From: Blautia sp.
GTDB taxonomy: Bacteria; Bacillota; Clostridia; Lachnospirales; Lachnospiraceae
Direction of reading: 5' to 3'
Length of the DNA: 64,000 nt
NCBI GenBank assembly: GCA_022770365.1
Contig: JALEHU010000092.1
Span: forward strand, 1 to 64,000
The position numbers and the translations under genes are program-made. Positions 1 to 64,000 of the stretch are shown here, in pieces (within the stretch, counting starts at the first letter, position 1; each line of letters starts with the position of its first letter). The notes under the pieces are model-generated. The model saw only the letters and a list, made by a program, of their open reading frames with translations, was not told the origin of the DNA and searched no databases.

Positions 1-67
1 ACCCCCTGTGACCGTATAATGAGCTCACTTACCAAAGTGAAGGATTGACAGGTCATAGGGGGTTTTT
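1..67 (+). promoter_or_regulatory. Hairpin sequestering the spoIIGA Shine-Dalgarno (candidate)
   Basis: ACCCCCTGTGACC (1-13) pairs with GGTCATAGGGGGT (51-63), 13 pairs with one G-U; AGGGGG is 5 nt upstream of ATG at 68. Confidence 0.5.
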
Positions 68-919
68 ATGTATTATGAAGTATACATAGATGTCGTCTTT
101 GTGACGAATCTCTTGATGGACTATATTCTTTTGCGTCTTGTGGGAAAAATATTCCGATGCAGGAGGACACGCGGGAGATACCTTCTTGCGGCGTCTGTCG
201 GCGCCCTGTTTTCCTGTTTTATTCTGTATGTACAGATGGATGGATTTCTTCCTGTGGTTATCCTGCTCCACGGAGCATGCGCCATGGGAATGATCCGGCT
301 GGGACTGGGTCTTAAGAAAGGAAGTCTGCTGGTAAAAGCAATGCTTGCCATGTATTTTACGGCATTTCTTCTGGGCGGTTTCATGGAGGCTGCAGCAGCG
401 GGAAATGAGCTGACATGGAAAATGTTCGTTCTTTTTGCCATCAGCGCTTATCTTGGCTTAAGCGGGTTTATTTATCTGTCCGATTCGATCCGGGCACAGC
501 GGAAGAATATCTATCCGGTAACCCTGTCGTTTCAGGGAAAAGTACAGTCTGCTTACGGGTATTATGATACAGGTAATCTGCTGTCAGATCCTGTGAGCGG
601 TGCGCCGGTTTCTGTGATGAAACCGGAACTTTTGGAAACAATGCTGCCGGGAGAATTATTAGACGGGCTGAAACACCTGAATGAGAACCCAGGGGAGTCA
701 GAAAGTACAGAGCTTGTTTTGCTGAAACCCAGATTTCTGTCTTACAGGACAGTAGGGCATGAGGATGGAGTGATGCTGACAATCACGCTTGAGGACCTTT
801 GTATCCACACTCCCGGAGAAGTGGTTCATATTTCAGGACCGGTGTTTGCGCTGGCCTTCGAACCCTCCGCTTTGGGAAATGAGTACAAAGTACTGTTGAA
901 TTCCAGATTATTGCATTAG
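68..919 (+). CDS. spoIIGA: Sigma-E processing peptidase SpoIIGA
   Basis: N-terminal multi-TM region, DTGN aspartic protease motif (YYDTGNLLSDP), followed by sigE. Confidence 0.9.
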   Translation: MYYEVYIDVVFVTNLLMDYILLRLVGKIFRCRRTRGRYLLAASVGALFSCFILYVQMDGFLPVVILLHGACAMGMIRLGLGLKKGSLLVKAMLAMYFTAFLLGGFMEAAAAGNELTWKMFVLFAISAYLGLSGFIYLSDSIRAQRKNIYPVTLSFQGKVQSAYGYYDTGNLLSDPVSGAPVSVMKPELLETMLPGELLDGLKHLNENPGESESTELVLLKPRFLSYRTVGHEDGVMLTITLEDLCIHTPGEVVHISGPVFALAFEPSALGNEYKVLLNSRLLH

Positions 920-931
920 GAGGGGTCACAT

Positions 932-1657
932 ATGAACACGAACGCAGCAGGCAGTTATCCGCTTCCGGTCCTTTCCAGGCTGGTTTTTTCCAGGCCGAAG
1001 GAGCTTTATTATATTGGCGGCAATGATGTTTTACCGGCACCGCTTTCACCGCAGAGAGAAGCTTATGTTATCGATGAGCTTGGCACAGACAGGGAAAAAG
1101 AGGCAAAAGCACTTCTTATTGAACATAATCTACGCCTGGTGGTATATATTGCCAAGAAGTTTGACAACACAGGTGTTGGAGTGGAAGATCTGATTTCCAT
1201 CGGCACCATAGGGCTTATCAAAGCAATCAATACTTTCAATCCGGTGAAAAACATCAAGCTTGCCACATATGCATCCAGGTGTATTGAGAATGAGATTCTC
1301 ATGTATCTGCGCCGCAACAGCAGGACAAAGATGGAGGTTTCCATAGACGAACCTCTGAATGTGGACTGGGATGGAAATGAACTGCTTCTTTCGGATATTC
1401 TCGGGACAGACGATGATGTTATATCACGCAAAATGGAGGATGAGGTGGAGATCAGCCTCCTGGGCAAAGCCATCAGCAAACTTTCTCCCAGAGAACAGAC
1501 GATCATCCGGCTGCGTTTCGGACTGAACAATGAAGACGGGAAAGAAAAAACCCAGAAAGAGGTGGCTGACCTTCTGGGTATTTCACAGTCTTATATCTCC
1601 CGGCTGGAGAAAAGAATCATGAAACGCCTTAAAAAAGAAATAATAAAATACGAATAA
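932..1657 (+). CDS. sigE: RNA polymerase sporulation sigma factor SigE
   Basis: Full-length sigma-70 protein ([34 protein letters not shown]), directly after spoIIGA. Confidence 0.95.
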
Positions 1658-1703
1658 AACGAATATCAGTATAAAACGAATATCAGTATAAAACGAATTT
1701 AAG
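1656..1703 (+). repeat. 17-bp tandem repeat AAAACGAATATCAGTAT, about 2.7 copies, beginning at the sigE stop codon
   Basis: Direct reading: two exact copies plus a degenerate third. Confidence 0.85.
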
Positions 1704-1719
1704 AATAATACTATTTTGG

Positions 1720-1764
1720 ACCGCCGTCTCTGGAAGAGAACTACTCCGGAGGCGGCGGTTTAAA
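1720..1764 (+). terminator. Rho-independent-like terminator after sigE
   Basis: ACCGCCGTCTC...GGAGGCGGCGGT stem. Confidence 0.6.
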
Positions 1765-1793
1765 AACAGGTTTACAAAAGCGGAAGGAACCTG

Positions 1794-2696
1794 TCACATA
1801 TGTCGGTTTCTGTATTCTTTTGGGGTACAGCCTTTAAGCTGCTTGAATTTACGGATGAAGTAGCTGACATTTTCGAAACCGCAGTCCAGACAGATGCTGA
1901 GGATGGAGCTGGTTGTTTCTGTGAGAAGAGTACAGGCATGTCCGATCCTGCAGGAAATCAGATACTGCATGGGAGAAGTGCCTGTGATTTCCCTGAAAAA
2001 CCGGCATAAATACTGCGGGTTACAGGAGATGATATCTGCCAGATCCTTCAGTGAGATGGACTGGGAATAATGGAGCTCCATGTATGATACCAGACTTTTG
2101 TAACGCTCGATTTTCAGCTGGTCTCCGGCGGAAAGACTCTCGCCTGCCGGAAGCAGCATATCATGGATATACATCGTGTTGATCAGATGAAGTAAAAGCA
2201 GCTTACAGGAAACGTACCATCCAGGCGGCTGTTCCAGAGAAAGTTTCATCAATTGCAGAAGTACCGGCTTTAGCTTTTCATAATGTTCGTCCGAAGAACG
2301 CAGAAAATGCGGCAGAATCTGACGTCTGTCCACAAAGGGAGCCAGAACAGATTCTTCCCATTCGTCATGGTATGTAAAATCCAGAATTCTCGAATCAAAA
2401 ATCAGCACTTCATGTTTCGCATCCGGTCCGCTTCCGGTAATCTGATGCAGATCTCCTCCGTTCAGAAAACAAAAATCTCCTTCACAAAGCTGATATTCTT
2501 CAAGATTGATTTCAATAGGATAAGTTCCCCCGGTGATATAAAGAATTTCCACAGTAGGATGCCAGTGCCTGGTGACAAAAAAATGATCAGGGAAATCTGT
2601 CCCCGGACCTGCTTCAAAATGGAGACCCAAAATAGGATTCTGTTCTGTTCCGTGTGTGACATTTTCTTTTAAAGAAAAATCAGGATGCATAAACAC
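1794..2696 (-). CDS. AraC family transcriptional regulator (cupin + HTH)
   Basis: C-terminal AraC HTH (SLKDLADIISCNPQYLCRFFREITGTSPMQYL...CGFENVSYFIRKFKQLKGCTPKEYR). Confidence 0.92.
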   Translation of the reverse strand: MFMHPDFSLKENVTHGTEQNPILGLHFEAGPGTDFPDHFFVTRHWHPTVEILYITGGTYPIEINLEEYQLCEGDFCFLNGGDLHQITGSGPDAKHEVLIFDSRILDFTYHDEWEESVLAPFVDRRQILPHFLRSSDEHYEKLKPVLLQLMKLSLEQPPGWYVSCKLLLLHLINTMYIHDMLLPAGESLSAGDQLKIERYKSLVSYMELHYSQSISLKDLADIISCNPQYLCRFFREITGTSPMQYLISCRIGHACTLLTETTSSILSICLDCGFENVSYFIRKFKQLKGCTPKEYRNRHM

Positions 2697-2743
2697 CTCC
2701 GAAAGTCAAGATTGTGTTATTATTATACAGAATGGTGCAAGCG

Positions 2744-2845
2744 CATTCAAGAAGAAAATGGTATAATAACACCAGAGCATTCAAGAGGAAATAATGTGGT
2801 GATGCCGGAGAATTCAAAAAGGAAAAATATATCATGATACCAGAT
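2744..2845 (+). repeat. Three degenerate tandem copies of a 33-35 bp unit (CATTCAAGAAGAAAAT..ACACCAGAG) in the GH31 promoter region
   Basis: Units start at 2744, 2778 and 2811; shared ATTCAA(G/A)A(A/G)GAAA.. and (A)CC(A/G)GAG/T ends. Confidence 0.6.
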
Positions 2846-2864
2846 CGACAGGAGGAATGAAGAA

Positions 2865-4856
2865 ATGATACGGAAATACGTTTTTGGAGAACCGTTTGAT
2901 ACCGAAGCGGTGGTAAAAGAAATCGAAACAGCAAATGGAATGCCCTGTTTTGGAACGATCAGTACGGAAAACGGGTTTGCATTCACTTATAAAATGTCCG
3001 AGGACGATATTGTCTATGGTCTTGGAGAAGCGAACCGCGGATTGAATAAACGCGGCTACTGCTATATCAGCAACTGCTCGGATGATCCGCACCACACAGA
3101 AGAGAAACGCTCTCTGTATGCTGCGCACAATTTTCTTGTTGTTTCAGGAAAAGAGAATTTTGGATTATTCTTCGATTATCCGACGGTGATCACCTTTGAT
3201 ATCGGATATACCAGATCCGATGTTCTGAAAGTAAGCTGTGATGCCGCTGATCTGAATCTGTATGTGATCGAGGGGGAAAATGCATATGATATCGTGAAAC
3301 AGTTCCGCAGCATCATCGGAAGAAGCTATATTCCGCCGAAATTTGCTTTTGGATTCGGTCAGAGCCGCTGGGGATATAAGACGAAGGAAGACTTTTGGAA
3401 AGTGACAGAGGGATACCGCAGTAATCAGATCCCCATTGACATGATTTATATGGATATTGATTATATGGAAGGGTATAAAGATTTTACTCTGAACGAAGAA
3501 AATTTCCAGGATTTCCCGGAATTTGTCAGTGATATGAAAGAACAGGGAATCCGTCTGGTTCCGATCATTGATGCAGGTGTCAAAGTGGAAGAAGGCTATT
3601 CCGTATATGAAGAAGGTGTCAGAAATAATTATTTCTGTAAACGTGAGGATGGAAGTGATTTTGTCGCTGCTGTCTGGCCGGGGGATACGCATTTTCCGGA
3701 TGTGCTGAATGCAGATGCAAGAAAATGGTTCGGTGATCATTACCGTGTGCTGATCGACCAGGGAATCGAGGGGTTCTGGAATGATATGAATGAGCCCGCG
3801 ATATTTTATTCCAGAGAAGGGATGGAGGAACTGAAGGAGAAGATCCGGAAGATTGTCCAGGAGGATATGGAGGCCCTTCCTGTCTGGGAACTGGGAGCTG
3901 CTGTGGAAGGAGTTGCCAATAATCCGAAGGATTATGAGCGTTTTTATCACAATGTAGACGGAAAGAAAATTCGTCATGACAAAGTACATAATCTTTTTGG
4001 CTATAACATGACAAGAGCGGCAGGAGAAGCCTTTGAGAGAATCGATCCGGGCAGGCGCTTCCTGATGTTTTCCCGTTCTTCCTATGTGGGAATGCACCGT
4101 TACGGCGGTATCTGGACCGGAGATAATAAATCCTGGTGGTCTCACATCCTTCTGAACCTGAAAATGATGCCGTCTTTGAATATGTGCGGATTTTTGTATA
4201 CAGGTGCAGACCTTGGCGGATTTGGCGCAAATGCCACGAGAGATCTGGTACTTCGCTGGCTTGCGCTGGGAGTGTTTACTCCGCTGATGAGAAACCATGC
4301 TGCGATCGGCACACGGGAGCAGGAATGCTACCAGTTTGAAAATACCGATGATTTCCGCGGAGTGATCGAGACACGTTACCGCCTTGTTCCGTATCTGTAC
4401 AGCGAGTATGTCAAAGCAGCGCTGAATGACGATATGTATTTTAAGCCTCTGGCATTTGTCTATCCGGAGGATGAATTTGCAGTGCGTGTGGAAGATCAGA
4501 TGATGGTGGGAAATGAGATTATGATCGCTCCTGTGTATACACAGAACGCAAAGGGCCGCTATGTTTATCTGCCGGAGCGCATGAAGCTTGTGAAATTTAC
4601 AAAAGACAATCAGTACACAGAAGAAGTTCTGGAGAAAGGACATCATTATGTGGAAATTGCTTTGAACGAAGTACCTCTGTTTATCCGGGAAGGAAGATGC
4701 ATTCCTGTGGCAAAGGCTGCTCAGACGGTAGAAAAGCTGGATACAGAGAATCTGGAGCTGCTTGGCTTTGACGGAGCAGAATATGAACTTTATGAAGATG
4801 ACGGAATTCATAAAGATTATGAAAACCCGGAGAATTATAAAATCCTGAAAAAGTAG
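2865..4856 (+). CDS. Glycoside hydrolase family 31 (alpha-glucosidase/alpha-xylosidase type)
   Basis: GFWNDMNEPAIF and RSSYVGMHRYGGIWTGDNKSWW motifs. Confidence 0.93.
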   Translation: MIRKYVFGEPFDTEAVVKEIETANGMPCFGTISTENGFAFTYKMSEDDIVYGLGEANRGLNKRGYCYISNCSDDPHHTEEKRSLYAAHNFLVVSGKENFGLFFDYPTVITFDIGYTRSDVLKVSCDAADLNLYVIEGENAYDIVKQFRSIIGRSYIPPKFAFGFGQSRWGYKTKEDFWKVTEGYRSNQIPIDMIYMDIDYMEGYKDFTLNEENFQDFPEFVSDMKEQGIRLVPIIDAGVKVEEGYSVYEEGVRNNYFCKREDGSDFVAAVWPGDTHFPDVLNADARKWFGDHYRVLIDQGIEGFWNDMNEPAIFYSREGMEELKEKIRKIVQEDMEALPVWELGAAVEGVANNPKDYERFYHNVDGKKIRHDKVHNLFGYNMTRAAGEAFERIDPGRRFLMFSRSSYVGMHRYGGIWTGDNKSWWSHILLNLKMMPSLNMCGFLYTGADLGGFGANATRDLVLRWLALGVFTPLMRNHAAIGTREQECYQFENTDDFRGVIETRYRLVPYLYSEYVKAALNDDMYFKPLAFVYPEDEFAVRVEDQMMVGNEIMIAPVYTQNAKGRYVYLPERMKLVKFTKDNQYTEEVLEKGHHYVEIALNEVPLFIREGRCIPVAKAAQTVEKLDTENLELLGFDGAEYELYEDDGIHKDYENPENYKILKK

Positions 4857-4866
4857 ATCCCTGATG

Positions 4867-4920
4867 GAGCATCTCTCTGACAGTACGATATGTGCGTTTC
4901 GGAGAGATGCTTTTATTTGA
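4867..4920 (+). terminator. Terminator after GH31
   Basis: AGCATCTCTC...GAGAGATGCTTTTATTT. Confidence 0.75.
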
Positions 4921-5031
4921 TACTTTACAAATATTGAAAGCATCGCTATAATACGAAACAAAATGATGTCAAAATAAAAACGATAACTGGCATTGATTTA
5001 GAAATTTTATATGACCGGAAAGGAAGACAAA

Positions 5032-5565
5032 ATGGAATTACAGAATGGAAGACCGGAAAATACAGACGACAGACTGGATAAAGAAATCCGTGTATATGAC
5101 TTACTGGATTCTCTTGGCGTAGAGTATCAAAGGGTGGATCATGAAGCGGCAATGACTATGGATGTCTGCGAAGAAATTGACAGAGTACTGGAAGCAACGA
5201 TCTGCAAAAATCTTTTTCTCTGCAATCGGCAGGAAACAGATTTTTATCTTTTGATGATCGCCGGCGACAAGAAATTCAAAACAAAGGATATTTCCGCGCA
5301 GATTCATTCTGCCAGGCTGTCTTTTGCAAAAGAAGAATATATGGAAGAATATCTGGATATTACGCCGGGATCTGTAAGCGTCATGGGTCTGATGAATGAT
5401 AAAGAAGGAAAAGTCAGACTCCTGATGGACGAGGATGTGCTTAAAAGAGAGTATATCGGCTGCCATCCCTGCATCAATACCTCAAGCCTGAGAATCCGGA
5501 CAGAGGATATGATGAACCGAATCATTCCGGCTATGCATCATACTCCGCAGATTGTTCATTTATAA
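5032..5565 (+). CDS. YbaK/ProX-type aminoacyl-tRNA deacylase
   Basis: YDLLDSLGVEYQRVDHEAAMT...KNLFLCNRQ; GSVSVMGLMND; HPCINTSSLRI. Confidence 0.85.
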   Translation: MELQNGRPENTDDRLDKEIRVYDLLDSLGVEYQRVDHEAAMTMDVCEEIDRVLEATICKNLFLCNRQETDFYLLMIAGDKKFKTKDISAQIHSARLSFAKEEYMEEYLDITPGSVSVMGLMNDKEGKVRLLMDEDVLKREYIGCHPCINTSSLRIRTEDMMNRIIPAMHHTPQIVHL

Positions 5566-5684
5566 TAAATCATGTAACGGAAGTTAACCAAAAAAATCTC
5601 CTGTTCTCAAAAATTATTGTTTACGTTAAAGCGATAAAGTGGTATATTACTTATATCAGTAACGAATCAGAAAGGAAAAAAGAT

Positions 5685-6992
5685 ATGGAGAGATACTATC
5701 AGCCAGAGATTGAGTGCGCTTCCAGAGAGCAGATCCGGGAGTGGCAGAGTGAACGACTGGTAAAACAGGTACAGAATGTATGGGATAATGTACCATTTTA
5801 CAAACAGAAAATGCAGGAACAGGGACTGGAGCTGGGAGATATCAAGTCCGTGGATGATTTACATAAGCTTCCGTTTGTTACAAAAGATGATTTGCGTGAC
5901 TGCTATCCATATGGCTTGCTGGCGCGCCCGTTAAGCGAATGTGTGAGAATCCAGTCTACCAGCGGAACGACAGGAAGAAGAGTTGTGGCATTTTATACAC
6001 AGCATGATATTGATCTGTGGGAAGACTGCTGCGCCAGAGCGATTGTGGCAGCAGGCGGAACGAAGGAGGATGTCTGCCACGTAAGTTACGGATACGGACT
6101 TTTTACAGGAGGTCCCGGACTGAACGGCGGGTCCCACAAGGTTGGCTGTCTGACACTGCCGATGTCTTCCGGTAATACGGAACGTCAGATCCAGTTTATG
6201 ACAGACCTGGGCTCTACGATTCTGTGCTGTACTCCGTCTTATGCAGCTTATTTAGCAGAGAGCATCCATGAGAGAGGCGTGCGTGATCAGATTAAGTTAA
6301 AAGCAGGTATTTTTGGTGCAGAAGCATGGACGGAAGAAATGCGTCATGACATCGAAGAGAAACTGGGAATCAAGGCTTATGATATTTACGGACTGACCGA
6401 AATATCCGGCCCCGGAGTTTCTTTTGAGTGTTCTGAACAGTCCGGTATGCATGTAAATGAAGATCATTTTATTGCGGAAGTCATCAACCCCAAGACAGGC
6501 GAAGTCCTTCCGGACGGCGAAAAGGGAGAACTCGTTTTCACCAGTATCACGAAGGAGGCATTCCCGCTGATCCGTTATCGTACCCGTGATATCTGTATCT
6601 TAAGCAGAAAACAGTGTTCCTGCGGCAGAACGCATGTAAAAATGACCAAACCTCTGGGAAGAAGCGATGACATGCTCATTGTTAAGGGTGTCAACGTATT
6701 CCCGTCTCAGATCGAAACCGTTCTGATGAACAAAGGATATCCGGCAAACTACCAGATCGTTGTGGATCGTGTCAACAACAGTGACACCATTGAAGTACAT
6801 GTGGAAATGACTCCGGAAATGTTCTCTGACAGCCTGAGTGTCGTATCGGCAAAAGAAAAAGAACTGGTTGATGCACTGAAAGCGATGCTTGGCATTTACG
6901 CGAAGGTGAAACTGGTGAATCCAAAAGCCATCACAAGAAGTGAAGGGAAGGCTGTACGTGTCATTGACAAACGTAATCTGTATCAGCAGTGA
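5685..6992 (+). CDS. Phenylacetate-CoA ligase
   Basis: IQSTSGTTGR, AYDIYGLTEISGPGVSFEC, MLIVKGVNVFPSQIE. Confidence 0.93.
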   Translation: MERYYQPEIECASREQIREWQSERLVKQVQNVWDNVPFYKQKMQEQGLELGDIKSVDDLHKLPFVTKDDLRDCYPYGLLARPLSECVRIQSTSGTTGRRVVAFYTQHDIDLWEDCCARAIVAAGGTKEDVCHVSYGYGLFTGGPGLNGGSHKVGCLTLPMSSGNTERQIQFMTDLGSTILCCTPSYAAYLAESIHERGVRDQIKLKAGIFGAEAWTEEMRHDIEEKLGIKAYDIYGLTEISGPGVSFECSEQSGMHVNEDHFIAEVINPKTGEVLPDGEKGELVFTSITKEAFPLIRYRTRDICILSRKQCSCGRTHVKMTKPLGRSDDMLIVKGVNVFPSQIETVLMNKGYPANYQIVVDRVNNSDTIEVHVEMTPEMFSDSLSVVSAKEKELVDALKAMLGIYAKVKLVNPKAITRSEGKAVRVIDKRNLYQQ

Positions 6993-7066
6993 TTCCATAG
7001 ATATTGAGTCGGACTCCCTCCCGGGATTCCGGCAGAAGAGTTTGTGTTTGAGAAGGAGGAACTTTT

Positions 7067-7498
7067 ATGACAGTGAAACAGATTTCCGTATTCCTGGAAA
7101 ATAAACCTGGCAGGCTCGCTGAATTTACCGATGTTCTGTCAGAGAATAATATTAATATGAGAGCGCTGTCTCTTGCAGAAGCATCCGATTTCGGTATTGT
7201 TCGTGTGATCGTGGATGACGTCTATAATACATCTACCGTGCTGAAGGACCATGATTATATTTTCTCTATTACGAAGGTTCTTGCAGTAGAAATGCCCGAT
7301 GAACCGGGCGCGCTTTCCAGAGTCATTCGTGTTCTTGGAGACAATGAAGTTAACGTGGAATATATGTATGCATTTACTGCACGCAAGAAAGACAGTGCTT
7401 ATATGATCATCCGTGTGGCAGATAACAAAAAAGCAATTGAAGTGCTGCAGAAAAACGGTATCCGTCCTGTATGCCAGGATGAACTGATGGAAGCATAA
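7067..7498 (+). CDS. Tandem ACT domain protein
   Basis: Two ACT repeats (ISVFLENKPGRLAEFTDVL; AVEMPDEPGALSRVIRVL); commonly adjacent to phenylacetate-CoA ligase. Confidence 0.88.
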   Translation: MTVKQISVFLENKPGRLAEFTDVLSENNINMRALSLAEASDFGIVRVIVDDVYNTSTVLKDHDYIFSITKVLAVEMPDEPGALSRVIRVLGDNEVNVEYMYAFTARKKDSAYMIIRVADNKKAIEVLQKNGIRPVCQDELMEA

Positions 7499-7570
7499 CA
7501 GAAATTCCGTTTCTGTGAGCAGACGGAAGAAGAGTAAGCATTCTGCTGTGAATGGAAAAAATGGAAGTGA

Positions 7571-7618
7571 AAGAATGCCGGTACATACGGAAGGTCTGTG
7601 TGTGCCGGCATTTTTTAT
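7571..7618 (+). terminator. Terminator
   Basis: AATGCCGGTACATAC...GTGTGTGCCGGCATTTTTT. Confidence 0.7.
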
Positions 7619-7697
7619 ATCATAATATCCTGGATTATGATACAGTCATTTCATCCGGTTTTGGAGAACAGAATTTAAGGAGGCATCTGGACGGACT

Positions 7698-8454
7698 ATG
7701 AATCATGAAGAACTGGAACAGTATATATGGCAGTACACAGAAGAGGAAATCAGAGCAAAATCGTATATGGAGAGTCAGACACCGGAAACAGGAAGACAGC
7801 TTCAGGACGAACGGCAGACTTTTCGAAAACTGGATTCCGACACTTATTTGTTCGAAAGCAGCAGGTTTATGGAAGCAGGGAAAAAAATCGTTGTATCCAG
7901 ACAGGACCGGTTCCGCACCGTCTGCCCTCATAAACATGATTATATTGAACTTTGTTATGTGTGGGAGGGAGAATGCCGTCAGAGCATTGAAGGCAAAGAA
8001 GTGATCACTCGAAAAGGAGATATCTGTATTTTTGATACACAGGCGGTTCATTCCATTGAAGCCGCAGGTGCAGGAGATATCCTGATCAATATTCTGATGC
8101 GCAAAGAAGTGTTTGATTCTGCATTTCTCAGTCGAATGACCAGAATGGGGATTGTTTCGGAATTTCTGGCAGATGCAGTGACCAGGAACCGAAAAAAGGA
8201 GCATTATCTGTATTTTCCATCTCACAGAAGCGAACGGATCCGTCAGATCATGGAACAGATTCTCCTGGAATACTTCACAGCGGATCTGGGGATGGAGGAA
8301 ATCCTGGAAAGTTATCTGATCATTCTTTTTACGGAACTGCTGCGGCTATTAAGGGATATCTCCATAGAAAAGAAGTCCGTATCAAATGATGTACAGATCC
8401 TGGAGCTGCTTGCTTATATTGAGGAACATTATGAGACCTGTACTCTGAAATATA
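7698..8454 (+). pseudogene. AraC family regulator, sensor domain only; HTH domain missing
   Basis: N-terminal cupin region (CPHKHDYIELCYVWEGECRQSIEGK) runs to ...YIEEHYETCTLK, where the HTH should begin, then promoter-like DNA. Confidence 0.8.
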
Positions 8455-8534
8455 TTGACAAATCAGTAGATCTGAGTAATAATACAATTAACTTTAATAA
8501 AACGTTTTATAAAACTATACATAGGAGGATTTTT

Positions 8535-9560
8535 ATGTTACAGCAGATCATGACAAAACCAGGAGAAATTATTTTTGAGGAAGTTCCGGTTCCGGAAGTG
8601 GGAGCAGATCAGGTAAAGGTGAAGATCATGAATATCGGAATCTGCGGTTCTGATATCCATGTTTATCACGGCAAGCATCCTTTTACATCCTATCCGGTAA
8701 CACAGGGTCATGAGGTTTCCGGCGAAATCGTGGAACTGGGTGCAGATGTGACAGGACTGAGTGTCGGACAGAAAGTGACCATCGAGCCGCAGGTGACCTG
8801 TGGAAAATGTCATCCATGCCGTCACGGCAAATATAATCTCTGCGAAGAACTGAAGGTTATGGGATTCCAGACAACAGGAACTGCATCCGAATATTTTGTT
8901 GTGGATGCATCCAAAATCACACCGATTCCGCAGGAAATGTCATATGAAGAAGGTGCAATGATCGAGCCTCTGGCAGTTGCTGTTCATGGTGTGAAGCAGA
9001 TGGGTGATGTGTCCGGGATGGATATCGTTGTTATCGGAGCAGGCCCGATCGGCAATCTGGTTGCCCAGACAGCCAAAGGCATGGGAGCACGCAAAGTTAT
9101 GATCACGGATGTCAGTGATCTTCGTCTGGCAAAAGCCAAAGAGTGCGGAATTGATGTCTGCGTGAATACCAGAGAAAAAGATTTCGGCGAAGCAATGGTG
9201 GAAGCATTTGGCCCGGACAAAGCAGATGTGATTTATGACTGTGCAGGCAACAACATTACCATGGGACAGGCGATCAAATACGCAAGAAAAGGCAGCGTGA
9301 TCGTTCTTGTTGCCGTATTTGCGTCCATGGCTGAAATCGATCTGGCAGTTGCCAATGACCATGAACTGGATATCAAGAGCACCATGATGTACCGTCATGA
9401 GGATTATGTGGATGCGATCCGTCTGGTAAACGAAGACAAAGTTCATTTACGTCCGCTGATTTCAAAATCCTTTGCTTTCCGTGATTTCAAAAAGGCGTAT
9501 GAGTACATTGATGCCAATCGTGAAACAACCATGAAAGTTCTGATCAACGTGCAGGAATAA
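8535..9560 (+). CDS. Zinc-dependent medium-chain alcohol/polyol dehydrogenase
   Basis: Own RBS AGGAGG and ATG at 8535; GQKVTIEPQVTCGKCHPCRHGKYNLCE Zn motif; VVIGAGPIGNLVAQ Rossmann motif. Confidence 0.92.
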   Translation: MLQQIMTKPGEIIFEEVPVPEVGADQVKVKIMNIGICGSDIHVYHGKHPFTSYPVTQGHEVSGEIVELGADVTGLSVGQKVTIEPQVTCGKCHPCRHGKYNLCEELKVMGFQTTGTASEYFVVDASKITPIPQEMSYEEGAMIEPLAVAVHGVKQMGDVSGMDIVVIGAGPIGNLVAQTAKGMGARKVMITDVSDLRLAKAKECGIDVCVNTREKDFGEAMVEAFGPDKADVIYDCAGNNITMGQAIKYARKGSVIVLVAVFASMAEIDLAVANDHELDIKSTMMYRHEDYVDAIRLVNEDKVHLRPLISKSFAFRDFKKAYEYIDANRETTMKVLINVQE

Positions 9561-9582
9561 CAGGAAATTGAAACAGAAAGCT

Positions 9583-9627
9583 GAGCCCCATATACGGAAC
9601 TGACAAGCCGTTTATGGGGCTTTTATA
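9583..9627 (+). terminator. Terminator after ADH
   Basis: AGCCCCATATACGGA...CCGTTTATGGGGCTTTTAT. Confidence 0.75.
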
Positions 9628-9692
9628 AGATGTAATTAAAAATGTCAGAGGATGCTGGTATGTACTGTAGTGTTCTGAAGAGCAGTCCTTAA

Positions 9693-9719
9693 GTAACTGT
9701 GAACGGAGTGAATAGTAAC
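9693..9719 (+). mobile_element. 27-bp palindromic member of MITE-like family A
   Basis: GTAACTGTGAACGGAGTGAATAGTAAC flanked by GTCCTTAA / GACCTTAA (7/8 direct repeat). Confidence 0.65.
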
Positions 9720-9878
9720 GACCTTAAAAATGGTCAATTTTCTATGAAAAAGCGTTATTGAAAAAAAGCGTTTTTTTTAGTATGGTATAAAAAAGTACTA
9801 TACAGCAGATATGAAAAAGCTAAATAATGATTAGTGCAGGGATTCTTTCGTGCTTTTTAGAAAATGGAGGGTATTGAA

Positions 9879-12524
9879 ATGTTAAAAATAACAAAGATTC
9901 TTATGGATTATGAAATATCACAGGTGGGAATCACTCATATTCCGCAGTTTGGCTGGATTCTGGAAAGTGATAAAAGAGATGTGATGCAGGATTCTTATGA
10001 ACTGGAAATTGCACTGGATGACGTATTTACAGAAAAAGTATATGTCGGCGGAAAAGTGGAATCCGATGCATCTGCGCAGGTGCTTCCGGAAGGGCTGACA
10101 CTCAGATCACAGACACGTTATTTTGTTCGTGTCCGTGTGACTGCTGCAGGAGAAGAAACGGAATGGGCGGAAACTTCCTTTGTGACAGGAATTATGGATA
10201 ACAGCGAATGGAAAGCAGAATTTGTTTCCGCCGAGGAAGAAGCGGATAAGGATAATTCCAAAGGCACCTATGTGCGCAGAACCTTTGCGCTGAAAGGGAA
10301 AGTAAAAGAAGCCTATGCCAGCACCACCGCCCTTGGCTTATATAATTTTTATATCAATGGCCGCAAAGTGGGTAATGATGAACTGACTCCCGGCTGGACT
10401 TCCTATCGCAAACATCTCTGCTATCAGACCTATGATGTGACAGAATACCTGAACGAAGGGGAAAACGCCATGGGAGCCATCCTTGGAGCCGGCTGGTATA
10501 AGGGAAAAATGGGCTTTCTGGAAGTACGCAACAATTACGGTACAAGAACTGCGTTTCTGGCACAGATGACAGTCCGTTATGAAGACGGCACAGAGGAAGT
10601 ATTTGTAACAGATGAGAGCTGGACAGGCGCTGATGCACCAATTGTTTTTGCGGAGATTTATGACGGAGAAATTTATGATGCATCCATGGAAATTCCGGGC
10701 TGGTCAAAGGCCGGAGATGTTTCCGGAACCTGGAGACCGGTATCTTCTGTGGAGTTTTCCAAAGATGTCCTTGCCGGACAGGGAAGCGGAAAAGTTGCAG
10801 AGATGGATGAAGTCAGAGCCAAACGGATCTTTACTACTCCGCAGGGAGACACGGTAATTGATTTCGGCCAGAACATGACCGGTCATATTCATGTGAAAGC
10901 TTACGGAAAACCGGGTGATGTGATCGAGCTGCACTGTTTTGAAGTTCTGGATGCAGCAGGCAATGTTTATCTGGACAATCTTCGCGGGGCGAAAGAATCC
11001 ATGAAGTATACATTTGCAAAAGAAGGAGAAGTGGAATATACCACCACCTTTACGTTTATGGGATTCCAGTATGCAAAGATCGTATCTTATCCGGGAACCC
11101 CTGAAGTCGAAAACTTCACAGCATATACTCTTCATACCAGAATGAACCAGACAGGAAGACTGGAATTTTCCAATCCGGATCTGAATCAGCTTGCACATAA
11201 TATTCTGTGGGGCCTGAAGGGGAATTTTGTGGATGTTCCCACAGACTGTCCGCAGAGAAACGAACGCCTGGGATGGACAGGTGATGCACAGATTTTCTGC
11301 AGGACTGCCTGCTTCCTGGAAAATACATACAATTTCTACAGAAAGTGGCTGGTTGATGTGGAGGCAGACCAGACGCCGGAGGGCGGTGTTGCCCATGTGG
11401 TACCGGATCTGTTAAGCGGAAGACTGGAAATTGCCAATGACTGGCTTCTGGGGCAGGGCAGCCATTCCGCCGCAGCCTGGGCAGATGTAGCTGTCATCAA
11501 TCCATGGACCATGTATCTGACCTTTGGAGACAAGGAAATCCTGAAACAGCAGTATCAGAGCATGAAGGGCTGGATAGGCTTCATGAGGGAACATGCACAA
11601 GATTATATCTGGAATTATAAACTGCAGTTTGGCGACTGGGTGGCTCTGGATGCGGAAGAAGGCAGTTATTTTGGTGCAACCCCCAATGATCTTACCTGCA
11701 CCGCATATTTTGCCTACTCTACAGGACTGTTTGTTAAGATTGCAGAAATCCTGGGCAATGATGATGATGCAAAAGAATACCAGGAACTTTATGAAAAAGT
11801 TGTGGAGAAATTCCAGAAAACCTTCTTTGACGAAAATGGTGTGATGACAGCCCAGACACAGACCGCGCATATCGTGGCTCTGTATTTCGGACTGACACCG
11901 GAGAAATATAAAGAAACAACGGTGGGTAATCTTCTGAAGCTTCTGGAAAAAGAAAACGGACATCTTGTGACGGGATTTGTGGGAACACCGTATTTCTGCC
12001 ATGCACTGAGCCAGAACGGTCATGTAAAAGAAGCATATGATCTTCTGCTGAAGGACGACTTCCCATCCTGGCTGTATCAGGTAAAAATGGGGGCAACGAC
12101 GGTATGGGAACACTGGGACGGCATGAAACCGGACGGTACGATGTGGAGCCCGGATATGAACTCCTTTAACCACTATGCATATGGTGCCATCGGAGAATGG
12201 ATGGTGCGTGTGGCTGGCGGCCTGGAAGTGGATGAGGCAAAACCGGGATACAAGCATGCGGTGATCTATCCGAGACTGGGCGGCGGACTTTCCTTTATGA
12301 AATGCGAGTACGACAGCGTATATGGAACCGTTAAGAGCTTCTGGGAGGATCATGGAAACAGTGCAATGCTTCATGTGACAGTTCCGGTAAATACAACGGC
12401 AACCATCTGCCTGGACGGAGCAAAAGCCGTAACAGAATCAGACGGCCTTACCTTTACAGATGATGGTTCCTGCATAAAAGCAGAAGCCGGTTCCGGAGAA
12501 TATAACATTTGTTTTGAAAGATAA
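9879..12524 (+). CDS. Alpha-L-rhamnosidase (GH78)
   Basis: DFGQNMTGHIHVKAYG, DCPQRNERLGWTGDAQIF, GATTVWEHWDGMKPDGTMWSPDMNSFNHYAYG. Confidence 0.93.
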   Translation: MLKITKILMDYEISQVGITHIPQFGWILESDKRDVMQDSYELEIALDDVFTEKVYVGGKVESDASAQVLPEGLTLRSQTRYFVRVRVTAAGEETEWAETSFVTGIMDNSEWKAEFVSAEEEADKDNSKGTYVRRTFALKGKVKEAYASTTALGLYNFYINGRKVGNDELTPGWTSYRKHLCYQTYDVTEYLNEGENAMGAILGAGWYKGKMGFLEVRNNYGTRTAFLAQMTVRYEDGTEEVFVTDESWTGADAPIVFAEIYDGEIYDASMEIPGWSKAGDVSGTWRPVSSVEFSKDVLAGQGSGKVAEMDEVRAKRIFTTPQGDTVIDFGQNMTGHIHVKAYGKPGDVIELHCFEVLDAAGNVYLDNLRGAKESMKYTFAKEGEVEYTTTFTFMGFQYAKIVSYPGTPEVENFTAYTLHTRMNQTGRLEFSNPDLNQLAHNILWGLKGNFVDVPTDCPQRNERLGWTGDAQIFCRTACFLENTYNFYRKWLVDVEADQTPEGGVAHVVPDLLSGRLEIANDWLLGQGSHSAAAWADVAVINPWTMYLTFGDKEILKQQYQSMKGWIGFMREHAQDYIWNYKLQFGDWVALDAEEGSYFGATPNDLTCTAYFAYSTGLFVKIAEILGNDDDAKEYQELYEKVVEKFQKTFFDENGVMTAQTQTAHIVALYFGLTPEKYKETTVGNLLKLLEKENGHLVTGFVGTPYFCHALSQNGHVKEAYDLLLKDDFPSWLYQVKMGATTVWEHWDGMKPDGTMWSPDMNSFNHYAYGAIGEWMVRVAGGLEVDEAKPGYKHAVIYPRLGGGLSFMKCEYDSVYGTVKSFWEDHGNSAMLHVTVPVNTTATICLDGAKAVTESDGLTFTDDGSCIKAEAGSGEYNICFER

Positions 12525-12527
12525 GAG

Positions 12528-13752
12528 ATGGAGATGAGGCGGAGAGTATTTCCACTTTCCCTGAAAACGGAAAGGGGAAATATTCTTCAGCAGTTATACA
12601 ACCTGGTGGATACGGTGATCGTGGGAAGATATCTGGGAATTACAGCATTGTCTGCGGTAGGTGCCACCAGTTCCATGACATTTCTGATCCTGGGATTCTG
12701 TACAGGGTTATGTACAGGATTTTCCATTCCGGTCGCCCGTTATTTCGGAGCAGGTGGTTATGGAAGAATGCGGCGGGTGGTGCGCACATGCATCATTCTT
12801 TCTGCAATTTTTGCAGTGACCATTACTGCACTGACAGTGTATTTCTGCAGGGATATTCTGATATTTATGAAGACGCCGGAGGAAATCCTGGAGGGGAGCT
12901 GCGGGTATCTTCAGGTGATTTTTGCAGGGATAGCAGTGACTTTTTATAGTGGTGCTTGACATGGGAGTGAAGGGAGCTGCTTATGCTACTGTTGCGGCAC
13001 AGGCGTTTTCCGGGATTTTGTGCGTGATCTATATGAAAAAGAGATATGAGATTCTTTCATCAGAGTCCCGGGAACAGTGGCTCAATAGACAGGATGTGCA
13101 GGAATTGCTGGTGACGGGTCTTCCCATGGGACTGCAGTCTTCTATCACGGCTATCGGGTCAGTAATGCTGCAGAGCGCAGTGAATATGCTTGGAATCGTA
13201 TATGTATCTGCCTATACGGCTGTTTCCAAGATCAAACAGTTTACCATCAATCCTTATATCGCACTGGATACGGCGGTGACAACTTTTACCAGTCAGAATT
13301 ATGGTGCGGGAAAGCTGGATAGGGTCAGCAGGGGACTCAAAGCAGGAATGGCTGTTTTTGCGGTGTATTCGGTTGTAATTGGAGTGTTCCTCACATTTGC
13401 AGGAGACAAAATTGCCCTGATTTTTGTGGATGCTTCCGAGACAGAGGTGATCGGATATGTTCAGATGTTCTTCCGGTACTGTGGTATGTTTTATCTGGTG
13501 GTCATTGTACTGGATACCCTGAGGTCTGTGATACAGGGACTTGGATACAGTATTGCTTCTATGGCAGCGGGAATCTGTGAGTTTGTTTGCAGGGCTGTCA
13601 TGTCTCTGTGGCTGATTCCCTTATATAGTTATACAGCGGTGTGCTTTACCGATGCGTCCGCATGGATTGCAGCGGCTTTGTGTGTGAGCATAATGTACCC
13701 TTTTATCATGCGCAAAATCAGAAAGCAGCAGACAGAAGCCGGACAGCACTGA
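12528..13752 (+). pseudogene. MATE efflux family protein, internally deleted and frameshifted
   Basis: N-part (ILQQLYNLVDTVIVGRYLG...) ends IAVTFYSGA*; C-part resumes in another frame as VLDMGVKGAAYATVAAQ; intervening TM segment absent. Confidence 0.88.
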
Positions 13753-13973
13753 AAAGTGCAGATAGATCCGGATGGTGATATGCGGTGAGAGTACAGGAGA
13801 ATTGTTGAAACAGATAAACAAAAATGTGAAAAATTTACAAAATAATATAAAAATTAGTTTGAAATCTGTGAAAGAAAATGATATAGTGAATGCAGGAACC
13901 TGCATGACAGATTCTGTTTTGGAAACAGCCTGACTCAGACAGATTGACCTCATAAAAGTCAGGAGTTGAAAAG

Positions 13974-14978
13974 ATGAAAGTAAGTATACGCGACTTAAGC
14001 AAGATGACCGGCTTTTCTCCTGCGACGATTTCCAATGCATTGAATCACAAAAAAGGTGTGAATAAAGAAACAGCAGAGGAAATTTTTCGTGTTGCGAGAG
14101 AGACAGGGTATTTGAGTGCAAATGCAGTAACAAAAATCAGATTGCTCATTTTTAAGAAAAATGGTCTGATTATTGATGATACGCCTTTTTTTCAGAGCCT
14201 GATTGAAGGGTTTGAGGAGGAGTGTCACAGACTGGGCTACGAAATGGTTATTTCCCGTGCGGATCAGAGGGATCCGGATTATTTGAATCAGGTACAGGAA
14301 CTTCTCAGGGAACAGGGAGCTGCGGTAGTGGTTCTTGCTACGGAGATGATGGACGGAGATCTTGAACCGTTCAGAAATCCTCCGTGCCCGCTGGTGATTC
14401 TTGATCACTGGTCAGAGTCCATGGAACTGAATGCGGTTTTGATCAATAACGCGGATGCTGCACGTATGATTACAGAGCATGTACTGGATTACGGTCATAC
14501 AGAAGTGGGATATTTAAGGGGGGCTTTCCGGATCAAGGGATTTCGTTCCCGCTTTGTCGGCTTTCAGACGGCTCTGAAGAAACGCAGGATTTCTTATCAT
14601 GAGGAGTATACAGTGACTCTGGGTACTTCTCTGAATGGTGCATATCAGGATATGCTTCAGTATCTGAAAAAGAAACCAAAGTTGCCCACAGCGTTTTTTG
14701 CTGATAATGATATGATTGCGCTTGGAGCAATGAAGGCTCTTCAGGAGATGGGATACCGTGTACCGGAGGATGTCTCTGTTGTGGGCTTTGATGATTTGCC
14801 TTTCAGTGCCATATCTTCTCCGGCTCTGACTACGCTTCGTGTGCCGAATAAGGAGATGGGCAGGATTGCGGTGCGCCGCCTTGCGGAACTAATCGAGGGG
14901 ATTGCCGCTGATGTAGTGACCAAAACCCAGGTCTGTCCGAAGGTGATCTATCGCAATACAGTGAAAAAACTGTCATAA
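13974..14978 (+). CDS. LacI family transcriptional regulator
   Basis: [33 protein letters not shown]; periplasmic-binding-like C-domain. Confidence 0.93.
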
Positions 14979-15083
14979 TTGAATATGTTGGAAGAAAAAT
15001 GCCTGGAGCATCATGTTTGACGCATGGTGCTCTTGTTTTGTTGTCAAGAATAATGCTTGTTTATCTGCAAACGATATGTTTAG

Positions 15084-15103
15084 AAACGTTTATATAAACG
15101 TTT
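15084..15103. promoter_or_regulatory. Perfect 20-bp palindrome AAACGTTTATATAAACGTTT, candidate LacI-type operator
   Basis: Between lacI-type regulator and sugar operon; second palindrome TATAAACAGTTTATA at 15231-15245. Confidence 0.55.
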
Positions 15104-15348
15104 ATTATAAAAACACCTTCAAAACAGAAAAAAGAGGATGAATTTTGGATGATATAAACAAAAATATATGAAAAAGATTGTGAAAAATCATGTTTAAAAA
15201 GAAAAAAAGAAAAAGGGTATTGAAAAGCAATATAAACAGTTTATAATAGTGTTTAGAAAAAAAAGGTCAATCTGTCAGTGAGGATGGCAGCAAAAACAAG
15301 CAACATTAAGCAAGCAAAGAAAACAAGTGAAATAAAGGAGGAAACAAC

Positions 15349-16749
15349 ATGGATTACATTAAATTAGGTTATGCACCTACAAGAAGAAGCATTTTCAGCG
15401 CGCCGGATGCCATCAAATACAGAGGGCTTACCGCTGACCGCTTGAGAGAACTGGGAATTGATTTTGTAGACATTACCGACATCAATGAAGAAGGACTTCT
15501 TTACAACGACGAAGATATGAAGAAAATCGCCGAGAAGTTCAAGGCAGAAAAAATCGATGGATTATTCCTTCCGCACTGTAACTTCGGAACCGAATATGAA
15601 TGTGCACGTCTTGCAAAAGAACTGAACGTACCGGTGCTTCTCTGGGGACCGCTGGATGAGCGTCCGGAGCCGAACGGCGTACGTCTTCGTGATACCCAGT
15701 GCGGACTTTTTGCAACCGGCAAGGTATTAAGAAGATTCCGCATTCCGTTTACCTATATGACCAACTGCCGCCTGAGCGATCCGGTATTTGAGAGAGGCAT
15801 CAGAGATTTCATGGCAGTCTGCAACGTTGTTAAGAAATTCCGCAATATCCGTATCCTTCAGATTTCCACAAGACCCTTTGATTTCTGGACCACCATGTGC
15901 AACGAAGGTGAACTTCTGGAAAGATTCAATATCCAGATTTCTCCGATCCCGATGCCGGAACTGACAGACGAAGTTAAGAGAGTTAAGGCTGAGAAAACAG
16001 AAGTTGAAAAAGTAATGGCATACTGCAGAGAAAAAATGATCATCGATGTCAAAGATGAGGAACTGGAAAATGTAGCTGCCCTGAAAGTTGCCATGAAGAA
16101 CCTGATCGACAAATACGGCTGCCAGGCAGGAGCAATCCAGTGCTGGAACCAGCTTCAGTGTGAACTTGGCATTATGCCGTGTGCTGCGAACTCTCTTCTG
16201 AATGAAGAAGGAATTCCGGTTGTCTGTGAAACCGATATCCATGGGGCGATCACTGCTCTTATGGTAGAAGCAGCAGGCATGGGCGAGACCAGAAGCTTCT
16301 TTGCTGACTGGACCATCCGTCATCCTGACATTGAAAACGGCGAGCTTCTTCAGCACTGCGGACCATGGCCGATCTCTGTTGCAAAAGAAACTCCGAAGAT
16401 TACATATCCACTGGCATTTGATCATCCGGGAGCAATCACCGCAGAAGCAAAACACGGCGACATCACTCTGGCGCGCTTTGACGGAGATAATGGGGAATAT
16501 TCTCTTCTTCTTGGAAATGCCAAAGGCGTTGACGGACCGAAAGGCATGGGCACCTATCTGTGGATCGAAGTAGAGAACATCAAACGTCTGGAAGCCAAAA
16601 TTGTTGAGGGACCATATATCCATCATTGTGTCGGCATCCACAAAGATGTTGTTCCGGTACTTTACGAGGCATGTAAATACATCGGTGTGAAACCGGATCT
16701 GTATGACCCGATCGAAGAAGATGTAAAAGCTTACCTGCGCGGTGAATGA
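15349..16749 (+). CDS. L-fucose/L-arabinose isomerase superfamily protein
   Basis: FucI-like organisation (CNFGTEYECARLA.., GAIQCWNQLQCELGIMPCAANSLLNEEGIPVVCETDIHGAITALM). Confidence 0.8.
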   Translation: MDYIKLGYAPTRRSIFSAPDAIKYRGLTADRLRELGIDFVDITDINEEGLLYNDEDMKKIAEKFKAEKIDGLFLPHCNFGTEYECARLAKELNVPVLLWGPLDERPEPNGVRLRDTQCGLFATGKVLRRFRIPFTYMTNCRLSDPVFERGIRDFMAVCNVVKKFRNIRILQISTRPFDFWTTMCNEGELLERFNIQISPIPMPELTDEVKRVKAEKTEVEKVMAYCREKMIIDVKDEELENVAALKVAMKNLIDKYGCQAGAIQCWNQLQCELGIMPCAANSLLNEEGIPVVCETDIHGAITALMVEAAGMGETRSFFADWTIRHPDIENGELLQHCGPWPISVAKETPKITYPLAFDHPGAITAEAKHGDITLARFDGDNGEYSLLLGNAKGVDGPKGMGTYLWIEVENIKRLEAKIVEGPYIHHCVGIHKDVVPVLYEACKYIGVKPDLYDPIEEDVKAYLRGE

Positions 16750-16839
16750 TTGGTATGAAAGCAGGCAGTGCAAAGCGGACAGAGAATACTGCTGCTTTGC
16801 CTGCACTGCTCAGATATATAACAGAAAGGAAAATAGAAA

Positions 16840-17673
16840 ATGGAAAACCTGACCGCTTTATCTTATGAATTAAGAAAAGATGTCATCGAGATCATCTGTG
16901 CCGGAAAAGCCGGACACATCGGCGGTGACATGAGTGTGATTGACACATTGATTACCCTGTACTTCAAGCAGATGAACATCAGCCCGAAAAACATGGACGA
17001 TCCGAATCGTGACCGTTTTGTTATGAGTAAAGGTCATTCCGTAGAAGCTCTTTATGCAGTACTTGCGAAAAAAGGCTTTTTCCAGTTGGAGGAAGTTCTG
17101 GAGAAATTCAGTAAATTCGGTTCCAAATTTATCGGACATCCGAATAACAAACTTCCGGGTATTGAAATGAACTCCGGTTCCCTTGGACACGGACTTCCGG
17201 TTTGTGTAGGCATGGCTCTGGCAGGTAAGATGAATCATCAGGATTACCGTGTATATACCGTTATGGGTGACGGCGAGCTTGCAGAAGGTTCCGTATGGGA
17301 AGGCGCAATGGCAGCAAGCCACTACAAGCTTGATAATCTCTGCGCAGTTGTAGACCGCAACCGCCTGCAGATTTCCGGAAATACCGAAGATGTAATGCAT
17401 CATGATGACCTTCATGAGCGTTTCAGAAGTTTCGGCTGGAATGTGATCGATGTAAAAGACGGCAACAGCATTGATCAGCTGAATGCAGCTTTTGAGGAAG
17501 CAAAAACTGTAAAAGACAAACCCACCGTACTGATCGCCAACACCGTAAAAGGCTGCGGCTCTCCTGTTATGGAAAACAAAGCAGCATGGCATCATCATGT
17601 ACCGAGTGAAGAAGAATATACACAGATCATGAAAGATCTGGAAGCAAGAAAGGAGGCTGCTCTTCATGAGTAA
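16840..17673 (+). CDS. Transketolase, N-terminal (TPP-binding) subunit
   Basis: SKGHSVEALYA, VMGDGELAEGSVWEGAMAASHYKLDNLCAVVDRN. Confidence 0.93.
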   Translation: MENLTALSYELRKDVIEIICAGKAGHIGGDMSVIDTLITLYFKQMNISPKNMDDPNRDRFVMSKGHSVEALYAVLAKKGFFQLEEVLEKFSKFGSKFIGHPNNKLPGIEMNSGSLGHGLPVCVGMALAGKMNHQDYRVYTVMGDGELAEGSVWEGAMAASHYKLDNLCAVVDRNRLQISGNTEDVMHHDDLHERFRSFGWNVIDVKDGNSIDQLNAAFEEAKTVKDKPTVLIANTVKGCGSPVMENKAAWHHHVPSEEEYTQIMKDLEARKEAALHE

Positions 17674-18598
17674 GATTGCTAATAAACAGATGATTTGCGA
17701 GGTCCTGATGGAGGCAGCAAAAACAGATAAAGATATCGTTGCACTTTGCAGTGACTCCAGAGGAAGCGGTTCCTTTACTCCGTTTGCAGATACTTATCCG
17801 GAGCAGTTCGTGGAGACCGGTATCGCAGAGCAGAACCTGGTAAGCATTTCCGCAGGTCTTGCGAAATGCGGCAAAAAAGCATATGCAGTTTCCCCTGCAT
17901 GTTTCCTTTCCACCAGAAGCTATGAGCAGGCGAAAGTTGACGTAGCTTACTCCAACACAAACGTAAAACTGATCGGTATCAGCGGCGGTGTCAGCTACGG
18001 CGCACTGGGCATGAGCCATCATTCCGCACAGGATATCGCAGCTATGGCAGCGATTCCGAATATGCGTGTATATATTCCAAGTGACCATCTTCAGACAAAA
18101 GAGCTTGTGAAAGCACTTCTGAAAGATGAAAAACCGGCTTACATCCGTGTTGGACGTAATGCGGTAGATCCTGTTTACGAAGACAGCAATGTGCCGTTTG
18201 AAATGGACAAAGCAACTGTTGTATGTGAAGGTACTGATGTAGCCATCATCGCATGCGGTGAAATGGTAAAACCGGCCAAAGATGCAGCCGCAATCCTGAA
18301 AGAGCAGGGGATCAGCGCGACAGTTCTTGATATGTACTGTGTAAAACCTCTGGACAAAGACGCAGTTGTAAAAGCAGCTGAGAATGCAAAAGCTGTCATC
18401 ACAGTAGAAGAGGCATCTCCGTTCGGCGGTCTTGGCTCCATGGTAAGTCAGGTTGTGGGAAGCGTATGCCCGCGTAAAGTGATCAACCTGAGCCTTCCGG
18501 ATGCACCGGTGATCACAGGTACCTCCAAAGAAGTATTTGATTATTACGGCTTGAACGCTGAAGGTATTGCCGCAAAAGCAGCAGAATTGGTGAAATAA
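17666..18598 (+). CDS. Transketolase, C-terminal subunit
   Basis: FVETGIAEQNLVSISAGLA; overlaps the N-subunit gene. Confidence 0.93.
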   Translation: MSKIANKQMICEVLMEAAKTDKDIVALCSDSRGSGSFTPFADTYPEQFVETGIAEQNLVSISAGLAKCGKKAYAVSPACFLSTRSYEQAKVDVAYSNTNVKLIGISGGVSYGALGMSHHSAQDIAAMAAIPNMRVYIPSDHLQTKELVKALLKDEKPAYIRVGRNAVDPVYEDSNVPFEMDKATVVCEGTDVAIIACGEMVKPAKDAAAILKEQGISATVLDMYCVKPLDKDAVVKAAENAKAVITVEEASPFGGLGSMVSQVVGSVCPRKVINLSLPDAPVITGTSKEVFDYYGLNAEGIAAKAAELVK

Positions 18599-18599
18599 T

Positions 18600-20078
18600 A
18601 TGAGTAAATATGTATTGGGAATCGACCAGAGCACGCAGGGCACCAAGGCACTTCTTTTTGACGAAGATGGAAGCCTGATCTGCCGCAGTGACGTGCCTCA
18701 CAAACAGTATATTGACGAGCGGGGCTGGGTAGAGCATGATCCTGAAGAAATCTACCGCAATACCCTTTCCGTTGTGAAGATTCTGGTGGAAAAAGCCGGA
18801 ATCGACAAAAATGAAATTGTAACACTTGGCATCAGCAATCAGAGAGAAACTGCCATGGTATGGGACCGTGCCACAGGAAAACCGGTGTATAATGCCGTTG
18901 TATGGCAGTGCGCCCGCGGCGCGGAAATCTGTGCAAAGATTGAAGCGGCAGGACACGGAGAAATGATCCGTTCTCATACCGGTCTCCAGCTTTCCCCATA
19001 TTTTTCCGCTGCCAAAATTGCCTGGGTTCTTCAGAATGTGGACGGTGCACAGAAAAGAGCAGACAGAGGCGAACTCTGCTGCGGAACCATTGACAGCTGG
19101 CTGGTATATAAGCTGACCGGCGGCAAAGAATTCCGCACGGATTATTCCAATGCTTCCCGTACCCAGATGTTTAATATCACTTCTCTGGCATGGGATGGAG
19201 AAGTGTGCAGTCTTTTCGGAATTCCGGTATCGTGTCTGGCAGAACTGACAGATTCTGACGGTGAGTACGGTATGACTGATTTTGACGGATTTTTGGATGC
19301 GCCGATTCCGATCCGCGGTGTCCTCGGGGATTCCCACGGAGCACTTTTCGGACAGGGCTGTGTGGAAAAGGGTATGATCAAAACGACCTACGGTACCGGT
19401 TCTTCTATCATGATGAATATCGGCAAGGATCCTGTATTCAGCAAACGTGTGGTAACTTCTCTTGCATGGAAGCTGAACGGGGAAGTGAACTATGTGCTGG
19501 AAGGAAATATCAACTATACAGGTGCAGTCATTACCTGGCTGAAGGATGATCTGGAACTGATCACTTCACCGGGTGAGACAGAAGCACTTGCACTTGCTGC
19601 CAACCCGAAGGACAAAACCTATCTTGTTCCTGCATTTACTGGATTGAGCGCACCTTACTGGGACAGTGAGGCAACCGGCGTTATCAGCGGCATGACCAGA
19701 ACTACAAAACGTGCGGAAGTTGTCCGCGCAGGTCTTGACTGCATCGCATATCAGATCACGGATGTAATCGAAGCCATGAGTGAGGAATCCGGCATTGCTA
19801 TCGGAGAACTCCGTGTAGACGGCGGACCCACCAGAAACCGTTATCTCATGCAGTTTCAGAGCGATATGGCTCATGTGACCGTACAGGTTCCTTCAGCTGA
19901 AGAATTATCCGGTATCGGAGCTGCCTATGCGGCAGGAATCGCAGTGGGACTTTATGTCCGCGATGAAGTTTTTGCAAAAATGAGCCGTACCAAATTCGAG
20001 CCGGCAATGGATGCCCAAACCCGCGATGAGAAATACGAAGGATGGAAACATGCGGTATCCCAGGTCCTGACAAAATAA
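18600..20078 (+). CDS. FGGY family carbohydrate kinase (glycerol-kinase-like)
   Basis: VLGIDQSTQGTKALLFDEDG, TYGTGSSIMMN, RVDGGPTRNRYLMQFQSD. Confidence 0.9.
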   Translation: MSKYVLGIDQSTQGTKALLFDEDGSLICRSDVPHKQYIDERGWVEHDPEEIYRNTLSVVKILVEKAGIDKNEIVTLGISNQRETAMVWDRATGKPVYNAVVWQCARGAEICAKIEAAGHGEMIRSHTGLQLSPYFSAAKIAWVLQNVDGAQKRADRGELCCGTIDSWLVYKLTGGKEFRTDYSNASRTQMFNITSLAWDGEVCSLFGIPVSCLAELTDSDGEYGMTDFDGFLDAPIPIRGVLGDSHGALFGQGCVEKGMIKTTYGTGSSIMMNIGKDPVFSKRVVTSLAWKLNGEVNYVLEGNINYTGAVITWLKDDLELITSPGETEALALAANPKDKTYLVPAFTGLSAPYWDSEATGVISGMTRTTKRAEVVRAGLDCIAYQITDVIEAMSEESGIAIGELRVDGGPTRNRYLMQFQSDMAHVTVQVPSAEELSGIGAAYAAGIAVGLYVRDEVFAKMSRTKFEPAMDAQTRDEKYEGWKHAVSQVLTK

Positions 20079-20099
20079 ACAGTAATTAAGAATCGTTAT

Positions 20100-20144
20100 A
20101 AAAAGGCAGTAGCTGCGAAAGAATTGTGCAGTTGCTGCCTTTTC
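20100..20144 (+). terminator. Terminator after FGGY kinase
   Basis: AAAAGGCAGTAGCTGC...GCAGTTGCTGCCTTTT. Confidence 0.7.
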
Positions 20145-20154
20145 TGAAAGGAAC

Positions 20155-20697
20155 ATGTCTTTCATGGAAATTTATAAAGACAGCAATAAAGTGTATTTCA
20201 TTTGTGTGAAAAACGGCAATGGCTATTACCTGTCAGGACCTGTCTGTGCAGAAACTCTGAGTTATGTGGAAATCCACCGTTACTATAAAGAATACCGGAT
20301 AACAACAGATCAGGAACGTCATCCGGTCCGCAGATCTTTGTCGAAGCTGCTGAATTTCGTGAGTTTCTTTTATGAACTGCTGGAGGGGGTTTCTGTTGAT
20401 GTTGATACTCTGATGCTGAAAAACGATCTGGTACAGGCACAGGGAGACAAAACGGAAAAAGATAAAGTAATGCTGGAAATGGAAATAATTGATGAGGATA
20501 TTTATCATCATACCTATAATGAAGAACGATATATGATGGAATGTATCCGGGAAGGCAGGCCGGATGAAGGTCCAGAGCCATTTTGGCAGTGTTTTCAAAA
20601 AATATATGAATATGACACCGGGAGAATACAGAAACCGTTACAAACAGAAGGAATTCAGGTCAAAATAGCAGAGTGTGAATCTGAATCATACGAATAA
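20155..20697 (+). pseudogene. AraC family regulator with internal deletion and frameshift
   Basis: Sensor-domain segment ends ...MMECIREGRPDE; another frame resumes with AraC C-terminus SHFGSVFKKYMNMTPGEYRNRYKQKEFRSK*. Confidence 0.85.
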
Positions 20698-20751
20698 TCT
20701 ATGATTGGTTAATCTTTTCAATTTCTTTTGGTATGTGTAAATAATGATAAA

Positions 20752-20771
20752 AATATCATAATTATGATATT
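20752..20771. promoter_or_regulatory. Perfect 20-bp palindrome AATATCATAATTATGATATT, candidate operator
   Basis: Immediately upstream of TATAAT-containing promoter-like sequence for the GPH symporter remnant. Confidence 0.45.
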
Positions 20772-20851
20772 GAAATTGCCTGTTACCGGATATAATTAAG
20801 CCATCAAAAGGAAAGAACCGGTTTGAAGCCGGAATGATGGAGGAAAGAGAC

Positions 20852-21509
20852 ATGCAAAAGTTAGAACATGAAGCGTCTTATTATGAGACCAGCAGCTTCA
20901 AATGGAGACAGCGTAGGCAATGTGGACACCATGCCGCTGGCACTGACCCTTCTTACACTGCTTGCAATCCCGACCATGGTACTTGCCGCTTACCTGAATG
21001 GAAAAGGTATTGCCAAAGTAAAACTGATGCAGTTTGGTGCCATTGTGGACCTGGTCGGCTACCTGATCCTGTTCTTTACATCAAACGGAACAATCGCAAC
21101 TGACTCTCTGGGACTGATCGGACTTGGCTTCGGATTCCGTTCCAGTATGTTCTTCTCCATGATGCGTGACATCTTTGATTATACAGAATGGCAGTGCGGC
21201 AGAAGCCTTGGAGGAACACAGAATGCAATTTCGGGATTTATGAATAAACTGTCTTCCGCATCTGCATCTGCAATTGTATCTGCTCTTCTCGTATGGGGTA
21301 ATTACAATGCAGAAAAACTGGATGAAGCTATGAGTACCGGACTGAGTATTGCAGAAAACTTCCCGCAGACCTATAAGGCTATCAACTTTGCTTTCGGTGG
21401 ATTGTCCCTGATTTCCACTGTGCTTGCAATACTTATACTGATTCCATACGATCTTGATAAGAGATATCCGGAAATCCGTGCAGAACTGAACAAGCGTCAG
21501 GGCAAATAA
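20852..21509 (+). pseudogene. GPH-family sugar:cation symporter, N-terminal half deleted
   Basis: First ~18 codons MQKLEHEASYYETSSFKW in one frame, then C-terminal half (MRDIFDYTEWQCGRSLGGTQNAISGFMNKL) in another. Confidence 0.85.
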
Positions 21510-21546
21510 AAAACGATAATAAATATTATCAAGGAGGGTTTTTACT

Positions 21547-22215
21547 ATGTGGAATTATGTTTTTACTGTACCGGAAAACAAAAAAGTGCGTGTGATCGTA
21601 CATACAGACTGCAAGAATGAGGCAGATGATCAGTTCGCGGTAGCACATCATCTGATGACTCCAAGATTTGATATCAAAGGCCTTGTTGCAGGTCACTTCT
21701 GGAAAAATCCGCGGGGATACGGAGAACTTGGAACTGCGAAGGCCAGCTATGATGAGATCATCAAAGTGATGGATCTGATGGGATTAAAAGATCAGTACCC
21801 GGTAAAGCTGGGCGCACCCCGCGGACTTGAGGATGAACACACGCCTATTGACTCTGAAGGAGCACAGCTGATTATTGAAGAGGCAATGCGTGAGGATGAC
21901 AGACCGCTTTATATTGCGTGCCAGGGAGCTGTCACAGATGTGGCGTCCGCAATTCTTTTGAAACCGGAGATCGCAGAGCGAATGACTGTGATCTGGATCG
22001 GAGGAGGAGATTATCCCAAGGGTGGATTTGAGTTCAATCTGATGATGGACGTGAATGCTGCCAATGTTATTTTTTCATCCGGAGTTCCTGTATGACAGGT
22101 GCCAAAGAGTCTTTACAAAGTCACAGGAACTTTGAACCGCTACAAAAAGAAATCTTTCTATTGGTATAAAGATGTCATTGCAACGAATGGAGAATCACTT
22201 CATAAGGAGGTATAG
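21547..22215 (+). pseudogene. Nucleoside hydrolase (IU-NH-like) 5' part with TGA in place of Trp, joined to the 3' end of a GH1 (6-phospho-)beta-glucosidase
   Basis: HTDCKNEADDQFAVAHHL at N-term; ..SSGVPV*QVPKSLYK; then TLNRYKKKSFYWYKDVIATNGESLHKEV* (GH1 C-terminal signature). Confidence 0.82.
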
Positions 22216-22218
22216 AAC

Positions 22219-23790
22219 ATGGGAGAAACATTGATCAGTATTATTCCTGACATGGAACGAAAAATAGTTGACGAATTTGTAAAAAAAGCAGTGGAGCTGG
22301 ATCATCCTCTTCTGGAAAAAACAGTGAAGCCTGTCCGCCTGGTAGAGATCGGAAGAGACGCAAAAGGGAACGGCGTTCCCGTATCAAGTGAATCCATCGA
22401 AGAAATGCCCGGAAAGCTTCTGCGCAAAGGTGACAGCATCTGCATGGATTTTGGTGATCACCATGTGGGCTATGTGACTCTGAAACTGAATTCCGCAGGA
22501 AGTCCGCAGGATGCACCGGCGTTTCTGCGTCTGAAATTTGCAGAGATCGCAAGTGAGATCCTGGACGATTCTTCCACATACCAGGGCTGGATCAGCAAAG
22601 GATGGATTCAGGAAGAGTTTATTCATATCGATGTGCTTCCCTGCGAGCTGAAACTTCCGAGACGCTACGCATTCCGTTACCTGGAAGTTCTGGCAATTGA
22701 TACTTCACAGAAGTTTCAGGTGGTTGTGGAGGATGCAGGGCTGACAGCCGTTTCATCCGTATCCATGGAGGATGTGAAGCCGTTGGAAGGACTTCCGGAG
22801 GATCTTCAGAAAATTGACCGTGCAAGTCTGAAAACGCTTCAGGACTGTATGCAGCATGTTTTTGAAGATGGTCCGAAACGTGACCGCCGTCTCTGGATCG
22901 GAGATCTTCGCCTGCAGGCAAAGGCTAATTATGTGACATTCAAAAATTATGACCTGGTGAAACGATGCATGTATCTGTTTGCAGGCCTTACAAGAGGCGA
23001 CGGCAAGATCGGTGCATGTCTGTTTACAGAACCGGTGATGCAGGTGGATGATACCTTCCTCTGGGATTATTCTCTGTTTTTTGTGTCCATTCTTCACGAT
23101 TATTATCAGGAGACAAAGGATCTTGAAATCGTAAAAGAACTCTGGCCTGCAGCATATACACAGATTAAGCTTGCACTGGATGATATGAAAGACGGAGTAC
23201 TGGATACTTCCGAAAATCCGATGATCGCATTTATTGACTGGAAGGAAGGTCTGGACCGTCAGGCTGCTGCACAGGGTGTGTGGATCTACTGTCTTCGCCA
23301 TGGCAAAGTGCTTGCACAGCTTGCAGGGGATACTGCGGCTCTGGACGAGCTGGATGGCCTTCTGAAGGATGCAGTGGAAAAAGCAGTTTCCCGTTTCTGG
23401 GATGAGGAGCAGGGATTCTTTGTGAGCGGAGCAAAGTGTCAGGTTTCCTGGTCCAGTCAGGCATGGATGGTGCTTGCGGATATATTCGATCAGGAAAAGA
23501 GCCGGGAACTGATGCTTCATCTTCTGGATGTAAAACCGGCTATGGGCGTTATGACTCCGTATGCTTACCATCATGTGATCGAGGCACTCCTTCATGTGGG
23601 CGAAAAGGACAAAGCGCTGGAACTTATGAGAACCTACTGGGGCGGCATGATCGATCTCGGAGCAGATACCTTCTGGGAGGCGTTTGATCCGGCTGATCCC
23701 CTTGCTTCTCCGTATGGGAATATGCAGGTAAACAGCTTCTGTCATGCATGGAGCTGTACACCGGCATGGCTCCTGAGAGAGTATTTCTGA
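22219..23790 (+). CDS. GH78-like alpha-L-rhamnosidase/sugar hydrolase
   Basis: GPKRDRRLWIGDLRLQAKANY, GADTFWEAFDP. Confidence 0.8.
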   Translation: MGETLISIIPDMERKIVDEFVKKAVELDHPLLEKTVKPVRLVEIGRDAKGNGVPVSSESIEEMPGKLLRKGDSICMDFGDHHVGYVTLKLNSAGSPQDAPAFLRLKFAEIASEILDDSSTYQGWISKGWIQEEFIHIDVLPCELKLPRRYAFRYLEVLAIDTSQKFQVVVEDAGLTAVSSVSMEDVKPLEGLPEDLQKIDRASLKTLQDCMQHVFEDGPKRDRRLWIGDLRLQAKANYVTFKNYDLVKRCMYLFAGLTRGDGKIGACLFTEPVMQVDDTFLWDYSLFFVSILHDYYQETKDLEIVKELWPAAYTQIKLALDDMKDGVLDTSENPMIAFIDWKEGLDRQAAAQGVWIYCLRHGKVLAQLAGDTAALDELDGLLKDAVEKAVSRFWDEEQGFFVSGAKCQVSWSSQAWMVLADIFDQEKSRELMLHLLDVKPAMGVMTPYAYHHVIEALLHVGEKDKALELMRTYWGGMIDLGADTFWEAFDPADPLASPYGNMQVNSFCHAWSCTPAWLLREYF

Positions 23791-23925
23791 GTAAATTCAT
23801 TGGAATATAAATTTTTTATATCAATTTCTTGAAGAATTTGTAAAAAGAAGTTCCATTTTAGGAAGATTTGGTATAAAATCAAGATAGAGATTGGCAGCAG
23901 GCCAATGAATCAGGAGGAAATATCA

Positions 23926-25074
23926 ATGAAGAATAAAATGGCAAAAAGAATAATATATGCATCTGCAGCGGCAATGCTGTGTTTAAATACACCGGCAGCA
24001 GCCATGGCAGCGGAGACTGATGGGCAGACACAGCAAACTGACCGGAGCGCGTCAGAAGATGCATCTGAGAATACTGCAGAAGAAAAGGAAAAAGAACGTA
24101 TTCCGGAGGATGTGACTGTTACTCTCCAGACAGGTGATGTAGTATTGAAGAATGAGACAAAACGTTTCTTTGCCAATGCCGAATATAAGAGAGCCGAATC
24201 CAAAGTTCTGGAAACTTCAGAAGAGACAGAAGAAACGGGTGCAGCCGAGGAAACAGAAGTGGTTGCCCAGACATGGAATCTGATCCTTACAGAAGAGCCG
24301 ACTGTGGAAGAAATAGATGGCGAGAAGAAAGAAAAGGCCGGAGAGGTACATACTTTTGACGATGTGAGAGCTGACAAATGGACGGAACCTGTACTGACAG
24401 AAGAATTCGGATTCCTTTATATCACCTATGTGGATGAAAATCAGGAAAAACAGGAAGCGGCGGAGACAGCAGAAGAAGAAAAAGAACTGGAAGAACCGGT
24501 TACTGTTTATGCTACTACAGAAGTAAATATTCGTGAGAGTGCAGATGTTGCTTCTGCACTGGTGACAGTAACTGTATTTGGAGAAGAATGGAAGGCTGTT
24601 GCCTCTTTACCGGGCTGGGTCAAAGTGGAGAAAGACGGAAAAACAGGATACGTCCGTCATGAGTATGTGACAGATGACAAGAATGAGCTGGAGGAACTGA
24701 AAAATCAGATCATAACACCAACTCCTGCACTGGCACAGAACGATTCGCAGCAGTCCCAGAGCAGCAGTCAGGAACCGCAGTATTCTTATAGTCAGTCATC
24801 CGGATCTTCATCCGGTTCTTCGTCTGGAAGTTCTTCCTCATCCGGAGGACAGTCAGACTCCGGAAGTTCATCGAACAACAGTGGAGCAGACTATGCTGAG
24901 GAACCTGTGGATGCGGACGAAGTATTTGAACCTGATGTTCCGGAAGAGCCGGAAGTTCCGTCTGAGCCTGAGACTCCATCAGAACCTATTGAAGATCCGC
25001 CTGCATCGGAGGATACCGGAGATGCCGGTGAAGTATACGAGAGCGGAACAGCAGAGGAACCCAATGAAGCCTGA
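23926..25074 (+). CDS. Secreted SH3-domain protein with Ser/Gly- and Pro/Glu-rich tail
   Basis: Signal peptide; EVNIRESADVASALVTVTVFGEEWKAVASLPGWVKVEKDGKTGYV SH3b; low-complexity C-terminus. Confidence 0.8.
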   Translation: MKNKMAKRIIYASAAAMLCLNTPAAAMAAETDGQTQQTDRSASEDASENTAEEKEKERIPEDVTVTLQTGDVVLKNETKRFFANAEYKRAESKVLETSEETEETGAAEETEVVAQTWNLILTEEPTVEEIDGEKKEKAGEVHTFDDVRADKWTEPVLTEEFGFLYITYVDENQEKQEAAETAEEEKELEEPVTVYATTEVNIRESADVASALVTVTVFGEEWKAVASLPGWVKVEKDGKTGYVRHEYVTDDKNELEELKNQIITPTPALAQNDSQQSQSSSQEPQYSYSQSSGSSSGSSSGSSSSSGGQSDSGSSSNNSGADYAEEPVDADEVFEPDVPEEPEVPSEPETPSEPIEDPPASEDTGDAGEVYESGTAEEPNEA

Positions 25075-25996
25075 ACAGATAAATTCTTTATTAAGTGATT
25101 GTACACTTTGTCCGCGTGAATGTCACGCAGACCGTCTTGCAGGAAAAACGGGATATTGCGGCATGGACAGTACTTTGAGTGCTGCCCGTGCCGCTTTGCA
25201 TATGTGGGAAGAGCCATGTATTTCAGGAACAAAGGGGTCCGGGGCTGTATTCTTTACCGGATGCGGACTGAAATGCTGTTTTTGCCAGAATCGGGAAATT
25301 GCCATTGGTGACTGCGGAATCGAAATCACAGTAGATAGGCTTGCGGATATATTTCTGGAACTGGAACAAAAAGGTGCTGCGAATCTGAATCTGGTCACGG
25401 GGGCACATTATGTGCCTCAGATTCTTGCAGCTCTTGAGACCGCGTATCGATATGGATTTGGTCTTCCGGTTGTCTATAATTCCAGCGGCTACGAAAAAAT
25501 GGAGACACTTCGTCTTCTGAATGGATATGTGGATGTGTATCTGCCTGATCTGAAATATCTGGAAACGGAGCTGGCCAGGGCGTTTTCTCATGCGTCGGAT
25601 TATCCGGAAAGGGCGAAAGAAGCGCTTCACGAGATGGTGAAACAGACTGGAAAGTGTGAATTTGGAGAAGACGGATATATCAAAAGAGGCACGATCGTCA
25701 GGCATCTGATACTGCCCGGTCATACCAGAAATTCCATCAAAGTGCTGGAATATCTTCATGAGACCTACGGAAACGATATTTATATCAGCATCATGAACCA
25801 GTTTACTCCAATATATCATCAGGACAAATATCCGGAACTGAACCGGAAAGTGACTGCAAGGGAATACCGGAAGGTGATGGATGCCGCCATGGAAATCGGG
25901 ATTGAAAACGGATTTATTCAGGAAGGGGAAACTGCAAAAGAAAGCTTTATTCCTGTCTTTGATCATGAAGGGGTACTGCCCCGGAAGAAAAAATAA
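25064..25996 (+). CDS. Radical SAM protein (PflA-like / AmmeMemoRadiSam-related)
   Basis: TGCGLKCCFCQN CxxxCxxC motif; YVDVYLPDLKY. Confidence 0.85.
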   Translation: MKPEQINSLLSDCTLCPRECHADRLAGKTGYCGMDSTLSAARAALHMWEEPCISGTKGSGAVFFTGCGLKCCFCQNREIAIGDCGIEITVDRLADIFLELEQKGAANLNLVTGAHYVPQILAALETAYRYGFGLPVVYNSSGYEKMETLRLLNGYVDVYLPDLKYLETELARAFSHASDYPERAKEALHEMVKQTGKCEFGEDGYIKRGTIVRHLILPGHTRNSIKVLEYLHETYGNDIYISIMNQFTPIYHQDKYPELNRKVTAREYRKVMDAAMEIGIENGFIQEGETAKESFIPVFDHEGVLPRKKK

Positions 25997-26152
25997 AAAA
26001 TATCCCACAAATGGAAGGAGGCCGGTACTTTCGTACCGGCGCGTATGAAAAAGAAAAATATTGTAGAAAGCTGTACGCTTTCTATGCACTATACTATAAA
26101 AAAGAAATGTGAAGATTCTGTGATGACCATTTGAAAAAAATGTGAAAACAAC

Positions 26153-26230
26153 TTGACATTTGGAGTATGAGGAAATATCATTTTAGTAGAAACAAAGGCG
26201 TTTTGCACGGGTGCAGAGCGTCTTTTTTTT
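26153..26230 (+). promoter_or_regulatory. Promoter followed at once by terminator-like hairpin (candidate attenuator)
   Basis: TTGACA-17-TATCAT at 26153-26181; stem GGCGTTTTGCAC/GTGCAGAGCGTC with G-U pairs, then T8. Confidence 0.55.
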
Positions 26231-26286
26231 GCATATTTATGCGGATCGTGTTAGTGGATGAGAGAAATAACAGGGAGGGATCGCTA

Positions 26287-28842
26287 ATGAAATATCATGA
26301 AAAAGTAAGCACAGGTATGGCAGGGTTTGACAAGACCATAGACATGCTTCGTATGGGAGATAATGTAGTCTGGCAGATCGATAAGATTGATGATTATCTG
26401 GAGGTTGTCCGGCCTTATATTCGAAAAGCCCGGGAAGATCGCCGGCGGATCGTGTATTTCCGCTTTGGAAGTCATCAGCCGGTGCTGGAAGAAGCGGAGG
26501 ATATTAAGGTTTACGAGGTGGACGCAGGCAACGGGTTCGAACAGTTTGCCACAGACATTCATCAGATTGCGGAACGTGAAGGCAGAAAAGTGTTCTATGT
26601 TTTTGACTGCCTGACGGAACTTTTGAAATTCTGGTATTCGGATCTGATGATCGGCAACTTCTTCAAAGTAACCTGTCCGTTTTTGTATATCATGGATACC
26701 GTCGCTTATTTTGCCATTATGCGGAACAGGCATGTGTTCGATACGATAGCAAGGATCAGGGAGACGACCCAGTGTCTTTTTGATCTTTATATGATTCAGG
26801 GAAGCATGTATATTCATCCTCTGAAGGCTGACGGACGTTATTCCCCCACCATGTTTTTCCCTCATAAGATCGAAGGGGATAAATTTACCAGTATCACCTC
26901 CAGTGCACAGGCTGCAGTGCTGTTTTCTGATTTTGAATGGGACAAAAACCGTCTGGATTACTGGAATGTGACCATGGACCGTGCAAGGGAGCTTCTGAAT
27001 GCACCGGAAGAAAAACAGGAGGATATGAAGAACCTTTTGGTCAGTCTCTTCATCGGAAAAGAAACAAGAGTGCGGGAGCTGTGCAGAAAGCATTTTAACC
27101 TGAGAGATCTTCTGAAAATTGTCTCCAGAGAAGTTGGTACAGGATATATCGGCGGCAAGAGTGTCGGCATGCTTCTTGCCAGAAAAATCATAAAAAACGC
27201 ACAGGGAGAAATGGCGGAGATCCAGAATTATCTGGAACCGGATGATTCTTTCTTTATCGGCGCGGATGTATACTATACTTATATTGTTCAAAATGGCTGG
27301 TGGGAGCTGCGCCTGGAGCAGAAGACGGAAGAGGGATATCTGACCATGGCAGAGCAGTTTCGTGAAAAGCTTCTTGGCGGAGGTTTTCCTGAAATTATTG
27401 AAGAGGAATTTGTACACATGCTGGAATACTTCGGACAGTCACCGGTGATCGTGCGTTCCAGTTCTCTGCAGGAAGACAATTTCGGCAATGCCTTTGCGGG
27501 AAAATATGAGAGCGTTTTCTGTGTTAACCAGGGAACACCGGAGGAACGTCTGCGTGCATTTGAAGATGCCGTGCGCCGTGTTTATGCCAGCACGATGAAT
27601 CCGGATGCTCTTCAGTACCGCCGTCAGAGGGGACTTGCCTATAAGGATGAACAGATGGCAATTCTGGTGCAGCGCGTTTCCGGGGATTATTATGGAGATT
27701 ACTTTTTCCCTCATGCAGCAGGTGTAGGCAATTCTTCCAATCTTTATGTGTGGGACAAAAATATGGATATGGATGCAGGAATGCTGCGTCTGGTATTCGG
27801 TCTCGGAACGAGGGCTGTGGATCGTGTCATAGGAGATTATGTGAAGATTGTGGCTCTGGATGATCCCTCCAGACTTCCTCTTCTCACGGCTCAGGACGAA
27901 CGGAAATATTCCCAGCACAATGCAGACGTGCTGGATCTGCGCAGCAATGTGTGGTGCAGCAGGGATATCGGTGACCTGCTGAAAGAAGATATCCATGTGA
28001 AGAAAACACTGTTTCTCACTATGGATTATGCGGAGGCGGATCGTCTGCGGGAACTGGGATACACCAATCTGCCGGTACCGTTCACCGTGAATTTCCGGCG
28101 GATGCTCACACAGACGAAGTTTCTGGAGATCATGAAAAAAATGCTGCATCTTCTTTCGGAAGCCTATGATTATCCGGTAGATGTGGAATTTACCGTGAAT
28201 TTTCAGGATGAAAAGAACTTTTTCTTTAATCTGGTACAGTGCCGTCCGCTCCAGACCCGAGGTCTCGGCAAGACAGTGGAAATTCCCAAACTGGATTCCA
28301 CAGAGGAATGTCTTTTCTATTCAGAAGGAAACTTCATGGGCGGAAATCTCCGTGTAGCAGTGGATAAAGTTATCTTTGTGGATATCCATGGATATCTGGC
28401 ATGCCAGGAACAGGGAAAATATCAGGTGGCGAGAAACATCGGCAAGCTGAATCAATTACTGAAAGACGAACATGTGCTTCTTATGGGGCCTGGCAGATGG
28501 GGAACCACAACACCCTCTCTGGGTGTTCCGGTGCATTTTACAGAGATCAGCAACATGACAGCAATGTGTGAGATTTCCTACCAGTCAGAAGGGCTGATGC
28601 CGGAACTTTCCTACGGCAGTCACTTTTTTCAGGATCTGGTGGAATCAGGAGTATTCTATCTGGCGTTATTTAAAGAACAGAAAGATGTAATCTTCCATGA
28701 GGAGAAACTTCTGGAAGCGGATAATCTGCTGGAGAAAATACTTCCCGAGGCCGGGGCATATAAAGATGTGATCCGTGTGGTGGATGTGAAGGGAATGGAA
28801 CTGTATTCAGATATTTCCTGTCAGAGAGTATTCTGTAAATAA
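26287..28842 (+). CDS. PEP synthase/PPDK-type ATP-binding domain protein with N-terminal RecA/KaiC-like domain
   Basis: YIGGKSVGMLLA, SPVIVRSSSLQEDNFGNAFAGKYESVF, ARVYASTMNP-like segment; N-terminal STGMAGFDKTIDMLRMGDNVVW. Confidence 0.8.
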   Translation: MKYHEKVSTGMAGFDKTIDMLRMGDNVVWQIDKIDDYLEVVRPYIRKAREDRRRIVYFRFGSHQPVLEEAEDIKVYEVDAGNGFEQFATDIHQIAEREGRKVFYVFDCLTELLKFWYSDLMIGNFFKVTCPFLYIMDTVAYFAIMRNRHVFDTIARIRETTQCLFDLYMIQGSMYIHPLKADGRYSPTMFFPHKIEGDKFTSITSSAQAAVLFSDFEWDKNRLDYWNVTMDRARELLNAPEEKQEDMKNLLVSLFIGKETRVRELCRKHFNLRDLLKIVSREVGTGYIGGKSVGMLLARKIIKNAQGEMAEIQNYLEPDDSFFIGADVYYTYIVQNGWWELRLEQKTEEGYLTMAEQFREKLLGGGFPEIIEEEFVHMLEYFGQSPVIVRSSSLQEDNFGNAFAGKYESVFCVNQGTPEERLRAFEDAVRRVYASTMNPDALQYRRQRGLAYKDEQMAILVQRVSGDYYGDYFFPHAAGVGNSSNLYVWDKNMDMDAGMLRLVFGLGTRAVDRVIGDYVKIVALDDPSRLPLLTAQDERKYSQHNADVLDLRSNVWCSRDIGDLLKEDIHVKKTLFLTMDYAEADRLRELGYTNLPVPFTVNFRRMLTQTKFLEIMKKMLHLLSEAYDYPVDVEFTVNFQDEKNFFFNLVQCRPLQTRGLGKTVEIPKLDSTEECLFYSEGNFMGGNLRVAVDKVIFVDIHGYLACQEQGKYQVARNIGKLNQLLKDEHVLLMGPGRWGTTTPSLGVPVHFTEISNMTAMCEISYQSEGLMPELSYGSHFFQDLVESGVFYLALFKEQKDVIFHEEKLLEADNLLEKILPEAGAYKDVIRVVDVKGMELYSDISCQRVFCK

Positions 28843-28852
28843 AGATTCCCCG

Positions 28853-28893
28853 GCAGTCAGTCTTTGAGAAACAGAATGTACTGCCGGGGTATT
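28853..28893. terminator. Bidirectional terminator between convergent genes
   Basis: CCCCGGCAGT...ACTGCCGGGG. Confidence 0.7.
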
Positions 28894-28901
28894 TTGATGG
28901 T

Positions 28902-30341
28902 TTAAAATTTTTTCCATGTGTTTTTGGAGAAGAGCAGAAGCATGGGGAAAATCTCAAGTCTTCCAAGCAGCATATCGAAAATCAGTACGATTTTGGAAAA
29001 GCCGGAAAACATGTTGAAATTTCCTGTAGGTCCTACAATCTCCAGACCGGGTCCGATATTGTTCAGTGTGGCAGCCACACTGGTAAAGTTCGTGATCAGA
29101 TCAAATTCATCAAGGCTGATGAGAAGCACAGAAACTGCGAAAATCAGCACATAGGTACTCATAAAAATATTTGTGGAACGGACCACTTCATGGGGGATGG
29201 ACTTGCCGTCCATTTTCACTTTTTTGACCGCATTGGGATGGAGATAGATGACTATTTCCTTGCGGATAGATTTGCACAGGATCAGAAAACGTGAAACTTT
29301 GATTCCTCCGCCTGTACTTCCGGCACATGCGCCCACGAACATCAGAAGGACAAGAATGGTCTTGGAGAAGCCTGGCCAGAGATTAAAATCAGCAGTGGCA
29401 AATCCCGTCGTAGTAATGATGGAACTTACCTGAAAAGCCGCATCCTTAAGAGCAATGCCGATGTTGTCATAAAGTCCTCTGATATTAACAGTAATGGCAA
29501 TAATGGCGACTGCAATGATTGCCAGATAGTACCGGATTTCTTCTACATGCAGTGCCTGAATGAATTTCCTGGACAGCACCAGATAATAAAACGTAAAATT
29601 GATTCCAAAGAGAATCATAAATATCGTAACTACAACCTGAATGTATGTGCTGTAACCGGCGATACTGTCTGATCTGACGCCGAATCCGCCGGTACCTGCA
29701 GTTCCAAAAGCTGTGCAGAGAGCATCAAATACCGGCATTTTGCCCAGCAGAAGAAGAAGAATCTCTGCGACAGTGATACCGAAATAGATGATATAGAGAA
29801 TTTTGGCAGTGGACTGCACCTTCGGAACAAGCTTGCTGACAGAAGGCCCCGGGCTTTCTGCACGCATCAGAGACATGTGATATCCGCCTGTCAGAGGGAG
29901 CATGGACAGCAGAAGCACCAGAACGCCCATGCCGCCGATCCAGTGGGTAAAGCTGCGCCAGATGAGCATACAGTGGGACAACGCTTCCACATTTTCCAGA
30001 ATACTGGCTCCTGTGGTAGTAAAACCGGAAACTGTCTCAAAGACCGCATTGATATAATTGGGAATACTTCCGCTGACAGTAAAGGGAAGAGCTCCTGTGA
30101 GACTCAGTACGATCCAGCTGATCGCTACAGTTACGCAGCCTTCTTTCATATAGAAGACTTTGTTCGATGGCTTTTTTCTGGTAATCAGGGCACCTGCCGC
30201 AAGACAGAGCATCATGGTAATGAGAAATGCATAGCCGTCTTTTTCTCTGTAGAGCAGTGAAGTGATCAGGGGAAGTGTCATAAAGGCAGCCTGGAACCGC
30301 AGGATATATCCGGTAATATAAATGATCATGGAATAATTCAT
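28902..30341 (-). CDS. trkH: Trk-type potassium uptake membrane protein TrkH
   Basis: TTGASILENVEALSHCMLIWRSFTHWIGGMGVLVL; GTGGFGVRSDSIAGY; GSTGGGIKV. Confidence 0.93.
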   Translation of the reverse strand: MNYSMIIYITGYILRFQAAFMTLPLITSLLYREKDGYAFLITMMLCLAAGALITRKKPSNKVFYMKEGCVTVAISWIVLSLTGALPFTVSGSIPNYINAVFETVSGFTTTGASILENVEALSHCMLIWRSFTHWIGGMGVLVLLLSMLPLTGGYHMSLMRAESPGPSVSKLVPKVQSTAKILYIIYFGITVAEILLLLLGKMPVFDALCTAFGTAGTGGFGVRSDSIAGYSTYIQVVVTIFMILFGINFTFYYLVLSRKFIQALHVEEIRYYLAIIAVAIIAITVNIRGLYDNIGIALKDAAFQVSSIITTTGFATADFNLWPGFSKTILVLLMFVGACAGSTGGGIKVSRFLILCKSIRKEIVIYLHPNAVKKVKMDGKSIPHEVVRSTNIFMSTYVLIFAVSVLLISLDEFDLITNFTSVAATLNNIGPGLEIVGPTGNFNMFSGFSKIVLIFDMLLGRLEIFPMLLLFSKNTWKKF

Positions 30342-30353
30342 ATCAGGTCTCCT

Positions 30354-31712
30354 TTATTTTTCGAGTATGTCCCGGATATCCCGCAGGCCCTTGTTGGTCG
30401 TTACAATAATAACCGTGTCACCTACCTGGATGGTATCATGGCCTCTGGGGATTCTGATGGAGCCGTTTCGGTTCAGACATCCTACCAGAAGGTTTTTCTT
30501 AAGGTTCAGTTCTGAAAGCGGAATGCCTACAACCGGGGAATTCTCATGGATAGCAAACTCCAGGGCTTCCGCCTGATTATCCAGAATGTGATAAAGGGTT
30601 TCTACATTGCTTCCGATACTGTTCTGCATGGCACGGACATACTGCAGGATATAATCGGCAGTGATATATTTCGGAAAAATGACACTTCCGATATCCAGGG
30701 AATCAATGATATCGTCAAAAGCGAGACGATTGACTTTCGCCACAAGCTTCGCATTGGACACGGTTTTGGCGAAAAGGGCGAGGAAAATATTTTCTTCGTC
30801 CAGATTGGTAAGGGTTACCAGTGATTCCGCCTGAGACAGCCCCTCTTCCAGAAGAAGGCGCCTGTCTGTGCCGTCACCATTGATGATGGTAGCATCGGGA
30901 AGCAGGTCACTTAAGGTTTCGCAGCGCATTCTGTCTTTCTCAATGATCCTTACATCGATCTTCATGGCGAGCAGAGCTCTGGCAAGGTAGTAGGAGATGG
31001 AACCGCCGCCGACAATGATCGTATTCTTCACCTGGTTGGTCTTTAAACCTATTTTTTTGAAAAAAAGGGCTGCGTTCTGGGGAGATGCGATAATGGATAC
31101 ATAATCTCCGTTATGGATGATGTAATTACCTCCGGGAATGGAGACTCTGTCCCTGCTTTCTGCTGCACAGAAAAGAATATCGCAGCGGAATTTTTCTGTG
31201 ATCTGAAAGATGGACATGCCGTCCAGTCCGAATTCCGGCATAACCTTGAATTTCAAAAGTTCCACACGCCCTCTTGCAAAGCTGTCGATCGTGATGGCTG
31301 ACGGGAAACGCAGAAGTCTGGAAATTTCCCGTGCAGCGGCAGCCTCCGGATTGATGATCATGGAGATGCCGAGACGTTCTTTGATAAAGCCGATTTCCTG
31401 ATTGTAAATAGGATTGCGCACACGGGCGATGGTGTGGCAGTGGCTGGTTTTCTGCGCAATAAGACAGCAGAGCAGGTTCAGCTCATCAGATGCGGTAACC
31501 GCGATCAGGATATCTGCTGTTTCGATGCCGGCTTCTATAAGGATATTGATACTTGCGCCATTTCCGACGATTCCCATGGCATCAATATTTTCGGTAAGCT
31601 GATTGATTTTGTCTGCATTCGTATCAATCAGCGTAAGATCTGTTTCTTCTTCCTGCAATTGTTCTGCAAGAGTACGGCCGACTTTGCCGCACCCGACAAT
31701 AATAATTCGCAT
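30354..31712 (-). CDS. trkA: Trk system potassium transporter NAD-binding protein TrkA
   Basis: MRIIIVGCGKVGRTLAEQL; second domain IIVGGGSISYYLARAL; TrkA-C domains. Confidence 0.94.
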   Translation of the reverse strand: MRIIIVGCGKVGRTLAEQLQEEETDLTLIDTNADKINQLTENIDAMGIVGNGASINILIEAGIETADILIAVTASDELNLLCCLIAQKTSHCHTIARVRNPIYNQEIGFIKERLGISMIINPEAAAAREISRLLRFPSAITIDSFARGRVELLKFKVMPEFGLDGMSIFQITEKFRCDILFCAAESRDRVSIPGGNYIIHNGDYVSIIASPQNAALFFKKIGLKTNQVKNTIIVGGGSISYYLARALLAMKIDVRIIEKDRMRCETLSDLLPDATIINGDGTDRRLLLEEGLSQAESLVTLTNLDEENIFLALFAKTVSNAKLVAKVNRLAFDDIIDSLDIGSVIFPKYITADYILQYVRAMQNSIGSNVETLYHILDNQAEALEFAIHENSPVVGIPLSELNLKKNLLVGCLNRNGSIRIPRGHDTIQVGDTVIIVTTNKGLRDIRDILEK

Positions 31713-31798
31713 AATTCCTCCGAAATGTAAAAACTATTGACATCACTCCATTATAACACTGTATTATGGTTTTTCAAATACTATTTTATTGAAATAAA

Positions 31799-31941
31799 GT
31801 AACTATTCAGGAGGGATATCCCGCGAGGCGTTTTCATGCATTTATGCATGAAAATCCCGAGACACACAAGCAAAAATCCCATCGCCGTAGGCGATTTTAA
31901 ATGGATTTTTGCTTGTAACTGTGAAGGTACTGAACAGTTAC
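31799..31941. mobile_element. 143-bp MITE-like element, family A
   Basis: Ends GTAACTATTCAG / CTGAACAGTTAC; flanked by exact 8-bp repeats GAAATAAA (31791-31798, 31942-31949); internal hairpins TTTTCATGCATttATGCATGAAAA and CAAGCAAAAATCC..GGATTTTTGCTTG. Confidence 0.9.
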
Positions 31942-32024
31942 GAAATAAATTCTTCTTGAGTCTACAACGGTTGCAGGGTTTATGATGCTGTCATAAACAG
32001 GCTGATAAAGGAGATAACAGAAAG

Positions 32025-33380
32025 ATGAAAGATTATAATCTGACAGAAGGAAGTATATTAAAAAAATTACTGATGTTTGCAGTGCCTTTTCTGATTGCGA
32101 ATGTGCTGCAGTCTCTCTATGGGGCAGTGGATCTGTTTGTGGTGGGAAGATACTGTACGGCAGAGAGTGTTGCGGCTGTTTCTACAGGCACACAGGTAAC
32201 ACAGATCATTACCAGTCTTGCGGCAGGACTGACGCTGGGAAGTACGGTGATCATCGGACAGTACAAAGGGCAGAACGATGAGGAGCGGGTAAAACAGACC
32301 ATCGGAACGACACTGACCGTTTTTGCCGGCGCTGCATTGCTTCTTACTGTGGTGATGCTGGCTTTGGAACGCCCGCTGCTGACAATTCTGAGGACTCCTG
32401 CACAGTCCTTTGAGCTGACCATGCAGTATGTGGCAGTCTGCCTTCTGGGTAATATTTTTATCTGCGGATACAATGCGATCAGTGCGGTTCTGAGAGGATA
32501 TGGAGATTCAGCAAGACCGATGATGTTCGTGGCAGCCGCATGTGTATTGAATATCATCCTGGATTTTGTATTTGTGAAATACTGCGGATTAAATGTTGTC
32601 GGGACAGCTCTGGCAACAGTGATCTCCCAGGGCATGAGTATGTTTATAGCCATTGGGTATCTGAAAAAACATGATTTTCTTTTTGATTTTAAACCAGTAA
32701 GCTTTCGGCCGGTGTGGAGTATTGTGAAAAAACTGGCATATGTGGGGATTCCCATTTCTTTTCAGGAAATGATGGTGCGTATTTCTTTTCTGTATCTTAT
32801 GGCGATGATGAATACATGCGGAGTATATGCGGCATCTGTTGTGGGAATCGGAAGTAAATATGATGTTTTTGCCATGCTGACATCTACTTCCATGGCAAGC
32901 GCTCTTGCTGCTCTTACGGCACAGAATATGGGAGCGGGCAAGCCGGAGCGTGCCAGAAAATCGCTGTGGTACAGCCTTGGCATTGCGGTGGCGGTATCTT
33001 CGCTTTTCTGGCTCTGGGCGCAGCTGGATCCCCGGTCGATGATCGGTGTATTTACAGGAGATGAAAATGTAATCGCAGCAGGTGTGCCGTTTTTTAAATC
33101 CTGCAGCTATGACTATATCATGACAGCTCTCGTGTTCGTAATGAACGGTTATCTCAACGGTAAACAGAAAACGGTCTGGACGATGGTGAGCTGCAGTTTT
33201 GGTGCTGTATGTCTGAGGATTCCCATGGTATACTTTTTTGCGGAACATTTTGGGGAGGACCTGGGGATGCTGGGAAAAATTGCCCCTATTGTTTCCGGAA
33301 TCATGGCATGTTATACTCTTGTGTATGTAATATATGAGGGAAAGAAGTATGAAAAACAACGAGTTATTTCAAATTGGTGA
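32025..33380 (+). CDS. MATE family efflux transporter (intact)
   Basis: Full 451-aa MATE; LQSLYGAVDLFVVGRY. Confidence 0.92.
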   Translation: MKDYNLTEGSILKKLLMFAVPFLIANVLQSLYGAVDLFVVGRYCTAESVAAVSTGTQVTQIITSLAAGLTLGSTVIIGQYKGQNDEERVKQTIGTTLTVFAGAALLLTVVMLALERPLLTILRTPAQSFELTMQYVAVCLLGNIFICGYNAISAVLRGYGDSARPMMFVAAACVLNIILDFVFVKYCGLNVVGTALATVISQGMSMFIAIGYLKKHDFLFDFKPVSFRPVWSIVKKLAYVGIPISFQEMMVRISFLYLMAMMNTCGVYAASVVGIGSKYDVFAMLTSTSMASALAALTAQNMGAGKPERARKSLWYSLGIAVAVSSLFWLWAQLDPRSMIGVFTGDENVIAAGVPFFKSCSYDYIMTALVFVMNGYLNGKQKTVWTMVSCSFGAVCLRIPMVYFFAEHFGEDLGMLGKIAPIVSGIMACYTLVYVIYEGKKYEKQRVISNW

Positions 33381-34185
33381 GGTTTCCAGACTGTTTCACG
33401 TAAGCGTGAGCATTCTCCGCCATTATGACAAGATCGGCCTGCTGAAGCCGGAATATACAGATGAGGAAACAGGATACCGCTATTACAGCACCCGACAGTT
33501 TGAGTGTCTGAATACGATCCGGTATCTGCGGGCACTGGATATGCCGCTGGAACAGATCTCCGGTTTTTTGCAGAACCGGGATACCGATCATATAGAAGAA
33601 CTTTTGCGCCGGCAAAAAGAAGAGGTGGAGCGAAGAAAACAGAATCTGGAAATCATAGAGCGAAAAATTGACAACCGGCTGAGGCAGCTGGAAGATGCGC
33701 TGACTTCCAGGCTGAATGTGATCCGGATAGAAGAGAAGCCTGCCAGACGGATTGCCACAGTCAAACATAAGCTTACACCTCACAATTATCTGGATCTGGA
33801 GCAGAGCATCCGTCAGCTTGAGGCGGAAGAAGAAAATACAGTGGTCTTTCTGGGAAAAGTAGGCGTTGGACTGCAGGCGGAGCATTTACAGAAAAGACAG
33901 TATCTGCCTTATGATATGGTATTCGTTATTCTTGATGAAGAAGATCAGTTCCACGGCGAAACAATGGCTGTGGAGCCGGAGACCTGCGTAACTCTCCGTT
34001 TTCAGGGATGCCATGATCAGGCTGCGCAGTATTATGAGAAAATGATGGACTACATAGAAGAGAATGGATACGAGATTGACGGATTTTCCAAAGAACTGAC
34101 GATGATCGATTACGGCCTGACGGATGACACATCGAAATTTGTAACAGAAATACAGATTCCGGTTGGGAAGAAAGGAAAAGTATGA
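33349..34185 (+). CDS. MerR family transcriptional regulator with effector-binding domain
   Basis: FQIGEVSRLFHVSVSILRHYDKIGLLKPEY. Confidence 0.93.
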   Translation: MKNNELFQIGEVSRLFHVSVSILRHYDKIGLLKPEYTDEETGYRYYSTRQFECLNTIRYLRALDMPLEQISGFLQNRDTDHIEELLRRQKEEVERRKQNLEIIERKIDNRLRQLEDALTSRLNVIRIEEKPARRIATVKHKLTPHNYLDLEQSIRQLEAEEENTVVFLGKVGVGLQAEHLQKRQYLPYDMVFVILDEEDQFHGETMAVEPETCVTLRFQGCHDQAAQYYEKMMDYIEENGYEIDGFSKELTMIDYGLTDDTSKFVTEIQIPVGKKGKV

Positions 34186-34226
34186 TATAATAACGCTGTT
34201 ATTCCAAAAAAAAGGAGGAGGATTGC

Positions 34227-35120
34227 TTGGAGACTATTCAGAATGCGGATATTCAGGATATCAGTGTGGATAATGTCAAGGCTCAAGCCAACAGAGTCTA
34301 TACGTATCTGCAGGAACAGATGCCTTCACTGATCGGTTTTTGTGTGAGGGTTGTACTGGCGATTGTTGTATTTCTTGTTGCAAGGAAGGTAATTGCCTGG
34401 ATTATCGGAATCCTGAAAAAGTCCCTGGAGAATATTAACGTGGACAAAGGCGTTGTTCAATTCGCCTGTTCCATTGCAAGACTTGTGCTGTATCTCCTGT
34501 TGATATTTAATATCGGAATCAGCCTTGGCATCAAGGAATCTTCCGTGGCGGCTCTTCTTGGAACCGCCGGTGTGACTGTCGGCCTTGCGCTTCAGGGCGG
34601 TCTTGCCAATGTGGCAGGAGGAGTGATGATTCTTTTGTTCAAACCTTTTCAGGTGGGAGATTATATCATTCAGGATCAGGCGAACGGATGTGAGGGGACC
34701 GTGTCCAGGATTGATATGTATTATACCACGCTTTTGTCTGTGGACAATAAGAATATCGTGATTCCTAACGGCACTCTGGCCAACAGTACTGTGATCAATG
34801 TGACAGCCAGGAACCACAGACGCCTGGAGATCAAAGTAGGGATTTCCTATCGCTCCGATATCCGAAGGGCGAGAGAAATTCTGGAGCAGATACTTCTGGA
34901 TGATCCGGATACCAATACGGACAGTGAAATGGTGGTATTTGTGGATGAACTGGGAGAGAGCGCTGTGGTCATGGGACTCCGTGTTTGGGTGGAGACTGAT
35001 AATTACTGGCCTGTCAAATGGAGAATGAATCAGCGGATCAAGGAAGAGTTTGATGCACAGGGAATCGTGATTCCGTTCAATCAGATGGATGTCCACATTC
35101 ATCAGCAGGAGAACAAATGA
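34227..35120 (+). CDS. mscS: Small-conductance mechanosensitive channel
   Basis: LGTAGVTVGLALQGGLANVAGGVMILLFKPFQVGDYI. Confidence 0.93.
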   Translation: METIQNADIQDISVDNVKAQANRVYTYLQEQMPSLIGFCVRVVLAIVVFLVARKVIAWIIGILKKSLENINVDKGVVQFACSIARLVLYLLLIFNIGISLGIKESSVAALLGTAGVTVGLALQGGLANVAGGVMILLFKPFQVGDYIIQDQANGCEGTVSRIDMYYTTLLSVDNKNIVIPNGTLANSTVINVTARNHRRLEIKVGISYRSDIRRAREILEQILLDDPDTNTDSEMVVFVDELGESAVVMGLRVWVETDNYWPVKWRMNQRIKEEFDAQGIVIPFNQMDVHIHQQENK

Positions 35121-35163
35121 TAAGGAAGCAGGAGAACAATTTTAAGAAAGGTGGAAAAACAGG

Positions 35164-35559
35164 ATGAAAAAGTTTATTGAAGAGTTTTAGGCATTTGCGC
35201 TAAGAGGAAATGTCATGGATATGGCTGTCGGCGTTCTCATCGGCGGTGCATTTTCCGGTATTGTAACATCTCTGACGGATAATTTTATTACACCGATTTT
35301 GAATTTTTTAACCGGACAGGCAACATACGGCATGAAGGATATCGCCGGATTCGGTTCCAATTTCCTGGCAGCCGTTGTCAATTTTATCATTATGGCATTT
35401 ATTTTGTTCTGCCTGATGAGAGGAATTAACAAACTGATGTCTATTGGAAAAAAGGAGACACCTGAAGAGGTTACAACGAAGGTCTGCCCTTACTGCAAGA
35501 GTGAAATTGCTGTTGACGCAACACGGTGTCCGCATTGTACCTCACAGTTAACAGAATAA
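35164..35559 (+). pseudogene. mscL: Large-conductance mechanosensitive channel interrupted by an in-frame TAG at codon 9
   Basis: ATG AAA AAG TTT ATT GAA GAG TTT TAG GCA TTT GCG CTA AGA GGA AAT: MKKFIEEF*AFALRGNVMDMAVGVLIGGAF..; C-terminal zinc ribbon CPYCKSEI..CPHC. Confidence 0.85.
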
Positions 35560-35566
35560 GATTACA

Positions 35567-35611
35567 TAGCAGCTGTCGTTTTCCGGAGGGAATCAGACAG
35601 CTGTTTTTTGT
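35567..35611 (+). terminator. Terminator after mscL
   Basis: AGCAGCTGTC...GACAGCTGTTTTTTG. Confidence 0.75.
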
Positions 35612-35672
35612 ATGGCAAAAATAAAACACCTGCTCGGCAGGTGGAGGGGATTACGGATGCCGACTATTTAAC

Positions 35673-35705
35673 AACGTAAACCAAAATGATATAATAGGTT
35701 GACAA
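35673..35705 (+). promoter_or_regulatory. Candidate BirA operator/promoter of bioY
   Basis: AACGTAAACC-14 bp-GGTTGACAA with TATAAT inside the spacer. Confidence 0.5.
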
Positions 35706-35807
35706 TTTGATTTTCCTGTGATAAATTATTACCAGCTATTCACAACGGGCAGATGTTCGATTTTGCAGCAGATGCAGGAGTAGTGAAGCAAGAAGGAGGA
35801 TTATACA

Positions 35808-36365
35808 ATGACAACAGTGGCAGCATCAAGGAGTAAGACTTATGATATGGTATACATTGCAATTTTTGCAGTGTTAATGGCGATCTGTTCGTGGATTTCC
35901 ATTCCCATGACCGTACCGTTTACGTTACAGACATTCGGGGTATTTATTTCAGTGGGAATTCTGGGAGGAAAAAGAGGATCTCTGGCTGTTCTGGTATATA
36001 TTCTGCTGGGAGCAGTGGGAGTACCGGTTTTTGCCGGATTCAGCGGAGGAATTGGAGTTCTTTTGAATACAACGGGCGGATACATTATCGGATTTTTATT
36101 CTCCGCACTTGTTATGTGGGGAATGGAAAAGCTTTTTGGAAGAAAACCGGTAGTGCAGATTCTTTCCATGCTTGCGGGACTTATTGTGTGCTATGCGATC
36201 GGTACTGTATGGTTTATGGTGGTTTATTCGAATGCGAACGGGGCAGTAGGTCTCGGTACAGTCCTGGGATGGTGTGTGATTCCTTTTATTATCCCGGATC
36301 TTGTAAAAATCGCGCTGGCATTTGTTCTTTCAGGAAGGCTGCGTCGGTATGTGCCGCAGGCATGA
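35808..36365 (+). CDS. bioY: Biotin transporter BioY
   Basis: IFAVLMAICSWISIPMTVPFTLQTFGVFISVGILGGKRG. Confidence 0.92.
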   Translation: MTTVAASRSKTYDMVYIAIFAVLMAICSWISIPMTVPFTLQTFGVFISVGILGGKRGSLAVLVYILLGAVGVPVFAGFSGGIGVLLNTTGGYIIGFLFSALVMWGMEKLFGRKPVVQILSMLAGLIVCYAIGTVWFMVVYSNANGAVGLGTVLGWCVIPFIIPDLVKIALAFVLSGRLRRYVPQA

Positions 36366-36579
36366 AAACACCCCGCACCGGACGGAAAAGCCTGCAGTGC
36401 TTCTTAGGCCTCATCACGGGATGTGTCTTGCCTACTTTCAGGGATATGGCTACAGTGACGGATTCCAAAGGCATATGGGAGAAATGCTGGAGGTTTTTGA
36501 GAAAAACATTCCGGTGAAACTGACATCTGCCGTGGATGAAATCTGCAGTTCCGGGAAAAGCAGATGGGAATCTTTGTGA
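36362..36579 (+). pseudogene. DUF1284 domain protein remnant (frameshifted start, truncated end)
   Basis: LRPHHGMCLAYFQGYGYSDGFQRHMGEMLEVFEKN..VDEICSS then unrelated GKSRWESL*; no start codon in frame. Confidence 0.6.
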
Positions 36580-37446
36580 TCACTGTGTAAAGTATTCTTT
36601 ATATTCTTTCGGCGACATGCCGTATTCTTTTTTGAACGCGCGGAAAAAGCTGGAATAATCCTTAAAACCACACATGAGATACGCTTCGCTGATACTGGCG
36701 TGACCTAAAATGGCATCACGGCATATGGCGAGGCGTTTTTTTATAATATACTGGTGGATGGACATGCCGATATTTTCTTTGAAAATATGGGCAATGTGAT
36801 ACTTGTTCACATAAAATTCTCTTGCGAGGCTTTCCAGAGAAAGTTCCTCATCCAGATGTTCTTCAATATAGATACACAGGTTCTGGTAAAGAGAGCGTTC
36901 TTCTTCAAATCCCATGAGATGATTCTGTTCGTATACCACACGGTTCAGATGAAGAACAAGATCGTCGACACAGACAGGAATCTGAGCCTGACGGCCAAAA
37001 CGGTCCGATTTCATTTCTTCGATCAGGCGGATGACTTTGGACTGAATGATATTGAAAGCAATCCTGTCATTGTGAAAGAGATATTTTTTGGATGTTTGGA
37101 CATACTGCATCATATAGACGTAATCAGGAGAAATTTCCAGAAGGTGATTGCAGTATTCCTGGCTGATCCAGAATACAAATCTCCGGTAAGGAATGTCCAG
37201 ATTGTGGATGACGGCTCTGTGCCGCACATGAGGAGGAATCAGAATGACATCACCATAAGTCAGCGGAAACTGCTCATTCTCAATCTGGATACTGACATTG
37301 CCTTCCAGAAAAAAATAAAATTCATAATAGTCGTGAGCGTGTGTGGCTACTTTGATAGGAGCAGTGTCGCTGTAGTAGTAGATCTCAAAATCTCTGGAAA
37401 GCATATACTGACGTGCGCTGAACTGGGTCTGCAGTCTTTTTTTCAT
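36580..37446 (-). CDS. AraC family transcriptional regulator
   Basis: Cupin N-domain (HAHDYYEFYFFLEGNV) and AraC HTH (CGFKDYSSFFRAFKKEYGMSPKEYKEYF); divergent from uxuAB. Confidence 0.92.
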   Translation of the reverse strand: MKKRLQTQFSARQYMLSRDFEIYYYSDTAPIKVATHAHDYYEFYFFLEGNVSIQIENEQFPLTYGDVILIPPHVRHRAVIHNLDIPYRRFVFWISQEYCNHLLEISPDYVYMMQYVQTSKKYLFHNDRIAFNIIQSKVIRLIEEMKSDRFGRQAQIPVCVDDLVLHLNRVVYEQNHLMGFEEERSLYQNLCIYIEEHLDEELSLESLAREFYVNKYHIAHIFKENIGMSIHQYIIKKRLAICRDAILGHASISEAYLMCGFKDYSSFFRAFKKEYGMSPKEYKEYFTQ

Positions 37447-37647
37447 GGGTTTCTGCCTCCTGTGTAAAAATATAATGATACTAGTATAATCCACATTAAT
37501 TATACCACAAAACCGCAATTTTTACAATGTGTACAACAATTACGTCAATGGATTTTTCTGAAAGCCTGTCATATAATAAATTCAACAAAAAACAACATTT
37601 ATTACTATTACCAGGCGTTCAAAAACAAAAAGGAGAGGTAAACGATT

Positions 37648-38718
37648 ATGGAAATGACATTAAGATGGTACGGTTCCAAATTTGACACAGTAACTCTGGA
37701 GCAGATCCGCCAGATCCCGGGCGTTACAGGAGTGATCACAACATTATATGATACCGCACCCGGTGAAGTATGGAGCCGTGAAAGAATCCGCGCGACGAAA
37801 GATGAGGTTGAAGCGGCAGGACTTCATGTAGCCGGAATTGAAAGTGTGAATGTTCATGATGCCATCAAGACAGGCGCACCGGACAGAGACGATTATATTG
37901 CAAATTACATGGAAACTCTGGAAAACCTGGGCAAAGAAGATATCCATCTGGTATGCTACAATTTCATGCCGGTATTCGACTGGACAAGGACAGAACTGGC
38001 ACGTGTAAGACCGGATGGCTCCACAGTTCTTGCATATACACAGGAAGCGGTTGATGCGCTGAATCCTGAAAAAATGTTTGACTCCATCGCGGGCGATATG
38101 AATGGTACCGTTATGCCGGGCTGGGAGCCGGAGCGTATGGAACATGTCAAAGAACTTTTTGCCATGTACAAAGACATTGATGATGAAAAATTATTTGAAA
38201 ACCTGAAATATTTCCTGGAAAAAATCATGCCTGTATGTGACAAATATGACATTAACATGGCAATTCATCCGGATGACCCTGCATGGAGCGTTTTCGGTCT
38301 TCCCCGAATTATTATCAACAAGAAAAACATCCTTCGCATGATGCAGATGGTGGACAATCCGCACAATGGTGTGACCTTCTGCTCCGGTTCTTACGGTACC
38401 AACCTGGAGAATGATCTTCCGGATATGATCCGTTCCCTGAAAGGAAGAGTTCATTTTGCCCATGTACGTAACCTGAAATTCCATTCTCCCACAAATTTCG
38501 AGGAAGCAGCACATCTTTCTTCTGACGGAACATTCGACATGTATGAGATCATGAAGGCTCTTTATGACATCGGATTTGACGGACCGATCCGTCCGGATCA
38601 TGGGCGTATGATCTGGGGTGAAGTTGCAATGCCGGGTTATGGTCTTTACGACAGAGCTCTCGGAGCAACTTATCTGAACGGACTCTGGGAAGCAATCGAG
38701 AAAGGAGCAGGAAAATGA
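37648..38718 (+). CDS. uxuA: Mannonate dehydratase
   Basis: MTLRWYGSKFDTVTLEQIRQIPGVTGVITTLYD. Confidence 0.95.
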   Translation: MEMTLRWYGSKFDTVTLEQIRQIPGVTGVITTLYDTAPGEVWSRERIRATKDEVEAAGLHVAGIESVNVHDAIKTGAPDRDDYIANYMETLENLGKEDIHLVCYNFMPVFDWTRTELARVRPDGSTVLAYTQEAVDALNPEKMFDSIAGDMNGTVMPGWEPERMEHVKELFAMYKDIDDEKLFENLKYFLEKIMPVCDKYDINMAIHPDDPAWSVFGLPRIIINKKNILRMMQMVDNPHNGVTFCSGSYGTNLENDLPDMIRSLKGRVHFAHVRNLKFHSPTNFEEAAHLSSDGTFDMYEIMKALYDIGFDGPIRPDHGRMIWGEVAMPGYGLYDRALGATYLNGLWEAIEKGAGK

Positions 38719-40328
38719 TTTTAAGTGCAGAAGGACTGAAAAATAAAGAAGCATGGGAAGCTGCAGGATACAGCCTTCCGAAATATGACCGTGATGCAAT
38801 GATCACGGCAACAAAAGAAAATCCATTCTGGATCCATTTTGGTGCAGGGAATATTTTCCGTGCGTTTCAGGCAAACGTTGTTCAGAACCTTCTGAACGAT
38901 GGTGTTCTGAACAGAGGTCTTGTAGTTGCAGAAGGATTTGACTACGAAATCGTAGAAAAAATGAACCGTCCCCATGATGATTATTCGATTCTTGTAACAT
39001 TAAAAGCAGACGGAAATGTTGAAAAAACAGTAGTGGGAAGCATTGCAGAATCCTGTATTCTGGACTCCGAAGACGAAAAGGAATATTCTCGTCTGAAAAA
39101 TATTTTCAGCGCTGATTCCCTGCAGATGGCTACGTTTACGATTACAGAAAAAGGATACAGCCTTGTAAACGGCAAGTGTGAGCTCCTTCCTGCAGTAGAG
39201 GCGGACTTTGCAGCAGGCCCTGAAAAACCTGCAAGTTATATGGGAAAAGTTGCTTCTCTTCTCTATACACGTTATAAGGCGGGGGAAAAGCCGATTGCCA
39301 TGGTGAGCATGGACAACTGCTCCCACAACGGTGACAAACTGTATGCGGCAATCCACACTTTTGCAGAAAAATGGACGGAAGCAGGACTTGCAGAAGCAGG
39401 ATTCCTTGCTTATGTGGAAAACAGAGAAAGAGTAACTTTCCCGTGGACGATGATTGATAAGATCACCCCGCGCCCGGATGCTTCCGTAGAGGAAATTCTG
39501 AAAAAAGACGGAATCGAAGGTCTGGAACCGGTAATTACCTCCAAAAACACTTATGTGGCTCCTTTTGTAAACGCAGAAGAGTGTGAATATCTGGTGATTG
39601 AGGATGCTTTTCCTAACGGACGTCCCAAGCTGGAGAAAGGTGGCCTGATGTTTGCAGAAAGAGAAACTGTTGACAAGGTTGAAAAGATGAAAGTCTGCAC
39701 CTGTCTGAATCCTCTGCATACTGCTCTGGCTGTGTACGGATGCCTTCTTGGATATGAGAAAATTTCCGAGGAGATGAAAGATCCGCAGCTGAAGAAGCTG
39801 GTTGAAGTGATCGGTTACAAAGAGGGACTTCCTGTAGTGGTAAATCCGGGCGTTCTGGATCCCAGGGAATTTATCGATACTGTATTAAATATTCGTATTC
39901 CGAATCCGTTCATGCCGGATACACCCCAGAGAATTGCAACGGATACATCCCAGAAGCTTGCAATCCGTTTTGGTGAAACCATCAAAGCATACGATGCTTC
40001 ACCGGAACTGGATACCGCAGACCTGAAGCTGATACCTCTGGTATTTGCAGGATGGCTGCGTTATCTGATGGGAGTGAACGATGAAGGAGCAGAGTTTACT
40101 CTGAGCCCAGACCCGCTTCTGGATACAGTCCGTCCTTATGTATCAGGCGTTCAGCTTGGGACAGATGTCAATGCTGAAGAAGTCCTGAAACCGGTTCTGG
40201 AAATGAGAGAAATTTTCGGCGTGGATCTCTATGAGACCGGTATGGCAGAGAAAGTATGCGGATATTTCCGCGAACTGACAGCAGGTCCCGGGGCTGTACG
40301 TGAAACGCTGAAAAAATATACAAAATAA
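38715..40328 (+). CDS. uxuB: Mannitol dehydrogenase family / fructuronate reductase
   Basis: IHFGAGNIFRAFQANV; VCTCLNPLHTALAVYGCLLGY. Confidence 0.88.
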   Translation: MILSAEGLKNKEAWEAAGYSLPKYDRDAMITATKENPFWIHFGAGNIFRAFQANVVQNLLNDGVLNRGLVVAEGFDYEIVEKMNRPHDDYSILVTLKADGNVEKTVVGSIAESCILDSEDEKEYSRLKNIFSADSLQMATFTITEKGYSLVNGKCELLPAVEADFAAGPEKPASYMGKVASLLYTRYKAGEKPIAMVSMDNCSHNGDKLYAAIHTFAEKWTEAGLAEAGFLAYVENRERVTFPWTMIDKITPRPDASVEEILKKDGIEGLEPVITSKNTYVAPFVNAEECEYLVIEDAFPNGRPKLEKGGLMFAERETVDKVEKMKVCTCLNPLHTALAVYGCLLGYEKISEEMKDPQLKKLVEVIGYKEGLPVVVNPGVLDPREFIDTVLNIRIPNPFMPDTPQRIATDTSQKLAIRFGETIKAYDASPELDTADLKLIPLVFAGWLRYLMGVNDEGAEFTLSPDPLLDTVRPYVSGVQLGTDVNAEEVLKPVLEMREIFGVDLYETGMAEKVCGYFRELTAGPGAVRETLKKYTK

Positions 40329-40401
40329 AATCATAATGATATGATATTCTGTACCATATTATTTTATGGGAATATCTGTTTACACAGATACCACTGCTAA
40401 T

Positions 40402-40448
40402 AAAAAAGCATCTGTTCTTCGGGACTTAGAAGATCAGATGCTTTTTTG
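40402..40448. terminator. Terminator between convergent genes
   Basis: AAGCATCTGTTCTTC...GAAGATCAGATGCTTTTTT. Confidence 0.75.
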
Positions 40449-40513
40449 CGGTAAAATCTGCAGAGTTATGTAATTGTACAGCAGAGTGTCATATGCCGGA
40501 CTCCGGCAGAAAT

Positions 40514-41782
40514 TTAAAGGGCTTTTGTCTTTACAGCATTGATTACGTCTGCATTTAATTTGACGGAATAGCGGAAGAGGATTATTCCGATCACAAACAA
40601 TATGGCGATCATCCCTACACCCTTGCTGATATCTCCCGTTATCTGTGATACAAGGCTTACAATAGTGGTTCCCACAAAAGAAGCACCCTTTCCGCAGATA
40701 TCCAGTAGACCGAAATATTCACCAGACTGTTCCGCGGGAATAATCTTGGTAAAATAGGAACGGGACAGTGCCTGAATTCCGCCCTGGAACATTCCTACAA
40801 AAACCGCCATAGCCCAGAACTGAGCCTGTGTGGTAAGAAACATGGCAAATACTGCGATCCCAAGGTAAGCCAGGATACAGATGGTGATCAGGACGTCTCC
40901 CGGGTATCTGGCTGCAAGACGTCCGAAAATGATACAGCAGGGGAAAGCAACAATCTGGGTAACCAGAAGTGCCAGAAGGAGCCCGGTACTGTCAAGCCCG
41001 AGAGCGGAGCCGTATGCAGTTGCCATATCAATGATTGTATAAACACCGTCAATATAAAAGAAAAACGCCAGCAGGAACATAAAGATCCGTTTTTCTTTAC
41101 GGATGTTTTTGAAAGTCCGTCCGATTCTGCGGAAGCTGTCTGCTACTGCATTGTTCTGCTTTTCAACATAATACTTATGCTGATAGGTTTTAAAAAGCGG
41201 TATCGTCATTAACACCCACCATAAAGCTGTGATCACAAAAGAGACAGTCATGGCCGTTGGCATGGAAATGCCGATACTTCCGGATCCCAGTACGATGATA
41301 AGGCATATAACGAAGGGAATGCAGCTTCCGATATATCCCCATGCATAACCCTGGGAGGATACATGATCCATGCGGTCTTCTGTGGTGACATCCGAAAGCA
41401 TGGAATCATAAAATATCAGGCTGCCGGAATAACCGATCTTGGCGATCAGAAAGATGATGAGAAAGGCAAGCCATTGCCTGGCCAGTCCCATGCTGACACA
41501 TCCGATCAGGCCTATAAGAAGAGTCAGGGAAAAGATCGGTTTTTTAAATCCTTTGGTGTCTGCAAGAGTACCAAGAACCGGCCCCAGCAGAGCAACGATG
41601 AGCGTGGCTGCGGATGCGGCATATCCCCAGTAGGCAAGATATTCCACAGAGGAAAGCCCGCCGCTTTCAGCGAGACCATTGAAATAAATGGGGATGATCG
41701 TGGCTATAAGAAGAGTGAAGGCCGAATTCCCCACATCATAGAGAACCCAGTTGCGTTCGCTTTTGGTCAATGTTATTTTCAT
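40514..41782 (-). CDS. MFS transporter, UMF1/Atg22-like
   Basis: VLYDVGNSAFTLLIATIIPIYF; LGTLADTKGFKKP. Confidence 0.85.
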   Translation of the reverse strand: MKITLTKSERNWVLYDVGNSAFTLLIATIIPIYFNGLAESGGLSSVEYLAYWGYAASAATLIVALLGPVLGTLADTKGFKKPIFSLTLLIGLIGCVSMGLARQWLAFLIIFLIAKIGYSGSLIFYDSMLSDVTTEDRMDHVSSQGYAWGYIGSCIPFVICLIIVLGSGSIGISMPTAMTVSFVITALWWVLMTIPLFKTYQHKYYVEKQNNAVADSFRRIGRTFKNIRKEKRIFMFLLAFFFYIDGVYTIIDMATAYGSALGLDSTGLLLALLVTQIVAFPCCIIFGRLAARYPGDVLITICILAYLGIAVFAMFLTTQAQFWAMAVFVGMFQGGIQALSRSYFTKIIPAEQSGEYFGLLDICGKGASFVGTTIVSLVSQITGDISKGVGMIAILFVIGIILFRYSVKLNADVINAVKTKAL

Positions 41783-42036
41783 TGGTATGTCCTCACTTTC
41801 GTGTCAGTTATCTTTATTATATCATACTTTGCTGTATATTTGAAGAAGGAGATGATATTGTTCGTGAGAAATCCCGCATTCATTCGGAACGGAAGAATGT
41901 TTCGGGAAAATTGCATCTGGTAAAGGGACAGGAGATATGCTAAAATAACGTAACTGTTCAGTGTTTCCAGAGATATCTGCTGGATAGCTGCAAAAAATAC
42001 AATATTTGAAAAGAAAAAGGGAAAGAGGAGTTTATT

Positions 42037-43242
42037 ATGAATTCTGCCAAAAATGCAAAAAGCCTGACACCGGGATATTCCTTTATTCAGGGATTTTTCT
42101 GGATGAATTTTGCCGCGATCATGGGATTTTCAAGCCTGTATCTGCTGGACTGCGGTTATTCCAACACACAGATCGGCATGATTATTGCTGTTGCCGGAAT
42201 CATATCTGCGGTTATGCAGCCTGTAATCGCAAGCTATGCGGACAGGCCTTCAAGTATATCTGTCAAAAAGATTATTCTGATCCTATCTGCAGTTCAGGTG
42301 ATTCTGGGTGTTCTGGTATTGCTTACATATCAGAAGGCCTTTGTGCTTACAGGACTCTTTTACGGCTGCCTGATCACGCTTTTACAGCTGCTGACTCCGC
42401 TGGTGAATTCTCTTGGAATGGAGAGTATTAACCAGGGGAAAAAACTGAATTTTGGTGCAGCCCGTGGAATGGGGTCGGTTGCATATGCTGTTTTTGCCTA
42501 TGTACTGGGCATTATAATTGCAAAAACGGGAGCAAGATTTGTTCCGGTCTCTATTATTGTTATTTATTCGGCTTTGCTGGTCAGTCTGCTTCTGTTTCCG
42601 TTTGAAAAAGAAGCGAAGAAATCTGTAAAATCTTCCCGGAAACAAAGCGCAAACCCGTTTGCATTTTTTCTCCGGTATAAGAGATTCAGTGTGGTACTTG
42701 TCGGATGCGTGCTCGTTTACATCAGTCATATTCTGCTGAACAGTTTTACTTTTCAGATTGTGGAAAGCAAGGGCGGCGGAAGTGAAGAAATGGGGTTTGT
42801 CATGGCACTCGGTGCTCTGGTGGAATTGCCGACTCTGTTTTGTTTCACTTTTATGATGAAAAAAATTCGCTGCGATATCTGGTTCCGTATATCCGGTATT
42901 TTCTTTATGCTGAAAACGCTGGGAACCCTTCTTGCTCCGAATATTCCGGTGTTTTACGCGGTACAGATATTCCAGATGCTTGGCTGGGCGCTGATTACGG
43001 TATCTTCTGTTTACTATGTAAATTCCATTATGGATGAACAGGACGCGATTAAAGGGCAGGCGTATATGACTATGACGTATACACTGGGAAGTGTGATCGG
43101 TGCGCTGCTCGGGGGCGCACTGATTGATATTGCCGGAGTGAATATGATGCTGACGTTCGGTACTGCGGCTGCAGCTGTGGGAATGGTAATCATGCTTGTG
43201 GCTGCAGAGAAAGGAAGAACGGATAGCCCTGTTTCCAGATAA
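42037..43242 (+). CDS. MFS transporter (LacY/NHS-like 12-TM)
   Basis: GFFWMNFAAIMGFSSLYLLDCGYSNTQIGMIIAVAGIISAVMQPVIASYADR. Confidence 0.85.
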   Translation: MNSAKNAKSLTPGYSFIQGFFWMNFAAIMGFSSLYLLDCGYSNTQIGMIIAVAGIISAVMQPVIASYADRPSSISVKKIILILSAVQVILGVLVLLTYQKAFVLTGLFYGCLITLLQLLTPLVNSLGMESINQGKKLNFGAARGMGSVAYAVFAYVLGIIIAKTGARFVPVSIIVIYSALLVSLLLFPFEKEAKKSVKSSRKQSANPFAFFLRYKRFSVVLVGCVLVYISHILLNSFTFQIVESKGGGSEEMGFVMALGALVELPTLFCFTFMMKKIRCDIWFRISGIFFMLKTLGTLLAPNIPVFYAVQIFQMLGWALITVSSVYYVNSIMDEQDAIKGQAYMTMTYTLGSVIGALLGGALIDIAGVNMMLTFGTAAAAVGMVIMLVAAEKGRTDSPVSR

Positions 43243-43347
43243 GCATGCCGGAGTTACCCGCGGAGCCGTGGAACCGGCAGGGCGTTGATTTTTAAAAAAA
43301 GTTGTAGTAGAATAACGGAAGATCAAATAAAGAAAAGAGGAATCAGT

Positions 43348-43785
43348 ATGGAATTAGCAACTTTACAAAAAGATATGATCGCAGCAATGAAGGCAAAGGA
43401 TAAACCGAGAAAAGAAGCCATTTCCGCACTGGTATCTGCTGTAAAAAAGGCAGGAATCGATGCAGGCTGCAGAGATGATATTCCAAGTTCCATGGTAGAT
43501 CAGGTAATCCTGAAAGAACAGAAAACTGCGAAGGAGCAGATTGATACCTGTCCGGCTGACAGAACAGATTTGAAGGCTGAATATCAGTTCCGCTATGATG
43601 TGATCTCAGAATATGCTCCGCAGCTTATGTCCGAAGATGAAGTAAAAGCGTTTCTCCAGGATAGATTTGCAGATCTTCTCGCGGGCAAAAATAAAGGGAT
43701 GATCATGAAAAATGTGATGCCTGAACTGAAAGGAAAAGCCGACGGCAAAGTCATCAATCAGGTTGTCGCCGAACTTTGCAAATAA
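43348..43785 (+). CDS. GatB/YqeY domain protein
   Basis: LQKDMIAAMKAKDKPRKEAISALVSAVKKAGID..; C-terminal GatB/YqeY fold. Confidence 0.9.
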   Translation: MELATLQKDMIAAMKAKDKPRKEAISALVSAVKKAGIDAGCRDDIPSSMVDQVILKEQKTAKEQIDTCPADRTDLKAEYQFRYDVISEYAPQLMSEDEVKAFLQDRFADLLAGKNKGMIMKNVMPELKGKADGKVINQVVAELCK

Positions 43786-43787
43786 GT

Positions 43788-44606
43788 ATGGGAAAGATTA
43801 TATTTCTTGATATTGACGGAACGATCCGCTGGTTTGACGGAAGTGTTCCGGATAGCACTATTTATGCGATCCGCGAGGCCAGGAAGCGCGGACACGAAGT
43901 ATGTGTCTGCAGCGGACGCCCATTAAGTCTCATTGAAAAGAGCATTCTTGATATCGGGTTTGACGGAATTGTATCCTGTACCGGAACTTATGTAGTGTAC
44001 CGGGGCAAGTGTGTTCAAAGAGTCAGTTTTGATCCGCGAACAGTTCATGAGCTTTGCGAATATCTTGTGGATAAGGACTGCATGATCGAACTGCAGCGCT
44101 ATGATCAGACGTTCCTTTTGAAGAGGTTTGTCAACCGCTATGAAGAAATGGGCAGAAACATGATGAAAAGCCTTGGAGAAGGGGCGAAGGAACTGGAACC
44201 GTATCCTGCCCTGGCGGAACAGGATACGGATGTGGAGAATGTGGAAAAGGTGATGTTCTTCAGCCGGAAAGTACCTTACGATGAGATTTACAGTGAATGG
44301 TCTGACAGGGTGGTTATGACACCCTTCAGTATTCCCAATGCCGAGCGCTGGGGTGGGGAGATTTCTCCGCTTAATGTCAATAAAACGTCAGGAATCAGAA
44401 GTGTTCTGGAACACAGTTCCTATTCCAGAGAGGATGTCATCGCAATTGGTGACAGTGACAATGATGCAGATATGCTGGAATTCGCAGCAACAGGAGTTGC
44501 CATGGGAAATGCCACTGAAAATGCCCGCAGGGCAGCTGACTGGCAGACAGCACCGCTTCTGGAGGACGGAATACTGAAAGCCTTTCGTAAGCTTGAATTA
44601 ATCTGA
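43788..44606 (+). CDS. HAD superfamily Cof-type hydrolase
   Basis: IIFLDIDGTIRWFDG; AIGDSDNDADMLEFAATGVAMGNA. Confidence 0.93.
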   Translation: MGKIIFLDIDGTIRWFDGSVPDSTIYAIREARKRGHEVCVCSGRPLSLIEKSILDIGFDGIVSCTGTYVVYRGKCVQRVSFDPRTVHELCEYLVDKDCMIELQRYDQTFLLKRFVNRYEEMGRNMMKSLGEGAKELEPYPALAEQDTDVENVEKVMFFSRKVPYDEIYSEWSDRVVMTPFSIPNAERWGGEISPLNVNKTSGIRSVLEHSSYSREDVIAIGDSDNDADMLEFAATGVAMGNATENARRAADWQTAPLLEDGILKAFRKLELI

Positions 44607-45491
44607 CCGGGTCAGTTTCTGATATTCTCTGGGAGAGTATCCCATTCTCTCCCGGAATACCCGGGAAAAATAAGAAGAGCTGGAAAATCCGCATTGTATA
44701 GCTGCTTCCGTGATATTTCCGCTTTCTCTGGACAGAAGCTCAAGACTCTGCTCGATTCTGAAATTGAGAAGATAATCAAACAGAGATTCACGCATGTGTT
44801 TTTTAAAAAATCTGCAGCATTCGCTGGGGCAGATATTTACTTCTGCAGCTATATCGTCCAGTGTGATTTTTTCCTGGTAGTGTCCATGGATGTAAGTGAG
44901 AATCTGTTTCAGGCGGTCAATGTTTTTGGCATCTGCCGGATTGTCCTGTGTTTTATGCACATGCCTGCATACTATTCGCCAGACATCCATCAGAAGAAGA
45001 TAGATCTGGAAGTCATAATCTGTTTCCTGTTTCTGATGATTGTATAAATATTCTATTTTCTGCAGACTTTTGAGGATGGTTTCCTGCCATTGCCCGGATG
45101 AGGCAAGTACAAGGCAGGGAATGGAAGGATTCTCAACAATACGGTCTGCATATTTTTCTTTTAGAAAACTGTTTTTATATCCTTCCAGAAGCCTGGGATG
45201 AAAGGTGATGGATACATAATGACAGTCCTGGTCATTGACAGGATGCCCGGAGTGGAGCATGTTGGAATTGCACAGAAGCCCCTGTCCGGGCTTCAGTTCA
45301 TAGACCTGCTCGTTTACCTGATAGCGGATCTGGCCTTCGAGAACATAAGTCCATTCCAGCTCCGTGTGCCAGTGCCACATGAAAGAACGGCGCTCATAAT
45401 CGGAAAGACGTTCATGGCTGACTCTCACAGGAAATCCATATGTTCCGTGAATCTTGATTTCTTTCTGATTGCGGTCGGTCTGAATCTGCAT
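44598..45491 (-). CDS. AraC family transcriptional regulator
   Basis: KITLDDIAAEVNICPSECCRFFKKHMRESLFDYL..CGFSSSSYFSRVFRERMGYSPREYQ. Confidence 0.92.
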   Translation of the reverse strand: MQIQTDRNQKEIKIHGTYGFPVRVSHERLSDYERRSFMWHWHTELEWTYVLEGQIRYQVNEQVYELKPGQGLLCNSNMLHSGHPVNDQDCHYVSITFHPRLLEGYKNSFLKEKYADRIVENPSIPCLVLASSGQWQETILKSLQKIEYLYNHQKQETDYDFQIYLLLMDVWRIVCRHVHKTQDNPADAKNIDRLKQILTYIHGHYQEKITLDDIAAEVNICPSECCRFFKKHMRESLFDYLLNFRIEQSLELLSRESGNITEAAIQCGFSSSSYFSRVFRERMGYSPREYQKLTRSD

Positions 45492-45691
45492 ATTTTCTCC
45501 TTATTTCTGTAAACATGGTAAAAAATCAGCATATCAAACTGTGAAAGCTCCGAACAGCTGAACAATACCTCAATATAGTGCAAAAACAGTCTAAAATAAT
45601 TGTAGAAATATCTTCTGATTCTCATTATAATAGCATTAACAACAAAGTCAAGACAGAAAGACCAAACTGGCAGAGAGCCATAGAAGCAAAA

Positions 45692-45718
45692 GTTACTGTA
45701 CTCTCCGTTCACAGTAAC
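45692..45718 (-). mobile_element. 27-bp palindromic member of MITE-like family A in the galK upstream region
   Basis: GTTACTGTACTCTCCGTTCACAGTAAC, reverse complement of the 9693 type; flanks AAGCAAAA / ATACAAAA (6/8). Confidence 0.55.
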
Positions 45719-45756
45719 ATACAAAAACTATATCATGTAAAAGGAGTAAATCCGCG

Positions 45757-47040
45757 ATGAAAGCAGAACAGGTTAAAGAGTTATTAAAAAAAGATTCTTC
45801 CGTACAGCTTCTGGAGCAGATGTACGGCAAAGGAAAAGCGGAAGTAAACGCTGAGCGTTATGAACTGGCAGCCAATGGCTTTTCCAGATCATTCGGAGAC
45901 AGAGAATTTGAATTTTTTACTTCCCCGGGAAGAACAGAGATCGGTGGTAATCATACTGACCACAACCAGGGTAAGATTCTTGCAGGAAGTGTCCAGATGG
46001 ACTGTGTAGCGGCAGCTGCTGCAAACGGTACCGAAACCATTCACATGATCAGTGAAACATACAGGCAGGATCTGGTTATTGATCTGAATGACCTTGAACC
46101 GGGCAGTCAGACAACAGGAACCCTTCCTCTTGTGAAAGGCGTACTGGCAGGTCTTGAAAAAAGAGGTTTTGAGATTCACGGATTCGACGCTTATGTAACC
46201 AGCAACGTGATCGGAGGATCCGGCGTAAGTTCTTCCGCATCTTTTGAAATGCTGGTATGTTCTATTGTGGATTATCTTTTCAATAATTATACAAGAGACG
46301 TGGTATCCTACGCAAAAGCAGGACAGTATGCAGAGAACAAATACTGGCTGAAAGGCTCCGGGCTGCTGGATCAGATGGCATGTGCGGTAGGCGGAATCAT
46401 TACCATTGATTTCGCAGATACAGAAGAACCGGAAATGCGCAGGGTAGACTGTAATTTTGATGATCTGAATCTGGATCTTGTTATTGTAAATACCGGAAAA
46501 GGACATGCGGATCTGAGCGCTGAATATTCTTCTATTCCAAATGAAATGAAGAGCGTTGCAAAGTATTTCGGAAAAGAAGTCCTGGCTCAGGTGGCGGAAG
46601 AGGATGTCATTGAAAATGTAAAAGACATCCGCAGGAAATGCGGTGACCGTGCACTTCTGCGTGCCTTCCACTTCTTTGAGGAGAGCAGACGTGTGGATGA
46701 TCAGGTAGCTGCACTGGAGAGCGGTGACAAGGAACGTTTCCTTCAGGAAATCACAGCTTCCGGAAATTCTTCCTGGAAATGGCTTCAGAACTGTTATCTC
46801 AATGAGACTCCGCAGGAGCAGTCCATCAGCTGCACTCTCGCACTCACGGAACTTTTCCTGAAAAAGATCTATGGTGGTGCATGCCGTGTTCATGGCGGCG
46901 GATTTGCAGGTGTGATCGCTGCATTTATTCCAAAGGAACATACCGCAGAATACTGCAGGTATATTGACAAAGCACTTGGTGACGGATCTGCTTTTGTCAT
47001 GCATATCCGTAAACAGGGTGCAATACATCTGGAGTTTTAA
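45757..47040 (+). CDS. galK: Galactokinase
   Basis: FFTSPGRTEIGGNHTDHNQGKILAGS; GGSGVSSSASFEML; RVHGGGFAGVIAAFI. Confidence 0.95.
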   Translation: MKAEQVKELLKKDSSVQLLEQMYGKGKAEVNAERYELAANGFSRSFGDREFEFFTSPGRTEIGGNHTDHNQGKILAGSVQMDCVAAAAANGTETIHMISETYRQDLVIDLNDLEPGSQTTGTLPLVKGVLAGLEKRGFEIHGFDAYVTSNVIGGSGVSSSASFEMLVCSIVDYLFNNYTRDVVSYAKAGQYAENKYWLKGSGLLDQMACAVGGIITIDFADTEEPEMRRVDCNFDDLNLDLVIVNTGKGHADLSAEYSSIPNEMKSVAKYFGKEVLAQVAEEDVIENVKDIRRKCGDRALLRAFHFFEESRRVDDQVAALESGDKERFLQEITASGNSSWKWLQNCYLNETPQEQSISCTLALTELFLKKIYGGACRVHGGGFAGVIAAFIPKEHTAEYCRYIDKALGDGSAFVMHIRKQGAIHLEF

Positions 47041-47046
47041 TAGTAT

Positions 47047-47090
47047 GATACCAGGGTCAAAAGGTCGTCAAAATACCTTTTGACCCCATC
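47047..47090. mobile_element. 44-bp short copy of inverted-repeat family B between galK and galE
   Basis: GATACCAGGGTCAAAAGGTCGTCAAAATACCTTTTGACCCCATC; flanked by ATAGTAT (47040-47046, 47091-47097). Confidence 0.75.
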
Positions 47091-47145
47091 ATAGTATAAG
47101 GCTTATAATAAATATTAATCAAATCTATCAAAGGAGGATATTATA

Positions 47146-48162
47146 ATGGCAATTTTAGTAACAGGCGGTGCAGGATATATTGGAAGCCACACAGTTGTTG
47201 AACTTCAGAATGCCGGATATGAAGTAGTGGTACTTGATAATCTGAGCAACTCAAGCGAAAAATCTCTGGAACGTGTTGAAAAGATCACAGGAAAACCGGT
47301 GAAATTTTACAAGGCTGATATTCTTGACAGAGATGCGCTGAATAATATTTTCGAAACTGAAAAAATTGATTCCTGTATTCATTTCGCAGGCCTGAAGGCA
47401 GTAGGAGAATCTGTTGCAAAACCCTGGGAATATTATGAAAATAATATCGCAGGAACTCTTACTCTTGTTGATGTGATGAGAAAACACGGTGTCAAAAATA
47501 TTATTTTCTCTTCCTCAGCAACTGTTTATGGTGATCCGGCAATCATTCCGATCACAGAGGAATGCCCGAAGGGACAGTGTACCAATCCTTACGGATGGAC
47601 CAAGTCCATGCTTGAGCAGATCCTTTCTGATATTCAGAAAGCGGATCCGCAGTGGAATGTTGTTCTTCTCCGTTACTTTAATCCGATCGGTGCTCATAAG
47701 AGCGGTACCATCGGAGAAAATCCCAATGGTATACCGAACAATCTGATGCCTTACATTACACAGGTTGCAGTAGGAAAGCTGAAAGAACTTGGTGTATTCG
47801 GCAATGATTATGATACGCCGGATGGTACAGGCGTCAGAGATTATATCCATGTTGTAGACCTTGCAAGGGGACATGTAAAAGCCCTTAAGAAAATTGAGGA
47901 TAATTCCGGGCTGAACATTTACAATCTGGGAACCGGCAAAGGCTACAGTGTACTTGACATTGTGAAAAACTTCGAAGCAGCCACCGGTGTGAAGATCCCG
48001 TATGTGATCAAAGACCGCCGCCCCGGTGATATTGCCACCTGCTATTCTGACGCATCCAAGGCAAAGAGAGAGCTTGGCTGGGAGGCTGAATATGATATCA
48101 AAGATATGTGTGCGGATTCCTGGAACTGGCAGTCTCATAATCCCAATGGATACGAGGAATAA
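47146..48162 (+). CDS. galE: UDP-glucose 4-epimerase
   Basis: [30 protein letters not shown]. Confidence 0.97.
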
Positions 48163-48203
48163 CAGGAATAATAGGAATAAAAAAATACAGGCAGATAATC
48201 TAT

Positions 48204-48249
48204 GATCAACAGTCCTGCAGGAACATAAGTCTCCTGCAGGACTGTTTCA
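48204..48249 (+). terminator. Terminator after galE
   Basis: AACAGTCCTGCAGGA...TCCTGCAGGACTGTTT. Confidence 0.75.
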
Positions 48250-48377
48250 TGTTGCTATTGTATCTTTTGTCGGATTATGTTATAATTGTACAACGTTTTA
48301 TCGTGAAATCTCCTATACCTGCAGATGGATTCTGTCTGTATACAGGAAGAAAAAAGATTATTGGGAGGAAAGTGTTT

Positions 48378-49895
48378 ATGAGTAACTCTTTGTTTATCGG
48401 AACCTGGTGGGCTCTGGTTCCGCCTGTGCTGGCAATTGTACTTGCCTTCATCACGAAGGAAGTGTACAGTTCGCTGCTCATTGGTATTATCGTTGGTGTC
48501 CTGTTTTATACAGGATTTGTACCGTGGGATGCGTTTAATGCATTATTCGATATCATGAAAGAGAATATGAATCTTAATATTCTGATTTTCGATATCATGC
48601 TCGGTATGATTATTGTGCTTATGCAGAAATCGGGCGGCTCAGCTGCTTACGGCAGCTGGGCAGGCAAAAAGATCAAGAGTAAAAAATCAGCTCTTCTTGC
48701 TACCAGCGGTCTTGGAATGCTGATCTTTGTGGATGATTATTTTAACTGTCTGACAGTCGGTTCTGTTATGCGTCCTGTTACGGACCGCTATAAAGTATCC
48801 AGAGCAAAACTTGCATATATTATTGATGCGACAGCAGCGCCGATCTGTATTATTGCACCTATTTCATCATGGGCAGCCGCAGTGAATTCCTATGTTCCGG
48901 AAGACGCGGGCATTACAGGATTCCAGTTATTCCTGAGAACGATTCCTTATAATCTGTATGCACTTCTGACGATTGTAATGGTTCTTTATATTACCTGCCG
49001 CGGATTTGACTTCGGACAGATGAAGGTACATGAAATGAACGCGGCAAAGGGTGATCTGTTTACCAGCGGAGCAGAGGAATTTGACAATGTATCAGATGAA
49101 AAAATTTCGTCAAATGGTAAGGTATATGACCTTGTACTTCCCATTGCCGTTCTGATTGTTTCTGCAGTTGGCGCAATGATCTACACGGGTATGCTGGACG
49201 GCGCAACGAATCTGATCGATGCATTTGCCGGCTGTGATGCAGAAACAAGCCTTATTTTTGCAACGTTTGTTACCGTGCTTTTTATGATGGTTCTGTATCT
49301 TCCCCGCAAGGTTGTAAGTTTTAAGGAATTTATGAACAGTCTTGTAGAAGGGTTTAAACTGATGATTCCTGCTGTCATGGTACTGATTCTTGCATGGACA
49401 CTGAAGGGCGTGGGCGATTCCCTCTGTCTTGGGGATTTTGTACGTGGTGTTGTCGGCAATAATGCATCCGCCAGTGTTCTTGTTCCGGTGATTATGTTTG
49501 GAGTCGGACTGTTTCTGGGATTTTCCACAGGTACTTCCTGGGGAACATTTGCGATTCTGATCCCGATCGTGGCTTCTCTGTTTGGCGGACAGAATCTGGA
49601 GATGATGATCATTTCCGTTTCTGCAGTTCTTGCCGGTGCAGTCTGCGGTGACCATGTTTCTCCGATTTCGGATACTACGATCATGTCATCAGCCGGTGCA
49701 CAGAGTAATCATATTAATCACGTATCTACGCAGATGCAGTATGCAATGGTGGTTGCTGCTGTATGTGCAGTTGGCTACATTATTGCCGGCATATGCAAAA
49801 ACTGGATCATTACGCTGGCATTAAGCCTGCTCATTCTGATCGCTGTTCTGGAATTTATTCGTGCATACAGCGAGAAGCAGGAGCTGAAAAGATGA
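48378..49895 (+). CDS. Na+/H+ antiporter NhaC family protein
   Basis: PPVLAIVLAFITKEVYSSLLIGIIVG; GDHVSPISDTTIMSSAGA. Confidence 0.92.
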   Translation: MSNSLFIGTWWALVPPVLAIVLAFITKEVYSSLLIGIIVGVLFYTGFVPWDAFNALFDIMKENMNLNILIFDIMLGMIIVLMQKSGGSAAYGSWAGKKIKSKKSALLATSGLGMLIFVDDYFNCLTVGSVMRPVTDRYKVSRAKLAYIIDATAAPICIIAPISSWAAAVNSYVPEDAGITGFQLFLRTIPYNLYALLTIVMVLYITCRGFDFGQMKVHEMNAAKGDLFTSGAEEFDNVSDEKISSNGKVYDLVLPIAVLIVSAVGAMIYTGMLDGATNLIDAFAGCDAETSLIFATFVTVLFMMVLYLPRKVVSFKEFMNSLVEGFKLMIPAVMVLILAWTLKGVGDSLCLGDFVRGVVGNNASASVLVPVIMFGVGLFLGFSTGTSWGTFAILIPIVASLFGGQNLEMMIISVSAVLAGAVCGDHVSPISDTTIMSSAGAQSNHINHVSTQMQYAMVVAAVCAVGYIIAGICKNWIITLALSLLILIAVLEFIRAYSEKQELKR

Positions 49896-50494
49896 AAATT
49901 GATGTGCCATACATCAATCAAAGTGAAAAATATCCTACAGGGTGTGAAAGCGTGACTTCGGTCATGCTTTTGCATTATCTGGGATATGATATTTCGGTTG
50001 ATGAGTTTATTGAGAAATACCTGGTTAAGAAAGAATTTGAAATAAGAGACGGAGTGCTGTATGGTCCGAATCCCTGGGAATGCTTTGCGGGAAGCCCCTA
50101 TGATCCGGATTCCTTCGGATGCTATGCTCCGGTGATCTGCCGGGCACTTGAACAGATCGCGGGAGACCGGTATGAGGTTCTTGATGAAACAGGAAAAGAT
50201 TTGGATGATCTGGCAGATGCTTATTTGAAACAGGATATGCCTGTCATTCTCTGGAATTCCATCAATATGCGGGAACCGGTGATCGGACCGGAATGGAAGC
50301 TTCCGGATACGGGTGAGACGTTTACCTGGATTTCTAATGAACACTGTATGCTTCTTGTAGGGGAAGACAGCGAACACTATATTTTTAATGACCCGTATGA
50401 AAATCGCGGAGTCATTGCGTGCCCGAAGGAAATTATCAGGGACAGGTATGAAACATACCATCGTCAGGCAGTAGGACTGAAAAAACGACCATAA
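49892..50494 (+). CDS. C39-like cysteine peptidase domain protein
   Basis: IDVPYINQSEKYPTGCESVTSVMLLHYLGYDISVDEFIEKYL; WISNEHCMLLVGED. Confidence 0.88.
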   Translation: MKIDVPYINQSEKYPTGCESVTSVMLLHYLGYDISVDEFIEKYLVKKEFEIRDGVLYGPNPWECFAGSPYDPDSFGCYAPVICRALEQIAGDRYEVLDETGKDLDDLADAYLKQDMPVILWNSINMREPVIGPEWKLPDTGETFTWISNEHCMLLVGEDSEHYIFNDPYENRGVIACPKEIIRDRYETYHRQAVGLKKRP

Positions 50495-50515
50495 ATCAAT
50501 ATGGTCGTTTTTTCA
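50481..50515. terminator. Terminator
   Basis: AAAAACGACCATAAATCAATATGGTCGTTTTTT. Confidence 0.8.
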
Positions 50516-50529
50516 TGTAAGTGATGGAT

Positions 50530-51612
50530 TTATCTGCGCACATCGCCTCTGTTTGTGGCAAGTTCGTATCCTACAGACTGCATGCGTCTGCTGAGACAGT
50601 TCCTGCATTCAGCGGCTTCATCGCCGGTGCAGATCTTATTATCATAGAGCTCGTATTTTTTTCTTACTGAGACCGGAGAAAGATTGGGCATAACTACATT
50701 CGCTCCGGCCAGTATTCCCATCTCTCTGCCTCTGGGATGAATGGTTCCCAGAGCTGTAGTAGCGGGAAGCAGCACATAGGGGAGAATCAGGCGGATAATG
50801 GACAGCAGCCACAGAGTCTCCTCCAGAGTGCCGGCCGGCTGACTGGCAAATGGCGTATCCTTGTGAGGGATAAATGGTCCTATCCCGCACATGTCCGGAG
50901 AAAATTCTTCCAGAAATTTCAGATCTTCTGCCAGAGTTTCCGGTGTCTGATATGGAGAGCCTACCATAAAACCGCATCCGACCTGGTATCCGATCTCTTT
51001 CAGATCCCGGAGGCATTTCATGCGATGTTCAAAAGACATTTCCTGCGGATGCAGTTTTTCATAATGGGATTTGTCTGCAGTTTCGTGACGAAGCAGATAT
51101 CTGTCCGCACCGGCATCGAATAATCTCTGGTAACTTTCTCTGGAGCGTTCACCAAGAGAAAGGGTGACTGCACAGTCCGGATACTGCTCTTTAATTCCGG
51201 CGATGAGGCCGCACATGACATCATCATTCCAGAACCGGTCCTCGCCGCCCTGCAGAACAAAAGTGCGGAATCCCAGTTCATATCCCATAGAACAGCATTC
51301 CATAATCTGATCTGCGGTAAGTCTGTAGCGTTCGCACTGATGGTTGGAACGGCGGATTCCGCAGTAAAGGCAGTCATTTCTGCAGATGTTGGTAAATTCG
51401 ATCAGGCCCCGGACATAAACGGAAGTCCCGTAAATCTCTTCGCGGATGCGCCGGGCTTTCGGGGCAATGTAATCCATGGATTCTTTTGTCCGGTTCCGGA
51501 TAAGAAAGGCATATTCATCAAGGGTGAGAGAATGCTGATCTTCCAGCTTGTCAATCAGGGAAGTTACCTGTCTGTATGTCTCTGTCATAACGACACCTCT
51601 TTTCGTTTTCAT
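50530..51612 (-). CDS. hydE: [FeFe] hydrogenase H-cluster radical SAM maturase HydE
   Basis: RGLIEFTNICRNDCLYCGIR; ALGTIHPRGREMGILAGANVVMPNLSP. Confidence 0.93.
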   Translation of the reverse strand: MKTKRGVVMTETYRQVTSLIDKLEDQHSLTLDEYAFLIRNRTKESMDYIAPKARRIREEIYGTSVYVRGLIEFTNICRNDCLYCGIRRSNHQCERYRLTADQIMECCSMGYELGFRTFVLQGGEDRFWNDDVMCGLIAGIKEQYPDCAVTLSLGERSRESYQRLFDAGADRYLLRHETADKSHYEKLHPQEMSFEHRMKCLRDLKEIGYQVGCGFMVGSPYQTPETLAEDLKFLEEFSPDMCGIGPFIPHKDTPFASQPAGTLEETLWLLSIIRLILPYVLLPATTALGTIHPRGREMGILAGANVVMPNLSPVSVRKKYELYDNKICTGDEAAECRNCLSRRMQSVGYELATNRGDVRR

Positions 51613-51925
51613 ATCTGATCACGCGGCAGTGATATTCTTATTTTTATTCTATATCCTGGCTGTCTGACATGTCAAGAATTACTTTTCCTATTATTTTTGT
51701 ATGCAAATATATTCCTTTTTGTAAATATATTTCTTTTGTGTATCTAATAGGGATGGGGCGTTTTGGGAAATTATCATTCATAAGATGGAGAATCTGAATT
51801 ATACTACAGGTGTTTTCATGCTTGCCGGAAAATTTATTGAGAGGAACAGTGTGAGACGGATTGCTCCTCCAGTACCTTTTGTCTGAAAGCAGTTTGAACA
51901 GAAATGAAGTACAAAAAGAACAACC

Positions 51926-51982
51926 CTGCGGGAAGCAATGCTGATGATGCATTGGAATATCCCGGCAGGGTTGTTTTTTGAT
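51926..51982. terminator. Strong stem-loop terminator
   Basis: AACAACCCTGCGGGA...TCCCGGCAGGGTTGTTTTTTG. Confidence 0.75.
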
Positions 51983-52055
51983 TTATTTTTTTGAGATATC
52001 CAGGAATCTTTCATACATGTGTATATCAGCCGCCAAACTCTGATATGTTTGTATG

Positions 52056-53495
52056 TTACCCTGCAAGCCCCATGACCTGAATCAGGAAAAACCAGCTGAG
52101 ACCATAATAGGAAACGACTGCAACAAGGTCGTTGACGGTGGTGATCAGCGGACCGGAGGCAACTGCAGGGTCAATATTGATCTTCTTGAAAAAGATCGGA
52201 ATACAGGTTCCCACAATGCTGGATATGATCATTGCCAGCAGAAGCGAACATCCGATACATGCGGAAACCGCAAATGCAAATGCAGGTCCTTTTCCCTTGA
52301 ACAGGCAGATGTAGACGCCGATAAAACAAAAAGAAAGAAGGCCCAGAATGATGCCGTTGCTCGCACCGACCTTCATTTCTTTTCCCACGAGGGAAAGCTT
52401 CTGGCGGGCGGTCAGGGACTCATCCATCAGGACCCGGATCGTTACTGCCAGGGACTGGGTTCCAACGTTTCCGGCCATGTCAAGGATCAATGACTGGAAA
52501 CACATGATCAGTGTCAGCTGGGAAACGACTTTTTCAAAAACACCCACTACTGAGGAAACCAGCATGCCCAGTCCGAGAAGCACCAGAAGCCAGGGAAGCC
52601 GCTTTTTCATACTCTCTTTCAGAGGTTCCTTAAGATCCTCCTCTGCGGTCAGACCGGCAAGTCTTGCATAGTCTTCCCCCATTTCGTCATCAACTACCTG
52701 GATGATGTTCTGAGAGGTAATAACACCCAGAAGGTGATTATTGTTATCCAGAACCGGGATGGAATTCTCTGAATAATCCTTCAGCTTTTCGATACAGTCA
52801 TCAATGGATTCCTGGCCGTAAACGTAAGGGTAGGATGTCATGATCAGGTCATTAAGATCATCCGTCTGTCTGGCGATGATCAGTTCCTTCAGACCAATGG
52901 CGCCATAGAAAGTTTCATTTTCTTCCACCACGAAAAGAGTGGAGATGTTGTCGTTGCGTGATGCCTGCCGGATGAGCTCACTCATGGCCTGCTTCACAGA
53001 AAGATCCTTCTGTATAATGATGCAGTTGGTGGTCATTTTGCTTCCAATCTCGTCATCATCGAAGGAGGCGATCAGCGCAATATCCTTGCGGACTTTCACA
53101 TCCAGAAGTTCGATGAGCAGTGCACGCTTGTTTTTTTCAAGCTCCCGGAGAATCTCCACAGCAGCATCTGCTTCCATACGGGAGAGAACGGCAGCGGCTT
53201 TTTTCAGATCCATCTCATCCAGATAGCGTCCGGCATCCTGTTCGTCCGTGTATTCAAAAATTCCGGAGAGCATATCCAGATCCAGGATTCTGTACAGCTT
53301 TTTTCTTTCTGCAGATGACAGGGCAGGAAGTACGTCTGCAATGTCATTTTCGTGATAATCATCCAACTGGTCACACATGACTTTCGGTGAGGCATTGCTG
53401 CGGATGATTTTCAGTATTTCACTTTTGTAGTCCGGTTTTAATACGATTTTTTCTTCTTCCTGAGAAGTGCTTGTTTCAAGTACTTTGTTTTCCAT
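52056..53495 (-). CDS. mgtE: Magnesium transporter MgtE
   Basis: MgtE_N + CBS pair + C-terminal TM domain (GNVGTQSLAVTIRVL). Confidence 0.95.
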   Translation of the reverse strand: MENKVLETSTSQEEEKIVLKPDYKSEILKIIRSNASPKVMCDQLDDYHENDIADVLPALSSAERKKLYRILDLDMLSGIFEYTDEQDAGRYLDEMDLKKAAAVLSRMEADAAVEILRELEKNKRALLIELLDVKVRKDIALIASFDDDEIGSKMTTNCIIIQKDLSVKQAMSELIRQASRNDNISTLFVVEENETFYGAIGLKELIIARQTDDLNDLIMTSYPYVYGQESIDDCIEKLKDYSENSIPVLDNNNHLLGVITSQNIIQVVDDEMGEDYARLAGLTAEEDLKEPLKESMKKRLPWLLVLLGLGMLVSSVVGVFEKVVSQLTLIMCFQSLILDMAGNVGTQSLAVTIRVLMDESLTARQKLSLVGKEMKVGASNGIILGLLSFCFIGVYICLFKGKGPAFAFAVSACIGCSLLLAMIISSIVGTCIPIFFKKINIDPAVASGPLITTVNDLVAVVSYYGLSWFFLIQVMGLAG

Positions 53496-54056
53496 TTTTC
53501 AGACCTCCTTATCTTTTTTGTGTTGCTCTGTGACTGTAACAGCAGTAAATTGCACATCAAAAAAAGATGCAGGACTTTGTCCTCCACTGAAACCGATACT
53601 GACTGGTTATGGGAAAAGAACAGAAACACCGGAAAAAGAAATGAATACGAATTCAGATAAATCTGATAAAATGAAACAACAGGAAATCAGATCAATGAAT
53701 TGTGGATTTCACCAGATAAAAAACAGAAGGGAACGAGTATGTGATACAGCGGGTTCCCGAATCTGTCCAGGGTGATTCTGTTCTTATGCATCTACTTCGA
53801 CCATGACTATCACAACTGTCCATTCTGTTCACCATCCTTTATGATTGTATTATACGGATTTCAGATGTCCGTACCATTCTATTATAATGCAGGGAAAGAA
53901 AGATTTCAATGACTGATTTCCTTGACTTTCCTGTGGGAAAACATATAATTGACATTAATGATATGACGGGTAATAGAGAATAGTATAACATACGGAAGTG
54001 ATTTACGGGTATCTATAAAATAATTATACAGGATATAGGGAGAAACGGGGGATACT

Positions 54057-55487
54057 TTGAGGAAGATACGTAAAATTCTGGTAAAGCTGATCTTGTTATG
54101 GGTGGTTTTTATCGTTCTGTCACTGGCGATACCGCCCCTTTTTCATAAATCATATGATGGTAAAAATCAGAAAACAGAAGCATTATTCGAAAGCAATCAG
54201 GAAAATAATCAGGAAAACAAACATGGCAGCAGTCTGAAAAGTAATCTGCAAAATCAGGAAAGAGTTTTGAGTATTGATAATAATATGGATGCTCTTTTGT
54301 GGAGGCTCCGTCTGATTGAAGCTGCCAGGGAGAAAATCATTTTTACTACATTTGATCTGAGAGATGACCAGAGCGGATGTGAGGTGATGGCTGCGCTTTG
54401 GAATGCGGCGCAGAGAGGGGTAAAAATCCAGATTCTGATAGATGGCATCAATGGTCAGCTGCGGTTGAATAACAGTGAATACTTTCGTGAACTGGCTGCT
54501 CATGAAAACGTAGAAGCAAAGTTTTACAACCCGATCACACTGATAAAACCATGGATGAACAATTATCGTATGCATGATAAATACCTGATTGCGGATGATT
54601 TTGCCTATATTCTGGGAGGCAGGAATACCAATGATCTGTTTCTTGGAAATTATTCCGATTCCTGTAATGAAGACAGGGATATTCTGGTGTACGAGTCAGT
54701 TCCCGGAGAGGGTAATTCTTACAAAAAACTGCAGGAATACTTTGTTCAGATCTGGGACTTACCCTGCTGTGTGGGATTTGATAAACAATGGAATGGTGAA
54801 AAGAAATTAAAGGATCGTTATCAGGAGGTGCAGTGGAACAGTCCTGAGGTATTCAAAAAAACAGACTGGGAAAAAGTCACTATAGAAACCAGTGGAATAG
54901 ATTTATGGACGAATCCTGTGGAACCGGAAAATAAAGAACCGCTGCTCTGGAAGAAAATGGTAAATGTGATGAAAAAGGAGAAAGATCTTGTGATCCAGAC
55001 TCCGTATATCATCAGCGACAAAATGATTTATCAGGATCTGACAGAAATCTGTGCGTCGGCGGAAAAAGTGGATTTAATGATCAACGCGGTTGAGAGCGGA
55101 ACGAATCCTTTCGGCTGCACAGACTATCTGAATCAGAAGGAAAATATCCGGAAAACAGGTGTGACCGTTTATGAATATCTGGGTGAATATGCACAGCATA
55201 CGAAAACGATTCTTGCAGGTGAGAATATCAGCATGGTCGGATCCTGTAATCTGGATATGCGAAGTATTTATCTGGATACAGAGATGATGCTGGTCATCGA
55301 CAGCCCGAAACTGAATGCATCAATCCGAGATCAGATAAGTGTGCTGAAAGAAAAAAGCCGTCAGATTTCTCCGGACGGAACAGTCACAGACGGAGAACAA
55401 TACGAACCAGAAGAACAGAGTACCCAAAAGAAACTGTTCTATGGAGTCCTGAGAATACTGACGGTGCCATTCCGGCAGTTGCTGTAA
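54057..55487 (+). CDS. Phospholipase D family / cardiolipin synthase-like protein
   Basis: Two HKD-type motifs: MHDKYLIADDFAYILGGRN and QHTKTILAGENISMVGSCNLDMRS. Confidence 0.88.
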   Translation: MRKIRKILVKLILLWVVFIVLSLAIPPLFHKSYDGKNQKTEALFESNQENNQENKHGSSLKSNLQNQERVLSIDNNMDALLWRLRLIEAAREKIIFTTFDLRDDQSGCEVMAALWNAAQRGVKIQILIDGINGQLRLNNSEYFRELAAHENVEAKFYNPITLIKPWMNNYRMHDKYLIADDFAYILGGRNTNDLFLGNYSDSCNEDRDILVYESVPGEGNSYKKLQEYFVQIWDLPCCVGFDKQWNGEKKLKDRYQEVQWNSPEVFKKTDWEKVTIETSGIDLWTNPVEPENKEPLLWKKMVNVMKKEKDLVIQTPYIISDKMIYQDLTEICASAEKVDLMINAVESGTNPFGCTDYLNQKENIRKTGVTVYEYLGEYAQHTKTILAGENISMVGSCNLDMRSIYLDTEMMLVIDSPKLNASIRDQISVLKEKSRQISPDGTVTDGEQYEPEEQSTQKKLFYGVLRILTVPFRQLL

Positions 55488-55521
55488 ATCCATCACATGC
55501 GTGTGCATCTTACAGAGAATT

Positions 55522-56328
55522 TTATTCAAAAGAAATGATTTCTCCGTCATCAGGAACAAGAAGGTTTCCGTGATAGTATTCCTGTCCCTCGGCAGTGTAT
55601 TTCTGTTTTCTGTGGGCAATATCCTTATCTTCGGTATGCCAGAGGACAAGATTGGGGATGTTCAGACTTTCTGCCAGTTTGCATGCATCCATGACAGTGC
55701 TGTGATGCTTTTCATAAGGCTTGAAAATATCACGCTGATCATACAGGCAGAACGCTTCGTGAAGCAGCCAGTCAGATCCCTGAACATAGGGAAGCAGAGC
55801 TTCATGGTAAGGTTCATCCCCCGGGAATGCCAGCTTCACGCCGTTTTTCATCTGTATCTGGTAACCGAACTGTTTTTCCTTGGTAGAGCCGATATCAAAA
55901 AATGTAAAACGATCACCGAGGATTTCATCCTGTCCGCCGTCTTCCACAACATGAAACAGAATCCGGGAGCCAAAATGACTGGTGAATTTCTTGCCGATGG
56001 TCAGACGGGAAAGGGTCTGGATCGTCTCTACAAGTTCATAATGACAGTAAATATGCAAATTGCCTTCATACCTGGATTTGTTCATGCTTGTGGCGATCAT
56101 ACGGATCATCCAGACCATGCCGAGGATATGGTCATTATGGGCATGGGTCACAAAGATGTGATGAATCTTTTCCAGAGGAATATTCTGTTTTTCCAGGGCG
56201 AGAAGAATGCCATTGCCGCCGCCGGCATCGGTAAGAAAGTATTCATCGCCGTTTTTCATGGCAAAGCAGGTATTATAGCAGTGGATGGCCTGGGCATTTC
56301 CAGTGCCGAGAACAATTAAGTTTTCCAT
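55522..56328 (-). CDS. MBL-fold metallohydrolase (RNase Z-like)
   Basis: LDTGGG-like DAGGGNGILLAL; HIFVTHAHNDHILGMVWM. Confidence 0.88.
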   Translation of the reverse strand: MENLIVLGTGNAQAIHCYNTCFAMKNGDEYFLTDAGGGNGILLALEKQNIPLEKIHHIFVTHAHNDHILGMVWMIRMIATSMNKSRYEGNLHIYCHYELVETIQTLSRLTIGKKFTSHFGSRILFHVVEDGGQDEILGDRFTFFDIGSTKEKQFGYQIQMKNGVKLAFPGDEPYHEALLPYVQGSDWLLHEAFCLYDQRDIFKPYEKHHSTVMDACKLAESLNIPNLVLWHTEDKDIAHRKQKYTAEGQEYYHGNLLVPDDGEIISFE

Positions 56329-56523
56329 AGTTGTTAATCTCCTGAGTAATATAACAGCCGTAAGACGGGCTGTTCTGATATCTATTATAGACAAATCACA
56401 TTGGTATGCAAGTATTTTGTATACGACAATGGTGTGATATTGATATGAATAATGACTTGTGAATGATTATGGAGAGGTGTATGATAAATGAAAATAATGG
56501 AAGTATTCTGAAAGGCAGCAAAT

Positions 56524-57765
56524 ATGGGAAATAAGAGGAAGGAATTGAGACAGAAAGCAGATCAGATTATCAGAGAGTCACTGGAGGCAGTGATGCCGGA
56601 CCATGCCGTAGAAAAGGCTCTGGAAAATTACCGTGGCCTGGGCGGCCGTACCATTCTTGTGGCAGCCGGTAAAGCGGCATGGCAGATGGCAGCGGCTGCT
56701 GTACGGGTACTTGGACAGGTGGACGATGGAATTGTCATTACTAAATATGATCATGTAAAGGGACCGATTCCGGGAGTGGAGTGCCGGGAAGCGGGACATC
56801 CCGTACCGGATGAAAACAGCTTTGAAGCAACAGAGAAAGCTCTGGAAAAAGTCAGCGGACTGAACGAGAACGACACGGTTCTTTTTCTTCTTTCCGGTGG
56901 CGGAAGTGCACTGTTTGAAAAGCCGCTGATCCCCGGAGAGGAGCTGCAGGATATTACGAAACAGCTTCTGGCATGCGGGGCAGATGTTGTGGAGATGAAC
57001 ACGATCCGCAAGCGTCTGTCCGGCGTAAAAGGAGGACGTTTTGCGCTTGCATGTATGCCTGCAAAGGTGTATGCTATTGTGCTCAGCGACATCCTGGGAG
57101 ATCCCCTGGATATGATCGCGTCAGGACCTGCATATCCGGATTCTTCTACCTGCGGGCAGGCGAATGCTATTGCAGAAAAATATCAGCTGAATCTGTCCGA
57201 ACGGGTACAGTCACTTTTAAAAGAGGAAACTCCGAAGGAACTTGTTAATGTAACGACACAGATTACGGGCAGCGTCCGTGAACTGTGTGAGGCGGCAGCG
57301 AAAGCGGCGACGGAGCTTGGATTTGAACCGGTTGTTTTGACTGATGAGCTCTGTTGCGAGGCAAGAGAAGCGGGAAGCATGCTGGCGAGTATTCTTCGTA
57401 CTCACCGAAAAGATGGAAAACGGCTCTGTTATATAGCAGGAGGCGAGACCGTGGTTCATCTCAACGGAAAAGGCAAAGGCGGAAGAAATCAGGAACTGGC
57501 TCTTGCAGCGGCGCCTGGAATCGCCGGAATGCCTGGTGCCTGTGTATTTTCTGTGGGAAGCGACGGTACAGACGGCCCCACAGATGCAGCAGGCGGTTAT
57601 GTGGATGGGGAGACTCTGGATTGCCTGAAGCAGAAGAATCTGGATGTCTTTACTGTTTTGAGTAACAACGACGCATATACAGCACTTGCAGCTGTCGGCG
57701 GTCTGGTCATCACAGGGCCGACAGGGACAAATGTCAATGATGTTGCAGTTGCATTGTTAGACTGA
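56524..57765 (+). CDS. Glycerate kinase type II (DUF4147/MOFRL)
   Basis: VAAGKAAWQMAAAA; FLLSGGGSALFEKP; GGRNQELALAAAPGI. Confidence 0.92.
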   Translation: MGNKRKELRQKADQIIRESLEAVMPDHAVEKALENYRGLGGRTILVAAGKAAWQMAAAAVRVLGQVDDGIVITKYDHVKGPIPGVECREAGHPVPDENSFEATEKALEKVSGLNENDTVLFLLSGGGSALFEKPLIPGEELQDITKQLLACGADVVEMNTIRKRLSGVKGGRFALACMPAKVYAIVLSDILGDPLDMIASGPAYPDSSTCGQANAIAEKYQLNLSERVQSLLKEETPKELVNVTTQITGSVRELCEAAAKAATELGFEPVVLTDELCCEAREAGSMLASILRTHRKDGKRLCYIAGGETVVHLNGKGKGGRNQELALAAAPGIAGMPGACVFSVGSDGTDGPTDAAGGYVDGETLDCLKQKNLDVFTVLSNNDAYTALAAVGGLVITGPTGTNVNDVAVALLD

Positions 57766-57804
57766 TTATCTGATCATATTGTTGAAATAACAGAAAGCAG
57801 TAAA

Positions 57805-57853
57805 AGATGCTGCCGGACTTGTGAATGTTCATATGTCCGGCAGCATTTGCGTT
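57805..57853. terminator. Terminator
   Basis: GATGCTGCCGGAC...GTCCGGCAGCATTTGC. Confidence 0.75.
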
Positions 57854-58161
57854 TATTTACAGTCTTTGCAGGTTTCCATACATGGTGCATCGAAGCTCGG
57901 GTTAAAAGCATAGAAGTTTTTGGAATCCAGCTGTTCCTGTATGCTTCGAAGAGCTTCACCGAAGCGCTGGAAGTGGACGACTTCCCGGGCCCGGAGGAAC
58001 CTGATGGGGTCTGCGATTTCCGGAATATCGCGGACTACCCGGAGAATGTTGTCGTAAGTGGAACGTGCTTTCTGCTCTGGTGCGATAAGAAAAGAACAAT
58101 AAATGGAGTACATAGTTACATTTGCATAAGAAGTTTTGAATATTTCCTGTTTCGTTTGCAT
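57853..58161 (-). pseudogene. CotJC-type (Mn-catalase family) spore coat protein, 3' fragment only
   Basis: From about 58083 downward: PEQKARSTYDNILRVVRDIPEIADPIRFLRAREVVHFQRFGEALRSIQEQLDSKNFYAFNPSFD; N-terminal two thirds absent. Confidence 0.8.
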
Positions 58162-58167
58162 ATTCCA

Positions 58168-59757
58168 TCAGAAATTCCAGTGGATTTCGATCGGAACCTT
58201 ATTTGTGCCGGGAAGCCTTTTTTCTATCCGGATATAGTCGATCATTGTTTCAACAGCTTCGCGATTCAGATGTTCCAGGTTTGTGTATTGCTCAGAAAGC
58301 TTTTCAGGATTATCCTTTGATTCCTTGCTCCTTTGTAACTCTGATAATGACCGTCTGCTGTCCGAAATCATACCCTCCAGGCGGTTTTCTTCTTCAGCAA
58401 AATTCTTTGAAAATGACAGGAATTCGCTTTCGGTAAGGATTCCTTTTGTTTTATCCAGGTAAAGATTCTGAAGTGCTTTCCGATATTCAGAGATTTTTTT
58501 TTCGTACAGAGCGATATGGTTTCTCAATTGTTCTTCCTGTTTTGCAAAAATGTCTTCAGACAATCGCCTTATAATTTTCATCTGAGCTGCTATATTGTTT
58601 TTGTCAAGATATTGTGCGGATAATTGGTTCAATTCAGTGATAACTGCGTTTTCTAATGCATTCAGTGAAATAAAAGCACCGGCACAGGCGTCTTTAGACA
58701 CTTGGCGGTTGGGGCATTTCAGGTAATACCTGCCGTGACTCTGAGAAGAACGCATCACGTAACCGCACCCTGCACACCGGACTTTTCCTGCGAATATTCC
58801 GGTTTTTCCGCTGGAAAAGGGCCTGGTGCGCTGCTGGATGAGAGCCTGTACTCTGTCCCAGAGCGCGCGGTCTATGATCGGCTCATGAGTTCCTTCGACG
58901 CGGTACCATTCATTTTTGGGACGCGGTCGGTTCTGCTTTGTTTTGTAGGAGATGCTTCCGTATTTTCCCTGTACCATATTGCCGATATAGATTTCATTCT
59001 GAAGCATATGGGCAATGGCAGAGTATTTCCATAAGGTACTGTTTGGGGATTTTGGCTGCTGATAACGATAACCATGCAGACGTTTGTATTCTGTGGGATT
59101 TGGAATGCCGCGTTCATTCAGCATTCGTGCAATGGCTGTTTTTCCATATCCCTGTGAAAACAGAGTAAACACCGCGCGGACGACAGCGGCAGCTTCTTCA
59201 TCAATGATCAGATGCCCTTTCTGCCGGGGATCCTTTTGGTAGCCGTAAAGGGGAAAGGCACCGATATGGAGCCCCTTTTTACGCTTGTCTGTGAGAACAC
59301 TTCTGATGTTGTCCGACATGTCTTCCAGGTACCATTCATTGACCAGACCATTGATCTGCCGGGATTTTTTATTGCCCTTACTGGCGGTGTCGGCATTGTC
59401 CACGATACTGACAAAGCGGATTCCCCATAGTGGAAATAAGCCATGGATATACTTTTCCACAAGCTCCAGTTCACGGGTGAATCGTGACTGCGTTTTGCAG
59501 AGTATCACATCGAATTTTCTTCTCTCAGCATCCTTAAGCAGACGGTTGAATTCCGGCCGCTTCCGGTCAGAACCGGTGTAATCATCATCACTGTAGATAT
59601 CATAGACTTCCCATCCCTGTTCATGTGAATAATCCATCAGCATGGATTTCTGATTCCGGATGCTTTCGCTGTCATCTGTTTCATGTTGTTTATTCCGGTC
59701 TTCTTCCGACAGGCGGCAGTAGATTGCAGCTTTCACAGTCATACAGAGATCACACAT
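58168..59757 (-). CDS. Large serine recombinase (resolvase + recombinase + zinc ribbon + coiled coil)
   Basis: AAIYCRLSEEDRN; DYTGSDRKRPEFNRLLKDAERRKFDVILCKTQSRFTRE; CAGCGYVMRSSQSHGRYYLKCPNRQ. Confidence 0.95.
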   Translation of the reverse strand: MCDLCMTVKAAIYCRLSEEDRNKQHETDDSESIRNQKSMLMDYSHEQGWEVYDIYSDDDYTGSDRKRPEFNRLLKDAERRKFDVILCKTQSRFTRELELVEKYIHGLFPLWGIRFVSIVDNADTASKGNKKSRQINGLVNEWYLEDMSDNIRSVLTDKRKKGLHIGAFPLYGYQKDPRQKGHLIIDEEAAAVVRAVFTLFSQGYGKTAIARMLNERGIPNPTEYKRLHGYRYQQPKSPNSTLWKYSAIAHMLQNEIYIGNMVQGKYGSISYKTKQNRPRPKNEWYRVEGTHEPIIDRALWDRVQALIQQRTRPFSSGKTGIFAGKVRCAGCGYVMRSSQSHGRYYLKCPNRQVSKDACAGAFISLNALENAVITELNQLSAQYLDKNNIAAQMKIIRRLSEDIFAKQEEQLRNHIALYEKKISEYRKALQNLYLDKTKGILTESEFLSFSKNFAEEENRLEGMISDSRRSLSELQRSKESKDNPEKLSEQYTNLEHLNREAVETMIDYIRIEKRLPGTNKVPIEIHWNF

Positions 59758-59908
59758 CCTGTCCGGTTTTGCCGGTATGTTTTCTTTTATCTTCTTCCAT
59801 TCGAATAATCATGTCAGTCCATTGCTTTGTAAACTGATCTTTGACAGGAGTATTTTTGCCGCCTTTAAAAACATTTTTACAGATAACCTGTGTCTGTTTC
59901 CGTCCCAA
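59750..59908 (-). CDS. Small ORF (about 52 aa, TTG start) translationally coupled to the recombinase; not in the supplied ORF track
   Basis: LGRKQTQVICKNVFKGGKNTPVKDQFTKQWTDMIIRMEEDKRKHTGKTGQDV*; stop GTGTGA overlaps recombinase ATGTGTGA. Confidence 0.5.
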   Translation of the reverse strand: MGRKQTQVICKNVFKGGKNTPVKDQFTKQWTDMIIRMEEDKRKHTGKTGQDV

Positions 59909-60023
59909 CAGACCACCGCCTTTATTTTGTTGTGAAAACTTATGCAGCTATGCCTGTACCGTATGACAATTAGATGTGATGTTTTCCCTGTTGACGATGG
60001 AAGTTGGTTATTGTAATATTAAA

Positions 60024-60207
60024 GATGATGGGGTCAAAAGGTATTTTGACCCCTCTGATACACGGATTTCTCCGCGCTTTGTGCTCCCGAAATCCTAAAA
60101 ACATTCGAAATCCGCCTTATTCGGGCTACTTTCTCATGTTTTTGCGGGTCCCAAAGTCATGTTTTTTCATGCAAGCATGAAACACATGACCTTTTGACCC
60201 TTGTATC
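60024..60207. mobile_element. 184-bp MITE-like element, family B
   Basis: Ends GATGATGGGGTCAAAAGG / CCTTTTGACCCTTGTATC; flanked by ATATTAAA (60016-60023 and 60208-60215). Confidence 0.8.
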
Positions 60208-60288
60208 ATATTAAAATAATAGCAAAAGAAATCTTTATAATACACGTAAGATAAAAACTTAAACTGGAATTAGAAAGGAGCAATATAG

Positions 60289-60540
60289 TTGCCAGAAATT
60301 AGCAGATTTTACGGTATTATAATTAAAATGTTTATTAAACCAAGAGAACATGAGCCAAGTCATTTACATGCATTATATGGAGAATATGTTGGTATTTTTG
60401 ATCTTCAGACAATGAATATGACTGAGGGGGATTTACCGGGAAAAGCACAGGAGCTTGTTAAAGAATGGATGGAGAATAATCAAAGTGAATTGCTTGAAAT
60501 GTGGGATAGCCAAAATTTCCATAAATTACCGCCATTGTAA
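60289..60540 (+). CDS. DUF4160 domain protein
   Basis: MPEISRFYGIIIKMFIKPREHEPSHLHALYGEY. Confidence 0.88.
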   Translation: MPEISRFYGIIIKMFIKPREHEPSHLHALYGEYVGIFDLQTMNMTEGDLPGKAQELVKEWMENNQSELLEMWDSQNFHKLPPL

Positions 60541-60566
60541 TCTGACCAATAATGGAGGCGTGCTGA

Positions 60567-60815
60567 ATGATACCAAGAATTAAAAGCATAAAGCCATTGG
60601 AGAATTATATGCTATATGTGATGTTTGACGATAAAAAAGAAGTAATTTACGATGTGAAGACAGATATTGAAAATATCAAAAGCTATGAAGCACTAAGAAA
60701 AGTTCAGGGATTGTTTGAATGCGTGAAGTTGGACCAAAGCAGAACAGTTGTTTTCTGGAATGATGAAATTGATTTACCAAGTGATATTATCTATGAATAT
60801 GGAACGGTTGTGTAA
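60567..60815 (+). CDS. DUF2442 domain protein
   Basis: IKSIKPLENYMLYVMFDDKKEVIYDV; VVFWNDEIDLPSDIIYEYG. Confidence 0.85.
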   Translation: MIPRIKSIKPLENYMLYVMFDDKKEVIYDVKTDIENIKSYEALRKVQGLFECVKLDQSRTVVFWNDEIDLPSDIIYEYGTVV

Positions 60816-60823
60816 GAGGAGAT

Positions 60824-60847
60824 AAAATACCTTTTGAGCCCATCATC
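60824..60847. repeat. Partial copy of family B end
   Basis: AAAATACCTTTTGAGCCCATCATC: inverted copy of 60024-60047 with one mismatch. Confidence 0.75.
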
Positions 60848-61011
60848 ATGTAATAAAATTTATTTCAAAATACGTCATAATTTCAGAAAATATGCTGGCT
60901 ATCCTGGGAGTTTTCTGGTACAATCAATGAAAAGACAAACTTTATGAAATTCATATTTGAATCGTTCTGAATGACAAGGGATTCCTCATCACAAAGCCGA
61001 TTGCACGATTC

Positions 61012-61076
61012 AGGCAGCCGCCTGAGTTTTGTTTGCGTACGAATCCTTCCGCATTTGGAGCGGGAGGATTTTTTGT
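61012..61076 (+). promoter_or_regulatory. Candidate attenuator hairpins in the leader of the TM1266-family gene
   Basis: TCAGGCAGCCGCCTGA hairpin followed by AATCCTTCCGC..GCGGGAGGATTTTTTG intrinsic terminator. Confidence 0.45.
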
Positions 61077-61135
61077 ATCCGGGGAAGTACTGTGTTTTTC
61101 CTGCGATATAAAGAACTGTTATGGAGGAAAGAGGA

Positions 61136-61393
61136 ATGGAAACAAGAGTTGCAGTCATCGGGATCATTTTGGAAAAGCCGGATTCTGTGGAAAAAATGAA
61201 TGCGGTGATCCACGAATATTCGGAATATATTGTAGGCCGTATGGGGATTCCCTACCGTCAGAAGGGAATTAATATTATCAGTATCGCAGTGGATGCTCCC
61301 CAGGATATTATCAGTGCATTTTCGGGAAAAATCGGCCGTATTGACGGTGTAACTGCCAGGGCAGCGTATTCGAATTATGTATTTAAAGAATGA
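61136..61393 (+). CDS. TM1266-family iron-only hydrogenase system regulator
   Basis: METRVAVIGIILEKPDSVEKMNAVIHEYSEYIVGRMGIPYRQKGINIISIAVDAPQDIISAFSGKIGRIDGV. Confidence 0.88.
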   Translation: METRVAVIGIILEKPDSVEKMNAVIHEYSEYIVGRMGIPYRQKGINIISIAVDAPQDIISAFSGKIGRIDGVTARAAYSNYVFKE

Positions 61394-61395
61394 GA

Positions 61396-61441
61396 GTAAC
61401 TGTTCAGAAGCCATTATCCTGTGAAGGTACTGAACAGATAC
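61396..61441. mobile_element. 46-bp MITE-like element, family A
   Basis: GTAACTGTTCAG...CTGAACAGATAC; flanked by exact 8-bp repeats GAATGAGA (61388-61395, 61442-61449). Confidence 0.88.
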
Positions 61442-61510
61442 GAATGAGATTCTGCAAGTACATCTATTCTAAGGATATGCAATAGCAATACTCTGTCTCA
61501 GACAGAAATC

Positions 61511-62290
61511 GTGAGGTGTTTTGTGATAAAGAAAATCCATCAGTTCCTGAAGCCATGGTATGTGATCATCCTTATTTTTATTTTATGGTGGGTGGTTTCC
61601 GTGTTGGAAATATGGAATACTTACCTGCTTCCTACACCGTGGAAGGTTGGAGCGACATTTGTGAAAATGCTCCAGAAGGGTGAAATTTTTGAGGCGATTC
61701 TGGTGAGCTTTAAGCGCGTGCTCATTGGCTTTTTTATATCGTTTGCTCTGGCTTTTGCTATGGGAATGTTGTCTGCGTACCTGCCCGGACATGCGGCATA
61801 TCTGAAGCATGTCAGCAATTTTCTGCGGAATGTTCCGCCGCTTTCCATGATCTCCCTGCTGATTTTATGGTTTGGCCTGGGGGAAACCTCCAAGCTGATC
61901 ATCATTGTCCTTGCCTCCTTTTTTCCAATGACAATGAATATCAGCAAGGGATTTGTGGAATGTGACAAAAGGCTGATAGAGGTAGGAAAATCCATGGGAT
62001 TTTCCAGACTCAAGCTCTTTTTTCGTATCAGCCTGCCTTATGCCAGAGAGGATATTCTGGTAGGCATGCGTATCGGGCTGGGCTACAGCTGGCGTGCGCT
62101 GATTGGAGCAGAGATGTTTGCCGCGGCGTCGGGACTTGGTCATATGATCGTATTTGCACAGCAGATGTCGCGTTCGGATAAAGTCCTGATCGGTATTTTT
62201 CTTATTGGAATTATCGGCTGTATCTGCGATAAGCTTTTTTCAGTATTTATCCGTAAAGTATGTGTAGGCGGTGAAAAAAATGGGTCATGA
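61511..62290 (+). CDS. ABC transporter permease (SsuC/TauC-type)
   Basis: LPTPWKVGATFVKML; EVGKSMGFSRLKLFFRISLPYAREDILVGMRIGLGYSWRALIGAEM. Confidence 0.92.
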   Translation: MRCFVIKKIHQFLKPWYVIILIFILWWVVSVLEIWNTYLLPTPWKVGATFVKMLQKGEIFEAILVSFKRVLIGFFISFALAFAMGMLSAYLPGHAAYLKHVSNFLRNVPPLSMISLLILWFGLGETSKLIIIVLASFFPMTMNISKGFVECDKRLIEVGKSMGFSRLKLFFRISLPYAREDILVGMRIGLGYSWRALIGAEMFAAASGLGHMIVFAQQMSRSDKVLIGIFLIGIIGCICDKLFSVFIRKVCVGGEKNGS

Positions 62291-62993
62291 TATTCAGCTT
62301 AAAAATATAGAAAAATCATTTCTGGTTGAAGGACAGCCTCTGGAAGTGCTGAAGGAATTTGACCTTACAGTTCCTCACCATGCTATTACTGTAATTCTTG
62401 GAAAAAGCGGATGCGGAAAGACGACACTTCTTCGGATTATAGGCGGTCTGGATAAAGATTTTCAGGGTACAGTTATTTATCCGGAGAAGTCGAAAACAGC
62501 CATTGTCTTTCAGGAACCGCGTCTGATGCCGTGGCTTACTGTGTGGAAAAATATCGTTTTCGGATTGAAAAAAAAGGAAATCAGAGAAGAAAAAATCAGG
62601 GAGCTGATTGCACTGACGGGACTTTCCGGGTTTGAAAATGCACTTCCCTGCCAGCTTTCCGGCGGTATGGGACAGCGCACTGCGATTGCACGGGCACTGG
62701 CTGTTTCACCGGAATTTCTTCTGATGGATGAACCGTTTGCAGCTCTTGATTATTTTACCAGAAGCAGTATGCAGCAGGCTCTTCTGGAGATACATGAAAA
62801 AAATGACTGCGGTGTACTTTTTATTACCCACAGTATTGAGGAAGCACTGACGATCGGTGACCATATTGTGATCATTGATCAGAAAAAAGTGAAGAAGGTT
62901 TATCATCTGAAAGAAAAGCCGGCAAAGAGAAATCTTTTATCAAAAGAAATGGCTGATCTCAAAGAGGATATTCTTCAAAATATTAATTCATAA
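62271..62993 (+). CDS. ABC transporter ATP-binding protein (SsuB/TauB-type)
   Basis: LGKSGCGKTTLLRIIGGLD; LSGGMGQRTAIARALAVSPEFLLMDEPFAALD. Confidence 0.95.
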   Translation: MKKMGHDIQLKNIEKSFLVEGQPLEVLKEFDLTVPHHAITVILGKSGCGKTTLLRIIGGLDKDFQGTVIYPEKSKTAIVFQEPRLMPWLTVWKNIVFGLKKKEIREEKIRELIALTGLSGFENALPCQLSGGMGQRTAIARALAVSPEFLLMDEPFAALDYFTRSSMQQALLEIHEKNDCGVLFITHSIEEALTIGDHIVIIDQKKVKKVYHLKEKPAKRNLLSKEMADLKEDILQNINS

Positions 62994-63010
62994 AAAAGGA
63001 GATATGCAAA

Positions 63011-63970
63011 ATGAAAGTGAAAAAAACAATGTCACTCTTACTTACGGCAGCAATTACACTGTCTTCCCTGACAATGAGCTCTCCGGTATCGGTTATGGCA
63101 GAAGATCTGGATTCTGTAGCGGTAACCTATGTTACTGCACCGCTGAATGTCCCGTCTATTGTGGAGAAAAACCACAGTATTTTTGCGGAAAATATGAAGG
63201 ATCTGGGCATTGAATTTGTGGAATATTCGGATCTTACGTCCGGTGCTGATCAGACGCAGGCGCTGGCATCCGGGGATATCCAGTTCCTGTATGCGGTTGG
63301 TGCAACTTCCGTAATCTTATCTGCAGCAAACGGGGCGGATATTAAGATCATTTCTATGTACAGCCGGTCCCCAAAAGCATTCTGCCTGTTTTCAAATGAT
63401 GAGAGTATTACATCACCGGCAGACCTGAAAGGAAAAACAATTGCAGGTCCTCAGGGCACCATTCTCCATGAACTTCTTGTGGCGTATCTTGCATCCGGGG
63501 ATATGACGATCGATGATGTTAATTTTGTAAATACGAGCATACCGGACGCTATGGCTGCTCTTAGCGGCGGAAGTGCCGACTGTGCACTTCTGGCAGGTGC
63601 TGCAGCCTATAATACTTCTTCCGGCGGCGCGCATCTTGTAACAAATGGAGAAGGATTTGTAGAAGCAACGATCGCATGTGCGACGACCAATAAGTTTTAT
63701 ACAGAGCATCAGGATGTAGTGGACAAATTCCTGGAAGCACAGAAAGAAGTGCTGGATTATATGGATGAAAATCCGGATGAAGCAATGGAAGAGACAGCAG
63801 AATTTCTTGATCTTGACGTAAATGCGGTCAAAGAAATGTACGAATACTATGATTTTGACATGACGATTAAAGATTCTGATATTGATGCTATGAAATCCAC
63901 AATGGAATTTATGCTGGATACAGAAATGATCGAAGAAGAAGTGGATATTGAGGAACTGGTAATCCGCTGA
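63011..63970 (+). CDS. ABC transporter substrate-binding protein (NMT1/SsuA-like)
   Basis: Signal peptide; TQALASGDIQFLYAVGATSVILSAANGADIKIISMYSR. Confidence 0.9.
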   Translation: MKVKKTMSLLLTAAITLSSLTMSSPVSVMAEDLDSVAVTYVTAPLNVPSIVEKNHSIFAENMKDLGIEFVEYSDLTSGADQTQALASGDIQFLYAVGATSVILSAANGADIKIISMYSRSPKAFCLFSNDESITSPADLKGKTIAGPQGTILHELLVAYLASGDMTIDDVNFVNTSIPDAMAALSGGSADCALLAGAAAYNTSSGGAHLVTNGEGFVEATIACATTNKFYTEHQDVVDKFLEAQKEVLDYMDENPDEAMEETAEFLDLDVNAVKEMYEYYDFDMTIKDSDIDAMKSTMEFMLDTEMIEEEVDIEELVIR

Positions 63971-64000
63971 TTTAATGATGGCTGGTCTGATATTATTAAA

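Follow-up and report, generated by a model that had tools for sequence, protein, structure and literature searches.

A putative skin-like intervening element splits the spore coat gene cotJC in Blautia and belongs to an apparently widespread family

Results

The window, the whole 64,000-nucleotide stretch that was analysed, lies on a 108,860 bp contig (C86) of a draft Blautia genome (G000; 130 contigs, 85% complete). Its minus strand carries the 3' half of the spore coat gene cotJC (57853–58077; codons 136–209 and the stop, the last 74 codons), recognised by a match to Mn_catalase (Pfam) and by alignment with the intact CotJC of relatives. Ahead of it lies a recombinase gene of 529 codons (58168–59757, minus strand; the start is possibly the second ATG, at 59742) whose product has Resolvase, Recombinase and Zn_ribbon_recom domains (Pfam), the catalytic serine motif YCRLS, a PHROG integrase match (E 2e-105) and a weak DUF4368 match (Pfam). 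This is the make-up of a large serine recombinase, and its position at the cotJC 3' junction is as in intervening elements, which encode their own site-specific recombinase. The first-pass annotation had named both the recombinase and the truncated cotJC correctly; it placed them about 85 bp apart, and the distance from the recombinase stop to the recombination core is 90 bp.

It was also right that the window holds no 5' part of cotJC, which sits 11.5 kb past the window end. A search downstream on the minus strand, as had been proposed, located it on the same contig (C86:75939–75533), and an Mn_catalase search of the genome matched C86:75511–75939, on the same strand as the 3' half; cotJB (PF12652) precedes it. 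Two observations had been named in advance as counting against an intervening element, a genome with no 5' fragment and an intact second cotJC that would make this fragment a relic. The 5' fragment is present, and the Mn_catalase search of the genome found no intact second copy.

Read in the sense of cotJC, the 5' half ends CTTGCAGCA-GA-TGGTGCGATC and the 3' half starts TTATCGCACCA-GA-GCAGAAAGC. The dinucleotide GA is common to both junctions (58076–58077, minus strand, with its twin at C86:75533–75534) and is taken as the join point because only joining there yields the length of the intact gene. The join gives CTTGCAGCAGAGCAGAAAGC (L-A-A-E-Q-K), matching intact relatives, and a scarless, in-frame cotJC of 209 codons cut between codons 135 and 136. 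An earlier join reading LAADGAPEQK was dropped, being four codons too long against the alignment with intact genes. The predicted excised piece is 17,457 bp and would close as TTGTTCTTTTCTTATCGCACCA-GA-TGGTGCGATCATTCAAAAACAA. Its recombinase-side arm, TTGTTCTTTTCTTATCGCACCA (58078–58099, minus strand), was defined by comparing the junctions, and the arm motif also follows the recombinase in most of 80 related loci; with the other arm, TGGTGCGATCATTCAAAAACAA, it forms a perfect 9 bp dyad around GA. Such a dyad around a non-palindromic dinucleotide is what would be expected of a large serine recombinase attP. Collinear halves that rejoin to an intact reading frame, and att sites with a short common core and inverted repeats, are features of sporulation-gene intervening elements. 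Chance can be excluded because joining the halves through a common core flanked by a 9 bp perfect inverted repeat restores the full-length reading frame, and because the identical architecture recurs in dozens of other genomes.

Directly ahead of the recombinase is a 52-amino-acid ORF with a TTG start (59750–59908, minus strand). Of 80 related loci, 71 have a homologue in this position, with the conserved core IC.SVFKSGE.TT.K.QFT.KWIELIN.LEKNK; neither Pfam nor PHROG gave a match. Its position, size, conservation and promoter make it a candidate recombination directionality factor. The promoter is of σE type (ATA-N17-CATAAGTT; 59937–59964, minus strand), and the form ATA-N17-CATAnnnT occurs at equal spacing upstream of the small ORF in 34 of 47 loci compared, whereas shuffling (200 sets) gave six at most. 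The cotJ operon itself has a σK-type promoter, AC-N16-CATAAAATA or close, in 37 of 38 Blautia loci (1.3 expected), split and intact alike, and this is kept in 21 of the 22 split loci. Both forms agree with those published for Clostridium difficile, where the σE consensus is represented by spoIIID (ATA-N16-CATATATA) and the cotJ operons are σK-dependent (PMC3789822). The simplest reading of the two promoters suggests that σE would act first, for excision, and σK second, for transcription of cotJC.

Within the interval, a DUF4160 gene resembling the DhiT toxin (60289–60540, plus strand; match below the NCBIfam equivalog cut-off) is followed by its likely partner, a DUF2442 gene (60567–60815, plus strand; domain match). 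This possible toxin-antitoxin pair (60289–60815) could stabilise the element. Then come a TM1266-type hydrogenase regulator (61121–61393, plus strand; domain matches) and an ABC permease, ATPase and NMT1 binding protein (61511–63970, plus strand), and the interval extends beyond the window until it meets the cotJC 5' half at C86:75533. Overall it holds the DhiT-like pair, the TM1266 regulator, ABC transporters (two NMT1 types and a thiamine-binding protein), a VWA/MoxR pair and a ZIP transporter. No phage structural or packaging genes were found when the larger predicted genes were compared with Pfam and four of them with PHROG, and no entry in the phage collection is more than 43% identical to the recombinase; a prophage origin is therefore unsupported. 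No relaxase, coupling protein or type IV secretion gene, as expected of an ICE or conjugative transposon, was found among the interval genes scanned. In another Blautia genome (G027), thiamine-transport, GntR/ABC and VWA/MoxR genes lie downstream of cotJC and outside the element, in the same order as inside the window interval (C86:57853–75939 compared with G027:C47:93655–119258), and the interval genes are there chromosomal neighbours of cotJC. Because it includes genes that in relatives are outside the element, the window interval must have been rearranged; in the lineage of G000 and G080 the element and the cotJC 3' half look to have been permuted, apparently circularly, with neighbouring genes.

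A survey of 64 Blautia genomes gave a cotJC match in 44: the gene is split in 23, intact in 19, and runs into a contig edge in two. The query was a cotJC composite four codons too long, which leaves these tallies unaffected. There are five insertion points, all within the most conserved motifs of CotJC: site A at codon 31 (GG/PDGE, the slash marking the break), B1 at codon 63 (G/TEELAH), B2 in EELAH, site C, that of the window, at codon 136 (AA/EQKAR), and D at codon 176 (FG/EA). Three genomes have two inserts in one cotJC (G061, with C1:200998, 213172 and 242319; G080; G033). All 21 split gene sets that could be fully rebuilt rejoin intact, at 207–216 amino acids, and an intact recombinase lies beside the junction in nearly every split genome. 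The intervals range from 2.1 kb (G027) to 45 kb (G066), the former being a minimal element with little beyond the recombinase (L028, C47:117500–137000). Assemblies of a single contig show the split architecture too (G086, G158, G097, G183, G220). Closely related species can differ in carriage (G004 split, G067 intact), and several Blautia genomes keep a diverged CotJC paralogue. Order-wide, 125 of 197 sampled genomes have a cotJC match and roughly 50 of the best matches fall below full length, a table count with junctions partly inspected.

Some loci are more complex. Several cotJC 3' halves stand in a row on one contig in three genomes (G172:C68:14663–18625; G141:C3:119434–134012; G200:C70:32458–37323), possibly through tandem accretion or as 3' ends borne by elements. 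In G014, one contig crosses an unoccupied B2 site and another an occupied one (L072, L074), both ending at codon 89, and we read this assembly as a mixed population for one B2 element.

Each site has its own recombinase clade, with 39–93% identity within clades and about 20% between them. Elsewhere in the order, a recombinase was found in nine of ten split-cotJC genomes and was closest to the clade of its own site in eight of the nine. The ninth (G220; L207, C1:80000–96500) has a further split near codon 100, with a shorter recombinase frame (332 amino acids) beside the 3' half and only a weak clade match. A search of 85,462 species genomes with the site C recombinase gave 80 closest relatives, 66–74% identical, from Lachnospiraceae, Oscillospiraceae, Anaerotignum, Longicatena and others; carriers include Anaerotignum lactatifermentans DSM 14214, Roseburia faecis M72, Parablautia intestinalis D8-82 and Blautia sp. 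An249. For 75 of the 80, the locus has a cotJC piece broken at the window's codon, within 500 bp of the recombinase end in at least 66; the contig of one further relative (L145) ends inside the att site. The recombinase points towards the 3' half in 46 and towards the 5' half in 20, and the two orientations imply attP cores of GA or TC; G009 and G061 illustrate this, with recombinases of 93% identity. In Holdemanella biformis (L141:11551 onwards) a recombinase of this family lies within a PTS mannose-family IID gene, with a similar arm and GA core, and no cotJC was found in that genome. Internal attP-like junctions at L101:1555–1610 and L104:11584–11640 mark two elements in tandem at one cotJC site; L101 was considered as an attP circle and rejected, since a cotJC 3' half lies further along the contig. 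Viral contigs were also scanned for the circular form, and none matched the attP pattern.

As pairwise dN/dS across all species was saturated, selection was tested only on pairs with a common insertion. The interval contents of G000 and G080 are collinear, with 80–88% DNA identity, and since both genomes have this interval the insertion predates their split. Between them the cotJC 5' part shows 52 synonymous and 8 nonsynonymous differences (ratio 0.043, P 2e-26) and the 3' part 20 and 3 (ratio 0.043, P 9e-11); the ratio for the 3' part in the site B1 pair G023/G083 is 0.039. The recombinase is likewise under purifying selection (pN/pS 0.24 against the G080 orthologue); the G083/G023 recombinase comparison, read in a wrong frame, was left out. 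No in-frame start codon lies between the last upstream stop and the junction in 14 of 25 cotJC 3' halves, including the site C halves of G080 and G009, and selection can therefore act only on the rejoined gene.

Discussion

The first-pass annotation had left three options for this locus, developmental excision, ordinary integration and decay. The observation is confirmed and proves larger than first described: the best reading, and on the sequence evidence a very probable one, is that the window carries a skin-like sporulation-gene intervening element in cotJC that is developmentally excised. Elements of this kind in cotJC apparently form a widespread family that has so far gone unreported.

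The principal alternative is ordinary site-specific integration, with cotJC a mere landing site, dispensable and dead in carriers, and excision confined to transfer, outside sporulation. CotJC-type proteins do look redundant, as the C. difficile cotCB and cotD mutants are described, in a quotation in PMC11222575, as having no clear coat defect. The retained paralogues and the gain or loss of elements between close species point the same way. However, we consider this alternative improbable because the 3' half is under selection often without a start codon, because the σK-type promoter is retained, and because recurrent independent insertions always rejoin in frame; purifying selection is strong on both halves after a common insertion. 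The σE-type promoter ahead of the small ORF and recombinase at site C also speaks against it, although the argument from regulation is strong for site C only, as the search used there detected no such promoter for the site A, B2 and D recombinases.

That the locus is what remains of an old, decayed integration, or an artefact of assembly, might be suggested by the draft state of the genome and the rearranged interval, yet this is already contradicted and very improbable: the independent G080 assembly has the same interval, single-contig genomes share the architecture, and decay is excluded because the att dyads are intact, the recombinase is intact and under purifying selection, and both cotJC halves are under purifying selection. 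Least credible of all is a split-protein gene, in which two separately translated halves would come together with no excision of DNA, since, even though the window 3' half happens to have in-frame ATG codons upstream, most 3' halves lack a start and the split point varies by species from codon 31 to codon 176, which a two-subunit protein could not tolerate.

For developmental excision we propose the following sequence of events. In the early mother cell, σE would transcribe the small directionality factor together with the recombinase, and the two proteins would recombine the att sites at the GA core, releasing the interval as a circle and rejoining cotJC. σK would then transcribe cotJABC, and whole CotJC would enter the spore coat. 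The forespore would retain the element, so that its loss would never be inherited. More broadly, cotJC probably serves gut Firmicutes as a general docking gene for DNA that is excised during development. On this reading, five or more unrelated recombinase lineages would have converged on it, each specialised for its own conserved metal-ligand motif in the CotJC/Mn-catalase fold, since a coat gene that is not required until late in a doomed mother cell offers a cost-free home; making one protein would take up to two independent excisions.

Several independent recombinase lineages share one gene as their target, in over half of the Blautia genomes with cotJC and, by a rough count, in about 40% of the cotJC-bearing genomes sampled in the order. 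This spread would make programmed rearrangement common among gut spore-formers, and the carriers supply many natural replicates in which to examine the link between excision and the mother cell. A cotJC annotated as 'pseudogene' or 'truncated' can therefore be misjudged, and the family is a source of dozens of highly site-specific serine integrases whose att sites are readable.

Only a few cases of programmed DNA excision in sporulation are known, each usually a single element in a single gene, and intervening elements in sigK, spsM, spoVFB, gerE and yabG are established. Text searches of 5.39 million papers in the open, as distinct from subscription, literature found none in cotJC; the nearest report is of phi027, a C. 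difficile phage whose integration site is next to a CotJC-like gene and does not interrupt it (PMC11222575, PMC12122855). Judged on structure, the cotJC element belongs to the intervening-element class and would work like skin and gin. As with skin in sigK of B. subtilis and C. difficile, an element with a large serine recombinase splits a mother-cell sporulation gene that can be rejoined in frame. In C. difficile, mother-cell specificity is conferred by a directionality factor of about 50 amino acids under σE and SpoIIID (PMC5025042), and cotJC site C has a candidate of about that size. The target of skin is a sigma factor, whereas that of the cotJC elements is a late coat-protein gene, attacked by many unrelated recombinase lineages at five or more sites and with excision predicted from sequence. 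The gin element in gerE of B. cereus ATCC 10987 is, like the cotJC element, not a prophage and has serine recombinases and a small factor, and its rejoining is sporulation-specific (PMC5595907); gin uses three recombinases at one target site, in contrast to one recombinase per site, across several Firmicutes families, for the cotJC elements. SPbeta in spsM, vfbin in spoVFB and yin in yabG also occupy sporulation genes and are excised by serine recombinases (PMC4191935, PMC10747680), but are prophages or prophage-like with a single site each, whereas among the window-element genes scanned none is recognisable as a phage structural gene. Finally, the weak DUF4368 match recalls the TndX-type large serine recombinases, a clade described as multi-targeting (PMC10083194), whereas 75 of the 80 relatives of the window recombinase are found at one codon of one gene.
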